From Prevotella sp. (GTDB lineage Bacteria; Bacteroidota; Bacteroidia; Bacteroidales; Bacteroidaceae): 64,000 nt of DNA. The stretch is taken from NCBI GenBank assembly GCA_017428055.1, contig JAFRRN010000067.1, positions 1 to 64,000 of the forward strand, written 5' to 3'. Under the pieces are notes generated by a model. It did no database searches, was not told the DNA's origin, and saw only the letters and a program-made list of their open reading frames with translations. This document shows positions 1 to 64,000 of this stretch, in pieces (the first letter of the stretch is position 1; each line of letters begins with the position of its first letter). A program made the translations under genes and the position numbers.

Positions 1-61
1 AACGTGGAAAGAGATGACTAACATATCATATTAACTTAAAAAATTTAAAGAGAGAGAATTT

Positions 62-3000
62 ATGGAAAAAAGACTAACGATGTTTTTAGCCTGCCTCTTC
101 CTCAGCGTGGGAATGGCGATGGCTCAAACAAAAGTTACCGGCACCGTGCTCTCACAGGAAGACGGCGAACCCATCATGGGTGCCACCGTACAGGTCCTGG
201 GTACGAAGACCGGCGCGGCAACAGACATGAACGGCCATTTCTCTGTTGAAGTTCCCAACAACTCCACAAGGCTTAGGGTGTCTTTCCTGGGCTATCTGAC
301 ACAGGAGGTGCTTGCGAGGAACAACATGACCGTCACCCTCGTTCCCGATGACAAGAGCCTCGACGAGGTGATCGTGGTGGCTTACGGTACCGCCAAACGC
401 TCCGCGTTCACGGGTTCTGCCGCTGAGGTGAAAGCGGAAGACATCACCGCACACGTCACCTCCACCGCCACGAGTGCCCTTGTGGGTAAGGTGGCAGGTA
501 TCCAGTCCGTGTCAAGCTCTGGCGCGCCGGGCAGTGCGCCTACCATCACCATCCGTGGTATTGGCTCGTATGCCGCCTCTTCGCAGCCTCTTTACGTGAT
601 TGACGGCGTACCCTTGCAGCAGAGCATCTCCTCCATCAACCCCGCCGACATCGAGTCGATGTCCGTGTTGAAGGATGCCTCCGCCACAGCCATCTACGGA
701 AACCGTGGTGCCAATGGTGTGATCATCATCACCACCAAGAAGGCGAAAGGTGTGGCAAAGGATGCCGAGGTGACGTTTGATGCCAAGTGGGGAAGCAACT
801 CACGCTTAGTTCCCCGTTACGACATCATCACCGACCCTGCCGAGTATTACGAGACACACTACAAGGCCATGTTCAACAGCGTGAAGTATAATGGCGGCAC
901 AGACGTGGAAGCCTACGCATACGCCGACAACAACCTGTTCAACATCAACAACGGTGGTTTGGGTTACAACGTCTATACCGTACCCGATGGACAAAATTTG
1001 GTGGGCCACAACTTCAAGCTCAACCCCAATGCCACCCTCGGTTACTACGACGGTGAGTATTACTATTATCCCGACAACTGGTATGATGCCACAATCCACA
1101 GTGCCTTCCGCCAGGAATACAACGCATCGGTATCGGGCAACACGGGCCGTCTGAGCTACTTCGCCAGTGCCGGCTACCTGAACGATGGCGGACAGGTGGA
1201 GAAGTCCAAGTTTGAACGTTACACCGCCCGCACCAACGTGGAATACCAAGCAAAGAAATGGTTGAAACTGACCACCAACATGTCGTTCACACACCGCATC
1301 AGCCAGACTCCATCCTATTCTTCTGATACATACGGAAGCAGCGGCAACATGTTCTACCTCGTGAACTCAATGGGTGCCATCTATCCGCTGTATACCCGCG
1401 TGAAGGATGCCGACGGCAACTACGTCATCAACAAGAATAACGGGATGACGGTGTACGACTCCAACAACACGAACCAGGTACGCCCGAGCTTCGTGGGCAA
1501 CGCCGTGCGCGACAATGCCTATAACGACTACAACTCTTACGGCGACATCCTCTTCGGGCAGTGGGGCGTAAACATCACACCGCTTGAGGGATTGAGCATC
1601 CAGGCCAACATCAGTGCCACGAGCATCAATAGCCGTTACACCTACCTCTACAGCCGTTTCGCCAGCGGCAGCAGCACCGACGGCGAGGCATACGTGGAGA
1701 GCGACCGCGACTTCTCGGTGAACCAACAGTACTTGATTAACTACACCCGTACCTTTGCCGACAAGCACAACTTCTCGCTGTTGGCTGGTTACGAGCAGTT
1801 TAAGGAGAAAAGCCAAGAGCTGGATGGCGACAACACCCACCTCTACGACCCCTTCATCGGCGAGCTGGGCAATGCCAAGGGACCGGGCAAGGACCGCTCC
1901 GTAGGCTCTTACACCGACAACTACATGACCGAGGGATTCCTTGGACGTGTATCGTATGACTATGACAACCGCTATTTCTTCAACGGCTCCATCCGTAGAG
2001 ATGCCTCCTCGAAGTTCGCTCCCGGCCATCGCTGGGGTACATTCTGGTCTGCCGGCGGCGCTTGGCAAATCAACAAGGAGGCTTTTATGCAGAATGTCAA
2101 TTGGGTAGACCTGTTGAAGTTGAAAGTGTCTTACGGCGAGAACGGTAACGACCAAGGTATGGGCTGGCACGCTTACGCCGACCGCTATACCACTTCATAC
2201 AACGACGAGACGGGCGAATATTCCATCACCATGAGTGCCAAGGGCAATGAAGACCTGACATGGGAGACGAAGAAGAGCTGGAACATCGGTCTTGACTTCT
2301 CATTGTTCAAGTATCGCCTGAACGGATCGATCGAGTTCTATACGGGCAAGATGAGCGACCTGCTCTGGTCGAAGACCGTGCCCCTGTCATCGGGCTTGAT
2401 GGTTGCCAGCTATCCCGCCAACGTCGGTACGTTGCTCAACCGCGGTATCGAGTTGCAACTCGATGGTACCGTCATCAAGACCAAGGACTTGCAATGGGAC
2501 TTGAACCTCAACCTCTCGCACAACCACAACGAGTTTACCGAGCTCGACGAGTCTATCAGGGACAACGGCTTGCGCTATTCCAACTCGATTGTCCGCGTGG
2601 GCGGCTCCCGCTACCAGGCATACATGATTAAGTATGCCGGCGTGAACGATAAGGGACAGGCCACTTACTGGCAAGCACTCGATGACAAAGGTAACGTGTT
2701 GACCAACACCTATGGCACGAATTCCGACGGCACACCCATCGTGATTGCCGAGGAGACGACCACCACCGACATCACCAAGGCAAGCCGTTACGACCTCGGC
2801 ACGACGCTGCCCAAGATCCTTGGCGGCTTCGGCACGAGTGTCTATTTCCGCGGCTTCGACTTGTCAGCACAGTTCTCCTACCAGTTGGGCGGCAAGTTCT
2901 ATGATGGTTCCTACCAGCAATTGATGCACAACGGACAGGAGACGGGCCACGCCATGCACCGCGACCTGTTGGACGCATGGAGTCCAGAGAACCCCAATTC

Positions 3001-3331
3001 CAACATCCCACGCCTGAGCACGGCGGCAGTCGACGACCCCGGCGTTGCCTCGCAGACACCTTACGACCGTTTCTTGACGAGCAGCAACTATCTCTGCCTC
3101 AACAACCTGACCTTGGGTTACACGTTGCCAGAGAGCATCACCAAGCCTTTGACGGTGAAGAGCATCCGCGTTTACTTCGCAGGCGAAAACCTCTTCCTCC
3201 TGACCAAGCGCAAGGGTATGGACCCACGCTACAACTATGGTATCGGTTCGATGACCTCCGGTGGCGGTCTTGCCTCGGGTAGCTATGCTTCCATGCGCTC
3301 ACTCACTGGCGGTATCACTGTAACGTTCTAA
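62..3331 (+). CDS. SusC/RagA-family TonB-dependent outer membrane transporter
   Basis: This is a TonB-dependent barrel that, with the SusD lipoprotein encoded next, should import oligomers across the outer membrane. A signal peptide covers residues 1-21 and ends MAMAQ. A carboxypeptidase-regulatory-like beta domain spans about 24-105. The stretch LDEVIVVAYG resembles the TonB box. The plug (about 115-230) contains ITIRGIGS, PLYVIDGVPL and DASATAIYGNRGANGVI, and the rest is the barrel ending in a phenylalanine-terminated strand (ITVTF). The length, 1089 aa, is usual for SusC. The leader upstream is A-rich with no Shine-Dalgarno. It is the first gene of a susC-susD-lipoprotein set, with a 36-bp gap to the next. 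The substrate is not readable from sequence; the downstream peptidase favours peptides over glycans, which is inference. Confidence 0.95.
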   Translation: MEKRLTMFLACLFLSVGMAMAQTKVTGTVLSQEDGEPIMGATVQVLGTKTGAATDMNGHFSVEVPNNSTRLRVSFLGYLTQEVLARNNMTVTLVPDDKSLDEVIVVAYGTAKRSAFTGSAAEVKAEDITAHVTSTATSALVGKVAGIQSVSSSGAPGSAPTITIRGIGSYAASSQPLYVIDGVPLQQSISSINPADIESMSVLKDASATAIYGNRGANGVIIITTKKAKGVAKDAEVTFDAKWGSNSRLVPRYDIITDPAEYYETHYKAMFNSVKYNGGTDVEAYAYADNNLFNINNGGLGYNVYTVPDGQNLVGHNFKLNPNATLGYYDGEYYYYPDNWYDATIHSAFRQEYNASVSGNTGRLSYFASAGYLNDGGQVEKSKFERYTARTNVEYQAKKWLKLTTNMSFTHRISQTPSYSSDTYGSSGNMFYLVNSMGAIYPLYTRVKDADGNYVINKNNGMTVYDSNNTNQVRPSFVGNAVRDNAYNDYNSYGDILFGQWGVNITPLEGLSIQANISATSINSRYTYLYSRFASGSSTDGEAYVESDRDFSVNQQYLINYTRTFADKHNFSLLAGYEQFKEKSQELDGDNTHLYDPFIGELGNAKGPGKDRSVGSYTDNYMTEGFLGRVSYDYDNRYFFNGSIRRDASSKFAPGHRWGTFWSAGGAWQINKEAFMQNVNWVDLLKLKVSYGENGNDQGMGWHAYADRYTTSYNDETGEYSITMSAKGNEDLTWETKKSWNIGLDFSLFKYRLNGSIEFYTGKMSDLLWSKTVPLSSGLMVASYPANVGTLLNRGIELQLDGTVIKTKDLQWDLNLNLSHNHNEFTELDESIRDNGLRYSNSIVRVGGSRYQAYMIKYAGVNDKGQATYWQALDDKGNVLTNTYGTNSDGTPIVIAEETTTTDITKASRYDLGTTLPKILGGFGTSVYFRGFDLSAQFSYQLGGKFYDGSYQQLMHNGQETGHAMHRDLLDAWSPENPNSNIPRLSTAAVDDPGVASQTPYDRFLTSSNYLCLNNLTLGYTLPESITKPLTVKSIRVYFAGENLFLLTKRKGMDPRYNYGIGSMTSGGGLASGSYASMRSLTGGITVTF

Positions 3332-3367
3332 AGACAATAAGTATTTTAATCAAGAAATAAGAAAGAT

Positions 3368-5011
3368 ATGAAACTTTATAAGATTTCCATTATAGCACTG
3401 AGTGCCTTGATGCTGACCACCGCCTGCAACGACATCGACGAGCAGGTGCCAGAGGGTCTCACGCTGACCAAGGAACAGTCACAGGAGACCAATACCGCCA
3501 TACCCGAGCGTGTGCAAGCCACCTTCACGGGAATGTTCACCATGATGGGCAAGCCCCGTACTGCCTATCCCTCCAGCAGCCGTGCGGATGACTTCGGTTT
3601 TGTCATGGCTGCCATCTCCCTTGACATTGAGGGCGCTGACATGTTCATGCAGGACAACAACTACAACTGGTTCTCTGTTTGCGGAGAATACTCCAGCCGT
3701 AACGCCAACTATGCCAACCCGTACATCCGCTACGTGATCCCCTACCGCCAGATTGGTATTGCCAATGAGGTGATAGCATCCTATCCCGAGGACACAACGG
3801 ACCCGGATGCCATCAACAAGATCGCACAGGCTCGCGCCATGCGCGCCTTCGACTACATGGCATTGGCTCCCTACTTCCAGTTCAACTACCAAACCTCCAA
3901 GGACAAGCCCTGTGTGCCTATCCTGAGTGCGGGCGTTGACTATGCCAACAACCCCCGTGCCACAGTGGAGGAGGTATGGGCTTACGTCATGGAAGACCTC
4001 AACTTTGCCATCGACAACCTGACCGAGGAGCGTTCCTCCAAGGACCAGATCAACATCAACGTAGCATACGGACTCCGCGCCCGCGCCAACCTCGCCATGG
4101 GCAACTATGCCGAGGCTGCCGCCGATGCCGCCAAGGCCATGGAGGGATATACGCCTTACTCCATAGCAGAGGTAAGCGTGCCCACATTCTATGACCTCGC
4201 CGACCACAACTGGATTTGGGGTATCAGCATCACACCCGAGATTGCCGAGGTGTTCAAGTATGGCACGAGTGCCTCTTGGATCAATGCGTTCTCAGGCTAT
4301 AGCTATAGTGCCGGCACGATGAACACGCCGTGTATCAACACCCTACTATGGAACAAGATTCCCGACACCGATGTCCGCAAGGGCTGGTGGCTTGATGGCA
4401 ACCGCCATTCTGACCACTGGGCAAACCTCACATGGACCGACCCCACATCGGGCGCCAGTGCCACGGGCGATGCCATGGCTGACTTCACTTACGATGACAA
4501 GATGGAATTCCTGCCTTATACGAACATCAAGTTCGGTATGAAGGAAGGCGTTGGCTCTATCGTCAACAACAACGACTGGCCCTTGATGCGCGTGGAGGAG
4601 ATGATCCTCATCCAAGTGGAAGGACTCGCCAAGAGCGGCAACGAGGCACAGGCACGTAGCATCTTGGAGAACTTCGTCAAGACCTATCGCGACCCCGCCT
4701 ATTCTTCTACCGACCGTGGGCTGTCATTCGCCGACGAGATCTGGTTCCAACGCCGCGTGGAACTGTGGGGCGAGGGATTCTTCATGTTCGATGCCAAGCG
4801 TCTCGGCAAGCCCGTTGTCCGCACCCATGGTGCCGGCACGACCAACCAGCCCGATGCTTTCGCATTCAACATTGCCGCCGACGATGGCTGGCTGAACATG
4901 CGTTTCCCACAGACCGAGATGGACAACAACATCGGCATCGTGGATAATGACGGCGGTGAAATACCCAAGGCCGGACAGAATGCAACCCTCCGCGATGGTG
5001 TAACTGATTAA
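3368..5011 (+). CDS. SusD/RagB-family outer membrane lipoprotein
   Basis: This is the surface lipoprotein that caps the SusC channel and binds substrate. The N-terminus (MKLYKISIIALSALMLTTAC) ends in a lipobox cysteine at residue 20. The body shows the helical TPR-like arrangement of SusD, with AQARAMRAFDYMALAPYFQF and a C-terminal RVELWGEGFFMFDAKRLGK block, both hallmarks of the family. The length, 547 aa, is typical. It lies 36 bp after susC and 26 bp before the next lipoprotein gene, so the three genes are probably one transcript. The family assignment is firm; the ligand is unknown. Confidence 0.95.
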   Translation: MKLYKISIIALSALMLTTACNDIDEQVPEGLTLTKEQSQETNTAIPERVQATFTGMFTMMGKPRTAYPSSSRADDFGFVMAAISLDIEGADMFMQDNNYNWFSVCGEYSSRNANYANPYIRYVIPYRQIGIANEVIASYPEDTTDPDAINKIAQARAMRAFDYMALAPYFQFNYQTSKDKPCVPILSAGVDYANNPRATVEEVWAYVMEDLNFAIDNLTEERSSKDQININVAYGLRARANLAMGNYAEAAADAAKAMEGYTPYSIAEVSVPTFYDLADHNWIWGISITPEIAEVFKYGTSASWINAFSGYSYSAGTMNTPCINTLLWNKIPDTDVRKGWWLDGNRHSDHWANLTWTDPTSGASATGDAMADFTYDDKMEFLPYTNIKFGMKEGVGSIVNNNDWPLMRVEEMILIQVEGLAKSGNEAQARSILENFVKTYRDPAYSSTDRGLSFADEIWFQRRVELWGEGFFMFDAKRLGKPVVRTHGAGTTNQPDAFAFNIAADDGWLNMRFPQTEMDNNIGIVDNDGGEIPKAGQNATLRDGVTD

Positions 5012-5037
5012 CATTAACTATCAAATCAAGACGAAAT

Positions 5038-7077
5038 ATGAAATTCAATCATTTATTTGCATGTGCCGCCTTGGTCGCTACCGCACTCTTTACCGCCTCA
5101 TGTAGCGACAAGGACGAATATGAAGGACCCGGCCAATGGGATGCCAACGAAGGATATAACAACGTGTATTTCCCGACTACATCTGCAACGGAGTCCATCG
5201 ATCCCGCCGCCCCCACGGAATATACGATTGAAGTATATCGTAGACCGGAGCATAAATACACTTGGGGAAAGACAGCAGAAGGCAAGGACACCCTGCTCAA
5301 CGACGAGATCGTGTCAGCCCTGCCCGCTGTGACTGTCAAGCCGACTATCGTCGAGAATACCGACAATGTGTTTACGGTGTCTGACGCAGTGTTTGCCGCT
5401 GGCGACACGGTGTCTACCGTCACCGCCTCCTTCCCCACCGCCGGTGTGGGTTCGCCTTACAAGCTTGTCGTGACGCTTGAGGGTGCCGACAACGTTTCAT
5501 CCTACTCAAAGAATACAGCTTTCACTTATACGGTGACACGTGTGAAGTGGAACTCCATCGGTACGGGTGTCTTCAGGGATGACTTCTGGTTTGAGGACAG
5601 TTGGCCTGTGGAGATTCTCCAGCGCGATGACGACAAGAGCTATTACCGCATCATGGACCCATTCGGTGTATGGGCTAACTATCTTGACGGCTCACAGTCG
5701 GAATATCTGGAGCTGCATGTCATGAAGAAAGGAGACCAAATCAGCGGTGTTACCTTGACAGAGTCGGGCATCGTAGACTGGTACAGACTCAGCACGGGAT
5801 ATGTCCATTCAAGCTATGGTGAAGTGGTATGGGCTTTGAACTGCAAGAACTCCTCATCCTACACCTCATTCGACTATATGCAGTACAACAGGGTGTCTTC
5901 CTATCAAGACGACGGTAGCATCGGACAAATCCAATTGGCTGCTTGGTGGTACATGTTTGGTGTGGGAGGCTGGAACTACCTGACCGAACCCACCATCTTC
6001 ATCAACTTCCCGGGATTTGTGGAGGAATACACTGCTACGCTTGAAGACTTTGATTGGCAACCGATGTTCACGGGTGAGTACACCTCCACGCAATTGGGAA
6101 CCAAGAAAGACGGCGTGACCATCTACCAAGGCGTTCCCGTTGACTCCATCGAGACCGCTAACCCCGGATGCTACGACCGTTATCTTGAGGCTAATGGCAC
6201 TCCATATATCATCGCGGCACCATACACCGCCGGCAACAACCTCCTCTTCCAAGTGAAGAAGGGAACTGTCAGCACACCCGATGGTTTTGAACTTCAGGAA
6301 ACAGGTCTGACCGCATTGAACGATAAGGTATACGCCAAGATTCTCGCCAGCTCGAAGTTCTCCGACAATGAGATTAACCTCGACATCACCTTCCAAAACA
6401 AAAAGGGCGACGTGGTTTATGGTACTTACACCGAGACCTTGGCTAACATCACTTGGTCGCAAGTGGGTACAGGTACATACGTCTATACCTTCTGGTGGGA
6501 CGGCGGCCAGGACGAGGAGGGTAACTACTTGCCTCTCGTAGATGAAGGCTACCAGATCATGAAGCGCGACGGCACCGACGACCAATACAAGATTGTCGAT
6601 TGGGGTGGTGGCGTAGACTTCAACTTCACTTGGAACAGCAAGACCAACGCCGTTTCCGTTCCCGAGAACTATATTGGCACGGCACATCCCTCATACGGAG
6701 ACGTGTTCTGTAGCGATGCCGCATCATACGGCAGCTCAAAATACCCCGCTGCAGACTATCCCTGCTCTTACGACGCATCGACTGGCACCTTTACCTTCAA
6801 CCTGGTTTATTATGTCAGTGCAGGTTATTTCGGTGTAGGAACTGAATATTTGCAAGTCGCTTGGGATAATGCCGCCAAGGGTAGTAAGGCAAAAGTGAAG
6901 AGCCGCAAACACATCGTGAACAAGAAAGCCGGCAACATCAAGAAGATGAAGTTGGTAAGATCTACCACTTCTTCAAATAAGGCTAACCGCACCGTTGGTA
7001 AGAATTTCAATGTTAGCGTGAAGAAGGGCTTGAAGGTTAAAGACAACAAACCAAAACCAACTCCATTTGAGTTCTAA
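5038..7077 (+). CDS. SusE/F-position surface lipoprotein of unknown fold
   Basis: This is a 679-aa lipoprotein with lipobox TASC (Cys22) and a CSDKDEYEGPGQW mature start typical of Bacteroidales surface lipoproteins. An N-terminal Ig-like region of about 60-170 is followed by two related halves: the motif W..[IV]GTGVFRDDFW near 178 and W.QVGTGTYVYTFWW near 475 suggest a duplicated beta domain. The last ~50 residues are strongly basic and rich in Lys and Asn, which is unusual for a surface lipoprotein. Its position third after susC-susD is that of the ligand-binding SusE/SusF proteins. I do not recognise a named family beyond that. A hairpin terminator follows. Confidence 0.75.
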   Translation: MKFNHLFACAALVATALFTASCSDKDEYEGPGQWDANEGYNNVYFPTTSATESIDPAAPTEYTIEVYRRPEHKYTWGKTAEGKDTLLNDEIVSALPAVTVKPTIVENTDNVFTVSDAVFAAGDTVSTVTASFPTAGVGSPYKLVVTLEGADNVSSYSKNTAFTYTVTRVKWNSIGTGVFRDDFWFEDSWPVEILQRDDDKSYYRIMDPFGVWANYLDGSQSEYLELHVMKKGDQISGVTLTESGIVDWYRLSTGYVHSSYGEVVWALNCKNSSSYTSFDYMQYNRVSSYQDDGSIGQIQLAAWWYMFGVGGWNYLTEPTIFINFPGFVEEYTATLEDFDWQPMFTGEYTSTQLGTKKDGVTIYQGVPVDSIETANPGCYDRYLEANGTPYIIAAPYTAGNNLLFQVKKGTVSTPDGFELQETGLTALNDKVYAKILASSKFSDNEINLDITFQNKKGDVVYGTYTETLANITWSQVGTGTYVYTFWWDGGQDEEGNYLPLVDEGYQIMKRDGTDDQYKIVDWGGGVDFNFTWNSKTNAVSVPENYIGTAHPSYGDVFCSDAASYGSSKYPAADYPCSYDASTGTFTFNLVYYVSAGYFGVGTEYLQVAWDNAAKGSKAKVKSRKHIVNKKAGNIKKMKLVRSTTSSNKANRTVGKNFNVSVKKGLKVKDNKPKPTPFEF

Positions 7078-7098
7078 TCTCACATGAAGTGTATATAC

Positions 7099-7140
7099 AA
7101 GGAAGTTGTGCCAAGGGAAGCACCTTAGCACAACTTCCTT
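7099..7140 (+). terminator. Rho-independent-type hairpin after the susCD operon
   Basis: A perfect 13-bp stem (AAGGAAGTTGTGC at 7099-7111 with its complement at 7128-7140) has a 16-nt loop. It lies 22 bp after the lipoprotein stop and before the peptidase gene, so the peptidase is probably transcribed separately or by read-through. Confidence 0.75.
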
Positions 7141-7174
7141 TATCTGTCATCAATCACATTGAAATTGCTTTTTT

Positions 7175-8851
7175 ATGAAAAAGACATATTTATCATTCAT
7201 CTGTTGCCTATTGGCCTTAACAGCAACCGCCCATGACCGCACGACAACCCAGATGCAGGAGATTGCCGCGCAACAGCTAAACATCACTTCCACTCACAAA
7301 GTGAAAGCAAAGAACACGACCGTGGAGCGAATCATCAATAAGCCAACATTGAGCGTGTTCAGCGACGGCAACGGCTTTGCCATCGTCAGCCGCGACGACC
7401 GCTTCCCGGCCCTATTGGCATACGGCACAGGATGTTTCAACAAGGACGACATGCCCGAGAACGTGAAATGGTGGATGGAAGCCATGCAAAGGGCTATGGC
7501 AGCACACATACGCAATGGCAGTTCCTTTGCACGGACGGATAGTTACACCGCTATTTCCCCAATCATGACCACCAAATGGGGGCAGGGTACGCCATACAAC
7601 AATTATGCGCCAGCCATCAAGTCCAACAACGGACAAAAGGCACCCGCCGGCTGCGTGGCAATTGCATTGGCGCAAATCATGAACTTCCAGAAATATCCCG
7701 CATCGGCGGAGTTCACGGGACATTACTATGCTGAGGGGAGCGATGAACTCTACACGGCAAAAGTGAACACGACTTATGCGTGGCCATACAATAATTATTA
7801 TTCCTATTATTTTCCCGAAGGGAGCATGGATTACGTGCAAGTGACCACCTCGCCACGGCAGGGCAACCTCGTGGCAACCCTGTGCCGCGACTGCGCTTAT
7901 GCCATCAACATGCAATACACGTCTACTGGCAGCGGCGCATATACGTCAGATGTGCCGGAAGGCATCATCTATCACTTTGGCTATCCCGAAACGGCGGTAC
8001 GCTATTACTATCGCGATTTCTACACGGATGACGAATGGAAGGACATCATTTATGGAGAAATAGCAAAGGGAAGTCCGTTCATCTATTCAGGGTCGGATGC
8101 CCAAGGCGGTGCTGGACATGCTTTCGTGGCTGACGGAATGGATGCCGACGGTCTCCTTCATATCAACTGGGGTTGGTCTGGACAATTCGATGGGTACTTT
8201 GCCTTTGACCTACTCAACCCCGACACCGATGAGTTTTCCGCAGGGCAGGAAATAGTCACGGGTATTCGTCCTTACACTTTAGATACGGATATCTATGGCT
8301 CGATGATTTACGCCGCGCCCTATTCGTTTAGCTATAACAACGAGACCAAGGTGTTTGGCTTTGAGGAGACGGGCATTTACAATTATTGCGGGAAAAGCAT
8401 CATTGGCGATGTGGGCATCGTCTGTGAGAACCTAACAGTCCCCGACTCCACCATCTACCTCGGTTTCATGGAGACGGGCGACACGCTGATGAATTTCTAC
8501 GGATGGCGCGCATACGCAGACTCCGTGGAAATAGAGTTTTACCCTGGACAATATCGCCTGTATTTCGCCTCCATGGACTATCGCGAGACGGAGTGGCAAA
8601 TGGCACGAGGCTTTGGCGGGACATTCTATTACGAGATGACGGTCGACGAGAACGGCATGGTCACCATGGGCAGCGAACCCGTCAGTCCGACAGGTATCGA
8701 GCGCACAATCTTCAACCAAGGTGTATCCAACCAACCAAACCGCAGAATCTACAATGGAATCTACAACTTGAAAGGACAACGTGTTGGCGAAGACTTGAAT
8801 GGTCTCCGTAAGGGCATATACATCCAAGACGGCAAAACTTTCATCAAATGA
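7175..8851 (+). CDS. C10-family (streptopain/interpain-like) secreted cysteine peptidase
   Basis: This is a secreted papain-fold protease of MEROPS family C10. A signal peptide (about 1-19) is followed by a propeptide (about 20-125, Spi-like, with FAIVSRDDRFPALLAYG). The catalytic domain has the nucleophile in KAPAGCVAIALAQIMNF (Cys160), the general base in GGAGHAFVADG (His315) and NWGWSG (Asn331, Trp332) that orients it. The C-terminal ~45 residues (YNLKGQRVGEDLNGLRKGIY) look like a type IX secretion sorting tail. The 558-aa length fits interpain-type enzymes. It follows the SusCD locus after a terminator and may supply peptides to it. Family and active site are seen directly; secretion by T9SS is inference. 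Confidence 0.9.
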   Translation: MKKTYLSFICCLLALTATAHDRTTTQMQEIAAQQLNITSTHKVKAKNTTVERIINKPTLSVFSDGNGFAIVSRDDRFPALLAYGTGCFNKDDMPENVKWWMEAMQRAMAAHIRNGSSFARTDSYTAISPIMTTKWGQGTPYNNYAPAIKSNNGQKAPAGCVAIALAQIMNFQKYPASAEFTGHYYAEGSDELYTAKVNTTYAWPYNNYYSYYFPEGSMDYVQVTTSPRQGNLVATLCRDCAYAINMQYTSTGSGAYTSDVPEGIIYHFGYPETAVRYYYRDFYTDDEWKDIIYGEIAKGSPFIYSGSDAQGGAGHAFVADGMDADGLLHINWGWSGQFDGYFAFDLLNPDTDEFSAGQEIVTGIRPYTLDTDIYGSMIYAAPYSFSYNNETKVFGFEETGIYNYCGKSIIGDVGIVCENLTVPDSTIYLGFMETGDTLMNFYGWRAYADSVEIEFYPGQYRLYFASMDYRETEWQMARGFGGTFYYEMTVDENGMVTMGSEPVSPTGIERTIFNQGVSNQPNRRIYNGIYNLKGQRVGEDLNGLRKGIYIQDGKTFIK

Positions 8852-8960
8852 GAGTGACGTTTTGTAATACACAGATGTCAAAACATGGGAAAAAAGTTGG
8901 AAAAGGACGATAGAAGTCTGCGTTTTTAAGGTGAGTCAACCATAAAAAATGTTGTATCAT

Positions 8961-8991
8961 TTTGCGTTAAGAAATTAAAATGTTAATTTTG
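8961..8991 (+). promoter_or_regulatory. Promoter of the aldolase gene
   Basis: TTTG at 8961-8964 and TAATTTTG at 8984-8991 match the Bacteroidetes primary sigma consensus (-33 TTTG, -7 TAnnTTTG) with a 19-nt spacer. The start codon is 44 bp downstream. Confidence 0.75.
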
Positions 8992-9035
8992 CAATCTGCA
9001 AACAGGATAGACTTTAACGTTTAAACTCAATAAAT

Positions 9036-10046
9036 ATGGTAGATTACAAGACTTTAGGCCTCGTGAACACCCGTGAGATGTTCGCACGTGCCATCAACGG
9101 CGGATATGCTATCCCCGCCTTCAACTTCAACAACATGGAGCAGTTGCAAGCCATCATCAAGGCTTCTTCTGACTTGAAGAGCCCCGTAATCCTGCAAGTT
9201 TCCAAGGGTGCACGCAACTATGCCAACGCCACATTGCTGCGCTACATGGCACAGGGTGCCGTGGAATATGCCAAGGAGTTAGGCTGCAAGCATCCGGAAA
9301 TCGTGCTGCACCTCGACCACGGCGACAGCTTTGAGACATGCAAGAGCTGCATCGACTACGGTTTCTCAAGCGTGATGATTGATGCCAGCCACCTTCCTTT
9401 TGAGGAGAACATCGCCCTGACGAAGCAGGTAGTGGACTATGCCCACCAGTTCGACGTGACCGTCGAGGCAGAGTTGGGCGTGCTTGCTGGTGTTGAAGAT
9501 GAGGTGTCAAGTGCCGTTTCGCACTACACCAAGCCCGAGGAGGTCATCGAGTTCTCACAGCGTTCTGGCTGCGACTCGCTCGCCATCAGCATTGGCACCA
9601 GCCACGGTGCATACAAGTTCACCCCCGAGCAATGCACACGCGACCCGAAGACGGGCAAGCTCGTTCCCCCGCCATTGGCATTCGACGTGCTCGATGCTGT
9701 GATGGAAAAACTGCCAGGGTTCCCCATCGTGCTGCATGGAAGTTCTTCCGTACCCCAAGAGTATGTGGACGAAATCAACTCGCTTGGCGGCAAGTTGCCC
9801 GATGCCATCGGCATTCCCGAGGAGCAGTTGCGCAAGGCATCGAAGAGTGCCGTCTGCAAGATCAACATCGACTCCGACTCACGTCTTGCTTTCACCGCCG
9901 CCGTGCGCCGCGTATTGCACGACAAGCCAAGTGAGTTCGACCCACGTAAGTTCTGCGGTCCCGCCCGCGACGAGATGGAGAAGATGTACAAGCACAAGAT
10001 CATCGACGTGCTCGGCTCCGACAACAAGCTGGCACAGCTCGACTAA
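9036..10046 (+). CDS. fba: Class II fructose-1,6-bisphosphate aldolase
   Basis: This cytoplasmic zinc enzyme reversibly cleaves fructose-1,6-bisphosphate to dihydroxyacetone phosphate and glyceraldehyde-3-phosphate. The protein shows the family signatures PAFNFNNMEQLQAI, VLHLDHGDSFETC (the metal/substrate HLDHG block), VMIDASHLPFEENI, EAELGVLAGVEDE and FPIVLHGSSSVP. The 336-aa length matches the type found in Bacteroides relatives. It is a single-gene unit with its own promoter and terminator. Start at ATG 9036 gives MVDYKTLGLVNTREMF, the normal N-terminus. Confidence 0.96.
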   Translation: MVDYKTLGLVNTREMFARAINGGYAIPAFNFNNMEQLQAIIKASSDLKSPVILQVSKGARNYANATLLRYMAQGAVEYAKELGCKHPEIVLHLDHGDSFETCKSCIDYGFSSVMIDASHLPFEENIALTKQVVDYAHQFDVTVEAELGVLAGVEDEVSSAVSHYTKPEEVIEFSQRSGCDSLAISIGTSHGAYKFTPEQCTRDPKTGKLVPPPLAFDVLDAVMEKLPGFPIVLHGSSSVPQEYVDEINSLGGKLPDAIGIPEEQLRKASKSAVCKINIDSDSRLAFTAAVRRVLHDKPSEFDPRKFCGPARDEMEKMYKHKIIDVLGSDNKLAQLD

Positions 10047-10067
10047 CTATTTGAGCAATTAATAGAA

Positions 10068-10098
10068 AAGGTGGAAATGCACGAGACATTTCCACCTT
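10068..10098 (+). terminator. Hairpin terminator after fba
   Basis: A perfect 12-bp stem (AAGGTGGAAATG at 10068-10079, complement at 10087-10098) with a 7-nt loop is followed by a T-rich stretch. It lies 21 bp past the stop codon and also before the 3' end of the opposing ATPase gene. Confidence 0.8.
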
Positions 10099-10128
10099 CT
10101 TCATTTATTCTCTATGACGTGAAAAGAA

Positions 10129-11274
10129 TTAATAAAAAGTCCGTTTTAGCCAAAGGTCAAGAAAGCGGTCATAAATGAAATACCCATTTTGCCCTTGATA
10201 TACGAGGTCTTTTTCCTTTAATACATCCAAAGCCTTCTTGATACTACTACTATTTGGTAGTTCATATTTTTTGGCGAACTCATTGGATAGAGGCTGTGCA
10301 ACGATGTTTTCTAATGCGATAGCCTTTAACAGACTCAATTGATTGTCAGTCAGAAAGGTCATCAACATTTCATATTGGCTTGCTTTGTCTGCCAATATTC
10401 TGAGTATGGCCTCTTTCACTTGTTGGTAATCGGTCACTTTCTTTTCATATTCATAAAGACGGTTCAGTACTGATTGCAGATACCAGGTGTAACCATCAAA
10501 TTGCTGATATAATTGATGAAAAACATCTTCTGTTATTTCCCCCTTCTTTGCATGGAAGAAACGAGCGGCAAAGGCATAATAGATTTCTTCGTGAAGAGGA
10601 TTGAGCGTTAACATGGCCGTGCTTTGGTAGAATGGTCGTTTTGGTGAACCAAACATTTCATACATCAGATGTTGTTTACTGCCAGAAAAGACGAAATGGG
10701 CATTATGAATGAATTGGATATATGAACGCAGTAATGCTTCCGTGCCTTTCTCTGGGTAATCGACAATGGTCTGAAATTCGTCTATGGCAACATATACTTC
10801 CTTATTGCTTTGTTGCAGATAGTCAAAGATACTCTTAATGGTATATTCGGTGTTCGACCTATCAATGGCTATTGAGATAGTGGGAATCCCCGTAATAGGA
10901 TCAGGACTGGCGGTAGGACGCCACTTGCTGAAATAGTTGAGTATTTTTTCTATGGGTTGTCGTGTATCAAGTAGCCTTTCTTGTATGATAGCCCTACCCA
11001 ATGTCTGAACAAATTCGTATTGGTTTTGGGTATGGAAAATGTCTGTATAGATGCAAATAGCATCTTTATTTTCTTGCTTAATTCGATTAAAAGCATGTTT
11101 AATTAACCCTGTTTTCCCTATTTTTCGTGGTGAAACAAGCGTAATATTACGCCCATTTTGGAGATGAGAGATGATTTTTTCCGTCTCTTCTGTTCGATCA
11201 CAGAAATAATCTGGCCCTTCATAACCCTCATAAATAAAGGGATTCTTGGGTTGATAAGACTTTTTCTTTGCCAT
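10129..11274 (-). CDS. AAA+ ATPase of the ATPase_2 (archaeal-type) family
   Basis: This 381-aa STAND/AAA-like ATPase has the N-terminal NPFIYEGYEGPDYFCDR block typical of the Bacteroidales members. Walker A is SPRKIGKTG (residues 48-56), Walker B is VYVAIDEFQ (about 160-168) and the sensor region is FVFSGSKQHLMYEMFG. The C-terminal ~110 residues look like a winged-helix domain (LLKAIALENI...LPNSSSIKKALDVL). These genes are usually orphans and their role is unknown. A second, broken copy of the 5' end lies at 39546-39705, so the family moves or duplicates within this genome. The gene has a well-formed promoter, which argues that this copy is expressed. Confidence 0.85.
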   Translation of the reverse strand: MAKKKSYQPKNPFIYEGYEGPDYFCDRTEETEKIISHLQNGRNITLVSPRKIGKTGLIKHAFNRIKQENKDAICIYTDIFHTQNQYEFVQTLGRAIIQERLLDTRQPIEKILNYFSKWRPTASPDPITGIPTISIAIDRSNTEYTIKSIFDYLQQSNKEVYVAIDEFQTIVDYPEKGTEALLRSYIQFIHNAHFVFSGSKQHLMYEMFGSPKRPFYQSTAMLTLNPLHEEIYYAFAARFFHAKKGEITEDVFHQLYQQFDGYTWYLQSVLNRLYEYEKKVTDYQQVKEAILRILADKASQYEMLMTFLTDNQLSLLKAIALENIVAQPLSNEFAKKYELPNSSSIKKALDVLKEKDLVYQGQNGYFIYDRFLDLWLKRTFY

Positions 11275-11327
11275 AATTCATTTTACTTTTAGTGTTTCAC
11301 TTTTGGTGTAACACCTTTTGTGCAATG

Positions 11328-11358
11328 CAAAGTTAATGATTTCTATTTAATCTCCAAA
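11328..11358 (-). promoter_or_regulatory. Promoter of the AAA ATPase gene
   Basis: On the minus strand, TTTG (complement of 11355-11358) and TAACTTTG (complement of 11328-11335) are separated by 19 nt. The leader contains two short dyads, GGTGTTACACC and AGTGAAACACT, that could be operators; this is speculative. Confidence 0.7.
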
Positions 11359-11397
11359 CAATTTCATCCTTTTTTCGTCAATCATTTAATTCGGTAA

Positions 11398-11580
11398 TTC
11401 TGTGTGGTGGACGTTGTTGAGGTACTCACAGAGAGTAGGAATCCATCAGACTATATCAAGAAGATGAAAAAGCGTGACCCAGAAAAGAGCATCGACCGAG
11501 CTATTGTTGATTACAAGCGTTTAGGCAATAGTGATGAGTGGATAAACCAACGCATCAAATTTATGTTAATATTTTGTTAA
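11398..11580 (+). pseudogene. Remnant of a BRO-N/phage antirepressor-type gene
   Basis: An open frame without a start codon runs from 11398 to a TAA at 11578-11580. It encodes FCVVDVVEVLTESRNPSDY and KKMKKRDPEKS, the core of the Bro-N domain of phage antirepressors and DinD-like proteins, followed by DYKRLGNSDEWINQRIKF, a later segment of the same proteins. The two parts are joined with the intervening domain region missing, and both ends are lost. It is a decayed prophage or mobile-element fragment. Confidence 0.6.
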
Positions 11581-11796
11581 AATCAGTATTTGTTGCCACC
11601 AATGCCACACTTTTGCAACACCTTAACCTCTTATTTTTCAATAGGTTATGCGAAAGGTGACAATGTTGCAACAAAAATTTAAAATTTACAGATTAAATTC
11701 CTTTTTGCCACAGCCTATTATGTATGGAGAAGGAAAGCCTAACAAACAATGTGGTTGTGGCTGGATTCTAATCCTTCGATTTCGACACAACACATT

Positions 11797-11934
11797 ACCA
11801 GAATCGCTACCAGTGCTTGGTAACACCATTACCAACGTATGGTAACACCATTACCAACGTATGGTAACACCGTCACCAGTATGTGGTGACATCATTACCA
11901 CTATATGGTGAATGTACTACCACGCTGAGGTAGT
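11797..11934 (+). repeat. 22-bp-period tandem array of dyad units (locus 1)
   Basis: GGT recurs at exactly 22-bp steps (11819, 11841, 11863, 11885, 11907, 11929) and the right-hand [TC][TA]ACC arms recur at the same step. The first two units are identical (GGTAACACCATTACCAACGT then AT) and later ones diverge. Adjacent arms form TTACCA-N5-TGGTAA, TCACCA-N5-TGGTGA and CTACC-N7-GGTAG, so changes in one arm are matched in the other. The array ends within 15 bp of the 3' end of the DUF4831 gene. The 65-codon open frame at 11648-11845 in this region does not look like a protein. Confidence 0.85.
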
Positions 11935-11949
11935 GTAAATATAGTATTG

Positions 11950-12987
11950 TTATTGATTCACTTCCTTGATGCTTTCCAAAGCCCCCGTGATGGGGTTTAA
12001 TATCAACTTGGTGGTCTGCTTGCGCCCGAAGAGGGCACCGCTGAGGCTTTCGGTCTGTCCGAATTGCCCCATATACAGCGTGTATGTGTGGATGGGTTTC
12101 TCTTGCTGGTAGAGTGTCACCTTGATTTTGGCGGGCATGTTCACGCGCAGCCCGATGTCATCACGGTCTTTCTTGCCGCCTTCGGGGTCGGCTGCCGCTT
12201 TCTGTTCCTCTTCTATGGATATATAATAAGGTGCGCCTCCGAGGTCATCAACATCCACAAAGCCCAACTTGGAAGAGAAGCGGAAGAGCATCTCGCGCTC
12301 AACTGCCTTGGTTGGCACATACGAGATGACGACTTCCGTCGTGTCCTTGTCGGTCACTCCCTCGAATGCTTGGCGCAAAGCACGTTCCTGGGTGTCGAGT
12401 CCCTGCATCATGATGCGCATCTGCTCCCCGTCCTTGGGCATGAAATCCGCCTGCCCACGTTGCAACATGTTACGGCTTTCGCGGATGTCGTAAATCTCCT
12501 GAGCGGTAAGTTCAGCCATTTTCGCCGTGCTTCCCGCCGTGAGGATGTCTTCGTTCATATAGTCTTGCGGGTTGAGCCGTGGCTGTTTGGGGGCGGGAAG
12601 GAATGGCTTTTCTTGCGCCATCGCCTTGGGTTGGTCATTGATGGCCAGCAAGATGCCATTGTCTGAGAGATACACCTCGCCCACAGAATACTTCCTATCC
12701 ATCGACAAGGAGAAATGCTTGGCGGTGTCTGGGATGCCAACAGGCGCCATCTTTGTGTCAAGGATGCGATAGGTGACGGATGGTTTCTGTGCCACGTCGC
12801 TTTTCTTCATGTAACGGTCGGCATACATACAGAGCTGTCCTGGCTCGTATGTTGACTTCTCCACGAGAAACTTAAACTGTATCTCCGTCTTGGGAAGGTA
12901 ATACGACTTCCCGTCGGAAGGAGCCTGTGCCGATGCCAGGAGGGCAACAAGCCATGCCAGGCAGATGGTGAAAAGGGTATTTCTCAT
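11950..12987 (-). CDS. DUF4831 family exported protein
   Basis: This 345-aa protein has a signal peptide (MRNTLFTICLAWLVALLASAQ). The mature part starts YYLPKTEIQFKFLVEKSTYEPGQL and contains TAQEIYDIRESR, the recognisable DUF4831 pattern, which is restricted to Bacteroidetes. No catalytic motif is visible and no function is known. It lies directly after nnr, its start overlapping the nnr stop by a base, so the two are co-transcribed. Its 3' end abuts the 22-bp repeat array. The periplasmic location is inferred from the signal peptide. Confidence 0.8.
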   Translation of the reverse strand: MRNTLFTICLAWLVALLASAQAPSDGKSYYLPKTEIQFKFLVEKSTYEPGQLCMYADRYMKKSDVAQKPSVTYRILDTKMAPVGIPDTAKHFSLSMDRKYSVGEVYLSDNGILLAINDQPKAMAQEKPFLPAPKQPRLNPQDYMNEDILTAGSTAKMAELTAQEIYDIRESRNMLQRGQADFMPKDGEQMRIMMQGLDTQERALRQAFEGVTDKDTTEVVISYVPTKAVEREMLFRFSSKLGFVDVDDLGGAPYYISIEEEQKAAADPEGGKKDRDDIGLRVNMPAKIKVTLYQQEKPIHTYTLYMGQFGQTESLSGALFGRKQTTKLILNPITGALESIKEVNQ

Positions 12988-14510
12988 CAGTCTTCTAATT
13001 GTTTGAATGCCTTGGGGAGATAATTGATGATGTCACTGGCGATAAGACTCTCCTTGCCCAAGTCGCGGGCAGCGAGGTCGCCAGCCAAGCCATGGAGGTA
13101 CATGCCAAGCTTGCAAGCATCGCCCTGCTTGTAGCCACGGGCGCACAGGGCAGTGATGATGCCCGTCAGCACGTCGCCGCTGCCAGCGGTAGCCATGCCC
13201 GAATTGCCCGTCTGGTTGAAACAGACGCTGCCATCGGGCATACACAGGGCCGAATGATGGCCTTTCAAGAGGACATACGCCCGGATATGCTGGGCGAGGT
13301 CGCGGGCCTTAGACAACCGCTCATAGCATCCGTCACTCGTCCCGGCGCCACTCGCGAGACGCTCCAGCTCACGTGGATGGGGTGTCATGATGAGATCCTT
13401 GGGCAACTGCTGCATCCACGCCCGGTGGTTGGCAAGGATATTCAAGGCATCGGCATCCAGCACCGTGGGGCATTGCGCCCTCCTGATTTGTGCTATCAGG
13501 GCAATGGCCGTGTTCTCATGCAAGCCGATGCCGGGACCGATTCCCAAGGCATCGAAGTCGCCCGTATCCACCGCCTCGGAGAAGTACACCTCCTCACGGT
13601 CTATCTGCAAGACGGCCTCGGGGACAGACATCTGCATGACCTCATAATTGCGGCGCGGCGTATGAACGGCTACCTTGCCCACCCCGGCACGGAGACAGGC
13701 ACGGGTGGCAAGCACCGCCGCCCCCGCCATGCCGTAGCTGCCGGCAATGATGAGGGCAGTACCCATCTGCCCCTTATGGGCAAAATCGTCACGCGGACGA
13801 AGCATCGCCCTGACGTCCTCCTCTTCTAAAATGGCGTAAGGCGTCTTTGCCCTGTCGATATACTCCTGCGAAAGTCCGATGTCGATGATGCGCAGCCTAC
13901 CCACATATTGCTGGCAGTCGGCAAGCATCATCGACAGCTTGCGCAACTGGATGGTCAGAGTGAGGTCTGCCTTGATGATGTTGACATGGATGTTATACGT
14001 ATTGTCCTCAGCCATCAAGCCCGAAGGCATGTCTATGCTCACCACACGGCACGGCGACTGGTTGATGTATTTCACCAACGAGGCGAAGCCCCCACTCAAC
14101 GGTTTGTTCAAGCCCGTGCCAAACAGGCCATCGACAACCAGCGTGCTGGCATCGAGCGTGGGGGGGTCGAAGTCTAACGTAATCTCATGAAACGCCTTCA
14201 CCTTCTTGCCATCGATGAGCCTCTTCCTGTTCGTGGCGCAGTCGGGCGACAACTGGTTGTGTATATTAAAGAGGTAGACGGAAACACGGTAATTGCGCTC
14301 GGCAAGCAGCCTTGCAACCGACAAGGCGTCGCCACCGTTATTGCCCGGACCCGCGAACACGACGACCGACATGTCCGTACCCCACTCCTCCATAATGGCT
14401 GCCGACAAAGCCTTGGCAGCCCTCTCCATGAGGTCGATCGATCGAACAACCTCATTCTCTATCGTGTATTTGTCCAGCTCACGCAGCTGGCCACTCGTCA
14501 ATATCTTCAT
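12987..14510 (-). CDS. nnr: Bifunctional NAD(P)HX epimerase / ADP-dependent NAD(P)HX dehydratase
   Basis: This enzyme repairs hydrated NADH and NADPH. The N-terminal YjeF_N epimerase domain (about 1-215) has VVVFAGPGNNGGDALSVARL and VVDGLFGTGLNKPLSG. The C-terminal kinase-like dehydratase domain (about 230-505) has AGSYGMAGAAVLATRACLRA, LGIGPGIG, VLDADALN and NSGMATAGSGDVLTGII. The start is placed at ATG 14510 (MKILTSGQLRELDKYTIENE), the conserved N-terminus; the open frame extends 35 codons further upstream but that part is hydrophobic and unlike the family. The length of 507 aa is normal. The gene is divergent from the vitamin B6 operon. Confidence 0.93.
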   Translation of the reverse strand: MKILTSGQLRELDKYTIENEVVRSIDLMERAAKALSAAIMEEWGTDMSVVVFAGPGNNGGDALSVARLLAERNYRVSVYLFNIHNQLSPDCATNRKRLIDGKKVKAFHEITLDFDPPTLDASTLVVDGLFGTGLNKPLSGGFASLVKYINQSPCRVVSIDMPSGLMAEDNTYNIHVNIIKADLTLTIQLRKLSMMLADCQQYVGRLRIIDIGLSQEYIDRAKTPYAILEEEDVRAMLRPRDDFAHKGQMGTALIIAGSYGMAGAAVLATRACLRAGVGKVAVHTPRRNYEVMQMSVPEAVLQIDREEVYFSEAVDTGDFDALGIGPGIGLHENTAIALIAQIRRAQCPTVLDADALNILANHRAWMQQLPKDLIMTPHPRELERLASGAGTSDGCYERLSKARDLAQHIRAYVLLKGHHSALCMPDGSVCFNQTGNSGMATAGSGDVLTGIITALCARGYKQGDACKLGMYLHGLAGDLAARDLGKESLIASDIINYLPKAFKQLED

Positions 14511-14670
14511 ACAAGTGCAAAAGTACAAAGAATATGGCAATAACAGGAATAAATCGACAAAAAACAGACAAAAAACTTTATGACAACCCACCATCACACT
14601 CGTATGGATTGCCATTTACTATGCCAATGATTGCCCAAAGTGAAGTTTTGTTTGTCAGAAAGCGAACATA

Positions 14671-14703
14671 TTTTTGCCGTTTGACAAAAAAGTGTTTCCT
14701 TTG
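14671..14703 (+). promoter_or_regulatory. Probable promoter of the vitamin B6 operon
   Basis: TTTTTG at 14671-14676 and TTCCTTTG at 14696-14703 (one mismatch to TAnnTTTG) are 19 nt apart. The ATG at 14708 is only 4 bp past the -7 element, so the transcript would be essentially leaderless; a start at the second Met (14717) is the alternative. Confidence 0.5.
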
Positions 14704-14707
14704 CACC

Positions 14708-15610
14708 ATGAACCAAATGCGACCCATATTGACCATCACTGGCAGCGACCCCACAAGCGGGTCTGGAGTGCAAGCCGACATCCATACCATCTCCGCCCTC
14801 GGGGGAAGGGCTGTCTCCGCCATCACCTCCGTCACTGTCCAGACATCCCTTGGAATCCAGGAGTTTTACGACTTACCCGCGCATATTGTAGAAAGGCAGA
14901 TTGAGGCCGTGATGAATGACATGCAGCCCGAAGTGGTGAAGATTGGGATGGTGCGCCGTCTTGACGTGCTGGACGTGATTGTTAGGGCATTGACCAAGTA
15001 CCATCCCCGCCATATCATCTACGACCCTGTCGTGATGTCAAGTTTGGGTGAGCAAATCGTACCCATGGAAGTACACAAAGAGATTGTACGTAGGCTACTC
15101 CCCATCTGTACAATAGTAGACGTGCGACAATTGGGCGAGGAGGTGCGACAACCCTCCGTGCATGGATTGGCAAACCGCTACTCCAGTGCCGTGGCAGTGT
15201 TCTTGGGCAGAGGAGAGTCGAAGACCGAAGCCTTGCGATTGGCAAGGGAATACATCCACACACAGATTGTCCGCGCCACCGACACCCAAGGGCGCAGCAG
15301 CGATCTATACAAAAAGTTTTTAGACACCTTGGATGTTCATGTGTTGACAAACAGCGACGTGCATTTCTATGCAGAAAACCTAAATGTGAGTACACGCTAC
15401 TTGGCACAGGTGACGAAAAGGATGTGCGGGAGGTCGCCCAAGGCCATCATTGAGGAGCGTTTGATACATGAGATTGAGTTGCAACTGAACACGACGGATA
15501 AGACCGTGCAGGAAGTCGCCTACAGCTGTGGCTTCTCCTCGCAAGCGCATTTCACCAAGTTCTTTAAGAAAATGAAGGGCATCAGCCCCACCCAATTCAG
15601 GAAATCATGA
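14708..15610 (+). CDS. ThiD/pyridoxal-kinase-like domain fused to AraC DNA-binding domain
   Basis: This 300-aa fusion is probably the regulator of the pdxST genes that follow. Residues 1-190 resemble the ribokinase-fold HMP/pyridoxal kinases: [60 protein letters not shown]. Compared with ThiD the middle (nucleotide-binding region) is shortened by roughly 60 residues, and the anion-hole/catalytic GTGC motif reads GLAN (153-156) in [19 protein letters not shown]. It is therefore likely catalytically inactive. Residues 205-300 are an AraC-type double helix-turn-helix ([32 protein letters not shown]). The stop overlaps the pdxS start (ATGA). Start choice: ATG 14708, the first with family homology. 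That it senses a B6 vitamer is inference. Confidence 0.85.
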
Positions 15611-16482
15611 CAACAGACAGACAAACATTGAACCGCAACTTGGCTCAAATGCTCAAGGGCGGAGTGATTATGGACGTGACAACACCCGAACAAGCCCGCA
15701 TTGCAGAACAAGCGGGAGCATGTGCTGTAATGGCATTGGAGCGCATCCCTGCCGACATCCGTGCCGCCGGCGGCGTATCGCGCATGAGCGACTCCAAGAT
15801 GATCAAGGGCATCCAGCAAGCCGTGTCCATCCCCGTGATGGCAAAATGCCGCATCGGACATATCGCCGAGGCGCAAATCCTGCAAGCCATCGAGATTGAC
15901 TATATCGACGAGAGCGAAGTGTTGAGTCCTGCGGACAACATCTACCACATCGACAAGACACAGTTTGACGTGCCTTTCGTGTGTGGCGCAAAGAACTTAG
16001 GCGAGGCGTTGCGCCGCATTGCCGAGGGTGCCACAATGATCCGCACCAAGGGAGAACCCGGCACGGGTGATGTGGTGCAAGCCGTCAGCCATATCCGATT
16101 GATGCAAAGTGAGATACGTAGGTTGGTCTCCATGTCGAATGACGAACTCTTCGAGGCAGCCAAGCAACTGCAAGCTCCCTACGACTTGGTGAGATATGTC
16201 CATGAAAACGGGAAGTTGCCCGTGGTGAACTTCGCTGCCGGGGGCGTGGCGACACCCGCCGATGCCGCCCTGATGATGCTCTTGGGAGCGGAAGGTGTGT
16301 TTGTGGGTAGCGGCATCTTCAAGAGTGGCAACCCCGCCAAACGTGCTGCAGCCATCGTGAAAGCCGTCACCAATTACACCGATGCCAAGCTCTTGGCAGA
16401 ATTGAGCGAGGACTTGGGCGAGGCGATGGTAGGCATCAATGAGCAGGAAATAGAACTATTGATGGCGGAGAGGGGCAAATGA
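15607..16482 (+). CDS. pdxS: Pyridoxal 5'-phosphate synthase subunit PdxS
   Basis: This is the lyase subunit that builds PLP from ribose-5-phosphate, glyceraldehyde-3-phosphate and ammonia supplied by PdxT. The Schiff-base lysine lies in [10 protein letters not shown] (Lys80) and the second essential lysine in [11 protein letters not shown] (Lys148). [20 protein letters not shown] and [18 protein letters not shown] are highly conserved. The length, 291 aa, is typical. It overlaps the regulator upstream and pdxT downstream, each by 4 bp, indicating translational coupling. Confidence 0.97.
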
Positions 16483-17024
16483 TCGCGGTATTGGCATTGC
16501 AGGGAGCTTTCATCGAACATGAGCAGACGCTTCACCGACTCGGCGTGGAGACGTTTGAAGTCAGGCAGAGGAAAGACTGGGACAAACCCAAGGACGCACT
16601 CATCATCCCCGGAGGCGAGTCTACGGTACAAGCCAAATTGCTGCACGACCTCGGTCTCTTCAATCCCATCCGTGAGGCAATAGCCGAAGGGTTGCCAGTC
16701 TTCGGCACATGCGCAGGATTGATACTGCTTTCCCCTATGTGTTTAGGCACGATGGACATCGCCGTTCGCAGAAACGCCTACGGGAGGCAACTCGGCAGCT
16801 TCCATGCCATTCATGCCATGAAGGGTGTCGGCGACGACATCCCCATGACCTTCATCCGCGCCCCATATATAGAAAAGGTGAATACCGACAAGGTGGAGGT
16901 GTTGGCAGAAGTGGATAGCCATATCGTTGCCGCAAGGCAAGCCAACCAATTGGTCACCGCCTTCCATCCTGAACTGAATGACGACCTACGGGTGCATCGC
17001 TATTTCTTGAATAGGGTTGTTTAA
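16479..17024 (+). CDS. pdxT: Pyridoxal 5'-phosphate synthase glutaminase subunit PdxT
   Basis: This is a class I glutamine amidotransferase delivering ammonia to PdxS. The triad is Cys78 in FGTCAGLIL, His163 and Glu165 in TAFHPELN; the oxyanion strand IPGGEST (44-49) is present. The 181-aa length is slightly short of the usual 185-200 but complete. It starts 4 bp inside pdxS. A 60-bp palindrome 15 bp after the stop may end transcription. Confidence 0.96.
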
Positions 17025-17038
17025 CGAAAGATTCTGGA

Positions 17039-17098
17039 ACGAACACGAATACCACGAATGAAACGAATATTCGTTAGATTCGTGGTATTCGCGTTCGT
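17039..17098. repeat. 60-bp near-perfect palindrome with 9-bp internal period (copy A)
   Basis: The left arm (17039-17068) and right arm (17069-17098) pair at 27 of 30 positions with no loop. Inside, ACGAAT recurs at 17045, 17054 and 17063, and its complement ATTCGT/ATTCGC at 17069, 17078 and 17087, so the unit is ACGAAT-N3 with a 9-bp step. Diverged relatives lie at 20633-20695 and 26016-26077. Confidence 0.85.
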
Positions 17099-17155
17099 CT
17101 GTCAATATGATTAGCAATAAATAATGAATGGTTACTTATCTTGTTTTGCTAAAAG

Positions 17156-18055
17156 TTATAGCAAATCAATTTCTTCTATTGCCAAGCCTGTTATTTCAGC
17201 AATGGTTTCCGTATCATATCCCTTGGCTTTCATCTTACGGACTGTTTCGGTCTTCTCCTCTTGGCGACCTTTTTCCATTCCTTTTTCCATTCCTAATTCT
17301 TCACCCTCTTTCTTTCCTTTTCTAAAGGCGGTCTCCATGGTGCTTGTATAGTCCCAGTATTCCTTGAGACTCGCCTCGTATTGCTGCCGTTCCGCATTCG
17401 TGTACTTGGCTATCTCGGCTTGCTCAAAGAGCTTCTTGAATACTCGGTCTTGCAACGCCTCGGGGCGTTCCAACAAGCGCGATAGGTTGCGTAGAACGAA
17501 CATCCACTTGTCGAACATCGTCACCAGCTCGTCCTCCGTCTTGTTGAACTTGGGCATCTCAAGGTACACGAAAGTCAGCTTGTCATAGAACACGTGGTTG
17601 TCCTCCACATCCTTCAACTTGATTTCATGGCGGTACTTGTCCACAGGGTATTCACCATTGGGAAACGTGAAGTTGAGAACGCCCACCGTATAGATGTTGT
17701 CCAGACGGTAGTCCCATTTCTGCCCCTTTGGCGCTTGCTCGCGGATGGCAAACGTGGAGTAGTAGATGCTGCGGTCTTTGAAGTAGGCTTGCTCCGCCTT
17801 TTGCATCTCCACAATGAATCGGCTGCCGTCTTTAGCCAAGCAGTACACGTCGAAGATAGAGCGGCGGTCGCCATAGCCGTCTCCCAGATTCTCGCCGTTC
17901 AGGTATTGCACGTCTTCAATCTCGCTCTCCGTATGGCAGAAAAGGGAGTTGAGAAAACTGATGAGCAAGTCCTTGTTCATTTCCGTGCCAAACAGCTTCT
18001 TGAAACCGAAATCGGTGTACGGATTGATGTATTTCTCCTTACTTTCCCCTGGCAT
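17156..18055 (-). CDS. Rpn family recombination-promoting nuclease / PD-(D/E)XK transposase-like protein
   Basis: This 299-aa protein belongs to the PDDEXK_2/Rpn family widespread in Bacteroidales. It opens INPYTDFGFKKLFGTEMNK, followed by FDVYCLAKDGSRFIVEMQK, which carries the catalytic D-x(n)-E-x-Q/K of the PD-(D/E)XK fold. The C-terminus (from about 240) is a charged helix with GKKEGEELGMEKGMEKG, a repeat often length-variable in the family, ending TIAEITGLAIEEIDLL. Homologues cleave DNA and promote RecA-independent recombination. The -7 element TACCTTTG (complement of 18094-18101) precedes it. Its neighbours are repeats and remnants, consistent with an accessory segment. Confidence 0.85.
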   Translation of the reverse strand: MPGESKEKYINPYTDFGFKKLFGTEMNKDLLISFLNSLFCHTESEIEDVQYLNGENLGDGYGDRRSIFDVYCLAKDGSRFIVEMQKAEQAYFKDRSIYYSTFAIREQAPKGQKWDYRLDNIYTVGVLNFTFPNGEYPVDKYRHEIKLKDVEDNHVFYDKLTFVYLEMPKFNKTEDELVTMFDKWMFVLRNLSRLLERPEALQDRVFKKLFEQAEIAKYTNAERQQYEASLKEYWDYTSTMETAFRKGKKEGEELGMEKGMEKGRQEEKTETVRKMKAKGYDTETIAEITGLAIEEIDLL

Positions 18056-18239
18056 AAATAATGATTTTTAGTTATGATTCTTGTTTACAGATACAAAGGT
18101 ACGAAAAAACTTCAATATCGTCAGCCATTCTTTCCCATTTTTTGAATGAAAGGCTTGGCACTTGCGGATATTATTCGTACTTTTGCCAAAGATTCTTTGA
18201 GAGCATTCACATTAGTAACTGATTAAACATTCACCAAGA

Positions 18240-18425
18240 AACAGAAAGTACACCATTCATTTCGGGATGTAAGCCGCACGGGTGCGGCTCGCCCACAGGG
18301 GAACTCAGACAGAGTCCATTAAACAGACGGACTGTGCGTCGTTCCCATTCGTACTTTTTTGGATAATGAGCTTTTAGCTCTTGTTCTCACATTTCGAATA
18401 CTTTACGTCTTTATCTTTTGTATCG
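18240..18425. other. Structured intergenic sequence with nested inverted repeats
   Basis: GCCGCAC (18273-18279) pairs with GTGCGGC (18282-18288). GGGAAC (18299-18304) pairs with GTTCCC (18341-18346), enclosing AGTCC/GGACT (18313-18317/18329-18333). The following TTCGTACTT...GCTCTTGTTCT...CGAATAC (18349-18403) resembles the stretch just upstream of the 6S-like candidate at 61637-61682. No protein frame is visible. It could be an RNA gene or a mobile fragment; I cannot assign a strand with confidence. Confidence 0.45.
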
Positions 18426-18608
18426 TCCATGATATGATGGATTTTGTTTGGCGCAAAGATACAAATAAATAACGGGGGCACAAAGAAATTTAACTGAAAA
18501 TTATAGCAAAACTTTGCCAATAAAATGATAAATTACTCCAATTTATTTGTATTAGTTCACAAAATAGTTTGAAATCTGTGCATAATATCTGCCCGATTAT
18601 GCTATTTT

Positions 18609-18650
18609 AGGCGGAAACCCCGATAAAATCAGAGGTTCCGCCTTTTCTCT
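18609..18650 (+). terminator. Terminator-like hairpin without an upstream protein gene
   Basis: AGGCGGAA (18609-18616) pairs with TTCCGCCT (18636-18643), extended by CC/GG past a one-base bulge, and is followed by TTTTCTCTTTCC. On the plus strand nothing coding precedes it for 1.5 kb, so it may end a non-coding transcript from the 18.3-kb structured region. Confidence 0.45.
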
Positions 18651-18808
18651 TTCCCTATTGTTCCGCCATTTTCCCGACAGGTGACGAGAATATGTTACAT
18701 TTTATTATTCATTTGTGTAATAATTGTTAAATTCTCGCTCGCTAAAAGTGTATTCCTTTTTTTTGCAATATATTTGCAAAAAAAATAGTGAACATAAACA
18801 ATTATAAT

Positions 18809-19369
18809 ATGAGAAAGTTATTTTTATCATTGGCTGTATGTTTGTGCCTTTCAGCACATTCCCAGGAAATAAGTGTTCCTGAGCCAGAATTTGCAGAAGA
18901 GACAGTATTGCTAACATCTGATTCAGAGGCTACTCTACTAAAACGTGAAAATGGGACAATAAAGACTAAAGCTGGTGCAAGCCTTTATTTAACTGGTATA
19001 GGTAAGGTAAAATCGCGCTTAACCTTAGCTGGAAATCAATCATCAAGCACTGTTAAGGGTTCATCAACAACACGCCTGATTATAAAAGCTAAAGATAACT
19101 CGACTGATCCCAACTCATTTATAAATATCTTTAAATTTGAAGTGAAGGGCAAGGAGCGTAGGTATCAAGTTGCCGAAGCTGGCACCCTGTCCAAAGCAGA
19201 AACAAACAATCTTGCAAGTATTGAGTTCAAAGCAAAAAAATATGGTGAGCAATCTTATCTGATTATTTTGGAAGATTTGACTCCAGGTGAATATGGTATT
19301 GTAATAGGTGATCCAAATACTGATAATACCAAAAATTCCATGAAAGTAACTACATTTTCCGTGGAATAG
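18809..19369 (+). CDS. Small exported protein of unknown function
   Basis: This 186-aa protein has a signal peptide (MRKLFLSLAVCLCLSAHSQ). The mature part (EISVPEPEFAEETVLLTSD) is rich in Lys, Thr and Ser and has no motif I recognise; TPGEYGIVIGDP near the C-terminus resembles a beta-sandwich edge. The open frame could begin at GTG 18788, but ATG 18809 gives a canonical signal peptide. A -7 element TATATTTG is at 18769-18776. The base composition is AT-richer than the neighbouring housekeeping genes, suggesting acquired DNA. A very strong terminator follows. Confidence 0.7.
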   Translation: MRKLFLSLAVCLCLSAHSQEISVPEPEFAEETVLLTSDSEATLLKRENGTIKTKAGASLYLTGIGKVKSRLTLAGNQSSSTVKGSSTTRLIIKAKDNSTDPNSFINIFKFEVKGKERRYQVAEAGTLSKAETNNLASIEFKAKKYGEQSYLIILEDLTPGEYGIVIGDPNTDNTKNSMKVTTFSVE

Positions 19370-19391
19370 ATTTTTTTATTTTTTAAGCACC

Positions 19392-19428
19392 ATCAAACTG
19401 GCCGTGGCATTACCACGGCCAGTTTGAT
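19392..19428 (+). terminator. Strong hairpin terminator
   Basis: A perfect 16-bp stem (ATCAAACTGGCCGTGG at 19392-19407, complement at 19413-19428) has the 5-nt loop CATTA. It lies 22 bp after the stop of the small exported protein gene. Confidence 0.85.
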
Positions 19429-19708
19429 ATATATAATTTATTTCACAGCACTTGCCCAGTTATATAAATTGGTCAAATGTTAAAATCCTCATTTTCCCTA
19501 TTGTCATTCTGGCAGGTCGGAGAGAAGGATGATAAACCCCATTACATAATTTTGAACCCAATTTTCGAGCGATTAAAACGGAATGAATGTTGTTAAATTT
19601 TAATTCGCTTCATCGTATTTCAATTTCATATTCGTGGGGAAAACGGTGAACCAAACACCCTATTTCTTGCCATAAACCGCTGATTTAACAACATTTAGAA
19701 ATAATTAG
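19429..19708. other. Non-coding stretch with a 13-bp inverted repeat
   Basis: I see no gene here. AATGTTGTTAAAT (19586-19598) and its exact complement ATTTAACAACATT (19683-19695) flank 84 bp, immediately upstream of the truncated FISUMP frame. This could mark a deletion or insertion boundary. Confidence 0.4.
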
Positions 19709-20191
19709 CATAATCAGAAAGACAATTATGCTCCTCATACCTACCAATATGTAAGCTTTGATCGTAGATGCCCTTGGTATGATTGGGAAACATGTAAATA
19801 TTATGGTTGTATAAGTCTTGGCGATGACATTGCTGGTACACAATATGATGTTGCTCATGTGAAATGGGGCAGCACATGGTGTATGCCCACGGTAAAGCAG
19901 CAGGGTGAGTTGATTAAAAGTTGCAAATGGAAGTATATAACTTACCAAGGAGTTGATGGTTGCCTGTTCATAGGAACGAATGGTCACAGCATCTTCATGC
20001 CCATTACGGATGTACGCTCTTACGATAACTTTGGGGGCATCTTCTACGGCCGCTATTGGTCGTCTACTCCACAAAGCATTTATAGCCCAGAATATGCCTG
20101 CAGTCTGTCTGTCAGCTCCAGTGTAATAGGCGTCTGGCGTGGGGGACCCTGCTACGAAGGTCACTGCGTTCGCCCCGTTGTCAAAAATTGA
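19709..20191 (+). pseudogene. 5'-truncated FISUMP-domain (Fib_succ_major) gene
   Basis: An open frame from a stop at 19706 to 20191 has no plausible ATG at its head, but its translation is a good match to the Fibrobacter succinogenes major paralogous domain: IAGTQYDVAHVKWGSTWCMP, followed by a long loop and YWSSTP, then CVRPV at the end. The normal proteins are lipoproteins with signal peptides and Ig-like N-terminal domains, all missing here. A GTG at 19859 could only give a fragment of the domain. It is a gene remnant in a repeat-rich segment. Confidence 0.65.
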
Positions 20192-20338
20192 GTGCATCCT
20201 TTCCTACGTGCATGGTACGCAACGTGAAACAAGAACTTAACTCCCTTCCATACGGATAGGCTACCCTGTCGGGTACAACTTTCACTGGTTGTTGAGGCGA
20301 AACTGCGTTTCCACCCGCAATGAAACAAACACCATTTG

Positions 20339-20553
20339 CGGGCAGATACGCAGATCTGCCCCTACAATAGGGGGGCATGTTTGGTTAGGAAAGGGCTGAA
20401 AGCCCGAAAGACCACAGGCGGGGGTGCAACCCCCGTGAAATGGGACATTGGCATTTATGTAAAGCCCTGACGGGGCGACAGAGACATTCTTTCACCCCGT
20501 CGGGGTTTCTTTTCTCACGGGCAGATACGCGGCTCTGCCCCTACTATCGGGGG
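20339..20553. repeat. Cluster of GC-rich hairpins bracketed by a 36-bp direct repeat
   Basis: The 36-bp segments at 20339-20374 and 20518-20553 agree at 32 positions; each contains GGGCAGA...TCTGCCC and ends in a G-run. Between them are GGGCTGAAAGCCC, GGGGGTGCAACCCCC and GACGGGG...CCCCGTC hairpins. No coding frame is apparent. The GC content contrasts sharply with the flanking AT-rich DNA. Confidence 0.75.
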
Positions 20554-20632
20554 TTAACACCCCGCCTGTTATCTGCCAGCCTTTCAAGCTTTGCTTGACA
20601 CCCACATCGTCATTCATCAATGGTTATGGATG

Positions 20633-20695
20633 AACGAACACGAATGCCTTAAATAAACCGAATCATTCGTGATATTCGATAGATTCGTGTTCGTT
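20633..20695. repeat. Dispersed 9-bp-period palindrome (copy B)
   Basis: The outer arms AACGAACACGAAT (20633-20645) and ATTCGTGTTCGTT (20683-20695) are perfect complements. The interior is degenerate but keeps hexamers ending AAT at a 9-bp step (20640, 20649, 20658). It lies just downstream of the AraC gene's 3' end. Confidence 0.75.
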
Positions 20696-20732
20696 TTAGT
20701 GTAGGTGGTTTTTCCTTTTATTTGTGAAAAGA

Positions 20733-21620
20733 TTACATGTTCCTCCTGATTTGCATCGGCGTCATCCCGAAATGCTCCTTCACGTACTTGCCGAAGAAGG
20801 AGGGGTTGGCGAAACCAAGTTGGTTGCAAACCTGCTTGATGCTGAGGTCTGTTTGCTGGAGGTAATACCGAATGTCTTCCACGACATGCTCGGTAATCCA
20901 TTCGTTGGCGGTCTTGCCCGAGTGTTTCTTGCAGACGGCGGAGAGGTATTTGGGCGTGACGAACAGTTCGTCGGCATACGAATTGACCGACCGATGTTTC
21001 ATCTCGCCGCTATTGAGCAGGTCAAGAAACCGCTGGAACAGGCTTGTTCCTGCCGTTCCCCCTTGACTTGTGTCTGTCTGCGGGACAAGTTTCTTGAGGC
21101 GACCGCACACCCCCAGGAATGCGCCCCTCAACAGCGAGTAGATGATGTCCGTATGGTAGGGGTCGTCCTTGCCATAGTCAATACAGAGCTTCAGCATATC
21201 GTAGAAGTGGGAATAAAACTCGACGTCTTGCCAGTCCATCGTGAGTACATTCATCTTGTGGATATACATCACCTCATTCCATACACTCATCTTCTCGCGC
21301 AGGAAGCTTTGCAGGATGCGGTTGGTCAGGAACATTGCCTTGAACTCGAAGTCGGGCGACATCATGAAGTCGCACAAAGAGACATTGGGTGGGCAGATGA
21401 CCACTTGGTTTTTATGGATTTCTACCATCCGGCCATTCATGACTCCCTGCGCCTTTCCCGCGATGCCCACGGTGATGAGGTTCATGTTGACCATTGCCAA
21501 ACTGGTTTGCATGAGTGTCTTTACATTGTCGATGATGACGATGTCGTCGTCCGAATAGCCCACATCAATGTTTTGGTCTTCGGCAATAGACTGAATGGTA
21601 ATTTCTTTCATATTCTTCAT
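20733..21620 (-). CDS. AraC-family transcriptional regulator
   Basis: This 295-aa regulator has an N-terminal ligand/cupin-like half and a C-terminal double helix-turn-helix: NSYADELFVTPKYLSAVCKK with SGKTANEWI, then SIKQVCNQLGFANPSFFGKY with HFGMTPMQIRR. It is divergent from the efflux operon that begins at 21809, so it is a likely regulator of that operon. The frame extends to 21758, but the -7 element TACCTTTG (complement of 21629-21636) lies inside that extension, so the start is 21620 or ATG 21611. The effector is unknown. Confidence 0.88.
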   Translation of the reverse strand: MKNMKEITIQSIAEDQNIDVGYSDDDIVIIDNVKTLMQTSLAMVNMNLITVGIAGKAQGVMNGRMVEIHKNQVVICPPNVSLCDFMMSPDFEFKAMFLTNRILQSFLREKMSVWNEVMYIHKMNVLTMDWQDVEFYSHFYDMLKLCIDYGKDDPYHTDIIYSLLRGAFLGVCGRLKKLVPQTDTSQGGTAGTSLFQRFLDLLNSGEMKHRSVNSYADELFVTPKYLSAVCKKHSGKTANEWITEHVVEDIRYYLQQTDLSIKQVCNQLGFANPSFFGKYVKEHFGMTPMQIRRNM

Positions 21621-21808
21621 TGATGGGGCAAAGGTACGGAAAATCTGCAAAAAGCAACGTCCTAACAGGGTGTATTTATGTTCCTTTTCACCACAAAACA
21701 TCAAAAAGGCAAATGTAAAGGCGAAATAGGACACGAAAAATCCAAAAAAAATCACCATCTTTGCATTCGTTTTTTCAAAGGAGAGAAATAAAGAACATCA
21801 TATCATTC

Positions 21809-22825
21809 ATGAAAAAGGTACTTTTAGGACTGTTTGCCATGCTGGCCATATCCAGTTGCAACGAGAAAAAGGGAAATGAAACGAAGATGCCCACACGCGT
21901 GAAAACGGAAATCGTGTCGTTAGGCACGGGGGAAGAGAAACAGACATACGTGGGCGTGGTGGAGGAAAACAAGGCCACGGCGGTAAGCTTCACGGGCATG
22001 GGCGTGGTGAAACAGATGTATGTCAACGAAGGCCAGGCGGTGAGCCGAGGGCAACTCCTCGCCGTGATGGACGACACCCAGGCACGTAACATGCTCTCCG
22101 GGGCAGAGGCACAGATGGCACAAGCCGAGGATGCCTTGCAACGTTATGGCCTTTTGCACGACAATGGGTCGCTCCCCGAGGTGCAATGGGTGGAGATTCA
22201 GAGCAAGGTGGCACAGGCCAAGTCGCAACTCGCCATTGCCAAGAAGAACCTTGCCGACTGCCGCCTGACGGCTCCCGTCAGCGGCATCATTGGGCGCAAG
22301 CACGTGTCTGCGGGCGAGACGGCATTGCCATCGCAAGCCGTTGTCACCATTTTAGACATCCATACGGTCAAGGTGAAAGCATCTATCCCCGAGGCGGAGA
22401 TGAACGCCATCACCCCCAACACCCCTTCCACCATTACCATCGAGGCGGCGGGAAAGACGGTACACGGTGGGCGCATCGAGAAAGGAGTATTGGCCGATGC
22501 CCTCACCCATACCTACGACATCCGCATCAACGTTGCCAATCCCGACAGGAAGTTGCTCCCCGGAATGGTCGCCAACGTTGACCTTCGCCAACATGCGCAA
22601 GCCAGCACCACCATCACCCTACCCATCACCAGCGTCCAAAGCAGGACTGACGGCACACTGTTCGTATGGACAGTGGAGAAAGGCGACACGGTTCGCCGCG
22701 CCACAGTTCATGTGGGGGAGACAACTGGCAACCGCATCGCCATCACCGACGGTCTCACCGTTGGCCAGCGCATTGTCACCGAGGGCTACCAAAAATTGAG
22801 TGAAGGAACAAAAGTTGCCTATTAA
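21809..22825 (+). CDS. RND efflux periplasmic adaptor (MFP) lipoprotein
   Basis: This 338-aa membrane-fusion protein links the RND pump to an outer membrane channel. The lipobox is in LAISSC (Cys21). Barrel-sandwich halves VVKQMYVNEGQAVSRGQLLA and LTAPVSGIIGRKHVSAGE flank a short helical hairpin; the beta-barrel and membrane-proximal domains follow, with LPITSVQSRTDGTLFVW. ATG 21809 starts the lipoprotein signal. A degenerate -7 element (CATCTTTG) is at 21756-21763. The gene is 4 bp upstream of the pump gene. Confidence 0.93.
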   Translation: MKKVLLGLFAMLAISSCNEKKGNETKMPTRVKTEIVSLGTGEEKQTYVGVVEENKATAVSFTGMGVVKQMYVNEGQAVSRGQLLAVMDDTQARNMLSGAEAQMAQAEDALQRYGLLHDNGSLPEVQWVEIQSKVAQAKSQLAIAKKNLADCRLTAPVSGIIGRKHVSAGETALPSQAVVTILDIHTVKVKASIPEAEMNAITPNTPSTITIEAAGKTVHGGRIEKGVLADALTHTYDIRINVANPDRKLLPGMVANVDLRQHAQASTTITLPITSVQSRTDGTLFVWTVEKGDTVRRATVHVGETTGNRIAITDGLTVGQRIVTEGYQKLSEGTKVAY

Positions 22826-22829
22826 GCGT

Positions 22830-24755
22830 ATGGAGAAGACGACGAACTGGCTCAAATGGCCATTGGAACACTATTCGATAACCCTGCTCGTCATAGGGAT
22901 TCTCTTTGCCTTAGGCATTTACGGAATGTACATCATGCCAAAAGACGAGTTCCCACACGCCACCATCCGGCAAGGTGTGGTGGTTGCCGTCTACCCCGGG
23001 GCAACGTCAGAAGAGGTGGAGCAGCAAGTGGCAAGACCCTTGGAACGATACCTATTCACTTACGGCGAGGTGAATCGCAAGAAAACCACGACCACATCGC
23101 AAAACGGGATGTGCATCGCCATGGTGAAACTCAACGACGAGGTGAACAACAAAGACGAGGTATGGAGCAAGATCAAGCATGGGCTGAATGCTTTCAAGCC
23201 GCAGTTGCCGAGTGGTGTCCTCGCCATCGTGGTCAATGATGATTTCGGAAACACCTCCGCCTTGCTCATCGCCATTGAGAGCGACCAGCGCAGTTACCGT
23301 GAGCTGAAGGAATACAGCGACGACCTCAGCGACCGCCTACGACGCATCCCATCTGTCGCCAATGTCAAGCTCTACGGCGAACAGAAGGAACAAATCAGCC
23401 TTTACATCGACCGCCAGCGACTGCAAGCCTACGGTATCGGGCAACAGATGCTCTTCTCCCGGTTACAGGCGCAGGGCATCACGACGATGAGCGGAAGCAT
23501 CAGCGACGATGACCAACAGATTCCCATCCACATCGAGACGACGGAGAACAGCGAGGAGGAAATCGCCAACGAGATTATCTACAGCGACCCTGCCAGCGGA
23601 AAGGTCGTCAGGGTACGCGATGTTGCCCAAGTAGTGAGGGAATACGAGCCCATGTCAAGCCGCATCGAGCAAGACGGCCATCCTTGTATATTGCTGTCGA
23701 TGGAGATGACACCGGGAAACAATGTGATTCTTTATGGCAAGGAGGTGGACAAGGTACTCCATGACTTTCGCCAGAATGAGTTGCCCGCCGACGTAAATGT
23801 AACCCGCATTGCCGACAAGCCCAAGGTGGTGAGCCTGAGCATCACGTCGTTCCTTCGCGACTTGCTCATCTCCATGCTCATCATCATCTTGGTGATGATG
23901 GTGCTGTTCCCCTTGCGCTCCGCCATCGTGGCAGCTATCACCATCCCATTGAGTACCTTCGTCTCTGTCGCCATCATGTACATGGTAGGCATAGAACTGA
24001 ACATCGTGACATTGGCGGCGTTGATTGTCGTTCTCGGAATGATAGTGGACAATAGCATTGTCGTCATCGACGGCTACCTCGAATATCTCGGCAAAGGCCA
24101 TGAGCCAAAGGTAGCAGCCATCGAGTCTGCCAAACAATATTTCATGCCGATGATGCTTGCCACCATCTGCATCTGTGCCATCTTCTATCCCTTCCTACTG
24201 ACCATGAAAGGCATGTTCCACGACTGTCTGGAAGACTTCCCTGTCACCATCACCATCAACCTGATGGTATCGCTCATCCTCGCCGTGACGGTAATACCCT
24301 TCCTCGAAGTACACATCATCAAGCCCGACAAAGTGAGTACGGGCGGAAACGCCATCACCAACTGGGTGCAAAACACCTACAACCATGTCCTCAACCTCAC
24401 CTTCCGCCATCCATGGCTGACAATGGCCGCGTGTGTGGCGGTGATTTTACTTTCCACGCTCATCATGCCAACCTTGAAGATACGTCTCTTCCCCTACGCC
24501 GACCGCGACCAGTTCGCCGTCGAGATATTCCTACCCGATGGCAAGGGACTGGCAGAGACAGAACTGATAGCCGACTCCGTGCAACACGTGTTGGAAAGCG
24601 ATGAACGCATCAAAGGCATCACGGGGTTCATCGGTTGCGCGTCACCGCGATTCATGGATGCATACGCCCCTCAGATGGCTGGCAGCAACTATGCGCAGTT
24701 TATCGTCAACACCAAGTCTGACAAGGCCACTCTCGACCTCCTCGCCAAATACTAA
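22830..24755 (+). CDS. RND efflux pump, N-terminal fragment (gene split by in-frame TAA)
   Basis: This 641-aa product covers transmembrane helices 1-6 or so and the first porter lobe of an AcrB-like proton-driven exporter. It starts MEKTTNWLKWPLEHYSITLL and contains GATSEEVEQQV, the RND motif GMIVDNSIVVIDGYLEYL with its charged Asp (GMIVDN), and LATICICAIFYPF. The frame stops at TAA 24753-24755 after LDLLAKY, and the following 395 codons continue in the same frame. A C-to-T change of CAA (Gln) would create exactly this stop. Unless read through, the pump is non-functional or an assembly error is present. ATG 22830 is preferred to the GTG at 22800, which overlaps the adaptor gene. Confidence 0.88.
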   Translation: MEKTTNWLKWPLEHYSITLLVIGILFALGIYGMYIMPKDEFPHATIRQGVVVAVYPGATSEEVEQQVARPLERYLFTYGEVNRKKTTTTSQNGMCIAMVKLNDEVNNKDEVWSKIKHGLNAFKPQLPSGVLAIVVNDDFGNTSALLIAIESDQRSYRELKEYSDDLSDRLRRIPSVANVKLYGEQKEQISLYIDRQRLQAYGIGQQMLFSRLQAQGITTMSGSISDDDQQIPIHIETTENSEEEIANEIIYSDPASGKVVRVRDVAQVVREYEPMSSRIEQDGHPCILLSMEMTPGNNVILYGKEVDKVLHDFRQNELPADVNVTRIADKPKVVSLSITSFLRDLLISMLIIILVMMVLFPLRSAIVAAITIPLSTFVSVAIMYMVGIELNIVTLAALIVVLGMIVDNSIVVIDGYLEYLGKGHEPKVAAIESAKQYFMPMMLATICICAIFYPFLLTMKGMFHDCLEDFPVTITINLMVSLILAVTVIPFLEVHIIKPDKVSTGGNAITNWVQNTYNHVLNLTFRHPWLTMAACVAVILLSTLIMPTLKIRLFPYADRDQFAVEIFLPDGKGLAETELIADSVQHVLESDERIKGITGFIGCASPRFMDAYAPQMAGSNYAQFIVNTKSDKATLDLLAKY

Positions 24756-24761
24756 CCCCTC

Positions 24762-25943
24762 TTGAGCGAGGCATTCCCCAATGCTTACGTCAAGTTCAAA
24801 CGGCTCGACTATTTGGAGGTCAACGAACTGGAATACCGCTTCTATGGCGACAACCTCGACTCCCTGCATGTCGTGGCAGAACGGCTCATGCAACGGATGA
24901 ACGACATGCCTGAGTTGGAATGGGTGCATACCGACTATTTCCAACCCTATCCCATCATCAACGTTGAACTCGACCCCGTCACCTCCGCCCAACTCGGTAT
25001 CACACGCACGACGGCGCAACTCGCCCTAAGCGCCACGTCAAGCGACTTGCGGGTGGGGCAGATATGGGAAGGCAATTATGAGTTGCCCATCGTCGTGAAG
25101 GACGATGCCGACATGACCTTCTCAGACATTGGCAACCTTGGCATCACCTCGCCCTATACACTCCTCTCGTCAGGCATCCATGGCAGCAACAGCACCATAC
25201 CCTTACGTCAAATAGCAAAGGTGGAGCCCAAATGGAGCGAGAGCCGCATCATACACCGAGGCGGCGAGCGTTGCGTCACCGTGACGGCACAATTCGCACA
25301 AGGGGTATACACCGCCCCCATCGAGAAGCGGATTGCCGCCATCATGCAAAAGGAAATAGACATTCCACAAGGAATAAGGAGCGAAGTGGGCGGAGAGATT
25401 GAATATGGTGACGAGGCGATGCCGCAAATCATCGGTGGCATTGTCATTGCCATGGTCATTGTCTTCTTCTTCCTGTTGTTCAACTTCAAAAAATATGGCA
25501 TCACCACCATCTGCATGGTTGCCCTCGGACTGATGATACCCGGCGCATTGATAGGTTTAGGACTCATGAACAGAGCCTTGGGACTCACCTCTATCTTCGG
25601 CCTCATCACGTTGATGGGAATGATCATGCGCAACGAAATCCTCATCTTTGAACACGCCAACGACCTCACCAAGAAACATACGGCGGAGCATGGCGACTGG
25701 ACGGTGGACCGCAAGGCATACAACGCGGCGGTGAAGCAAGCGGCATACGATGCCGGCAAGCGGCGCATGGTGCCTATTTTCCTCACCACTGCCACCACCG
25801 CCGTGGGTGTCGTGCCGATGATTATCGCACAGTCGTCGTTCTGGATGCCCGTGGGTGTCACCATCTTTGCTGGAGGCATCGGCTCGCTCATCCTCGTCGT
25901 GACGATCCTTCCCGTCGTTTATTGGAAAGTAAACCTCAAATAA
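24762..25943 (+). CDS. RND efflux pump, C-terminal fragment (same frame as preceding fragment)
   Basis: This is the remainder of the AcrB-like pump: the second periplasmic lobe (NELEYRFYGDNLDSLHVV; VELDPVTSAQLGITRTTAQL) and the last transmembrane block, with FGLITLMGMIMRNEILIFEH and RMVPIFLTTATTAVGVVPMI. It lies in the same reading frame as the 22830 fragment, separated only by TAA and two codons. The two together would make a 1037-aa pump, the normal RND size, with no other lesion visible. The TTG at 24762 is only a formal start; independent translation is doubtful. Confidence 0.85.
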   Translation: MSEAFPNAYVKFKRLDYLEVNELEYRFYGDNLDSLHVVAERLMQRMNDMPELEWVHTDYFQPYPIINVELDPVTSAQLGITRTTAQLALSATSSDLRVGQIWEGNYELPIVVKDDADMTFSDIGNLGITSPYTLLSSGIHGSNSTIPLRQIAKVEPKWSESRIIHRGGERCVTVTAQFAQGVYTAPIEKRIAAIMQKEIDIPQGIRSEVGGEIEYGDEAMPQIIGGIVIAMVIVFFFLLFNFKKYGITTICMVALGLMIPGALIGLGLMNRALGLTSIFGLITLMGMIMRNEILIFEHANDLTKKHTAEHGDWTVDRKAYNAAVKQAAYDAGKRRMVPIFLTTATTAVGVVPMIIAQSSFWMPVGVTIFAGGIGSLILVVTILPVVYWKVNLK

Positions 25944-26015
25944 CCATTCATCACTGACAATCGATCCAAGTTGAAACACATAAGTGGAAATACAAAAAAA
26001 GATGTTTTTATATTC

Positions 26016-26077
26016 AAACGAACACGAATAACTCGAATCTAACGGATATCTTGTTATTCGAAATACTCGGTTCGTTT
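26016..26077. repeat. Dispersed 9-bp-period palindrome (copy C)
   Basis: AAACGAAC...GTTCGTTT arms enclose ACGAAT, TCGAAT and ACGGAT at 9-bp steps and partial complements on the right side. It is less perfect than copy A. It sits between the pump gene and the tolC-like gene, inside the presumed operon. Confidence 0.65.
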
Positions 26078-26103
26078 GCCGATAATAATAATTTCAATTT
26101 ATT

Positions 26104-27453
26104 ATGAGTAGATACTTATATATAATAGGAGTAGCAATGATTGCTTCATTCTGCGGACAAGCGTCTGCCCAAAAGACATATACCCTTGAACAAATCATCG
26201 ACTCCGCACGGCACAACAACATCGCCATCCGCAATGCCAAACAAGGCATCGAACAGGCAAAACTGCAAAGAAAAGAGGCTTTCACCAAGTATTTCCCCAC
26301 CGTCAGCGGCACAGGGCTGTGGTTTAATGCCAACAAGGGAATGGCACAGATGGACATCGACCCATCCACAGCCATATCGCCCGAACTGGCTATGGCATTG
26401 GCACAGTCGCTCCCCGTGGAGGCATTGGCCGCTCTATCAAGTCCCTTCGGCATCTCCATGATGAAGAACGGAATGGTTGCGGGTATCACGGCAATACAGC
26501 CCATCTTCGCCGGCGGGCAAATCGTCAACGGCAACAAGCTGGCGGCGATAGGCGAAGAGGCAAGCGGCTTGCAGCTCAACCTTGCGGAAAACGAGGTCAC
26601 GAAGACGGCGCAACAATATTTCTGGCAAATCGTGACCTTGCAAGAAAAGATGAAGACCATCAACCGTGTTGACTCGTTGCTGGCAACAATCCATCACGAC
26701 GTGGACATCGCCGTCAAGGCGGGGGTGGCACTCCGAAACGACTTGCTGCAAGTGCAACTGCGACAAAACGAGGTGGAAAGCCAAAGGCTGAAACTGCAAA
26801 ACGGCATCTCACTCGTCAAAATGCTCCTCTCGCAGTATTGCGGCATCCGCGACACGGCATTCTCCGTGGCTTGCCAAATGGACGTGACATCACCCATCGC
26901 CCTCAAGCAAGACCACCAACAGGCACTTCCCAACACCACTGAATACCAACTGCTCACCAAGCAAGTGGAGGCGGCACGACTGCAACACAAGATGGAAATT
27001 GGCAAAAACCTACCCTCCGTGGGCGTGGGCGCGGGATATAACTACCATAACCTCTTGGAGAAAGACCACAGCTTCGGCATGGTGTTCGCCACCGTCTCCG
27101 TGCCCATCTCCGACTGGTGGGGCGGCTCACACGCCATCAAGCGAAAGAAAATAGAGACACAGAAAGCCGTTGAACAGCTCCAAGACAATGCCGAGATGCT
27201 CACCATCAGAATGCAAAAGGCATGGAACGACGTGGTGGAGGCGTACCAACAGCTCGACATCGCACAGCGGAGCATTGACCAGGCGGAGGAGAACCTACGG
27301 ATAAACCGCAACACATACCAAGCTGGGACATCGACCATGAGCAACCTCTTGGAGGCGCAATTACTCTTCCAGCAGGCCCTTGACGGGCGAACAGAGCAGT
27401 TTGCCAATTACCAGAATAAACTCCTCGAATACAAACAAGCTGTGGGGTTATGA
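26104..27453 (+). CDS. TolC-family outer membrane efflux channel
   Basis: This 449-aa protein forms the outer membrane duct of the tripartite exporter. The signal peptide ends GQASAQ; the mature protein begins KTYTLEQIIDSARHNNIAIR, the standard OEP start. Two long coiled-coil repeats are visible (NAKQGIEQAKLQRKEAFTKY; LDIAQRSIDQAEENLRINRN) with the conserved YQAGTSTMSNLLEAQLLFQQ near the C-terminus. It is the last gene of the adaptor-pump-channel set, 160 bp after the pump, with palindrome copy C between them. Confidence 0.93.
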   Translation: MSRYLYIIGVAMIASFCGQASAQKTYTLEQIIDSARHNNIAIRNAKQGIEQAKLQRKEAFTKYFPTVSGTGLWFNANKGMAQMDIDPSTAISPELAMALAQSLPVEALAALSSPFGISMMKNGMVAGITAIQPIFAGGQIVNGNKLAAIGEEASGLQLNLAENEVTKTAQQYFWQIVTLQEKMKTINRVDSLLATIHHDVDIAVKAGVALRNDLLQVQLRQNEVESQRLKLQNGISLVKMLLSQYCGIRDTAFSVACQMDVTSPIALKQDHQQALPNTTEYQLLTKQVEAARLQHKMEIGKNLPSVGVGAGYNYHNLLEKDHSFGMVFATVSVPISDWWGGSHAIKRKKIETQKAVEQLQDNAEMLTIRMQKAWNDVVEAYQQLDIAQRSIDQAEENLRINRNTYQAGTSTMSNLLEAQLLFQQALDGRTEQFANYQNKLLEYKQAVGL

Positions 27454-27480
27454 GGTGAAGTTACATCTTCCACCTCATAA
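27448..27480. terminator. Hairpin at the 3' end of the efflux operon
   Basis: TTATGAGGTG (27448-27457) pairs with CACCTCATAA (27471-27480), extended inward by AAG/CTT past a one-base bulge. It overlaps the tolC stop codon. No T-run follows on the plus strand, so its termination strength is uncertain. Confidence 0.5.
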
Positions 27481-27580
27481 AAAGATGAGAATAATATAAA
27501 CTATGCGATAGCCTTATTCCCTTATTTTGCCTATTTACCATGATTGACCTCCCCAAAGGGGTGCCAACCCATCAGTATAT

Positions 27581-27646
27581 GTATGGTAAACAGTTTGTTT
27601 GCGTATGGTAAACAGTTTGTTTTCCATACGCAAACAAACTGTTTAT
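27581..27646. repeat. 22-bp-period repeat with inverted third unit (locus 2)
   Basis: Units at 27581-27602 and 27603-27624 agree at 21 of 22 positions (GTATGGTAAACAGTTTGTTT followed by GC or TC). The third 22-bp block is largely the reverse complement of the first two. A perfect 22-bp inverted repeat results (27587-27608 with 27624-27645, 15-nt loop). It lies between the convergent tolC-like and comM-like genes, so it could act as a bidirectional terminator. Confidence 0.85.
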
Positions 27647-27736
27647 GGCAACTCCGTCAAGGGTAAACAAATCCATTTCCAAGGAACAGAGGGCTATCGC
27701 ATAATATGTTTAATCATTCAACTTCTTAATTATCAA

Positions 27737-29305
27737 TTAACACCTCTCTGCCCAGTCACCCCGATCCAGGTTTCTATAACCTATTGCCTCGGCTATATGT
27801 TGCGACTGAACACTCTCTGAATTATCTAAATCCGCAATAGTTCTTGCGACCTTTAATATGCGACTATATGCACGGGCGGAAAGTTTCAGCCGCTCCATCG
27901 CCATGCGGAGCATCTCCATCGAGGCGGCATCGGGTTCGGCGTATTGGTGGAGCATCCGTTCGGTCATCTGCGCGTTGCAGTAAATGCGACCTCTCCCCCC
28001 GCCCTCCCCAAGAGGAAGGGAGCTGAAGCGCTCCTCCTGGAGGCGCCGGGCGGCAATTACGCGCTCGCGGATGGCTGCCGAAGACTCGCCTGGTTGCATC
28101 TGCGACAATTGCGCAAACGGAACGGCTTGTATCTCGCAATGGATGTCGATACGGTCGAGTAGCGGACCACTTATTTTGCCAAGATACCGTTGGATTTGTC
28201 CTGGTGTACAACAACACTGGTGCGTTGCGTCTCCATAATAGCCACAAGGACAGGGATTGCACGATGCCACGAACATGAAGTTGCACGGCATTTCCACATT
28301 ATACTTCGCCCTGCTAATGGTAATCTTCCTATCCTCAAGCGGTTGCCGTAACACCTCTAAAGTCTGCTTGTTAAATTCAGTCAGCTCGTCGGCAAACAAT
28401 ACGCCATTATGGGCGAGAGAGATCTCCCCGGGCTGTGGCGTTGTGCCTCCTCCCACCAATGCCACCTGTGAAATGGTATGGTGCGGGCTACGGAAAGGAC
28501 GTTGGGAAATCAGCGACGCCCCACTCCCCAATTTCCCTGCCACCGAGTAAATCTGCGTCGTCTCAAGGCTCTCATGTAGCGTAAGTGGCGGCATGATGGT
28601 GGGTAGGCGTTTTGCCATCATCGACTTTCCCGACCCTGGCGGCCCCACCATGATGAGGTTATGCCCTCCCGCCGCTGCCACCTCCAAGGCACGTTTCACG
28701 TTCTCCTGCCCCCGCACATCCATGAAGTCCAGGTCGTAGAGACATTGATGCTCATAAAACTCCTTTCGGGTATCTATCACCATCGGGGAGAACTGTTGAC
28801 GCTCCATGAGGAAGTCGATGACCTCCCCCAATGACTCCATGCCATATACCTCTAATTGGTTGACAACGGCAGCTTCCCTGACATTCTGCTTGGGGACTAT
28901 CAATCCTTTGAACTTCTCCTTCCTTGCCAAGATGGCAATGGGAAGGGAGCCACGGATAGGTTTCAGCTTGCCATCAAGCCCCAACTCCCCCACCATCATA
29001 TACTCAGGAATCAGACTGCTCTCAATGCTCCCATTGACAGCCAAGATGCCAATGGCAAGGGGCAAGTCGTAGCCACATCCCTCCTTCCTCACATCCGATG
29101 GGCTTAGGTTAATGGAAAGGTCGGCTACGGGCATCCTGTAACCATTGTTGGAGAGGGCGGCGCGGATGCGGCTCATACTCTCCTTCACAGACATGTCAGG
29201 AAGCCCAGTGAGATGGAATTGTACGCCTCTCGCCATATTCAGCTCTATCGTAACGGTCATTGTCTCCAATCCCATCACAGAGGCACAATAAGTCTTTACA
29301 AGCAT
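27737..29305 (-). CDS. comM: YifB/ComM family Mg-chelatase-like AAA+ ATPase
   Basis: This 522-aa protein is of the ComM family, whose characterised members are helicases promoting branch migration during natural transformation. The N-terminal ChlI-like domain shows HLTGLPDMSVKESMSRIRAA and INLSPSDVRKEGCGYDLPLA. Walker A is VGPPGSGKSMMAKRLP and Walker B is GVLFADELTEF. A Cys cluster (CNPCPCGYYGDATHQCCC) is characteristic. The C-terminal Mg_chelatase_C has SARAYSRILKVARTIADLD. A -7 element TACTTTTG (complement of 29334-29341) precedes it. The gene stands alone. Confidence 0.92.
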   Translation of the reverse strand: MLVKTYCASVMGLETMTVTIELNMARGVQFHLTGLPDMSVKESMSRIRAALSNNGYRMPVADLSINLSPSDVRKEGCGYDLPLAIGILAVNGSIESSLIPEYMMVGELGLDGKLKPIRGSLPIAILARKEKFKGLIVPKQNVREAAVVNQLEVYGMESLGEVIDFLMERQQFSPMVIDTRKEFYEHQCLYDLDFMDVRGQENVKRALEVAAAGGHNLIMVGPPGSGKSMMAKRLPTIMPPLTLHESLETTQIYSVAGKLGSGASLISQRPFRSPHHTISQVALVGGGTTPQPGEISLAHNGVLFADELTEFNKQTLEVLRQPLEDRKITISRAKYNVEMPCNFMFVASCNPCPCGYYGDATHQCCCTPGQIQRYLGKISGPLLDRIDIHCEIQAVPFAQLSQMQPGESSAAIRERVIAARRLQEERFSSLPLGEGGGRGRIYCNAQMTERMLHQYAEPDAASMEMLRMAMERLKLSARAYSRILKVARTIADLDNSESVQSQHIAEAIGYRNLDRGDWAERC

Positions 29306-29519
29306 TTTTCTTCTTCATAGTATTGTAATGATGCAAAAGTACGAAATAATGCTGATATGTAAAAGGTTAAAAAGTTAAAAAGTCGAAAAGGGCATTTGGT
29401 GTTTCCTTATTTAAGGGGTTTAGGAGTTCCAAGTAGTTCAGCATTAGCTTTATTCTATTGTCTGGACTCCTTGAAACTCCTAAACTCCTCATTGTCGTGA
29501 TGACTAATTACCCAAACGT

Positions 29520-30974
29520 CTAATCAATTCTTAAACTTTTGGTCAGATGCAGCACCAACTCGCCAAACAGCGTGTTTTGCCAAGCGAACCATGGACGGGT
29601 GTAATGGGTGGCATCATCCTTGTGGAACGACTCGTGGATGAATCCCGTGCCAGCATCTGTCTGCATGAGCATGTCCATGCACTCACGAATCTCCTTCTCG
29701 TCTTGCGAGGTAAATGCCCTCATCATGATCGACATCGGCCATACCATGTCGTACCCGATATGCGGGCCGCCGATGCCCTCGCCCGCCTTGCCACGGAAGA
29801 ACGTGGGGTTATCGTCGCTCCACAAGAAACGGCGTGTGTTTTGGTAGATGGGGTCATCCACTGCCACATCGTCCATATAGGGCAAGGCGAGAAGACTCGG
29901 CACGTTGGGGTCGTCCATGAGTAGGTGGTTGCCGAACCCATCCACCTCGTAAGCATAGACCTTGCCATACTTGGGATGGTCTACCACGGCATATTCCATC
30001 AAGGCATCATGCACCTCCTGCGCCAACGTCTCACATTGCGTGGCCAGGTCTTCGTCGTGGTTTACATTACGCAAAACCTCTGCTGCCTTGCGCAACGACG
30101 TGACCGCCATAAAGTTGGACGGCACGAGGAAGGGGAGGATGGTGGCATCGTCCGATGGGCGGAACAACGACGCTATCAGTCCCACGGGCTTGACGGGTGC
30201 GCCATACCCGTCCCACCCCACGGTGTCAAACATGCGGTTTGTCTCGCGGAGGAACCGGTATGGTCCCACATCTCCCTTACGCTGCTGCTCGCGGAATGTA
30301 AGCAACACGTTGGCGATAGCCTGTTTCCAGATGTCGCCAAAGACAGAGGCGTCGCCCGTGACGAGCCAATACATATACGCCAGGCGGATGGGGTAACAGA
30401 GCGAGTCAATCTCATACTTGCGCTCAAAGACATCGGGCGACATCCGCGTGCCGTCTTTCTGCCAGCCCGCCCCCGTCGGGCCGTCGTTGAAAGCATTGGC
30501 ATAGCGGTCGATGTTAATGCACTTGAACTGGCGTAGGATCACGCCCCGAATCATTTTCTGCAACTTCACGTCTTGGTTGGCAAACTGCACGTATGGCCAC
30601 ACCTGCGCCCCAGAGTCGCGCAGCCACATGGCGGGGATGTCGCCCGTATAGACAAAGGTGTCGTCCTCGCCGTCTATCTCACGGTAATGCACCGTGGTCT
30701 CAAGGGTATTGGGGAAGCAGTTGGCAAACATCCATGCCAGCCGTGGGTTGTCTTTCAGCAACTTCTGCACTTCCTTGATTTTCTTCTCTATCACATCCGA
30801 CACGAAGAGCCTTTCCTCCACGGGTGGTCGTTTCGACTCATAGACCTTCGTGTTGTCAGGCACTATCTTGGTATATCGGGCATGAATATCGACTTTTGCA
30901 TTCTCCTGTGCGTCAACGGAAAGAGGAAAAAGGAAAAAGGTAAAAAGATAAAAAGGTAAAAAAGACTGTCGCAT
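29520..30974 (-). CDS. GH125 family exo-alpha-1,6-mannosidase
   Basis: This metal-independent mannosidase removes terminal alpha-1,6-mannose, for instance from N-glycans or fungal mannan. Family blocks are PAMWLRDSGAQVWPYVQFAN, DGPTGAGWQKDGTRMSPDVF, GWDGYGAPVKPVGLIASLFR and GGPHIGYDMVWPMSIMMRAF. The start is placed at ATG 30974 (MRQSFLPFYLFTFFLFPLSV), giving a 484-aa protein with a signal peptide. That signal peptide is encoded by T-runs with an 8-bp step (see findings). It lies 38 bp after the GH92 gene, so the two mannosidases form an operon. Confidence 0.92.
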   Translation of the reverse strand: MRQSFLPFYLFTFFLFPLSVDAQENAKVDIHARYTKIVPDNTKVYESKRPPVEERLFVSDVIEKKIKEVQKLLKDNPRLAWMFANCFPNTLETTVHYREIDGEDDTFVYTGDIPAMWLRDSGAQVWPYVQFANQDVKLQKMIRGVILRQFKCINIDRYANAFNDGPTGAGWQKDGTRMSPDVFERKYEIDSLCYPIRLAYMYWLVTGDASVFGDIWKQAIANVLLTFREQQRKGDVGPYRFLRETNRMFDTVGWDGYGAPVKPVGLIASLFRPSDDATILPFLVPSNFMAVTSLRKAAEVLRNVNHDEDLATQCETLAQEVHDALMEYAVVDHPKYGKVYAYEVDGFGNHLLMDDPNVPSLLALPYMDDVAVDDPIYQNTRRFLWSDDNPTFFRGKAGEGIGGPHIGYDMVWPMSIMMRAFTSQDEKEIRECMDMLMQTDAGTGFIHESFHKDDATHYTRPWFAWQNTLFGELVLHLTKSLRID

Positions 30975-31012
30975 AGTTTCTTTATTTTCAACTTTTAAAA
31001 TACAAATTCTCA

Positions 31013-33163
31013 TCAAGGCCTGTCTTTTTTATTGGTTCCCCACCTTGACGGTTGGTTCCCCATCTGCAATTCCAACACTCCACCCTTCTTGATGTCATCG
31101 AAAAGGATGTACGACTTGGTGTAAGGCTTGCCATTCAACTTGGCACCCTGCACATAAATATTCTCAGGGCTGTTGTCCTTGGCGATGACGCTGAAGGTCT
31201 TGCCGTCGCCAATATCCATCCTCGCCCCATCGAGGACGGGACTGCCGATGATATACTTCCCACCTGCGGGTTCTACTTGATACAAGCCCATCGCCGAGAG
31301 AATATACCATGCCGACATCTGCCCCACATCCTCGTTGCCACTCAACCCATCGACGTGGTTGGTGTACAGCTGGTCCATGGTCTGCCGGATGAGCTTGGCA
31401 CCTTTCCATGGCTGCCCCGCATAATTATATATATATAAAATGTGATGACTGGGTTCGTTGCCATGCGCATACTGTCCTATCAAGCCACTGATGTCGGGCG
31501 GTGCGTTCTCGCCAAGGTCGCCCTCCACGACAAACAACGAGTCAAGCTTGGCGACAAACTGCGCCTCGCTTGGGAACAGGCTGATGAGACCATGAACATC
31601 GTGCGGCACAAGCCACGTGTATTGCCAGGCATTGCCTTCAGTATAGTCGTCGCGCTGGTGGGCGGAATGGAAGGGATTGAATGGCTCATGGAACGTGCCG
31701 TCGCTCCCCACCCCACGCATGAATTGCGTCTTGCCATCGAAATAGATGCGGTACGACTGGCTGCGTTTCAAGAAATACTTGTAGTCTTGTTTCTTGCCCA
31801 AGAGCTTTGCCACCTTGGCGACGCAGGCATCTGCGAGTGCATATTCTAAACCCTTGGCTACCGTCTCGCCTCCCTCATGCTTATCGAATGGCAGATAACC
31901 ATATTCCTTCAAGAGATCCAAGCCTCGCTCATCCAGCCTCGCCGAGCCACACATAGCATCATAGGCACCCTCCTTGTCAGTAACATATCCTTTCAACACA
32001 AGGTCTGCCAATACGGGGATGGCGGGGTTTCCCACCATGCAGTCAGTCTCGTTGCCCATCAAGTGCCACACGGGCAGCTTGCCCTGCTGTCGATAGATAT
32101 TGACAAATGTCTTGGCAATGTCGGCTTGTTTCTCGGGATGGATCAAGGTTTGGAGCGGATGGGCGGCACGATAAGTGTCCCACAATGAAAGGGTTGTATA
32201 ATTGGTGAAGTCGCCTTGATGCGTCTTCAAGTCCGCACCATAATACTCGCCATTGACATCATTGAACACCGAGGGAGCGGTCATGGAATGGTACATCGCC
32301 GTATAGAAAATCTCACGTATGACATTATCCGTCGTTTGGATATCGATCTTAGACAACTCCTCTTCCCATGCCGCATCGGCTGAGGCGACCGTACCTGCGA
32401 AATCCCAGCCCCCCAGCTCTGCTTGCATGTTTTGCTTGGCATTCTCCACACTCACCGCTGAGAGAGCCACTTTCACCAATAAGGGTTGGGAGACATCCAT
32501 CACCTCGATGATGCCAATGGTATCTTCACGCTGCTCCATAAGTTTGACCGGGCTTGAAAACTCCGCCGCAAAGAACACTTGCTGGCGTTTCGCCCATCCC
32601 TTGGAAACACGGAAGCCCGTGATAGTGGTGGCATTCTCTTGCTGAAGAGCGCATTGCATCACCCGATCCCAACCAATGCCCTGTTCCAAGTCAAGACGCA
32701 ACAGCCCCTGACGGACATTGCCGCCAAAAGTATAGCGGTGCATACCCACCCGCTTGGTGGCGGTCAACTCCATCAACACATTGGGGTTTCGTAGCTTGAT
32801 GGCATAATATCCGGGCTTGGCTATCTCGTTCTCATGCGAGAACCGCACCACCGCTTGGTTGGCATCGGCAACAGGCAGCAATGCCACATCGCCCAAGTCG
32901 CCCACGCCCGTGCCGCTGAGATGCTGATGACCAAAGCCGATTATCAGCGAGTCAGAGTGATGGTAGCCCGAACACCAGTCCCACCCATGGGTATATTGGG
33001 TGGGGCCCAACTGAACAAAGCCAAAAGGTACATTGGCACCAAGGAACACATGACCATGCCCGCCCGTACCGATCATGGGATTGACAAAAGAAGTCTTGCT
33101 TGTCTGGGCATCGACCATTGTTGAGAACGCCAGCAAAAAAGCTAATAAGAATGTCCGTATCAT
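31013..33163 (-). CDS. GH92 family calcium-dependent alpha-mannosidase
   Basis: This exo-alpha-mannosidase (usually alpha-1,2) is of the GH92 family. A signal peptide (MIRTFLLAFLLAFSTMVDAQ) precedes NPMIGTGGHGHVFLGANVPF, the family's opening block. Others are YTTLSLWDTYRAAHPL, HLMGNETDCMVGNPAIPVLA and SGNEDVGQMSAWYILSAMGL, the last containing acidic residues of the active site. The length, 716 aa, is typical. ATG 33163 is chosen over an upstream Met because it begins the signal peptide. A -7 element TATATTTG (complement of 33188-33195) precedes it. With GH125 it would trim high-mannose structures; no SusCD pair is adjacent. Confidence 0.93.
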   Translation of the reverse strand: MIRTFLLAFLLAFSTMVDAQTSKTSFVNPMIGTGGHGHVFLGANVPFGFVQLGPTQYTHGWDWCSGYHHSDSLIIGFGHQHLSGTGVGDLGDVALLPVADANQAVVRFSHENEIAKPGYYAIKLRNPNVLMELTATKRVGMHRYTFGGNVRQGLLRLDLEQGIGWDRVMQCALQQENATTITGFRVSKGWAKRQQVFFAAEFSSPVKLMEQREDTIGIIEVMDVSQPLLVKVALSAVSVENAKQNMQAELGGWDFAGTVASADAAWEEELSKIDIQTTDNVIREIFYTAMYHSMTAPSVFNDVNGEYYGADLKTHQGDFTNYTTLSLWDTYRAAHPLQTLIHPEKQADIAKTFVNIYRQQGKLPVWHLMGNETDCMVGNPAIPVLADLVLKGYVTDKEGAYDAMCGSARLDERGLDLLKEYGYLPFDKHEGGETVAKGLEYALADACVAKVAKLLGKKQDYKYFLKRSQSYRIYFDGKTQFMRGVGSDGTFHEPFNPFHSAHQRDDYTEGNAWQYTWLVPHDVHGLISLFPSEAQFVAKLDSLFVVEGDLGENAPPDISGLIGQYAHGNEPSHHILYIYNYAGQPWKGAKLIRQTMDQLYTNHVDGLSGNEDVGQMSAWYILSAMGLYQVEPAGGKYIIGSPVLDGARMDIGDGKTFSVIAKDNSPENIYVQGAKLNGKPYTKSYILFDDIKKGGVLELQMGNQPSRWGTNKKDRP

Positions 33164-33346
33164 ACGAATGTGTTTTGATTGTGGCAACAAATATACGAAT
33201 AAATCTTAAAACAATAGGGCTTCACGAGGCAAAATCCACAAACAACCCAAATAACCCTTTGTACCTCTACCAACAATTCCTGCCTGTCTCTCACAACAGC
33301 AAATAGTTCATCTATTGATAGAAATAAAGAAGTCTTTGAAAACGAC

Positions 33347-33395
33347 AACCAAAAATCCTGAATAGTGGGGCTATCACTATTCAGGATTTTTGGTT
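33347..33395 (-). terminator. Hairpin terminator of the OmpA gene
   Basis: A perfect 21-bp stem (33347-33367 with 33375-33395) carries a 7-nt loop. On the minus strand it comes 16 bp after the OmpA stop. The stem itself contains an A5/T5 tract, so on the minus strand the second arm supplies part of the U-run. Confidence 0.8.
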
Positions 33396-33411
33396 ATTGT
33401 TTCTATAATAA

Positions 33412-34533
33412 TTATTTCAATTCCTCATGGCTACCGCTACCATCAATGATAACGCAACGGTTCTTGTCGTTCTCATCGAATGGCTGGACGGTATCACCCT
33501 TGTAGTCGGTGGTGATTCTTGAGGCATCGCATCCGTAAGTCTCGATGAGTTCCTTGGCGCAGTTCTCTGCACGTTTCTTGGAATAACCAATGTTGCCCTT
33601 CGGCGTTCCTGTACCCTTGTCGGCATATCCCACGATGGAAACCTTGGCATTGGGGTTGCGTTTCATGAAGTTAGCAACTTTCTGCATCTGTGCCTTGCCT
33701 ACCTCGGGGTCGCTCTTACAAATGACATAGAAAATCTCCTCGTGCAACTTCTCCGCAACGACAACGGGTTTTGGCTCTGGCTTGGGAGGCTCCACAACAG
33801 GCTCGGGAACGGGTGCCACGACGGGTTCGGGCTCCACAACAGGCTCGGGTGCAACGACAGGCTCTGGTTTCTTGCACTCGCATTTCTTGTACTTATGGCC
33901 AAAACGGTAGCTGATGCCGAGCATAGCGGTGAACATCCAGTCGTCACTATTATTAAGTTTCGAGTTGAAACGGTCGGTCAAGCTATTGGCATTCACCTCC
34001 AATGACACGCCGAGAGGCTTGGTCACATTGGTCTCCAAACGCAAGCCGGCACGAATGTTGTGGCTGAGGCGGTTGCCGTCCCAAACGAGAGGCATGTCTA
34101 TCTTTTGTGATGCCATTAAGTTTTTCAACTCGTTATTGTCCCAGGCGTTAGTAAGTCCGAAACCTCCCACGAGGATAACGTTCAAGGGATGTGAATAGTT
34201 ATGCTTCTTGCTGAAGAGATTGGTCAAGTTTACCAACAAGTCAAGGTCTGTCGTGATATATTTCCACTTATAGTACAGATCCAAATCGTTGACTTTACTC
34301 TTCGATTGCCATCCATTGGCATGGAGACGAAGACCCACTGCGGGGGTGAAATAATGGCCGATGGAGAATGCGGCAGTAGGTGTAATGAGTTTATCCATAG
34401 GTGCATTGGTCGAGGTGAGCTGTACCCCGCCTTGTGCTTCCACAAAGGAATAGGATTTGAGGATGTCCTGTGCCGAAACGGCACAAACCGTCATCATCAT
34501 CACGATGGCAGTTAGTAGTCTTTTGGTTCTCAT
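33412..34533 (-). CDS. OmpA-family outer membrane protein
   Basis: This 373-aa protein has a signal peptide (ending AVSAQD), an N-terminal eight-strand-type barrel (about 25-215), a Pro/Glu/Val-rich linker of repeated PEPVV (about 222-262) and a C-terminal OmpA peptidoglycan-binding domain (about 265-370) with VSIVGYADKGTGTP, GYSKKRAENCAKELIETYG and NRCVII. It anchors the outer membrane to peptidoglycan. The linker DNA is internally repetitive and may vary in length between strains. The gene is divergent from the acyltransferase-parE genes and ends in a strong terminator. Confidence 0.9.
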   Translation of the reverse strand: MRTKRLLTAIVMMMTVCAVSAQDILKSYSFVEAQGGVQLTSTNAPMDKLITPTAAFSIGHYFTPAVGLRLHANGWQSKSKVNDLDLYYKWKYITTDLDLLVNLTNLFSKKHNYSHPLNVILVGGFGLTNAWDNNELKNLMASQKIDMPLVWDGNRLSHNIRAGLRLETNVTKPLGVSLEVNANSLTDRFNSKLNNSDDWMFTAMLGISYRFGHKYKKCECKKPEPVVAPEPVVEPEPVVAPVPEPVVEPPKPEPKPVVVAEKLHEEIFYVICKSDPEVGKAQMQKVANFMKRNPNAKVSIVGYADKGTGTPKGNIGYSKKRAENCAKELIETYGCDASRITTDYKGDTVQPFDENDKNRCVIIDGSGSHEELK

Positions 34534-34732
34534 AATGTTATACTAATAGTTATTTATTGTTTTCAACTGCAAAGAAAAACAAAATAAATCACAAAACCAA
34601 TTAAATTTGCCTTTTTTTATCAAAATACTTCGGATAAAAGGGAAAAATGTTTATTATTTGTGCCAACATCGGGGCATTTTATTGAAAAATGCGTATATTT
34701 GCATGATTATTTGTAAAAAGAGAAACAACTGA

Positions 34733-35881
34733 ATGTCATCAATCGAGATTAAGAAAGTGGAATCGAAGAAAGACCTCAAGGCCTTCATCGAATTTCATTA
34801 TGATTTGTATAAGAACGACCCTTACGATGTACCCAATCTATACAGCGACGACCTGAACACCTTGAGCAAGGACAAGAATGCCGCCTTCGAGTTTTGCGAG
34901 GCGGAGTATTATCTTGCCTATAAGGATGGGAAAGTCGCCGGACGCGTGGCAGCCATCATCAACCACCGCGCCAATGAGAAATGGGAGCGTAAGAGTGTGC
35001 GTTTCGGGTGGATAGACTTTATCGACGACATTGACGTGAGCCGCGCTCTTATGCAAGCCGTGGAGGAATACGGTCGTAGTAAGGGCATGACGGAAGTCAT
35101 TGGTCCGTTGGGTTTCACAGACTTTGACCCCGAGGGGATGCTTACTTGGGGCTTTGACCAACTGGGTACGATGGCAACCATCTACAATTATCCCTATTAT
35201 CCAGAGCATATCGAGCAGATAGGTGGATTCGAGAAAGACAATGACTATGTGGAATTTAAGATTTTCGTACCCGAAGAGGTGCCGGAGAAGATGGTGAAGA
35301 TTTCCGAACTCATCATGAAACGCTACAACCTCCATATCCGCAAGCCCACCCGAAAAGAGGTATTGAAGGAGAAGTTGGGGCATAAGATTTTCCATCTTAT
35401 CAACGAGACATTCCAAGACTTATATGGCTTCTCCAAACTCTCCGACCGCCAAATAGACCAATATGTGAATATGTATTTCCCATTGGCAGACCTCAACCTC
35501 ATACCCATCATTGAGGATTGGAGTACCGACGAACACAAGTTGGTGGGTGTGGGCATCACCATCCCCTCCCTTTCCAGGGCTTTGCAAAAATGCCATCGGG
35601 GACGGCTGTACCCTTTCGGATGGTGGCATATCCTCCGTGCGTTGAAATTCCATAAGACCAACATCGTCGATTTGATGATGATAGGCGTGTTGCCCGAGTA
35701 TCGCAGCAAGGGCGTGAATGCCTTGATGTTCTATGACCTGATTCCCTGGTACAATAAATATGGCATCAAATGGGGCGAGAGCCAAGTGGAGATGGAGACC
35801 AATGAAAACGTGCAGAGCCAGTGGCAATACTTCCACACCGAGATGCACAAACGACGCAGATGCTACGTGAAACGATTATGA
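34733..35881 (+). CDS. GNAT-like N-acyltransferase (YghO-type)
   Basis: This 382-aa cytoplasmic protein has a two-lobed GNAT-like organisation. The N-terminal part contains DLKAFIEFHYDLYKNDPYDV and KDGKVAGRVAAIINHRANE, the C-terminal lobe GVLPEYRSKGVNALM (about 318-332), an acetyl-CoA-loop-like motif. Related proteins in many bacteria are annotated only as N-acetyltransferase or YghO; the substrate is unknown. A -7 element TATATTTG is at 34694-34701. The stop is 21 bp before parE, so the two are probably co-transcribed. Confidence 0.75.
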   Translation: MSSIEIKKVESKKDLKAFIEFHYDLYKNDPYDVPNLYSDDLNTLSKDKNAAFEFCEAEYYLAYKDGKVAGRVAAIINHRANEKWERKSVRFGWIDFIDDIDVSRALMQAVEEYGRSKGMTEVIGPLGFTDFDPEGMLTWGFDQLGTMATIYNYPYYPEHIEQIGGFEKDNDYVEFKIFVPEEVPEKMVKISELIMKRYNLHIRKPTRKEVLKEKLGHKIFHLINETFQDLYGFSKLSDRQIDQYVNMYFPLADLNLIPIIEDWSTDEHKLVGVGITIPSLSRALQKCHRGRLYPFGWWHILRALKFHKTNIVDLMMIGVLPEYRSKGVNALMFYDLIPWYNKYGIKWGESQVEMETNENVQSQWQYFHTEMHKRRRCYVKRL

Positions 35882-35901
35882 AGTAAAGTAAGAGAAACAT
35901 C

Positions 35902-37869
35902 ATGTCTGAAGAAACTATAAACTTACAAGAACCCCTATCACCAGAATACAACGACGACAACATCCGCCACCTCTCCGACATGGAGCATGTGCGCACACGC
36001 CCAGGCATGTATATCGGACGGCTTGGCGACGGAAACCTTCCAGAGGACGGCATCTATGTCCTGTTGAAGGAGGTCATCGACAATTCCATTGACGAGTTTA
36101 AGATGAATGCTGGCAAACGGATTGAGATTGACATTGCAGACAATCTACGTGTCAGTGTGCGCGACTATGGCCGTGGCATCCCGCAAGGTAAGCTTGTGGA
36201 GGCGGTCAGCGTATTGAACACGGGTGGCAAGTACGACTCCAAGGCTTTCAAGAAGAGCGTGGGACTCAATGGCGTGGGCGTGAAAGCCGTCAATGCCTTG
36301 AGTTCCCATTTTGAGGTGAAGTCTTACCGCGAGGGCAAAGTGCGTGAACTGGCATTTGAATGCGGGCAATTATTAAGTGACAATACCAGGGACAGCCAAG
36401 ATGAGAATGGCACGTTCATAGCCTTTGAACCCGATGCCACCTTGTTCCATAATTATCGTTTCCATGACGACATCGTGGAGACGATGTTGCGCAATTACAC
36501 GTATTTGAACTCTGGGTTGACCATCATGTATAACGGTCGTCGCATATTGAGCCGCAACGGATTGAAGGATTTGCTCAACGACAACATGACCAACGACGGC
36601 CTCTATCCCATCATCCACATGAAGGGCGATGACATCGAGATTGCATTTACCCATGCCAACCAATATGGTGAGGAATATCATTCTTTCGTCAATGGGCAGC
36701 ATACCACGCAGGGCGGTACCCACCAAAGTGCCTTCAAGGAGCATATCGCCAAGACCATCAAGGACTTTTTCGGCAAGAACTATGAGTATGGCGACATACG
36801 AAACGGACTTGTAGCAGCTATTGCCATCAATGTGGAGGAGCCTGTCTTTGAAAGCCAGACGAAGATTAAGCTTGGCTCCACAACCATGTCGCCCAATGGC
36901 GAGTCGGTCAACAAGTATGTGGGCGACTTCATCAAGCAACAGGTAGACAACTACCTACACATGCACTCCGATGTGGCAGAGGTGTTGCAAAACAAGATTA
37001 CAGAGAGCGAGCGGGAGCGCAAAGCCATCGCGGGCGTGACCAAGCTGGCAAGGGAACGAGCCAAGAAAGCGAACCTCCACAACCGTAAGCTGCGCGACTG
37101 CCGCATCCATTACAGCGACGTGAAAAACGAGCGTAAGGAGGAGAGCAGCATCTTCATCACCGAGGGCGACTCCGCCAGCGGCAGCATCACCAAGAGCCGC
37201 GATGTCAACACGCAGGCGGTATTCTCCCTTCGCGGAAAGCCCCTCAATTCCTATGGCTTGACCAAGAAGGTGGTGTACGAGAACGAGGAGTTCAACTTGC
37301 TCCAGGCAGCCCTCGACATTGAAGACGGGCTTGACTCGCTGCGATACAACAAGGTGATAGTCGCCACCGATGCCGATGTCGACGGGATGCACATTCGTCT
37401 ATTGATTATCACCTTCTTTTTGCAGTTCTTCCCTGAACTAATCAAGAAAGGACATGTCTATGTCTTGCAGACCCCCCTATTCCGTGTTCGCAACCGCCGC
37501 ACACGCATCAAGAACAAGAAGGTCATCGAGGAGAATGATGCCAAACTGAATCCCAAGGAGCGAAAGAGCGACTTCATCACCCATTATTGTTATAGTGAGG
37601 AGGAACGGATAAATGCCATCAAAGCGTTAGGACCCGATCCCGAAATCACCCGCTTCAAAGGTCTTGGGGAAATCTCTCCCGACGAGTTTGTGCATTTCAT
37701 CGGCCCCGATATGCGCCTTGAACAAGTCACACTCCACAAGAACGACCAAGTGGCGAAGCTCTTGGAATACTATATGGGCAAGAACACCATGGAACGCCAA
37801 AACTTCATCATCGACAACCTTGTCATTGAAGAAGACCTCCCCGACGAACAAGATTCCAATAAAGAATAG
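35902..37869 (+). CDS. parE: DNA topoisomerase IV subunit B
   Basis: This is the ATPase/TOPRIM subunit of a type IIA topoisomerase. The GHKL ATPase has [17 protein letters not shown] (ATP lid), VIDNSIDE (Mg-binding Asn) and [14 protein letters not shown]. The TOPRIM domain has [11 protein letters not shown] and [14 protein letters not shown], with the catalytic Glu and Asp pair. The C-terminal part contains [18 protein letters not shown]. The 655-aa length and absence of the gyrase-type insertion favour ParE over GyrB. The parC partner is not in the window. The 3' end overlaps nothing functional; a 9-bp repeat tract begins 2 bp after the stop. Confidence 0.9.
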
Positions 37870-37870
37870 C

Positions 37871-37924
37871 CCCATTAAACCCATTAAACCCATTAAACCC
37901 ATTCACCCCATTAAACCCATCACC
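37871..37924 (+). repeat. Six 9-bp tandem units in the S41 protease leader
   Basis: CCCATTAAA occurs at 37871, 37880 and 37889, then CCCATTCAC, CCCATTAAA and CCCATCACC, all in register. The tract fills most of the 70-bp gap between parE and the protease start at 37940. Confidence 0.9.
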
Positions 37925-37939
37925 CAAACAACACTTCCC

Positions 37940-39511
37940 ATGAAGAAATATATCCCTATCATTATCCTCACATTCCTGCCTATTTCTCTCTTCGCCCAAC
38001 GAGTCAACACGGGCGAAGACAGCCCATTGCTCAAACTACACAAGGCGGAAATGGCCATTACCAATTTATATGTCGATTCCGTGGATGAAAAGAAGTTGGT
38101 AGAAGATGCCATTCGCGGCATGTTGGAAAAGCTCGACCCCCATTCTTCCTATACCACCGCCAAGCAAACCAAGGAGATGACGGAGTCGTTGCAAGGCTCC
38201 TTTGAGGGCATCGGCGTACAGTTCAACATGGTGGAAGACACGTTGATGGTCATCCAACCCGTCACCAACGGACCATCGGAGAAGGTCGGCATCATCGCCG
38301 GCGACCGCATCGTGACCGTCAATGACACCGCCATTGCCGGCGTGAAGATGTCGAAAGAGGAAATCATGCGCCGCCTCCGTGGCAAGAAAGGCACTAAAGT
38401 GCGCCTTGAGATTGTGCGCCGTGGCATTGCCGATAAGCTCAAGTTTACCGTTACCCGTGACAAGATTCCCGTCAAGACCATCGATGCCATTTACATGATA
38501 CGCCCCACCATCGGTTATATTCGCATTGGCAGTTTCGGTGCCACCACGTATGATGAGTTTATGACAGGCATTGACTCATTGCAGAAATGTGGAATGAAAG
38601 ACCTCATCCTCGACCTTCAAGAGAACGGGGGAGGCTACATGCAAGCGGCAGTATTGATTGCCAACGAGTTCCTTCAGAAGAACGACCTCATCGTCTACAC
38701 CGAGGGGCGCATGGCACCGCGACAGGAGTTCCGGGCGCAAGGAAATGGACGTTTCCTCGATGGCAGGGTATATGTGTTGGTGAATGAATATTCGGCATCT
38801 GCATCGGAGATTGTCACGGGAGCCGTCCAAGACCAAGACCGAGGTGTCGTGGTAGGAAGGCGCACCTTCGGCAAGGGGCTCGTGCAACGCCCCATCGACT
38901 TCAACGATGGCAGCATGATCCGTCTCACCATCGCCCATTACTACACGCCCTCTGGCCGTTGCATCCAAAAGCCATACGTGAAGGGAGAGAACAAGGAATA
39001 TGCCGAGGATATTGAGAAGCGGTTTAAGCACGGCGAGCTATATAGTGCCGACAGCATCCATTTCGACGACTCCCTCAAATGCTTCACGCTGCGTAAGCAT
39101 CGCACGGTATATGGCGGAGGAGGCATTATGCCCGACCATTTCGTGCCTTTAGATACCACGCAATATACCAAGTTCCATCGACAGTTGGCGGCAAAGAGCG
39201 TAATCATCAATGCCAACCTGCGCTACGTAGACCGCAACCGCAAACAATTGCAAAAGCAATATCCCACCTTCGAGGCTTTCAAGAATGGGTTTGATGTTCC
39301 ACAGAAACTCATCGACGAAGTGATTGCCGACGCGGAGAAAGAGAAAGTCAAGCCCAAGGACAACGAGGAACTTCAATTGACCATCCCCCGTTTGAAACTC
39401 CAACTCAAAGCCCTCATCGCCCGCGACCTATGGGACATGAGCGAATACTTTGCCATTTTCAACGAGGGTAGCGACATCGTCAATAAGGCAATAACACTAC
39501 TTGGCGAATGA
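37940..39511 (+). CDS. S41 family C-terminal processing peptidase (CtpA/Prc-like)
   Basis: This periplasmic serine protease carries a PDZ domain. A signal peptide (MKKYIPIIILTFLPISLFAQ) is followed by a helical N-terminal region, a PDZ domain (about 85-175, GSFEGIGVQFNMVED and GIIAGDRIVTVND) and the peptidase core with YVLVNEYSASASEIV (catalytic Ser near 287) and RTFGKGLVQ (Lys312). The C-terminal ~120 residues are charged. ATG 37940 gives the signal peptide; the frame is open far upstream, overlapping parE, because the 9-bp repeats keep it open. The length is 523 aa. Confidence 0.93.
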   Translation: MKKYIPIIILTFLPISLFAQRVNTGEDSPLLKLHKAEMAITNLYVDSVDEKKLVEDAIRGMLEKLDPHSSYTTAKQTKEMTESLQGSFEGIGVQFNMVEDTLMVIQPVTNGPSEKVGIIAGDRIVTVNDTAIAGVKMSKEEIMRRLRGKKGTKVRLEIVRRGIADKLKFTVTRDKIPVKTIDAIYMIRPTIGYIRIGSFGATTYDEFMTGIDSLQKCGMKDLILDLQENGGGYMQAAVLIANEFLQKNDLIVYTEGRMAPRQEFRAQGNGRFLDGRVYVLVNEYSASASEIVTGAVQDQDRGVVVGRRTFGKGLVQRPIDFNDGSMIRLTIAHYYTPSGRCIQKPYVKGENKEYAEDIEKRFKHGELYSADSIHFDDSLKCFTLRKHRTVYGGGGIMPDHFVPLDTTQYTKFHRQLAAKSVIINANLRYVDRNRKQLQKQYPTFEAFKNGFDVPQKLIDEVIADAEKEKVKPKDNEELQLTIPRLKLQLKALIARDLWDMSEYFAIFNEGSDIVNKAITLLGE

Positions 39512-39545
39512 TTACCACCGTTGTAACCATCAGTTGAGGAATTTG

Positions 39546-39705
39546 TCATAGACCACATAACCGATTTAATATCGCATTGAGTAAAGCTACAATAGTCTCC
39601 ATGACTTGTTGCTCTTTCTCATCAGTACGATTACTGAAGTAATTAGACCCTTCATAACCCTTATAAACAAAGGGATTTTAAGGGTCTTTTCTTCTTCGTT
39701 TTCAT
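39546..39705 (-). pseudogene. 5' fragment of an AAA ATPase gene related to 10129-11274
   Basis: Read on the minus strand from ATG 39705 the sequence gives MKTKKKRPL, then after a frameshift NPFVYKGYEGSNYFSNRTDE, clearly related to NPFIYEGYEGPDYFCDRTEE of the intact ATPase. The frame ends at 39546 without any Walker motif. Nucleotide similarity to the other copy is visible across about 90 bp. It is a degraded second copy. Confidence 0.75.
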
Positions 39706-39888
39706 TTCCATTCATCATTATATCACGCAAAAGCCATCACGTAAAGTCCGTGACGAACTTCTCATGATGCAGATATGGGATATTATTGTATTTAAGACAA
39801 AATATATATGGACTTTTTTATTGTTTTTGAGTCATATTATTCTGCTAAATATCAGAGAACGACCACATGTCAACACTCCCTCCAATAA
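39706..39888. other. AT-rich non-coding stretch
   Basis: No gene or convincing signal is visible. A small frame starting at 39764 encodes a hydrophobic, low-complexity peptide that runs into the hairpin and is probably not real. Confidence 0.4.
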
Positions 39889-39927
39889 CAAATCGGGGCG
39901 GGCAAGATGTTTGCCCACCCCGATTTG
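39889..39927 (-). terminator. Hairpin terminator of the LRR surface protein gene
   Basis: CAAATCGGGG (39889-39898) pairs with CCCCGATTTG (39918-39927), continued by GGGCAA/TTGCCC past a C-A mismatch, with a 5-nt loop. It is 16 bp after the minus-strand stop. There is no long U-run. Confidence 0.7.
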
Positions 39928-39942
39928 TTGGTTAATGAAAAA

Positions 39943-42900
39943 TCATTCAGTACGACTATTTCCCGTAAGGATGATGTTGACGATGCCCAAGACATCCGTG
40001 ACGTTAATCTTACCGTCAGCCTTCAGGTCGGCTGCCTTCCTGCTGAAGACGGGCATTTCATAGCCCAGGATGTAGTTGACCACTGCCATGACATCCGTGA
40101 TGTTCACCCGTCCGTCGAGGTTGACATCGCCCATAAGAAAGTCCTCGATGTGTATCAAGGTATGGCAGTCTGCCATTACAGTCTCGTTGAGGTCGAAGTC
40201 AGATGCGGTCACTTCACTCATCACAATCTCGTAAACACCCACTGCCATGTCCTCATTAACATCCAAGGTCATGGTAAACAACTCGCCATCATTTCCAGTA
40301 ATTAACTTGCGGTTGGTATTGAACAACATGACTTGGTAAGTATTGTCGCCAACATTATTGTAAGCAAATTGGAATGATTGGTCAAGACGTTCTGTCTTGT
40401 CAAAGCGGGAGAGCGTCACTCCCTCTGGCAAGGTGAGCAGGAACTGTACCCCGCCAAACTCGTTCTCATTCACCAACACAACAGGAATTGTAACCTGCGT
40501 ACCCGCACGGACGGTCACCTCATCGGCATACAACTGGTTGGTATCGCCTAAATAAAACAGTTGGAAGTCATCGAAGATAACCCATTGGTTGGCAACTTCC
40601 TCATCGAGTCTGATGCACAAGTCCAGTGTACCGTCGGTAACGTTCACCGTCAACGTGTTCTCGTAATAGCCCGCGTCAAACCATCGCTTGGCATCTTCCA
40701 TGGAGTTGGGGAGGAATAAGCCATTCACCTCCGTACCCCAGCCATCGATTTGTTCCTCAAGAGCAGCCGAGGCTTGGTTGACAATGGCGACCGACGAATT
40801 GTTGGCATCAAACATGGCATTGGCCCTATCGATGCCTTGCTGGTAATCATTCAGCACATCCCAATTGTTGCCTGGACGATGGAAGGCCTTCAACTTGATT
40901 TGATAAATGCCATTGGCAAGCCCTGTGATGGTCTGGCTATAATTGAATGACGTGTTCCAGTACTCGCTTTCGCCTACACGAAGGGTGTGCGTTCCACCCT
41001 CATTTGCTTCCGATGCCGTCCATCCATAGTCACTATTCCATGCGAAAGAGGGATTTTGAACCAGCCCCGTTACCTCAATGGGCTTGATGCGTGAGACGGC
41101 GCAGTTTGGCAATTGGTCGTTGATTGCTTGGCGCAACGCATTGATGGCTTGCTGTATCTCTCCCGAATTGGCATTTCCGTCTTGTTGCAACGCTTGGGCT
41201 TCCGATGTGTCTATGCCCACTTCATTAGCACTGGCTATGACAATTGGCAATTCATGCACACGGAGGTTATAAGCCAAGGACGTTATCAGTTTCCACTTGA
41301 TATTCATGCCATCTCCATCCTGTACGTTCCCATCCACGTCATTGTACACGCCGAGGGCATTGCCATCTTGGTCGTATGCCTCCTTTGAAGGATTGTTACC
41401 GAGGAAAGTACTGGGATAAAGAGCCTGTCCATACAGCCCGTCGGTGATGAGAGACTGTAGATAATAGTTGTTGTCATCCCCTTTCGTGACCGTCCAATAC
41501 TTGCACCAATTAGCGGCATTTCCATTATCGGGGTTATAGTCCACATATACATTCGAGTCGTTCTCACGGAAAAGGAGTCTGTCATAGGCACTTCCCTCCT
41601 CAAAGTATATGGTATAACGGCCATCCTCCAACTGTGTGAAACGCACGGGCAAACCCTCCTCTGCCAGCACGGCGTGCGTTCCCCATGAGTTGCCTTGATC
41701 GAGGAACAGCCCCGTCTCGACGTTCAGAAGGTAAAAGACCTTTTCGGGAATGGATGCCATTTCCAAGATTTTCCTCGCGTAGTTCCATCCATCGGCATTC
41801 TCGTAAGCCTCCTTGCAACCCGTTGGCACATATAACAAAATACTATTTGGGAAGGTCTCCGAAGAGGCTGCCAACGGCTCACTTGCCTCCGTCTTCACGA
41901 AAGACAAGCTTTCACAACCATAGAAAGCATTCTCGCCGATGCTGCTGACGCTTGAAGGGATGGTGATTGACTTCAGCCCACTAAAGCAGAAAGCCCGTCC
42001 CCCGATGCTTGACAGATTGGAAGGAAGCCGAATAGACTCTAAACTATTGCAAAAACAAAACGCATACTCACCAATGGATGTCACATTCTCTGGAATCTGT
42101 ATGCTTGTCAAATCATAGCACCAGCCAAACGCCTCGTTTCCGATGGATGTCACATCGGCGGGTATCACCGTGTTCTTGCAGCCACGTACCAACTCGTTGG
42201 TAGCCGTGTTGACGATGGCATTGCAACCATTACGTGAGTCAAAGTATGGATTGTTCTCGTCAACCGTGATCGACTCCACCTGGGCATTCAATGCGCCAAA
42301 TGCCCCTTCGACAATGGTACTCACGTTGGCAGGGATATGGATGGATGTCAGGAAGGAGCAACGGAAGGCACCCTCCTCAATGGTGGTCACGCTTTCAGGA
42401 ATGTCAACAGATGATACTTCATCACCATCAAACGCATAATATCCAATGGTTGTGACGACATAGTTTGTCCCTTCAAAGTATACCAAAGAAGGAATGTTAA
42501 TGTCACCTATATATGCCACATCGCCACTTACTACCTTTGCCGTGCCATCGGTGAACAACTGGTAATAGATACCATCTATCAAAATGGGGTAAGTCTCTGC
42601 GATGTCCGTAAACGCCCTGACCGTTCCGAAACTGTTCCAAGGAGCATCCTGGTAGTTGTCGAGTGCCTCCGCTGGCACTACCAATGTGGCATAGTCGATA
42701 TAGGAGTTAGCAAAAGCGTCTTCAGATGTATATGATATATTTTGCGCATGGCAATACACGGTCTCAAGGTTCTTGCACTCCGAGAATGCCTCACCGTAAA
42801 TAGATTGTACACCCGTGCCTATATCGACAGATGTCAAGGCGGTGCATTCCTTGAATGCCTGATATCCTATCGTTTGGATATTGTCGGGAATGACAATGGT

Positions 42901-43497
42901 CTTCAGGCTCGTGCAACCCATTAACATATACGATGATATGTTATCGATGCTGGTGGGTACGGTGAAAGTTTCAAGCCCCGTACATTCTTGGAAAGTGCCA
43001 TATTCGATGGAAGTCACGCTATTTGCGATGGTGACATCCTTCAGCGAGGGGCAATAGGCAAAGGCATAATACCCCATATTAGTAACTCCATACTGGATGT
43101 CAACAGACGATAAGTTCTGGCAACTATAGAAAGCATAATTGCCGATGGTCCTGACATTCGATGGAATCGTGACACTCACCAACTCGTTGCAGCAAAGGAA
43201 TGCTTGCTCTCCAATGGAAGTGATACTGTTAGAAAACTCAATGGAACTGATTGGGGAAGACTGAAAAGCATTTTTTGCGATGCTGGTTACTGCGTATGAG
43301 TTTCCATTGTGTTCGATGCTCTCAGGTATTACAATGTTTCCAGAGTAAGCACTGCTACCATCCGGTCCATACGTCACCTCGGCCTGTTTGGCCTTTTCCA
43401 CCAAGTTGTAATAGATGCCGTCAATCTCGACATCATACGCCCAAGCACACCATGGTATGCATACAGACACTAATAAAATAAAAAGGACTTTCTTCAT
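39943..43497 (-). CDS. BspA-type LRR_5 surface protein with cohesin-like and dockerin-like C-terminus
   Basis: This 1184-aa secreted protein has a signal peptide (MKKVLFILLVSVCIPWCAWA). Treponema/BspA leucine-rich repeats (pattern SVTSIGEYAFCFCNSLESI) occupy about 45-260 and again 330-570. A ricin/lectin-like region follows (about 580-740). A carbohydrate-binding-like module begins at QNPSFAWNSDYGW near 812. A cohesin-like beta-sandwich (about 990-1115, VRAGTQVTIPVVLVNENEFG) precedes two dockerin-type repeats, GDVNLDGRVNITDVMAVVNY and DLKADGKINVTDVLGIVNII. It likely mediates adhesion or complex assembly at the cell surface. ATG 43497 is the signal-peptide start. Promoter -7 TATCTTTG (complement of 43526-43533) precedes it. 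Confidence 0.9.
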   Translation of the reverse strand: MKKVLFILLVSVCIPWCAWAYDVEIDGIYYNLVEKAKQAEVTYGPDGSSAYSGNIVIPESIEHNGNSYAVTSIAKNAFQSSPISSIEFSNSITSIGEQAFLCCNELVSVTIPSNVRTIGNYAFYSCQNLSSVDIQYGVTNMGYYAFAYCPSLKDVTIANSVTSIEYGTFQECTGLETFTVPTSIDNISSYMLMGCTSLKTIVIPDNIQTIGYQAFKECTALTSVDIGTGVQSIYGEAFSECKNLETVYCHAQNISYTSEDAFANSYIDYATLVVPAEALDNYQDAPWNSFGTVRAFTDIAETYPILIDGIYYQLFTDGTAKVVSGDVAYIGDINIPSLVYFEGTNYVVTTIGYYAFDGDEVSSVDIPESVTTIEEGAFRCSFLTSIHIPANVSTIVEGAFGALNAQVESITVDENNPYFDSRNGCNAIVNTATNELVRGCKNTVIPADVTSIGNEAFGWCYDLTSIQIPENVTSIGEYAFCFCNSLESIRLPSNLSSIGGRAFCFSGLKSITIPSSVSSIGENAFYGCESLSFVKTEASEPLAASSETFPNSILLYVPTGCKEAYENADGWNYARKILEMASIPEKVFYLLNVETGLFLDQGNSWGTHAVLAEEGLPVRFTQLEDGRYTIYFEEGSAYDRLLFRENDSNVYVDYNPDNGNAANWCKYWTVTKGDDNNYYLQSLITDGLYGQALYPSTFLGNNPSKEAYDQDGNALGVYNDVDGNVQDGDGMNIKWKLITSLAYNLRVHELPIVIASANEVGIDTSEAQALQQDGNANSGEIQQAINALRQAINDQLPNCAVSRIKPIEVTGLVQNPSFAWNSDYGWTASEANEGGTHTLRVGESEYWNTSFNYSQTITGLANGIYQIKLKAFHRPGNNWDVLNDYQQGIDRANAMFDANNSSVAIVNQASAALEEQIDGWGTEVNGLFLPNSMEDAKRWFDAGYYENTLTVNVTDGTLDLCIRLDEEVANQWVIFDDFQLFYLGDTNQLYADEVTVRAGTQVTIPVVLVNENEFGGVQFLLTLPEGVTLSRFDKTERLDQSFQFAYNNVGDNTYQVMLFNTNRKLITGNDGELFTMTLDVNEDMAVGVYEIVMSEVTASDFDLNETVMADCHTLIHIEDFLMGDVNLDGRVNITDVMAVVNYILGYEMPVFSRKAADLKADGKINVTDVLGIVNIILTGNSRTE

Positions 43498-43600
43498 ATC
43501 TGAACATTTGATTACATAATAAATGCAAAGATACAAAAGCCACAACCATCATGCCAAGCCCATTGCTGTCCTTTTACTTGTCCTTTTCAGTCCATTTGCA

Positions 43601-43627
43601 GAAAATCCCGATGAAATCGGCATTTTC
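43601..43627 (-). terminator. Hairpin terminator after the 293-aa membrane protein gene
   Basis: GAAAAT-C-CCGAT (43601-43612) pairs with ATCGG-C-ATTTTC (43616-43627) with one C-C mismatch and a 3-nt loop. It is 26 bp past the minus-strand stop at 43654. Confidence 0.6.
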
Positions 43628-43653
43628 TCATCACCCCAGACCATCCAGGTATG

Positions 43654-44535
43654 TCAATTGCGCAACTGCTCCAAGTAGTTCAGATTGTTGAGATCCACAG
43701 CGTCTGCCACCCGTTCCCATACGAGGGATGTGGTGTCAGACTGTGCTTTGTTGAGGCGATAGACACCGAGGAAGACGAAATTGGTGTCCTTGAGGTTTTT
43801 CATGAACGTGAGGCGCAGTTCGTTAAAACGCAGGGCGGCATGGTAACGTTGTTCATTAAGGGTGTTCGTCAATAGCCGTGTTGACTCAGAAGGGTCTTGT
43901 ATAGGGGTGTAATATTCCCTGATGATGGGCAGCATCTGTGCCGTGTCGCCCTCGTTGTGCCATTGGGGATGTTGGTATTCGGGTCCCCAGACAATGATAT
44001 TGGGATGGTGGGGCAGCGGTGGTCCCCAAGGTTCTCCGGCATCATAGATGCCAAACAACTTGAGATAGTCACCATACGTGGCGAAGCGGTCTCCTTGGTG
44101 GATGACGTATTTGTCTTGGTCGGGAGTAGTTTGATATACCTTGGACAGGAAGAATGCAGCGGCTATCAGCAAGAAGGCGAATGCCACAAGTGCAAGCACA
44201 GCGTATGTTATGCGGTTTCCCTTTTTCTTAACGGGCGCTGGAGTGTAAAGCGTTGTGTCATCGGGCGCAGAAGCACCTCCTTTTTCGCAATAGTCATCCC
44301 AGTCGGCATAATCCAGGAACTGCGCCAACAGGTCCAGTGAGGCTCGCCGAGGCGTGACACTTTCCTGAAGATAACCATATAAGCGTTTGAGCGTTGTGGA
44401 ACTGATGTTTTGGTGTGTCTTCTCAAAAATGCGTTCTGACAGTAAGTCGAAGTCGCGTGCTGTGTGCATCTTCTTGCCCACGGCAGCCTCCATATCCTTA
44501 CATAGCCGTTCCAATGTTGATAGTTGTCCCTCCAT
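43654..44535 (-). CDS. Single-span membrane protein with N-terminal regulatory-like helical domain
   Basis: This 293-aa protein has an N-terminal cytoplasmic helical region (about 1-95; LCKDMEAAVGKKMHTARDFD, SSTTLKRLYGYLQ, TPRRASLDLLAQFLDYADWD). The LKRLYGY/LA.FL.Y..W pattern is shared by many Bacteroidetes proteins of unknown role and looks like a DNA-binding or protein-interaction bundle. One transmembrane helix (about 108-132, TYAVLALVAFAFLLIAAAFF) is followed by an extracytoplasmic domain to residue 293. I do not recognise a named function. It is upstream of the LRR gene on the same strand but separated by a terminator. Confidence 0.65.
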   Translation of the reverse strand: MEGQLSTLERLCKDMEAAVGKKMHTARDFDLLSERIFEKTHQNISSTTLKRLYGYLQESVTPRRASLDLLAQFLDYADWDDYCEKGGASAPDDTTLYTPAPVKKKGNRITYAVLALVAFAFLLIAAAFFLSKVYQTTPDQDKYVIHQGDRFATYGDYLKLFGIYDAGEPWGPPLPHHPNIIVWGPEYQHPQWHNEGDTAQMLPIIREYYTPIQDPSESTRLLTNTLNEQRYHAALRFNELRLTFMKNLKDTNFVFLGVYRLNKAQSDTTSLVWERVADAVDLNNLNYLEQLRN

Positions 44536-44620
44536 CAGTTGTAGAAATACGATATGACCCTCCTACGCAGTTACGCTATATTACGAGAAAGATGCCATGT
44601 GTTGGTTTTGTTTTCCATAT

Positions 44621-45034
44621 TTACGACATCCATTTGAGAGCCTTGTTCTCTGCCGCCTCCATGATTTCACGCTCGCCAGGGCCTTTGTCGTTGATGCCGC
44701 AAAGGTGCAAGATGCCGTGGATGATGACCCTGTGTAGTTCCTCGTCGTAATCTTTGCCAAATAGTTTGGCATTGGAACGTACCGTATCGAGCGAGATAAC
44801 GAGGTCGCCATTGATGGTATCTCCCTCGTCATAGTCGAAAGTGATGATGTCTGTGTAATAGTCGTGTCCGAGGTATTCGCGGTTCACCTCCAAGATTTTC
44901 GCGTCATCGACGAAGAGATACCCTATCTCCCCAACCTTCTTTCCATAGCTGTCAGCCACCGCCTTGATCCATGCCGTGACGTTTCGCCTTTTGATTTTCG
45001 GCATTTTTACGCCGTCTGTATTGTATGTAATCAT
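44621..45034 (-). CDS. ybeY: Endoribonuclease/rRNA maturation factor YbeY
   Basis: This 137-aa metalloprotein is required for 16S rRNA 3' maturation. The family sequence NREYLGHDYYTDIITFDYDE and the metal-binding HRVIIHGILHLCGIND are present; in place of the usual final Asp-His of H-x3-H-x5-D-H the sequence reads NDKGPGE, as in other Bacteroidales homologues as far as I recall. The start overlaps the coaD stop by 4 bp, so ruvB-coaD-ybeY read as one minus-strand cluster, with ybeY last. Confidence 0.92.
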   Translation of the reverse strand: MITYNTDGVKMPKIKRRNVTAWIKAVADSYGKKVGEIGYLFVDDAKILEVNREYLGHDYYTDIITFDYDEGDTINGDLVISLDTVRSNAKLFGKDYDEELHRVIIHGILHLCGINDKGPGEREIMEAAENKALKWMS

Positions 45035-45474
45035 CTTATTTCGGTAAATTCAGATGTGTCTTTGCCATATTTCCCCAATTCCCTCACGATGGATGATGAC
45101 ACAATATCCATGCCTGGCTCGGCAGGGAGGAAGATGGTTTCTATGCCCGAAAGGCGACGGTTGACATCGGCTTGCGTCCGCTCATACTCGAAGTCGGCGA
45201 CGTTACGCACCCCCTTGACGATAAACAAAGCACCCTCCTGTCGGGCAAAGTCGATGGTCAAGCCGTGGTAAGCCTTCACCTCGATGCGTTTCTCCGAGGC
45301 ATATATTTGTGCGATGTGGCTTACCCGTTCCTCTTCCGTAGACGAATAATGTTTCTGGTCATTGATGCCGATGCCGATAATGAGTTTGTCGAAAAGGGGG
45401 AGTATGCGCCTTACCACCGAGTGATGGCCGATGGTGTAGGGGTCGAAACTGCCTGGGAAGATGGCTATGGTCAT
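45031..45474 (-). CDS. coaD: Phosphopantetheine adenylyltransferase
   Basis: This enzyme transfers AMP from ATP to 4'-phosphopantetheine, the penultimate step of coenzyme A synthesis. The nucleotidyltransferase motif AIFPGSFDPYTIGHHSVV (T/HxGH), KGVRNVADFEYE and the end EPGMDIVSSSIVRELGKYG (ISSTxxR-type) are present. ATG 45474 gives a 147-aa protein starting MTIAIFPGSFDP; the open frame continues upstream into ruvB but is not coaD-like. Three 9-bp repeats abut the start codon. It overlaps ybeY by 4 bp. Confidence 0.95.
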   Translation of the reverse strand: MTIAIFPGSFDPYTIGHHSVVRRILPLFDKLIIGIGINDQKHYSSTEEERVSHIAQIYASEKRIEVKAYHGLTIDFARQEGALFIVKGVRNVADFEYERTQADVNRRLSGIETIFLPAEPGMDIVSSSIVRELGKYGKDTSEFTEIR

Positions 45475-45476
45475 GG

Positions 45477-45503
45477 GTGAATGGGATTGATGGGGTGAAT
45501 GGG
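45477..45503 (-). repeat. Three 9-bp tandem units directly upstream of coaD
   Basis: On the minus strand the leader reads CCCATTCAC, CCCATCAAT, CCCATTCAC, then CC and the ATG. The unit is nearly the same as in the S41 protease leader at 37871-37924. Confidence 0.85.
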
Positions 45504-45523
45504 CTATATATATAATAATGTGA

Positions 45524-46558
45524 TTATTCAAAGAGGGTAGGCTCCGTGATGTTGCTGGCATAGGGATTGCGGCCCAAGTGGTCGAAGGCGAGGCGTGTCG
45601 CCATGCGCCCACGCGGCGTGCGCTTGATGAATCCCTCCATGATAAGGAATGGCTCATACACCTCCTCCACCGTCCCCGTGTCCTCTCCGATGGCGGTGGC
45701 GATGGTGGAGAGGCCCACGGGACCGCCCCTGAACTTATCGATAATGGTCGTCAAGATCTTGTTGTCGATCTCGTCAAGACCGTATTGGTCAATGTTAAGC
45801 GACCGCAGGGCATATTTCGCTATGTCATGGTCGATGCGCCCACTGCCCTTCACCTGCGCGAAGTCGCGCACACGGCGCAGCAAGGCGTTAGCGATACGGG
45901 GCGTTCCGCGTGACCTCCGCGCGATCTCCGTCGCCGCCTCGTCGGTGATGGGCACGGCAAGGATGCTGGCACTTCGCTTGATGATGCGGGTCAAAGTCTC
46001 CGGCTCATAGTATTCCAAGTGTAGGTTGATGCCAAACCGGGCGCGCAGGGGTGCCGTCAACAAGCCGCTTCGGGTGGTCGCCCCCACCAGAGTAAAGGGA
46101 TTGAGGTCAATCTGTATCGACCGCGCCGACGGTCCTTTGTCTATCATGATGTCGATGCGATAGTCTTCCATCGCCGAATACAGGTACTCTTCCACCACGG
46201 GCGAGAGGCGGTGGATCTCGTCGATAAACAGCACGTCGTTGGTCTCCAAGGACGTGAGGATGCCCGCCAAGTCGCCTGGCTTGTCTAATACGGGGCCGCT
46301 GGTGATCTTGAATCCCACGCCCAGCTCGTTGGCAATGATGTTGCTGAGGGTCGTCTTGCCCAACCCTGGCGGGCCGTGCAATAAGGTATGGTCGAGCGGT
46401 TCGCCACGGTATTTGGCGGCCTCGACGAACACCTCGAGGTTTTCCACCACTTTCTTCTGTCCACTGAAGTCGTCAAAATGTAGGGGGCGCAGTGCGTTCT
46501 CAAAGTCTTTCTCCGCCTTTGTCAGCCGTTCTTCCCTGATGTTAAAGTCGTCGTTCAT
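45524..46558 (-). CDS. ruvB: Holliday junction branch migration helicase RuvB
   Basis: This is the AAA+ motor of RuvAB. The sequence shows [20 protein letters not shown], Walker [21 protein letters not shown], Walker [14 protein letters not shown], sensor 1 [20 protein letters not shown] and the C-terminal winged helix [19 protein letters not shown] 46558 ([12 protein letters not shown]) gives 344 aa, the normal size. The 40-codon upstream extension of the frame lies in promoter and repeat DNA and is rejected. Confidence 0.96.
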
Positions 46559-46580
46559 TCCCTTAAAAGTATTCCATTTG

Positions 46581-46611
46581 CAAAGATAATGGAAAAAAAG
46601 TGTCGAACAAA
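46581..46611 (-). promoter_or_regulatory. Promoter of ruvB
   Basis: On the minus strand TTTG (complement of 46608-46611) and TATCTTTG (complement of 46581-46588) are 19 nt apart, both perfect consensus matches. The 22-bp repeat array lies directly upstream of the -33 element. Confidence 0.8.
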
Positions 46612-46627
46612 ATATATTTGCAAGAAT

Positions 46628-46693
46628 CGTCCAAGGGGCTTGGACACCTCGTCCAAAATACTTGGACGACCCGTCCAAGGGCTTTGGACGGGC
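46628..46693. repeat. 22-bp-period array of three dyad units (locus 3)
   Basis: Three contiguous 22-bp units start at 46628, 46650 and 46672. Each is C + GTCCAA-N5-TTGGAC + spacer; all six arms are identical while loops and spacers differ (GGGGC, AATAC, GGGCT). The array lies between the 3' end of the BNR gene and the ruvB promoter. Confidence 0.9.
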
Positions 46694-46735
46694 GACAAAT
46701 GATGCCTTTGCGAGGAACTATGCCCTCACTATCCG

Positions 46736-49648
46736 TTAGAAACTCACCATTTTCTTGCCGCCAACGAGATAGATTCCTTTTTGCGGGCGGCTGATGCGCT
46801 GCCCTAATATATTATAATAATGTGTAGGTGGTTGGGCTGTCTGGGTGGGGATTGTCACGATTCTGTCGGCAAGGGCGTTGAGGTGGGCGATTTCCTCTTG
46901 CGTAAGCGCGATGTCATACAGGCGGAAATTATCGATGCGTCCCACGAGGTCGCCATTGTCCGTGTTATTATCCCACCATTGTGTCCGCCCGATATAGTTT
47001 CGTAAGTCGTTGTCGCCATTCACCAGTTGGTATGGCTCGTAGGTCACGTTGGTACCCGTCGCCGCCACCGCGCCGTTGACATAGATGGTTGTTTTTTGGG
47101 TCTTGGCATCGAATGTCACGGCGATGTGCTGTATTTGGTCTTGCGGCATTTGCCCCGTCGCTTCCACCATGAGCGTCGTTCCGCCATTGTATTTCGCCCC
47201 GGCGGAATACTTGTAATTGTTGGTCAGGCGCAGGAATACGCTGTTTCCCGACCCCGAACCGAAGTCATAGAAACGTGGCAACTTGGTGCGGTTGTGTGCC
47301 AGCGCGTCGAAGATGAACGTGTAACTGCGAACGCTTTTCAGCACCCCTGCGGGGGCGATGCCATAGCCGTTGGTGGTGAATGCCACGGGACTGTTGCCCA
47401 TGAGGTTGAGTGTGCCGTCCACTTGTGCCGCCCCCATGAGGCGTAGGTCGCGCCCGTTGCCGCTCTTGTCGGTCACATAGCGGTTGTTGGCATCGTCTGT
47501 ATAAAGGTCAGAGGGGTCGAAGTCGTATTGCAACAGTAGGTCGTGGTCGATGTCACGGGGACAGACCGTCACGTCGAATGCCACGCTGCCATTCTCCGTC
47601 GTTGCCGTCAAGGTGACAGTGGTGGGCACGTCAGGGAGGGTAACCAGCCCCGTATTCGTGATGATACGGGGCTGGTTGGATGTCCAGGTGATGTCCTTGC
47701 CGTTGGCGGTGGCGGGCAACACGATGTCTGAATAGATGCTTTGGGGAATGGCGATACTGGCGAGAGCCATGTTATCGGCGCAGGCTTTCACCTCCTCTTG
47801 GGAGAGCGGGCGGCTGTAGAAGCGTCCCAAGCCCAATGTGCCATACCATCCTCCTACCGTCAAAGAGGTAAGATTCAAGTTGGCAATGTCTGCGCGAATC
47901 TCGATAACCCCATTTCGATAGACCGTCATCTGCTGTCCATCATACGTGAGGGCGAGGTTGGCGGTGGCGTATTCCGTAGGCCAGGAGTCGCCCGAAGTGC
48001 CGGATGAATTGGCTGCCCAGTTGTCTGAATTAAAGAATCGACACGCGCTGCGGAAACTTTGATTGCCCACCGTGAGGCAGAGGTAGCCCTGTGCGTCGAG
48101 AGCCAAGGATAGGGCGGCGGGGGTCGTACCGCTCAAGAAGGTGCTGCCACGGTAGCTTTGCGATTTGAGGTTTACCGAGAGCACAGCCGAGAATTGGCTG
48201 TATGTCTCGCCTTTCTTGGTGAGCGACGGTCCTATGTTGCCGTTCAGTTCCTTGCCACCTTTCGCCTCGTTCACCAGCCCTTGTGCCAAGTTGACGGGTT
48301 GTGAGGGTACGCTATGGTCGCAGAAGATGCCCGTGGGATAGCCTTTGGGGTAACTCTTATTGACCATCCAATAATAGTAGTCGCCATTCATCCACGCCAA
48401 CCGCAGGGGCGAGTTGGCGGAATGGGGCAGGATAAAGGGTCGCACGTTGTTCTTCAGGGAGTTTTTTGTCAGTTGTTCCGATGTGCCAACCTTACCATCG
48501 TCGCCCACTTGAACCTTCCAGATCTCATATATCCCATCGCGGTTGTATTGCCCATTGGTGGTGGGAATGCTGAGATAGAGGTCGTTGATGTTATCGGGGT
48601 CGATGGCGGCTCCACCCGTGTAGCACCGTTCCGTCTTGTTCCAGTTCTGGTGGAAGGCATGTCCGGCATACTGCACCCACGTGCGCCGCCACTCCGTTCC
48701 CGTCCATCGTCCGTACCAATAGACGTGTGAGGTCTTCGCATCGTCAATATGCGTAAAGGCAATGACGGGCTTCTCCTCCTTATCGAGCGCGATTTGCCAC
48801 ACCCAGTTGCGGACACCCGCCGTGTTGTCCACCACGGTATAGGGGTAGGAGTTGCGATAACTGTCGGTCTTGGAGACGTTGAACACGCCATCTGCCACCT
48901 TCTTCAGCGTGTTTCCCTTCACGTCCTTGAGGATGGGACCGTTGCCTTGGTTGATGTCGATGACATTGAAGTAGAGCCAGTTGGGCATCTCGTTGTCGGG
49001 ATGTCCCGTGGTATAGCTCACATAGATCTTGTCCTTGCCGTTGCTTTGGTACTTGGCGTAGGGTCGCGCACCCGTACTCTGCACGATTTGCTTCGGTCCG
49101 AAGTCTACCGTCACGTTGTCATCGGCATCGGGCATGGTGATGCGGGCGATGGTGGGATGCCAGTTGATGCCGCGCCAGCAGATATAAATATGGTGTGGGT
49201 CGTCGCTCATGATGAAGGGCGAGGGATAAGTCGTGTTGTTGGCTACGGCAATGTATTTCTCCTCACCGAGCTGGGTAATGTCGCCCGGTTTGGTAGATAT
49301 ACGATACCAGATACGTGGCTCGTCGGTGTGGCGGGTGTAGAAAATCATGACCCGCTCATCGGGAAGGACGAGGAAGGTGGGGTTATTGTGGTCATCGGGT
49401 TGGAAGCAACTGCGCACCAACATCTCCTCTTGCTGGTTGCGAAGGAAGTCTACTTGTGTTGCCTTCACGTTGCCATGCACGTCGATATAGCCAATGTAGG
49501 AGGCATTGATGGTACCGGCGGCGTTCTCATAGTGCGTGGCGCGTGGGTCTGCAAACCAGCACCATGCCCCCTCGTTGGTAATCATCGTGGGCTGGGCATT
49601 AACCCAGGAGGCGATGGCGAGGCAAGCGATCATCAAAATCTTTCTCAT
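46736..49648 (-). CDS. Secreted BNR_4 beta-propeller protein with two LamG-like domains
   Basis: This 970-aa protein has a signal peptide (MRKILMIACLAIASWVNAQ). Residues 22-440 form a BNR_4-type propeller beginning TNEGAWCWFADPRATHYENA, with DDHNNPTFLVLPDERVMIFY. The family includes polysaccharide lyases and hydrolases acting on uronic-acid or rhamnose-rich polysaccharides. Two concanavalin/LamG-like domains follow (about 480-640 and 710-920). The C-terminus YYNILGQRISRPQKGIYLVG resembles a T9SS sorting tail. Enzymatic activity is plausible but unproven. The leader carries 9-bp repeats. Confidence 0.85.
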   Translation of the reverse strand: MRKILMIACLAIASWVNAQPTMITNEGAWCWFADPRATHYENAAGTINASYIGYIDVHGNVKATQVDFLRNQQEEMLVRSCFQPDDHNNPTFLVLPDERVMIFYTRHTDEPRIWYRISTKPGDITQLGEEKYIAVANNTTYPSPFIMSDDPHHIYICWRGINWHPTIARITMPDADDNVTVDFGPKQIVQSTGARPYAKYQSNGKDKIYVSYTTGHPDNEMPNWLYFNVIDINQGNGPILKDVKGNTLKKVADGVFNVSKTDSYRNSYPYTVVDNTAGVRNWVWQIALDKEEKPVIAFTHIDDAKTSHVYWYGRWTGTEWRRTWVQYAGHAFHQNWNKTERCYTGGAAIDPDNINDLYLSIPTTNGQYNRDGIYEIWKVQVGDDGKVGTSEQLTKNSLKNNVRPFILPHSANSPLRLAWMNGDYYYWMVNKSYPKGYPTGIFCDHSVPSQPVNLAQGLVNEAKGGKELNGNIGPSLTKKGETYSQFSAVLSVNLKSQSYRGSTFLSGTTPAALSLALDAQGYLCLTVGNQSFRSACRFFNSDNWAANSSGTSGDSWPTEYATANLALTYDGQQMTVYRNGVIEIRADIANLNLTSLTVGGWYGTLGLGRFYSRPLSQEEVKACADNMALASIAIPQSIYSDIVLPATANGKDITWTSNQPRIITNTGLVTLPDVPTTVTLTATTENGSVAFDVTVCPRDIDHDLLLQYDFDPSDLYTDDANNRYVTDKSGNGRDLRLMGAAQVDGTLNLMGNSPVAFTTNGYGIAPAGVLKSVRSYTFIFDALAHNRTKLPRFYDFGSGSGNSVFLRLTNNYKYSAGAKYNGGTTLMVEATGQMPQDQIQHIAVTFDAKTQKTTIYVNGAVAATGTNVTYEPYQLVNGDNDLRNYIGRTQWWDNNTDNGDLVGRIDNFRLYDIALTQEEIAHLNALADRIVTIPTQTAQPPTHYYNILGQRISRPQKGIYLVGGKKMVSF

Positions 49649-49660
49649 TCTCTTTCTTAA

Positions 49661-49705
49661 TTATATAGAATGTATAGTATTAATAGGATATATAGAATCT
49701 ATAGG
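49661..49705 (-). repeat. Five 9-bp tandem units in the BNR gene leader
   Basis: On the minus strand, CCTATAGAT, TCTATATAT, CCTATTAAT, ACTATACAT and TCTATATAA follow in register, ending 12 bp before the start codon. Positions 2-5 (CTAT) are invariant. Confidence 0.8.
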
Positions 49706-49723
49706 AAATCTATCATTGCTATT

Positions 49724-49754
49724 AAAAAAGGAGAGAGGCCAATCGCCTCTCTCC
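49724..49754 (-). terminator. Rho-independent terminator of the 1072-aa surface protein gene
   Basis: GGAGAGAGGC (49730-49739) pairs with GCCTCTCTCC (49745-49754), and on the minus strand the stem is followed by six T residues (complement of 49724-49729). It lies 22 bp after the stop at 49777. Confidence 0.9.
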
Positions 49755-49776
49755 AATTAAAATCCCACAAAGGATG

Positions 49777-52700
49777 TTACTTCATCATGACCTTACGAGC
49801 CTTGCCGTCGCGGATGACGATATACAAGCCCTTGCCATTGATGGCATTGAGCCTCGTTCCACCCACGGTGTAGATGCCGTCGGCGGGCTTCGTGGCGGCG
49901 ATGGTCGTCTCACGGATGCCGTCAGCCAATGGGCCTTCCCATCCGCTGTTGTCGCCCTTCTGCGTCATGGTCAGCGTCCAGTTGGTGGCAGAGAACCAAG
50001 TACCCGTGAAAGGCACGCCCGTGCGGAGGCTGTCGGTGGTCATACCGATAACAAGGACATGGTTGTCAACGACGATGCCTGGCAAGTCGAGATGCTCCCA
50101 GCCATAGCCATAACCGCCATTGGCGTTGACGATGGCCTGCGTGTCGTAGTATGCGGGGTCGCTATCGGGCATGTTGGCAAATGCCACACAAGCTGCTTCC
50201 CAGATGGCACCGTAGCGGTCGGTGGCGTTGACGGTGGTGTCGTTACCCGTTGCATCGTCCACATAGCTATAGGTCTGCAAAGGAATCTCCTTGAAAGTGG
50301 TGTCCTTCTTCTCGGTACCGCCATTGCTACCGAAGATGAATGCGCCATTTCCTGCGGTACGCACGTCCACGCCGATGATGTAAGTACCATTAGGCAGACC
50401 TGTCACCACTTGCTCGCCATAATAGTTAAGCACACCAGCCGTTCCGTTATAGGAGTCGAAGTAGCGGTGTCCGCTCTCATTCGGGTTATAATACTGTCCA
50501 CTCGTGGAGGTCTTGTCACCTGTTCCACGGTTGAGGTTCCAACCAGTCTCTGCCTCTGCCTTCGGATTCTGGATGAAAGAAGTGTAGTCGGTAGCATCGG
50601 GGTTGTTGGCGTAGGTGTTCTGCTTCTCAGCATTGAGCATCGCCGTTTGCAACTCTGCCACAAACTCATTGACCGTCGTAGCATCCTTCATCTCGGAAAC
50701 CAAGGCACTCTTCTGTGCGTTGGCAACGTTGTTAAGGTATTCCTTCACGGCATCAGAAGATGATGCGCCAAGGTTCATGGCATCATTATAGACAGGTACA
50801 TACGTGTTCACATAGTTCTTCATGTTGCTGATGATGGCATCCACGCCACTGTAAGAAGCGTCGGCGGAAACCAAGTAAACATTGGCGTATGCCAAGGCAT
50901 ATTCCACAATCTCACGTGCCAGGCCGTAAGCATCGGCACCTGTGGCGAGGGAGTCGGTAACGGTGGGGATGAGTTTGCCAGACTCCATGATCTCAGCATA
51001 TTTAGCCTCAGACTTCTCAGCAAGGGCGATAGCCTCCTGCAATGTCTCGATGGATGGGTTGGCAGCATAATCGTTCATGATCTGTTGTGCCTCAGCCCTG
51101 TCGGCACCGAAGTGCATGGCGTTGACCATCTCGTTGGCCTCGGCGACCCTTGTTGCCAAGGCGGCAGCGATTTGCTCCTCAGAGGCGGAACCGCAATAGA
51201 GCAGTTGGAAGCCCGTCACGCAGAACCAACCGCGACGCTTGTCTGTCAAGCTGCCACCGAAGTCGGCAGGTGTCAATTCGCTATCGCCACTGCCCGCTGC
51301 ACCGATGGTCAACTTGCCATCTGCCACGATGACGGTCTGTGTGGTGGTCAGACGTTCCCAACGTCCATCGTAAGGCTCGCCATCGTTCCAAGTACCCTCG
51401 GAAAGCACGGTGGACTTGGCTTCCTGCAACGAGCTCTTGGCAAACACGTGCTGGTCGGTTACGCAGCCAGGCTGGGTAATCATCTCTGCGGAGACCTTAT
51501 AGAAGCCATTAGGCAGGTCGGTGATGTCTTGGCTGATGCTCACGTCGGTACCGCTGTTCTGCCAAGCATTCCAACAAGTGCGTTGCTGCACGAAGTTGGT
51601 GCGCTGGTCGCCACCGCCGTTGCCGATATACCAGCCCGTAGACGATGCGTCGGAACAGTTGCTGCCGTTGCTATATCCATGCTCCTCGGCAAATGGATAG
51701 GTCACGGTGCCATCCTCTGCCACGGTGGGCTCGGCGGCCTTCGTCACAAACCACGGATTCTGGATTAGGTGTGAGAAGTTGGCGGGATTGTCCTCGCTCG
51801 CTGCCTGGCTCATGTAATACGTGGTGATGTCCTTGTCAAGGTCGATGAGGGCTTGGGCGATGTCGTCAGACTTACCCTCTTCCAAGAGGTTGGTGTATTT
51901 CTCGATGGCGGCGAGGAAGTCATCCTTGCCGGGATAGTCGGTGGTCTGTGCCACCTTGTTGGCCTCCTCGATCAAGGCGATGAGGGCAGCGAGGTCCTTC
52001 TGTGCCTGTAGCTCCTTGGCGAAGAGGTCTTTCACCTCTTGGTAGATGGCGGGCAACTCCTCGACGGTAGCGGCATCCACCTTGTCCTCAATGTCCATGG
52101 CGGCATCAAGGTACTCGTTCATCAACTCGCCCTGCAACGTGTAGGCGGTGTCGTTGATGAGCTGCACATACTCGTAGATGTCCGACTTCAACAGCTCCTC
52201 AGCGTCGGCCTCGCCCACGCGATAGAGCTTGATGCCGTCGATGCAAAGGAACGGGTTGCTACCCGAACCGCCCGACGACTCGAAGCCAAACTCCATCGTA
52301 AACTCGGTGGTAGGCGTGAAGCGGATGGTGTGGAGCGTCCACTGCGTGTCGCTAAAGCCCGTCTCATCGGCAAACACATCCTTGCGGCAAGTCACCTTGG
52401 AGAGGTTCTTGCCATTCTGGCCGTTGGGGTTGAGGTTGATTGCCCAATAGGTCAGCTCGTACTCGGCGCAAGGCAAGTTCACCACTTGCTTATAGGTGGC
52501 GCGGCCACCCCAGCCGGCACGGAGGTAGGCAAAGCCCACATTCTCACCCTCCACGGCATCGGGACGGGCGGGCACCTCAAGGTATGTCGTGCCGTCGTCG
52601 GCAATGGGGATGGCTTGGGCTTGCAAGTCGTAAGGCACGGAGCCGAAATACACCCACTCGCACTTGGGATAGGTCTGGTTGGTCTCTATCGTCCAACCGT

Positions 52701-52995
52701 TGATGCGGCCAATGAAACCATTGACTGCCTCAAGCTTGCGACCGTCGGGACGGCTCTGGCCGCTCGTCGTGGTGGGCTTGGCATACACGGTGCTGTCGGC
52801 AGCCTCGTAGGCCCAACTGCGCCCGCTGAGAGAGGTAGTGGTCCTGATGATCTCCTTCATGGAGCCATCAACTTGGAAGGTGAGATCCTCGTCAAAGCCG
52901 GGATTGGCAATGAGATGGGTCACATCCTCACCCTCCTGGGCGAATGTCGGCAAAGCCAGCATCGCACCCAAAGCGTAAAGTAAAAATCTCTTCAT
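49777..52995 (-). CDS. Large secreted protein with three ligand-binding-like modules and helical spacers
   Basis: This 1072-aa protein has a signal peptide (MKRFLLYALGAMLALPTFAQ). Three beta-sandwich-like modules begin at LIANPGFDEDL (about 28), LIQNPWFV (about 408) and FIQNPKAEAETGW (about 806); each later has a [QT]-x-[IV]-x-[DN]-LP-x-G-x-Y strand. Between them are helical FIVAR-like bundles (DLAALIALIEEANKVAQTTD, ATRVAEANEMVNAMHFGADR). The C-terminus GIYTVGGTRLNAINGKGLYI is a T9SS-like tail. The modules resemble carbohydrate-binding galactose-fold domains; substrate unknown. It is divergent from the similar 53388 gene. ATG 52995 starts the signal peptide. Confidence 0.8.
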   Translation of the reverse strand: MKRFLLYALGAMLALPTFAQEGEDVTHLIANPGFDEDLTFQVDGSMKEIIRTTTSLSGRSWAYEAADSTVYAKPTTTSGQSRPDGRKLEAVNGFIGRINGWTIETNQTYPKCEWVYFGSVPYDLQAQAIPIADDGTTYLEVPARPDAVEGENVGFAYLRAGWGGRATYKQVVNLPCAEYELTYWAINLNPNGQNGKNLSKVTCRKDVFADETGFSDTQWTLHTIRFTPTTEFTMEFGFESSGGSGSNPFLCIDGIKLYRVGEADAEELLKSDIYEYVQLINDTAYTLQGELMNEYLDAAMDIEDKVDAATVEELPAIYQEVKDLFAKELQAQKDLAALIALIEEANKVAQTTDYPGKDDFLAAIEKYTNLLEEGKSDDIAQALIDLDKDITTYYMSQAASEDNPANFSHLIQNPWFVTKAAEPTVAEDGTVTYPFAEEHGYSNGSNCSDASSTGWYIGNGGGDQRTNFVQQRTCWNAWQNSGTDVSISQDITDLPNGFYKVSAEMITQPGCVTDQHVFAKSSLQEAKSTVLSEGTWNDGEPYDGRWERLTTTQTVIVADGKLTIGAAGSGDSELTPADFGGSLTDKRRGWFCVTGFQLLYCGSASEEQIAAALATRVAEANEMVNAMHFGADRAEAQQIMNDYAANPSIETLQEAIALAEKSEAKYAEIMESGKLIPTVTDSLATGADAYGLAREIVEYALAYANVYLVSADASYSGVDAIISNMKNYVNTYVPVYNDAMNLGASSSDAVKEYLNNVANAQKSALVSEMKDATTVNEFVAELQTAMLNAEKQNTYANNPDATDYTSFIQNPKAEAETGWNLNRGTGDKTSTSGQYYNPNESGHRYFDSYNGTAGVLNYYGEQVVTGLPNGTYIIGVDVRTAGNGAFIFGSNGGTEKKDTTFKEIPLQTYSYVDDATGNDTTVNATDRYGAIWEAACVAFANMPDSDPAYYDTQAIVNANGGYGYGWEHLDLPGIVVDNHVLVIGMTTDSLRTGVPFTGTWFSATNWTLTMTQKGDNSGWEGPLADGIRETTIAATKPADGIYTVGGTRLNAINGKGLYIVIRDGKARKVMMK

Positions 52996-53056
52996 TTGAA
53001 TTAGGTTTTGATGTAATAATAATAAGTTAATGTTGAACAATCGAATGAATAATGTG

Positions 53057-53087
53057 CAAATATAGCCTTTTTCTTCAAATAATCAAA
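53057..53087 (-). promoter_or_regulatory. Promoter of the 1072-aa surface protein gene
   Basis: On the minus strand TTTG (complement of 53084-53087) and TATATTTG (complement of 53057-53064) are 19 nt apart. The leader is about 55 nt. Confidence 0.8.
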
Positions 53088-53298
53088 AGATTGTTAATTG
53101 ACATGACGCTTTTTAACAACAAATAACAAATACCAAAAACTTTGAGGAAATAAGGCTTTGTTTATAGATTATTTTTTACTCTTGATTTGAAAGGCATCCT
53201 CTGGTATGCGATAGGGATTGTTGACACAGATTTCCACCCGAATTTTGTTAAAAAGTAGACTTTTTTACCATTTTTTATGGTGAAATGGTTTTTTTTTG

Positions 53299-53306
53299 TA
53301 TATTTG
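53299..53306 (+). promoter_or_regulatory. -7 element of the 1205-aa surface protein gene
   Basis: TATATTTG at 53299-53306 is a perfect -7 element; TATG at 53276-53279 sits where -33 TTTG is expected. The 210 bp between the two divergent promoters are AT-rich and show no other obvious signal. Confidence 0.65.
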
Positions 53307-53387
53307 CACCCAATATGCCTGATAACAATTAGCGAGCGATTCTTATTATTAATTATTTATATGTCTAACAAACAAAAACCAAAGCTT

Positions 53388-56300
53388 ATGAAACAATGTT
53401 TCCGTTTTTTGACAATGTTGCTCTTTACAACATTGTTTAGTTCCACAGCTTTCGCTTTAGATTGGGTTCCGCCTACACCTAAAGCCTCTCAATTAGTTGC
53501 GGAAGACACATTTGCCATTCGCAATGTAGGACAGAACGCATTTCTCTACATGGGTGAGGCTTGGGGAACACAAGGTATCGTTGACGTTACCAATGGTAAA
53601 TTCCTTTTAGTCCGTCCACAAGAGACGATTACGTCTGTAATTCTTGAAGATGGCTCAAATCTTGACTTCACGGTCTATGAATTGCAAGACAACAGCAAGG
53701 GCTGGGGTACTCACTTCATTTGGCGCCAACCTTCCGATGGTAACCTTGGTGCAGGCAACAAGGGATGTTTCGTGGACAATGGAGGCACTCCCGCCCGTTA
53801 CTGGAACATTGCTTCCGTGGGTAACAATGTGTACACCATTCAAATCCCATCCCCAATGACAGTTGAAAATGGATTCACAGAAGATGTTGCTTATGTGGAG
53901 GGCGAGTTCCTCGGCATCCAGACTGACCACGGCTCAACATGGGCTGCATCAAACGCTGATGGCGTGACCTACGGTATCTACTACGACGTGGTGTATGCCG
54001 ACAACCCCGCCAACTGCCAATGGGAATTTGTGAAGAAAGCCGACATCGACATTTACGACGCTAAGCTTAAGTTAAAAGAGGTTGCCGAGCAAGCAGATGC
54101 CGCTGGCATTTCTGTCGCTGCCGCTAAAGCGGTGTATGATAATCCTGATGCTACAGTTGAAGAAATCGAGGCTACTACAGCTTTGAGAGATGCGTTGCTT
54201 AACGATGCTGATTGGGATAATCCCGTTGATGTTTCCGACAAGTATATCGTAAACCCAACACCTACAACTGGTACCAATGGCACTGCTCCTACAGGATGGA
54301 CCGTTACCTTGACTGATTCGGGTACAGAGCCAGCTCCTAAATATGCTAATAACTGCGGTGAGATTTGGAATCGTGCTGGTGGTAAGATTTCTCAAGTTAT
54401 TGACCTCCCCACTGGTGTTTACAGACTTACCGTACAAGCTTACAGCCGAACAGATATGAAATCATGGCTCGCTGCCGGCGACAACAAAATGCTTATTAAG
54501 ACTGTTCCTTCGAGTGAGGTAAACAGCCTTTCACAAGCAGACCCACGCTTTACCGCTGGTGATTTCGATAATGTGATGGTATTCGCTACCACTGAGGACG
54601 GACCATTAGAATTGTCATTGACCGCTGACACAGACAATGGCGACCATTGGATGGCTTGGAGAAACTGGAAGTTAGAGAGCCTTGGCTCAAAATTGGATTC
54701 ATATATTCGAATGGCTCAATCCATTGGTGAAGGATGGGAAGAGGAATTTGTGGATCGCATCTATAGCCAAAGATATTATGATGCTGTGACGGAAGCCCTC
54801 TCCACCGCAGCTACAGCTACTACCGCAGATGAAGCCATTGCTGGATGCAAGACCATTCAAAATGCCCTTGATATGTTACGCGCCAATGCCGACGCTTACG
54901 AGGCATTGAAGACTCGTACAGAGGAAATTTATGAGAAAATCTGGGATGAGCTGGATGGCGATGACATATTGCTTGAGATGATTGAGGGCAATGGTGCTGA
55001 TGACAACGGTATCTTGGCAAACATCGAGGATGGTGTCTACACCACCGAAGAGGCTATTGCCAAGCTTGATGAACTGAATGCCCGCGTTGACGAAGTGAAC
55101 AAGAACTTGATGCAACCTTGGGATGATGTCACAGATAAGTTTGTCAAGAACTACACATTCCGTAACGCTTCCGGCACAAATTCCGGTTTCGACAAGTGGA
55201 CGGTGGATAGTGACAACGCCCTGCAAAACAATGCCGGCACCATCCAGGTGGTTGAGCAGTGGAACGGCACAAGTGCCACCAGTACGATTGATGTTTACCA
55301 GTATGTGAATCTGCCGAAGGGCGCATTCCGCCTCTCCACGAAGGGCTGGTATCGCTCAACGACCAACTACAGCACCTACCAGACCGACCCCGCATACCAG
55401 AAGGTAAGCTCATACCTCTATGGTAGCGCATCGCAATTCCCCTTCCCCGACATCTACGTGAAGGGCTATACCGATGAGGAGAAGGCAGAGTACTTCCCCA
55501 ACGGAAACTCCTACACCGCCACTATCGACGGCGTGACCTATTATTATCCCAACAACTGTACGGGAGCAGACGAACTCTTCACCAACGAGAACGTTGACTG
55601 GTATGACATGTACGTGGACTTCATCGCCACGGGCGAGCCAGTGAAGATCGGTATCAAGGGTACAGTGGTAGGATATGCCTGGACTATTTGGGATGACTTC
55701 AAACTGACTTTCCTTGGCAAGGATGTAGACAATCTGCTTCCTGTGGCGCAGACTTCCATCGACGAGGCAAAGGCTTTGCTCGAATACCCGATGTCTAACG
55801 AGGCACGCCAGAGGCTGAACAATGCCATCGCTGCTGCCGAGGGTGCAACTGAGGGCAACGCCCTGATTGACGCTTACGTGGCACTCGGTGCCGTGAAGGA
55901 TGCCACACAGGCAAGCATCGACACCTATAGCAGGCTGAAGACAGAGAACGAGAAGCTGGCACAAGCCATCATCGACTATGCCGACAAGGCATCCGACGAG
56001 GCTATTGCCAACGCTACCGCCCTGAACGCAGAGATTGAGGAAGGCTTGGCAGCTGGTTCTTACAGCGACGACCAGGTACAAGAGCAGATTGACCGCATCG
56101 CAGATGCCATCATCGACTTGCAGAACGTCCCTGGCACAGACTATCCTATCGACTATACCGCTCGTATCACCAACCCGAAGTATCTTGACGGTAAGACTGG
56201 ATGGAGCGAGGCAGAAGGATTCGAAGGTGTCGTGACCGTGGAGCAGCAGTCTAATTCTGAGGGCAACATCGGTATCGCCGAGGGTTGGAACAAGGGATTT

Positions 56301-57005
56301 GAGATCTTCCAAGAGATCAAACGTCTCCCCGAGGGAAGTTACCGCGTATCGGTACGCGCACTCTATCGCCAAGAGGGTACTGGCGTGGACACCAAGATCT
56401 GGCGTTATGGCTATGCCGAGTCATTGGGCAAGCTGGATATGCTCGCAGAGGCCGACAAGACCGACGTGCCAGAGTTTGACCCACGCGCCAAGTTGTTCGC
56501 CAACGGCGACTCCGTGGATTTGGCTCGCTGGATCTTCATTCCCGAGAACGAGGATGACAGGTATATCCTGCAAGGTGCCGATGGTGACGGAAGTGCTTGG
56601 ACAGCCATTGAAGATACAATCACCGACGCATACTCACCTGTTACCTATTACTATCCCAACATGCGCGTGGCTGCCGCCAACCGCTTCGAGTTCCCGGGAT
56701 TCTATGAGAACAAGGTGGTATGCTATGTGGACAACACGGGATTGCTGAAACTCGGTCTCTCCAACAAGAACGGCAAGTCGCTCGACTGGGTACCCTTCTC
56801 TGACTGGAAACTCGAATACCTCGGACCGGAAGATCCTATCAAGGAAACCACGGGCGTTGGCGAGATTGCCGCAAGGGAAATCATCAACAACGAGATATTC
56901 ACCACCGACGGACGCCGTGTGAACACGACGGTGAAGGGTGTCAACATCATCAAGACAACTGACAAGAACGGCAAGACCGTCGTGAAGAAGGTCATCGTGA
57001 AGTAA
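53388..57005 (+). CDS. Large secreted protein with three ligand-binding-like modules (divergent relative of 49777-52995)
   Basis: This 1205-aa protein has a signal peptide (MKQCFRFLTMLLFTTLFSST). An N-terminal ricin-type/lectin-like domain (about 24-235: NVGQNAFLYMGEAWGTQG) is followed by three modules starting at YIVNPTPTTG (about 284), KFVKNYTFRNAS (about 583) and RITNPKYLDGKTGW (about 925), separated by helical spacers such as SIDEAKALLEYPMSNEARQR. Each module has a Q.I..LP.G.[YF]R signature. The tail EIFTTDGRRVNTTVKGVNII is T9SS-like. ATG 53388 follows an A-rich leader; ATG 53361 in the same frame is the alternative. The first ~1.8 kb uses noticeably more T-ending codons than the last part. 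Confidence 0.8.
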   Translation: MKQCFRFLTMLLFTTLFSSTAFALDWVPPTPKASQLVAEDTFAIRNVGQNAFLYMGEAWGTQGIVDVTNGKFLLVRPQETITSVILEDGSNLDFTVYELQDNSKGWGTHFIWRQPSDGNLGAGNKGCFVDNGGTPARYWNIASVGNNVYTIQIPSPMTVENGFTEDVAYVEGEFLGIQTDHGSTWAASNADGVTYGIYYDVVYADNPANCQWEFVKKADIDIYDAKLKLKEVAEQADAAGISVAAAKAVYDNPDATVEEIEATTALRDALLNDADWDNPVDVSDKYIVNPTPTTGTNGTAPTGWTVTLTDSGTEPAPKYANNCGEIWNRAGGKISQVIDLPTGVYRLTVQAYSRTDMKSWLAAGDNKMLIKTVPSSEVNSLSQADPRFTAGDFDNVMVFATTEDGPLELSLTADTDNGDHWMAWRNWKLESLGSKLDSYIRMAQSIGEGWEEEFVDRIYSQRYYDAVTEALSTAATATTADEAIAGCKTIQNALDMLRANADAYEALKTRTEEIYEKIWDELDGDDILLEMIEGNGADDNGILANIEDGVYTTEEAIAKLDELNARVDEVNKNLMQPWDDVTDKFVKNYTFRNASGTNSGFDKWTVDSDNALQNNAGTIQVVEQWNGTSATSTIDVYQYVNLPKGAFRLSTKGWYRSTTNYSTYQTDPAYQKVSSYLYGSASQFPFPDIYVKGYTDEEKAEYFPNGNSYTATIDGVTYYYPNNCTGADELFTNENVDWYDMYVDFIATGEPVKIGIKGTVVGYAWTIWDDFKLTFLGKDVDNLLPVAQTSIDEAKALLEYPMSNEARQRLNNAIAAAEGATEGNALIDAYVALGAVKDATQASIDTYSRLKTENEKLAQAIIDYADKASDEAIANATALNAEIEEGLAAGSYSDDQVQEQIDRIADAIIDLQNVPGTDYPIDYTARITNPKYLDGKTGWSEAEGFEGVVTVEQQSNSEGNIGIAEGWNKGFEIFQEIKRLPEGSYRVSVRALYRQEGTGVDTKIWRYGYAESLGKLDMLAEADKTDVPEFDPRAKLFANGDSVDLARWIFIPENEDDRYILQGADGDGSAWTAIEDTITDAYSPVTYYYPNMRVAAANRFEFPGFYENKVVCYVDNTGLLKLGLSNKNGKSLDWVPFSDWKLEYLGPEDPIKETTGVGEIAAREIINNEIFTTDGRRVNTTVKGVNIIKTTDKNGKTVVKKVIVK

Positions 57006-57029
57006 TCATTGCTTGACGCAAACATATTC

Positions 57030-57064
57030 AAGGCTGGCGCATCTTTCGTGTGCCAGCCTTTTTT
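57030..57064 (+). terminator. Rho-independent terminator after the 1205-aa protein gene
   Basis: AAGGCTGGC (57030-57038) pairs with GCCAGCCTT (57052-57060), followed by TTTT. It lies 24 bp after the stop. Confidence 0.9.
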
Positions 57065-57128
57065 GCATCATTTCCCTTTCTATCATGCTCCTGATAATAA
57101 ACATTTATTATGTTTTTTAACAAAATGC

Positions 57129-57159
57129 TTTGTGGTATCACCAAAAATAGGTATATTTG
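57129..57159 (+). promoter_or_regulatory. Promoter of the frdCAB operon
   Basis: TTTG (57129-57132) and TATATTTG (57152-57159) are 19 nt apart, both perfect matches. The leader to the frdC start at 57215 is about 50 nt. Confidence 0.82.
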
Positions 57160-57214
57160 CAAAATAATGCAAACAGGAAATCAGAAAACTTATATATTTT
57201 AAATTCAATCAATT

Positions 57215-58138
57215 ATGTGGTTAATCAATTCATCGATTGGTAGAAAAGTCGTGATGTCGGTTACCGGCATCGCGCTAATCCTGTTCTTGACGTTCCATTG
57301 CTGCATGAACGTCGTGGCACTTTTCTCAGGTGAAGCCTACAACATGATTTGCGAATTGCTCGGTGCCAACTGGTATGCCGTGGCGGCAACGCTCGGCCTG
57401 GCGGCACTGGCAGTGATCCACATCGTGTATGCCTTCATCCTGACCGCTCAAAACCGCCGCGCCCGTGGCGTCTCGCGCTATGAGGTGACGGCCAAGCCCG
57501 ATAAGGTGGAGTGGGCTTCACAGAACATGCTCGTGTTGGGCATCATCATCCTGCTCGGCTTGCTGCTCCACTTGTTCAACTTCTGGTACAACATGATGTT
57601 TGCCGAGTTGTTCCCATCCATCCACTCCGACCCAGCTCCCGCTGACGGTTTCGGAAAGATAGTGACGACTTTCAGCAACCCCATCTACGTCGTGCTGTAT
57701 GTAATCTGGATTGTGGCAATATGGTTCCACCTCTCTCATGGATTCTGGAGTGCCATACAGACATTCGGCTGGAATGGCAAGACGTGGTTCTGTCGTTGGA
57801 AAGCGATAGGAATGGTCTATGTCACGCTTCTCATGCTGGGCTTCCTCTTCGTTGTTTTGGCATTCGCCTTCAAGTGCGCCCCGAGCCTCTGCAAGGCCGA
57901 CTGCTGCAAGGCAAAGACGGAATGCGTGATGCCGACTCCATGCGAAAAGGCTTCGGCAAAGACCTGTGACATGATGGAAAAATGCCAATGCGAGGATTGC
58001 AAGTGCGACCCCTGTCAATGTGGCGAGGAGAAAAGCTGCAAATGCACTGACTGCAAGTGCGACCCCTGCAAATGTGCTGAGAAAGAAGGCTGTGCCTGTG
58101 CCTGCGCCCCCTGCCAATGCGAGGACTGCAAGTGCTAA
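57215..58138 (+). CDS. frdC: Fumarate reductase/succinate dehydrogenase cytochrome b subunit with cysteine-rich tail
   Basis: This is the diheme membrane anchor of menaquinol:fumarate reductase. Five transmembrane helices (about 11-37, 53-78, 103-128, 154-178, 196-219) carry the heme-ligand histidines His28, His69, His119 and His172. After helix 5 the usual protein ends near 220-230; here about 87 extra residues contain 26 cysteines, mostly as C-x-C and C-x2-C (CEDCKCDPCQC, CTDCKCDPCKC, CACACAPCQCEDCKC). This looks like a metallothionein. The basic loops 79-100 and 181-197 suggest the tail is periplasmic. The tail is encoded by imperfect DNA repeats. The heme domain is certain; the tail's role is unknown. 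Confidence 0.93.
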   Translation: MWLINSSIGRKVVMSVTGIALILFLTFHCCMNVVALFSGEAYNMICELLGANWYAVAATLGLAALAVIHIVYAFILTAQNRRARGVSRYEVTAKPDKVEWASQNMLVLGIIILLGLLLHLFNFWYNMMFAELFPSIHSDPAPADGFGKIVTTFSNPIYVVLYVIWIVAIWFHLSHGFWSAIQTFGWNGKTWFCRWKAIGMVYVTLLMLGFLFVVLAFAFKCAPSLCKADCCKAKTECVMPTPCEKASAKTCDMMEKCQCEDCKCDPCQCGEEKSCKCTDCKCDPCKCAEKEGCACACAPCQCEDCKC

Positions 58139-58182
58139 TCATTTGAATTGTTTTAATTTTTCATTATTTAAGTTTTGAAAAA

Positions 58183-60165
58183 ATGGCTAAAGTATTAGAT
58201 TCAAAAATACCTGAGGGACCAGTAGCAGAGAAGTGGAAAGAGTATAAGGCTCACCAACGTCTGGTTAATCCCAAGAATAAACTGAAACTCGATGTCATCG
58301 TGGTAGGAACGGGTTTGGCTGGTGCCTCCGCCGCCGCCTCATTGGCAGAGATGGGTTTCAATGTGTATAACTTCTGCATCCAAGACTCGCCACGCCGCGC
58401 ACACTCCATTGCCGCACAGGGTGGTATCAATGCCGCTAAGTGCTACCAGAACGATGGCGACTCGGTTTATCGCCTATTTTACGACACCGTGAAAGGTGGT
58501 GACTATCGTGCCCGTGAGGCTAACGTTTATCGTTTGGCAGAGGTGTCTAACAATATCATCGACCAATGCGTGGCACAGGGTGTTCCCTTCGCACGTGAAT
58601 ATGGCGGCATGTTGGCAAACCGTTCTTTCGGTGGCGCACAGGTGAGCCGTACATTCTATGCAAAGGGACAGACGGGTCAGCAACTCCTATTGGGTGCTTA
58701 CAGTTCATTGAGCCGTCAGGTGGAAGAGGGCAAGGTGAAACTCTTCACCCGCTACGAGATGGAAGACATTGTTATTGTCAATGGTCGGGCGCGTGGAATC
58801 ATCGCCAAGGACTTGACAACGGGTAAATTGGAGCGTTTCAGTGCTAACGCCGTCGTGATCGCAACGGGTGGTTACGGAAACACATACTTCCTCTCTACAA
58901 ACGCTATGGGTTGCAACTGTACCGCTGCCGTCCAGTGCTACCGTAAGGGTGCTTACTTTGCAAATCCATCCTACGTGCAGATTCACCCCACATGTATTCC
59001 CGTACATGGCGACAAGCAGTCGAAGTTGACGTTGATGTCGGAGTCTTTGCGTAACGACGGTCGTATCTGGGTTCCCAAGAAGATTGAAGACGCAAAGGCT
59101 TTACAAGCTGGTACAAAGCAAGGATGGGAGATTCCTGAGGAGGATCGCGACTATTATTTGGAACGTCGTTATCCTGCATTCGGTAACTTGGTGCCTCGCG
59201 ACGTGGCAAGCCGTGCCGCCAAGGAGCGTTGCGACCACGGCTTTGGCGTGAATAACACGGGCTTGGCTGTGTTCCTCGACTTCTCGGAGAGTATCAACCG
59301 CCTCGGCATCGACCAGATTATGCAACGCTATGGCAACCTCTTCGAGATGTATGAGGAGATTACCGACGTTTTCCCAGGAGAGCTTGCCAATGAAATCAAT
59401 GGCGTGAAGTATTACAAGCCGATGATGATCTTCCCCGCCGTTCACTATACGATGGGCGGTATCTGGGTTGACTATGAGTTGCAGACCACCATCCCCGGCC
59501 TCTTCGCCATCGGTGAGTGTAACTTCTCCGACCACGGAGCCAACCGCCTCGGCGCTTCCGCACTGATGCAAGGATTGGCAGACGGCTACTTCGTGTTGCC
59601 TTACACCATCCAGAACTATCTTGCCGACCAGGAGATTTGGCCGCATCTCTCTACCGACCTGCCAGAGTTTGACGCAGCGGAGAAGGCTGTGAATGCCGAA
59701 ATCGACCGCCTGATGAACATCAAGGGCAAGCGTAGCGTTGACTCCATCCATAAGGAACTCGGCCACATCATGTGGGAGTATGTTGGCATGGGACGTACGA
59801 AGGCCGGCCTTGAGAAAGGCTTGAAACTGATGAGAGAACTGCGTAAGGAGTTCGACAGCAACCTTTTCGTGCCTGGTACGAAAGAGGGTCTGAACATAGA
59901 ACTCGACAAGGCCATCCACCTACGCGACTTCATCCTCATGGGTGAGTTGGTTGCCAATGATGCCCTCCACCGCGAGGAAAGCTGCGGCGGACACTTCCGC
60001 GAGGAGCACCAGACGGAGGAAGGCGAGGCCAAGCGTAACGACAAGGACTTCTTCTATGTAGGATGCTGGGAGTACCAGGGCGATGACACCAAAGCTCCCG
60101 AACTCATCAAGGAGCCATTGGAATATGAGGCAATAAAGGTACAAACACGTAATTATAAGAATTAA
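58183..60165 (+). CDS. frdA: Fumarate reductase/succinate dehydrogenase flavoprotein subunit
   Basis: This catalytic subunit interconverts fumarate and succinate on the cytoplasmic face. The Rossmann motif is [15 protein letters not shown] (about 40-54). The covalent FAD site is [10 protein letters not shown] (His73). The substrate region shows [13 protein letters not shown] and [20 protein letters not shown]. The C-terminal domain with [11 protein letters not shown] is conserved. The length, 660 aa, matches the epsilonproteobacterial/Bacteroides QFR type. It lies 44 bp after frdC and 2 bp before frdB. Confidence 0.96.
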
Positions 60166-60167
60166 TC

Positions 60168-60926
60168 ATGGCAAAGAATATATCATTCACACTGAAGTAT
60201 TGGAAACAGAACGGTCCTAAGGACACTGGCCATTTCGATACACATGAAATGAAGAATATTCCTGACGACACCTCGTTCTTGGAAATGCTTGACATCTTGA
60301 ATGAAGAGCTGATCAACGAGGGACAGGAACCATTCGTATTCGACCACGACTGCCGCGAGGGTATCTGCGGTATGTGCTCTCTATATATCAATGGTACACC
60401 ACATGGGAAGACAGAGCGTGGCGCAACGACCTGCCAACTCTACATCCGCCGCTTCAACGATGGCGACGTGATTACCGTGGAGCCGTGGCGTAGTGCTGCC
60501 TTCCCCGTGATTAAGGACTGTATGGTTGACCGTGGCGCATTCGACAAGATTATCCAAGCTGGCGGTTACACATCTGTTCGTACAGGACAAGCACAAGATG
60601 CCAACGCCATCCTGATTCCCAAGGAGAATGCCGACGAGGCAATGGACTGCGCAACGTGCATCGGTTGTGGTGCTTGCGTGGCGGCATGTAAGAATGGCTC
60701 TGCCATGCTCTTCGTCAGTTCCAAGGTATCACAACTCGCCCTTCTCCCGCAAGGCCGCCCAGAGGCTGCACGCCGTGCCAAGGCAATGGTGATGCGTATG
60801 GAAGAGCTTGGCTTTGGTAACTGCACCAACACCCGCGCTTGCGAGGCCGTTTGTCCGAAGAACGAAAGCATCGCTAATATCGCCCGCCTGAACCGCGAGT
60901 TCATCAAGGCAAAGTTGGCTGACTAA
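60168..60926 (+). CDS. frdB: Fumarate reductase/succinate dehydrogenase iron-sulfur subunit
   Basis: This 252-aa electron-transfer subunit links the hemes of FrdC to the flavin of FrdA. The [2Fe-2S] ligands are in [13 protein letters not shown] (Cys62, 67, 70) with Cys89 in GATTC. The second domain has [17 protein letters not shown] ([4Fe-4S] and shared ligands) and [14 protein letters not shown]. The gene order C-A-B and 2-bp gap to frdA are standard. A hairpin terminator follows. Confidence 0.96.
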
Positions 60927-60935
60927 CTTCTGATT

Positions 60936-60964
60936 GGTTGTGAGGCTTTGTGTGCCTCACAACC
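60936..60964 (+). terminator. Hairpin terminator of frdCAB
   Basis: A perfect 11-bp stem (GGTTGTGAGGC at 60936-60946, complement at 60954-60964) with a 7-nt loop is followed by ATTATTT. Confidence 0.85.
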
Positions 60965-60985
60965 ATTATTTAAGTTGTATGGCAG

Positions 60986-61204
60986 ATGAAACAGACCAAC
61001 GAATACATCAATCTCATAAAAGCTCACTCCGATGAAATCCGCACTCAATTCGGAGTACGTACATTGCGCCTTTTTGGTTCAGTCTCCCGTGGTGAGCAGC
61101 ATGAAGGTAGCGATGTCGATGTCATTAGGATGCATAAGCACATACGCCCCTACCTACTTCAAAACATTGAACATGATGGAATTTACGTCATTGGAGAAGC
61201 GTAA
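60986..61204 (+). CDS. MntA-type minimal nucleotidyltransferase antitoxin with internal deletion
   Basis: This 72-aa protein belongs to the MNT family that, with HepT, forms a toxin-antitoxin pair in which MntA AMPylates HepT. The signature GSX10DXD is intact (Gly31-Ser32, Asp43, Asp45 in GSVSRGEQHEGSDVDV). Family members run about 95-100 aa, and here GSDVDV is joined directly to IRMHKHIRPYLLQNI, a segment normally ~25-30 residues further on after a second VDV. The region between, carrying the third acidic strand, is missing. Deletion between the two VDV-coding stretches would explain it. The 3' end overlaps hepT by 32 bp. Confidence 0.75.
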   Translation: MKQTNEYINLIKAHSDEIRTQFGVRTLRLFGSVSRGEQHEGSDVDVIRMHKHIRPYLLQNIEHDGIYVIGEA

Positions 61205-61559
61205 CCGAATCAAATATACGCTTGAGCAAATCAATACTGCGATAGGTCAGTTGAAGGATTGGAATGAGGATGTAGTGAATGCAGACGACTACTATCTTTC
61301 GTCCTTGGGAATGCAGAAACTGGCTGCTAATTGTATGCTCATAAAGACTATCGGAGAAGGCATTAAACAGATTGACGAACATTCTAACGGAGAGCTACTG
61401 CCAAAACGTCCAGATATTCCATGGAAGGACATTATCGGCATGAGAAACCGTGTCGCCCATGGCTATTTCGAAGTTGACGCAGAAATGGTTCTCAACACTA
61501 TCAAAAACGACCTTGACTCCCTGCAATCTGCCATAAAATACTTCCTTGATATAATTTAG
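61173..61559 (+). CDS. HepT-like HEPN-domain (DUF86) toxin
   Basis: This 128-aa HEPN ribonuclease partners the MntA-like gene upstream. The catalytic RX4HXY motif is complete: Arg91, His96 and Tyr98 in MRNRVAHGYFEVD, and Tyr98 is the residue AMPylated by MntA in characterised systems. The start is ATG 61173 or 61176, both within the end of mntA, giving the usual overlapping TA arrangement. The frame extends upstream to 61032 but only as a shadow of mntA. The toxin appears intact while the antitoxin is deleted. Confidence 0.82.
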   Translation: MMEFTSLEKRNRIKYTLEQINTAIGQLKDWNEDVVNADDYYLSSLGMQKLAANCMLIKTIGEGIKQIDEHSNGELLPKRPDIPWKDIIGMRNRVAHGYFEVDAEMVLNTIKNDLDSLQSAIKYFLDII

Positions 61560-61669
61560 TACCCCCTCTCATCTCCATCGCATCATGACGGTGGTAGGAT
61601 ACCTTATTTAATTAACTTACAGATTAGCGTTTCTGTTCGTACTTATTTGAAGCTTTTGCTCTTGTTCTA

Positions 61670-61824
61670 AGAGTCCGAATACCGCCAATATTCACACACA
61701 AGAACAAGCAGTTGAAGGTTCACGCTTAATAGGCGTGGATTATTCGTGCTTGTTGTGTGGATGGTCACTTGGCGGTAACCAGGATTCTGATGAGTATCGA
61801 ATGGTTGCGCCTTTTTTTATTTTT
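61670..61824 (+). ncRNA. ssrS: 6S-like structured RNA candidate
   Basis: The sequence folds into a long rod: AGAGTCC/GGATTCT (61670-61676/61782-61788), TACCGCCAA/TTGGCGGTA (61680-61688/61769-61777), CACAC/GTGTG, AACAAGCA/TGCTTGTT (61703-61710/61747-61754), a central bubble of about 10+9 nt (61711-61720/61738-61746) and an apical CACGC/GCGTG hairpin (61721-61725/61733-61737). A closing stem, open bubble and terminal hairpin is the 6S RNA design. A T-run at 61812-61824 follows. The strand is inferred from the T-run. The transcript may begin tens of bases earlier, and a short CTCTT/AAGAG hairpin (61660-61672) competes with the first stem. Identity as 6S is inference from shape only. Confidence 0.55.
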
Positions 61825-61830
61825 GTGATA

Positions 61831-62391
61831 ATGAATAAAACATTAGTAACGTTTCTTTTAGCAATCACCTGTATCGGGTGCTTTGCACAAAAACCATTGA
61901 GTTATAGTATTGTAATTGACAAAAAAGGTGCAGATGCACAGACTCTCTATGACTTGACACGAAACTGGTTTGCACAGACCTATCATAATTCGGAGGCTGT
62001 TTTGCAGGATCAAAATTCAGGAAAAGAACTAACAGGAAGAGGAACGGCCATTCTCGAAATAAGCAAATTGACTTATAGTGGCATGAGTGGTTATATTGAC
62101 TATTTGATAGACGTTCAATTCAAAGATGGTCGTCTTAAATTTTCTATGAATAGTTTTAATCATCGTCCTGAAAAGAAAGTTATGTATGACAATGCGATGG
62201 GAGCTGTCCTTGATTCACTTCCTGAAGATCTTAAAACACTCGGTGGACGTTTCGAAAAGTCATCATATCGTATGTATTATAGGCATTTTTATGAATATGC
62301 CAAGCCTGTATGTGATAATACTTTTATAAAACTATCTCAAAGTTTAAAAGAGTTCATTGAGAAGAGAGAGGCTACAAAAGACGATTGGTAA
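61831..62391 (+). CDS. DUF4468 domain exported protein
   Basis: This 186-aa protein starts at ATG 61831 with a signal peptide (MNKTLVTFLLAITCIGCFAQ). The mature region SYSIVIDKKGADAQTLYDLT, followed by GKELTGRGTAILE, matches the DUF4468 (TBP-like fold) pattern found in Bacteroidetes secreted proteins. Function is unknown. The open frame reaches back to 61735 but that part lies in the structured RNA candidate. Codon use is AT-rich relative to frdCAB. The CDS follows the RNA's T-run by 6 bp. Confidence 0.75.
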   Translation: MNKTLVTFLLAITCIGCFAQKPLSYSIVIDKKGADAQTLYDLTRNWFAQTYHNSEAVLQDQNSGKELTGRGTAILEISKLTYSGMSGYIDYLIDVQFKDGRLKFSMNSFNHRPEKKVMYDNAMGAVLDSLPEDLKTLGGRFEKSSYRMYYRHFYEYAKPVCDNTFIKLSQSLKEFIEKREATKDDW

Positions 62392-62430
62392 ATACAGTCT
62401 AACTATCTAACCAAGAGGATGGGTCAATAT

Positions 62431-62475
62431 GAAGTGTCCCCCAAAAGTTTTTTGTCTAACTTTTGGGGGTACTTC
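62431..62475. repeat. Perfect 12-bp inverted repeat resembling an IS end or terminator
   Basis: CCCCCAAAAGTT (62438-62449) and AACTTTTGGGGG (62458-62469) are exact complements around an 8-nt loop, flanked by GAAGT (62431-62435) and ACTTC (62471-62475). It is 39 bp after DUF4468. The outer GAAGTGTCCCCC resembles insertion-sequence termini I associate with Bacteroidetes, but no transposase is present. Confidence 0.5.
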
Positions 62476-62706
62476 AATAAGGCACATACTCTTTCACCAT
62501 GCTTCCATCCTCAGTACAGATTGTTGGCTAACGTTGGAGGTAAGCATTATCCTTCGTAAAGCGCACATTAGAGGCATTCGTCCACAAGTATCATATAATT
62601 ATCATAAAGCCTTTGATGTAGTTTTGGTAGCATACATCGTACAATAGCTTGATATATAATAAGTTAAGATGGTTTATGTAGGTAGTGTACTGAACCAATT
62701 GTAACT
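62476..62706. other. Non-coding stretch between the hairpin and the HigA remnant
   Basis: No credible gene is visible. A 72-codon frame across 62429-62647 includes the inverted repeat and has no recognisable protein character. Confidence 0.4.
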
Positions 62707-62880
62707 TTGAATGGCAAACGTCCAGTAACGACCGACTTTGCACTAATGATGGAGGCTGCTCTTGGCATCAATCCAGAAATGCTCATCAATATGCAAACAC
62801 GATACAATATGTCTGTAGCCCGACAAAAGAAGTCTCTTCTTGAAAGACTGATTGATATTAAAAGGCTTGTGCAGCAGTGT
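62707..62880 (+). pseudogene. C-terminal remnant of a HigA-type antitoxin gene
   Basis: The frame encodes LNGKRPVTTDFALMMEAALG, then INMQTRYNMSVARQKKSLL and DIKRLVQQ, matching the second half of HigA addiction-module antitoxins (XRE family, VTTDxAL / W.NMQ..Y.. pattern). The DNA-binding first half and the higB toxin are absent, and the 3' part runs on into the convergent DUF6155 gene. It is a decayed toxin-antitoxin remnant. Confidence 0.65.
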
Positions 62881-62881
62881 T

Positions 62882-63424
62882 TTAGGAAATGTCTACATCA
62901 TACCCATTTGATTGCATGTGTTCATAGTACATATCCCATAGCGTATCGGGGAAACCCCAACCGCAATGTTCTGCCTCATGGAGCATTCGTTCGATGCGTT
63001 CACGAAAAGGTTCTCCATAGCCGTTCTGACAGATATAAGCCATCGCTTTGTCAAAGTTGTTCTCGAGAGCCGTGTAAAATTGTTCCCACATATCTCCGTA
63101 CATGACGGTCATCTCCACGCCACATTCTATATAATATAGCATAAGGTCGGCAATACACATGGGGTGCGGTTTTAGTTTCTTGAAGTCGGAAATGGCTTTA
63201 CGGCACACGGTGAAGCGACATTGTGGCTCTATTCTTCGTTTAGGAAAGAACTCTTCGCGAATGATAGCTTTGTATTCTTCCAGTTTTTTGTCTTCATTGG
63301 GTTCAAGATAGAAATCGAGGAACTCTTTTGCTTCTTTACGTGCATCATAGAGTTCGAGGACAATATTAACAATACGTTCCTTTGGCAGCATCATCAAGTG
63401 CTTCTTTAATTTTGCTTTACTCAT
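62882..63424 (-). CDS. DUF6155 family protein
   Basis: This 180-aa protein begins MSKAKLKKHLMMLPKERIVN, with LELYDARKEAKEFLDFYLEP and EDKKLEEYKAIIREEFFPKR, the pattern I associate with DUF6155 of Bacteroidetes and other Gram-negatives. It is all-helical, soluble and of unknown function. ATG 63424 is preferred to 63481 because it matches the family N-terminus. A -7 element TATATTTG (complement of 63459-63466) lies 35 bp upstream. Confidence 0.7.
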   Translation of the reverse strand: MSKAKLKKHLMMLPKERIVNIVLELYDARKEAKEFLDFYLEPNEDKKLEEYKAIIREEFFPKRRIEPQCRFTVCRKAISDFKKLKPHPMCIADLMLYYIECGVEMTVMYGDMWEQFYTALENNFDKAMAYICQNGYGEPFRERIERMLHEAEHCGWGFPDTLWDMYYEHMQSNGYDVDIS

Positions 63425-63574
63425 ATTATTTTCAATATTGTTTATAATAACCACAATGCAAATATAACAAATAATCACCATTCATGGAATCTTTCAGTAG
63501 TATTAGATTCGATCATTAAGTTTAACCTGTCTTAAGTTTTTATGTTCAAGCATGACAATTGTGGGATTATTTTG

Positions 63575-63582
63575 TATCTTTG
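63575..63582 (+). promoter_or_regulatory. -7 element of the Fic gene
   Basis: TATCTTTG at 63575-63582 is a perfect -7 element 5 bp before the ATG, implying a nearly leaderless mRNA. No perfect -33 element is present at the expected distance. Confidence 0.55.
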
Positions 63583-63587
63583 CAACG

Positions 63588-64000
63588 ATGTTTGAGAAGG
63601 AAATAGAAGAATACGAGCTTATCCGACAGGAGTATCAGCAAAAGATAGCCGATAGGATGGGGCATCGGCAGTGGATGGAATATAACGAGATTCTGTTCTC
63701 TGCCCATTCTTGTGCCATTGAGGGGAACTCGTTTACTGTTGACGATACGAGAATCCTTCGCGAACAGGGAATGGCAATGATTCCTGAAGGACACTCGTTA
63801 TTGGAATGTACAGAAATGGCAGACCATTTTCATGCCTTTGACTATATGGCGAGCCATATAGACCACCCTTTTGATGAAGCATTATTAAAAGAGGTGAATC
63901 GTTTGGTAACAGAACACACGCTTAATTATCGGACTCCCGAAGCCATACCTGGTGAATATACCACAGAGGACATGGCAGCTGGCGATACGGTGTTTGGTGA
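63588..64000 (+). CDS. Fic-family protein, N-terminal part (cut by window end)
   Basis: The frame starts at ATG 63588 and is open to the window end (137 complete codons). The sequence FSAHSCAIEGNSFTVDDTRI is the [ST]-x3-E-G-N inhibitory-helix type motif found at the N-terminus of class II Fic AMP-transferases, and LLKEVNRLVTEHTLNYR precedes the Fic core. The catalytic HxFx[DE]GNGRxxR loop would lie beyond the window. Adjacent TA remnants place it in an accessory block. Confidence 0.8.
   Translation, partial: MFEKEIEEYELIRQEYQQKIADRMGHRQWMEYNEILFSAHSCAIEGNSFTVDDTRILREQGMAMIPEGHSLLECTEMADHFHAFDYMASHIDHPFDEALLKEVNRLVTEHTLNYRTPEAIPGEYTTEDMAAGDTVFG

Follow-up and report, generated by a model that had tools for sequence, protein, structure and literature searches.

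The membrane anchor of a Prevotella quinol:fumarate reductase (QFR) ends in a cysteine-rich tail, and the conservation pattern of related tails indicates that this tail is under selection and that the cysteines themselves are the selected feature. The gene lies in a window of 64,000 nucleotides (the whole stretch of DNA that was analysed: Prevotella sp., assembly GCA_017428055.1, contig JAFRRN010000067.1, positions 1 to 64,000 of the forward strand). With moderate confidence, we propose that the tail of FrdC acts as a membrane-anchored, periplasmic, metallothionein-like metal buffer.

The frdC gene and its C-terminal tail

The frdC gene (window positions 57215..58138, + strand) is an open reading frame of 307 codons plus a stop, and encodes the cytochrome b subunit of a type-B QFR with the C-terminal tail. 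Residues 6-220 score 223.6 bits against the NCBIfam model TIGR02046 (succinate dehydrogenase/fumarate reductase cytochrome b subunit, b558 family), whose cut-off is 96, while the Pfam model Sdh_cyt scores 19.2, below its cut-off of 25.8. Directly 3' of frdC lie frdA (58183..60165, +), which encodes the flavoprotein subunit of 660 amino acids (FAD_binding_2 and Succ_DH_flav_C domains), and frdB (60168..60926, +), which encodes the iron-sulfur subunit of 252 amino acids (Fer2_3 and Fer4_7 domains), and this is the operon arrangement of a type-B QFR. The haem histidines H28, H69, H119, and H172 are invariant in 14 aligned sequences and, taken with the five helices, provide the predicted sequence features of a type-B anchor for two b haems. 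The Glu and His positions have the same numbering as in Prevotella bryantii, for whose FrdC a section of PMC10739449 gives H28 and H119 as the ligands of the distal haem.

The window also contains, at 60986-61559 (+), a 72-residue nucleotidyltransferase ORF that matches only positions 2-37 of the 93 of its Pfam domain and overlaps a HepT-like ORF. This arrangement resembles an MNT/HEPN toxin-antitoxin pair that has been shortened.

The membrane core of FrdC comprises residues 1-220 (57215..57874, +). An AlphaFold2 model, computed with 14 aligned FrdC sequences (mean pLDDT 67.5), predicts five long transmembrane helices at residues 7-37, 51-83, 95-132, 156-184, and 190-218, and shows no confident structure for residues 228-307. 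A Foldseek search with this model returned complex II anchors at the top, with 9lay_C of Chloroflexus at E 2.6e-5, followed by the FrdC of Wolinella with E values of 0.09 or weaker. Averaged over 123 unique cores, the N-terminus contains 2.05 K+R and 0 D+E, followed by 0.21 and 1.84 in loop 1, 5.37 and 2.95 in loop 2, 0.67 and 3.33 in loop 3, and 3.10 and 0.08 in loop 4. Under the positive-inside rule, this alternation points to a cytoplasmic N-terminus and a periplasmic C-terminus, and the loop charges, the odd number of helices, and homology together suggest that the tail is probably periplasmic, in agreement with the initial annotation of this DNA.

The tail itself (residues 221-307; 57875..58135, +; stop codon at 58136-58138) begins where the TIGR02046 match ends. 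The earlier count of 26 cysteines in about 87 residues, in C-x-C and C-x2-C arrays, proved right to the residue upon translation: ten C-x-C, six C-x2-C, and one C-C are present, together with 13 Lys and 16 Asp+Glu, but no His and no aromatic residue. This cysteine share of 30% is far above chance, since the membrane cores of the 123 unique FrdC sequences hold 1.8%. The C-x-C-x2-C-x-C-x2-C-x-C array occurs first at 57983..58021 (+), as CQCEDCKCDPCQC, in a copy that only some tails possess, and the terminal module follows at 58037..58135 (+), containing 12 conserved cysteines (13 in the window). Internal repeats in the coding sequence, likewise noted previously, were found as a 54-nt (18-aa) unit present twice (72% alike) and a four-copy family of 34 nt (65-100% alike); Tandem Repeats Finder reports a short CTGTGC array only.

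Profile searches at E 1 (in which the HMMER filters drop most weak matches) produced no match for the window tail among the families of Pfam and NCBIfam, including those of the metallothioneins. Pfam at E 10 produced none for 11 tails, whether to metallothioneins or to ferredoxin-type iron-sulfur domains, and PDB sequences gave no match for the window tail at E 10. A cytochrome c or ferredoxin tail was rejected, as no profile matched and as none of the 21 long tails (at least 48 aa) contains the haem-binding motif CxxCH. An internal start that would yield a free small metallothionein is not general, as Met-Met precedes the first repeat in only five of 19 aligned tails (L001, L031, L032, L033, and L036).

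Selection on the cysteines

The long-tail alignment contains 19 sequences with tails of at least 50 aa, duplicates having been removed; L161 came later, and L049, whose tail of 48 aa is cut by a contig end, falls outside this set. Selection was assessed on 16 of the 19, with L002 and L119 (which have no terminal module) and the truncated L135 being dropped, and L043, which is cut by a contig end, being kept. In the terminal module of these related tails, none of the 12 cysteine columns varies (190 of 190 cells agree), whereas 18 of the 19 other columns do, leaving one invariant (Fisher p 9e-8). The conserved cysteine columns of the 19-sequence alignment are encoded by 141 TGC and 56 TGT codons. 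In the 16 sequences, pS and pN measured 0.640 and 0.130 for the core, 0.774 and 0.203 for the whole tail, and 0.857 and 0.115 for the terminal module. The corresponding pN/pS of 0.203 for the core is thus slightly exceeded by that of the whole tail (0.262), while that of the terminal module (0.135) lies below it, these ratios being obtained with synonymous sites close to saturation, an alignment that leans on the cysteines, and related sequences. A frameshift artefact without a conserved cysteine register in relatives, which had been named at the outset as a finding that would overturn the interpretation, is rejected together with a wrong reading frame: the cysteines are invariant while synonymous sites have turned over, and the register holds in all 16 sequences.

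Tail series, distribution and history

The initial annotation had proposed a comparison of C-terminal cysteine content and length among FrdC homologues, and had expected the length to vary. Across 123 unique FrdC sequences (one of which, L030, belongs to another family), the tails indeed span 6 to 107 aa; at least one cysteine occurs in 119 of them, at least two in 109, at least three in 97, and at least ten in 21. The cysteine share is 28% in tails of up to 17 residues (68 sequences), 25% in those of 18-47 (34 sequences), and 27% in those of at least 48 (21 sequences). Short cysteine-rich ends (CAPSLCC) past residue 220 are common among the sequences of the genus that were fetched, and tails of middle length contain units such as ADCCKEAA. 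The long tails follow several designs, with C-x-C-x2-C-x-C in 18 sequences, CDKAHADC units in two (L002 and L119), and ECCKPGA-like units in one (L161, the FrdC of genome G230, with 22 cysteines in 81 residues). Going by these several cysteine-rich designs with a similar cysteine share, it is as if the number of cysteines rather than one fold were favoured. Because short cysteine-rich ends are common in the genus, the window tail is, as judged from these sequences, the extreme of a genus-level trait. The claim that it extends beyond the usual end of the family therefore holds against TIGR02046, which ends at residue 220, and against 19 FrdC proteins of other families in the order, which end 0-10 residues past that position, but not within the genus. 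Only one of these 19 (L211 of G058, ending SLCCSGCCPA) has more than one cysteine in its last 15 residues.

FrdC is present in 51 of 60 related genomes and in 337 of the 398 genomes drawn from the genus. One congener that is 99% complete (G009) is without any FrdC match. A profile built from 11 tails, which finds only tails like its members and misses other designs in genomes from which no FrdC was fetched, matches 17 of the 398 genomes: 14 in FrdC with C-x-C-x2-C-x-C arrays (the genome of the window included), two (G019 and G387) in FrdC whose similarity is limited to the beginning of the tail, and one (G230) in a gene other than frdC. No second tail-like gene was found in these 17 genomes at E 1. 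In a survey of the order with a single tail sequence (295 genomes, 184 genera), only the window's own genome matched, and the same was true of a phylum survey with the tail profile (395 genomes, 170 genera; none of the 394 others). The long C-x-C tail is rare, being present in the FrdC of 14 of the 337 FrdC-bearing congeners among the 398 genomes, and this is a fairer figure than the share among the loci, some of which were picked by similarity to a tail-containing query, a choice that inflates the share of long tails. Since most congeners lack it, the long tail is dispensable for respiration, and it is an accessory that lies outside catalysis.

Prevotella is prominent in the rumen. Among 80 loci, a query-biased set, 15 are long-tailed; the rumen or a ruminant appears in six of their titles, and a further four belong to RUG assemblies, which are of rumen origin. 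The ten loci whose titles suggest a cultured strain have tails no longer than 11 aa. The bacterium of the window is a probable inhabitant of the rumen or gut.

On a quick tree of the FrdC core and FrdA (123 sequences, 879 columns; 36 of 120 inner branches below 80 support), the C-x-C tail undergoes 11 changes, at least eight of which are forced by starred branches. Constraint to one clade is rejected for the 18 C-x-C sequences (p-AU 1e-57) and for all 21 long tails (p-AU 1e-6), which rules out that the tail arose once and was then inherited strictly vertically without ever being lost. Tail and core distances nevertheless correlate (Mantel r 0.57 for nucleotides, 0.49 for amino acids), and shortened forms stand beside full ones in both starred groups (L135 by L048; L002 and L119 by L043). 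An old tail with repeated loss, and perhaps some exchange between lineages, would fit these observations. Decayed tails behind the stop codon of tail-less relatives were sought at 16 loci, including 12 whose tails are of short or middle length, and no cysteine-rich remnant was present before frdA; the median gap between frdC and frdA is similar in all classes, at 39.5 nt for short, 41 nt for middle, and 45 nt for long tails (159 loci, duplicates kept).

The match outside frdC lies in a G230 gene (L155:1-1575, +) for a protein with kinase and MORN repeat domains (Pfam), between which visual inspection places a single membrane helix. This protein ends in SACPSACKCKECKCDPCKCAPIDD, a C-x-C array of seven cysteines; the FrdC of the same genome bears the ECCKPGA tail. 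Because the DNA aligns ungapped with the frdC tail of L038 over 98 nt (75.5% identical), and because this similarity runs past the kinase stop codon, the end of L155 appears to be a shortened version of the frdC tail module. Of 30 loci fetched from a search of 100 genomes, in which that part of the protein served as the query, only that of G230 ends in a cysteine array; the remaining 29, many of them other MORN-like proteins, have 0 or 1 cysteine within their last 30 residues.

Proposed function and comparison with known systems

Judging by composition, cysteine spacing, and analogy, metal binding and buffering would be the most likely role of the tail. In the mechanism that we propose, a metallothionein-like chain is fused behind the fifth transmembrane helix of FrdC and faces the periplasm, where the thiols of its C-x-C and C-x2-C motifs would bind several thiophilic ions (Zn2+ or Cu+). 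The bound ions would be buffered on the periplasmic surface of the inner membrane, near the menaquinol site and the distal haem, and the respiratory complex would serve as the anchor of the buffering tail. We consider this the best explanation because the cysteine register is fixed, the positions between the cysteines are free to change, and several cysteine-rich designs exist. The setting appears to be compatible with free thiols: among 31 genomes of the genus (the 17 matched by the tail profile and 14 picked, mostly well assembled), DsbB was found in none (control: six of 14 named genomes), VKOR above its cut-off in one (G161, outside the 17; control: three of 14), with a further weak match below the cut-off in G003, and DsbD_TM in 30. 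These counts suggest that periplasmic thiols are not actively oxidised, and the thiols of the tail may consequently stay reduced. The initial annotation is partly supported: the appendage is real, yet the short cysteine-rich ends of congeners, the patchiness of the long form, and the selection on the cysteines went unmentioned, and no evidence was found here for the metal sensing, haem protection, or electron-carrier tethering that it had envisaged.

The same counts bear on a tail with a thiol/disulfide redox role, in which electrons would pass between the cysteines and the haems or menaquinone site of FrdC, so that fumarate could oxidise periplasmic thiols, or in which oxidants would be scavenged; this we regard as decidedly unlikely. 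Redox pairs are single CxxC motifs, unlike the dense C-x-C arrays seen here, and the 13 cysteines of one module far exceed what a relay would need. The scarcity of DsbB and VKOR might create a need for another thiol oxidant, and homology with the protein described in part of PMC10739449 places the root of the tail at the membrane side that holds the distal haem and the quinol site; however, most congeners have no long tail, and DsbD_TM points to reduction and away from oxidation.

Weak selection on a low-complexity tail that expands and contracts through slippage of its repeats, with no function of its own, would account for the internal repeats, the patchy presence with its 11 changes on the tree, and the truncated forms beside full ones. 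This explanation is already disfavoured, and we hold it to be quite improbable: every cysteine cell of the module is kept despite synonymous turnover, and the pN/pS of the module falls under that of the core. A tethering or assembly role, in which the tail would contact another protein of the periplasm or membrane, for instance the NQR complex, draws on the supercomplex of NQR and QFR in P. bryantii, as presented in part of PMC8516057. It is nonetheless very improbable, as 18 of the 19 non-cysteine columns vary, leaving no sign of a specific protein surface, and as tail length differs so widely. Finally, insertion of a mobile module, of DNA or of protein-coding sequence, at the 3' ends of genes, most often that of frdC, is highly implausible despite the alignment past the kinase stop codon in G230, given that frdC is the only site found in 16 of the 17 matching genomes, that selection acts at the amino acid level, and that tail and core distances correlate.

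Returning to the metal buffer, a wider version of it is tentative and rather unlikely as a whole, namely that Prevotella uses the periplasmic end of FrdC as an evolvable metal store: short CAPSLCC-like ends would lengthen through duplication of repeats until they form full metallothionein modules. Lineages would gain, lose, and pass on these modules, in one case to a transmembrane kinase, and quinol oxidation would in this way be coupled to the supply of metal at the surface of the membrane. If the tail does bind metal, complex II of an anaerobe would here carry a metallothionein that is anchored in the membrane and faces the periplasm, and that keeps a large number of metal-binding thiols on the outer side of the inner membrane. 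Metal handling would then be linked to fumarate respiration, by which Prevotella forms succinate. As the tails of relatives naturally range from 6 to 107 residues, the influence of length lends itself to direct testing. Within the open-licence full texts searched, no description of a cysteine-rich tail on FrdC or SdhC was found, and we know of no described counterpart.

The window FrdC shares its five helices, its haem histidines, and the frdCAB order with type-B menaquinol:fumarate reductases (TIGR02046; the QFR of Wolinella succinogenes and P. bryantii), whereas the 87-residue cysteine-rich tail past the end of the family model is its own feature. Metallothioneins are small cysteine-rich proteins with C-x-C and C-x2-C motifs. 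The window tail has in common with them its 30% cysteine, its C-x-C and C-x2-C spacing, and its lack of aromatic residues, and differs in being fused in frame to the integral membrane protein FrdC and probably periplasmic, rather than a free-standing small protein. The plant pump HMA4 has, as sections of PMC6255694 describe, a cysteine-rich C-terminal extension that binds Zn2+ with nanomolar affinity via di-Cys motifs. Both this extension and the FrdC tail are cysteine-rich C-terminal extensions of membrane proteins, and di-Cys also occurs in other Prevotella FrdC tails; HMA4, however, pumps metal and contains 13 di-Cys motifs together with a stretch of His, while the window protein has C-x-C arrays on a respiratory enzyme, and no relationship between the two is claimed.
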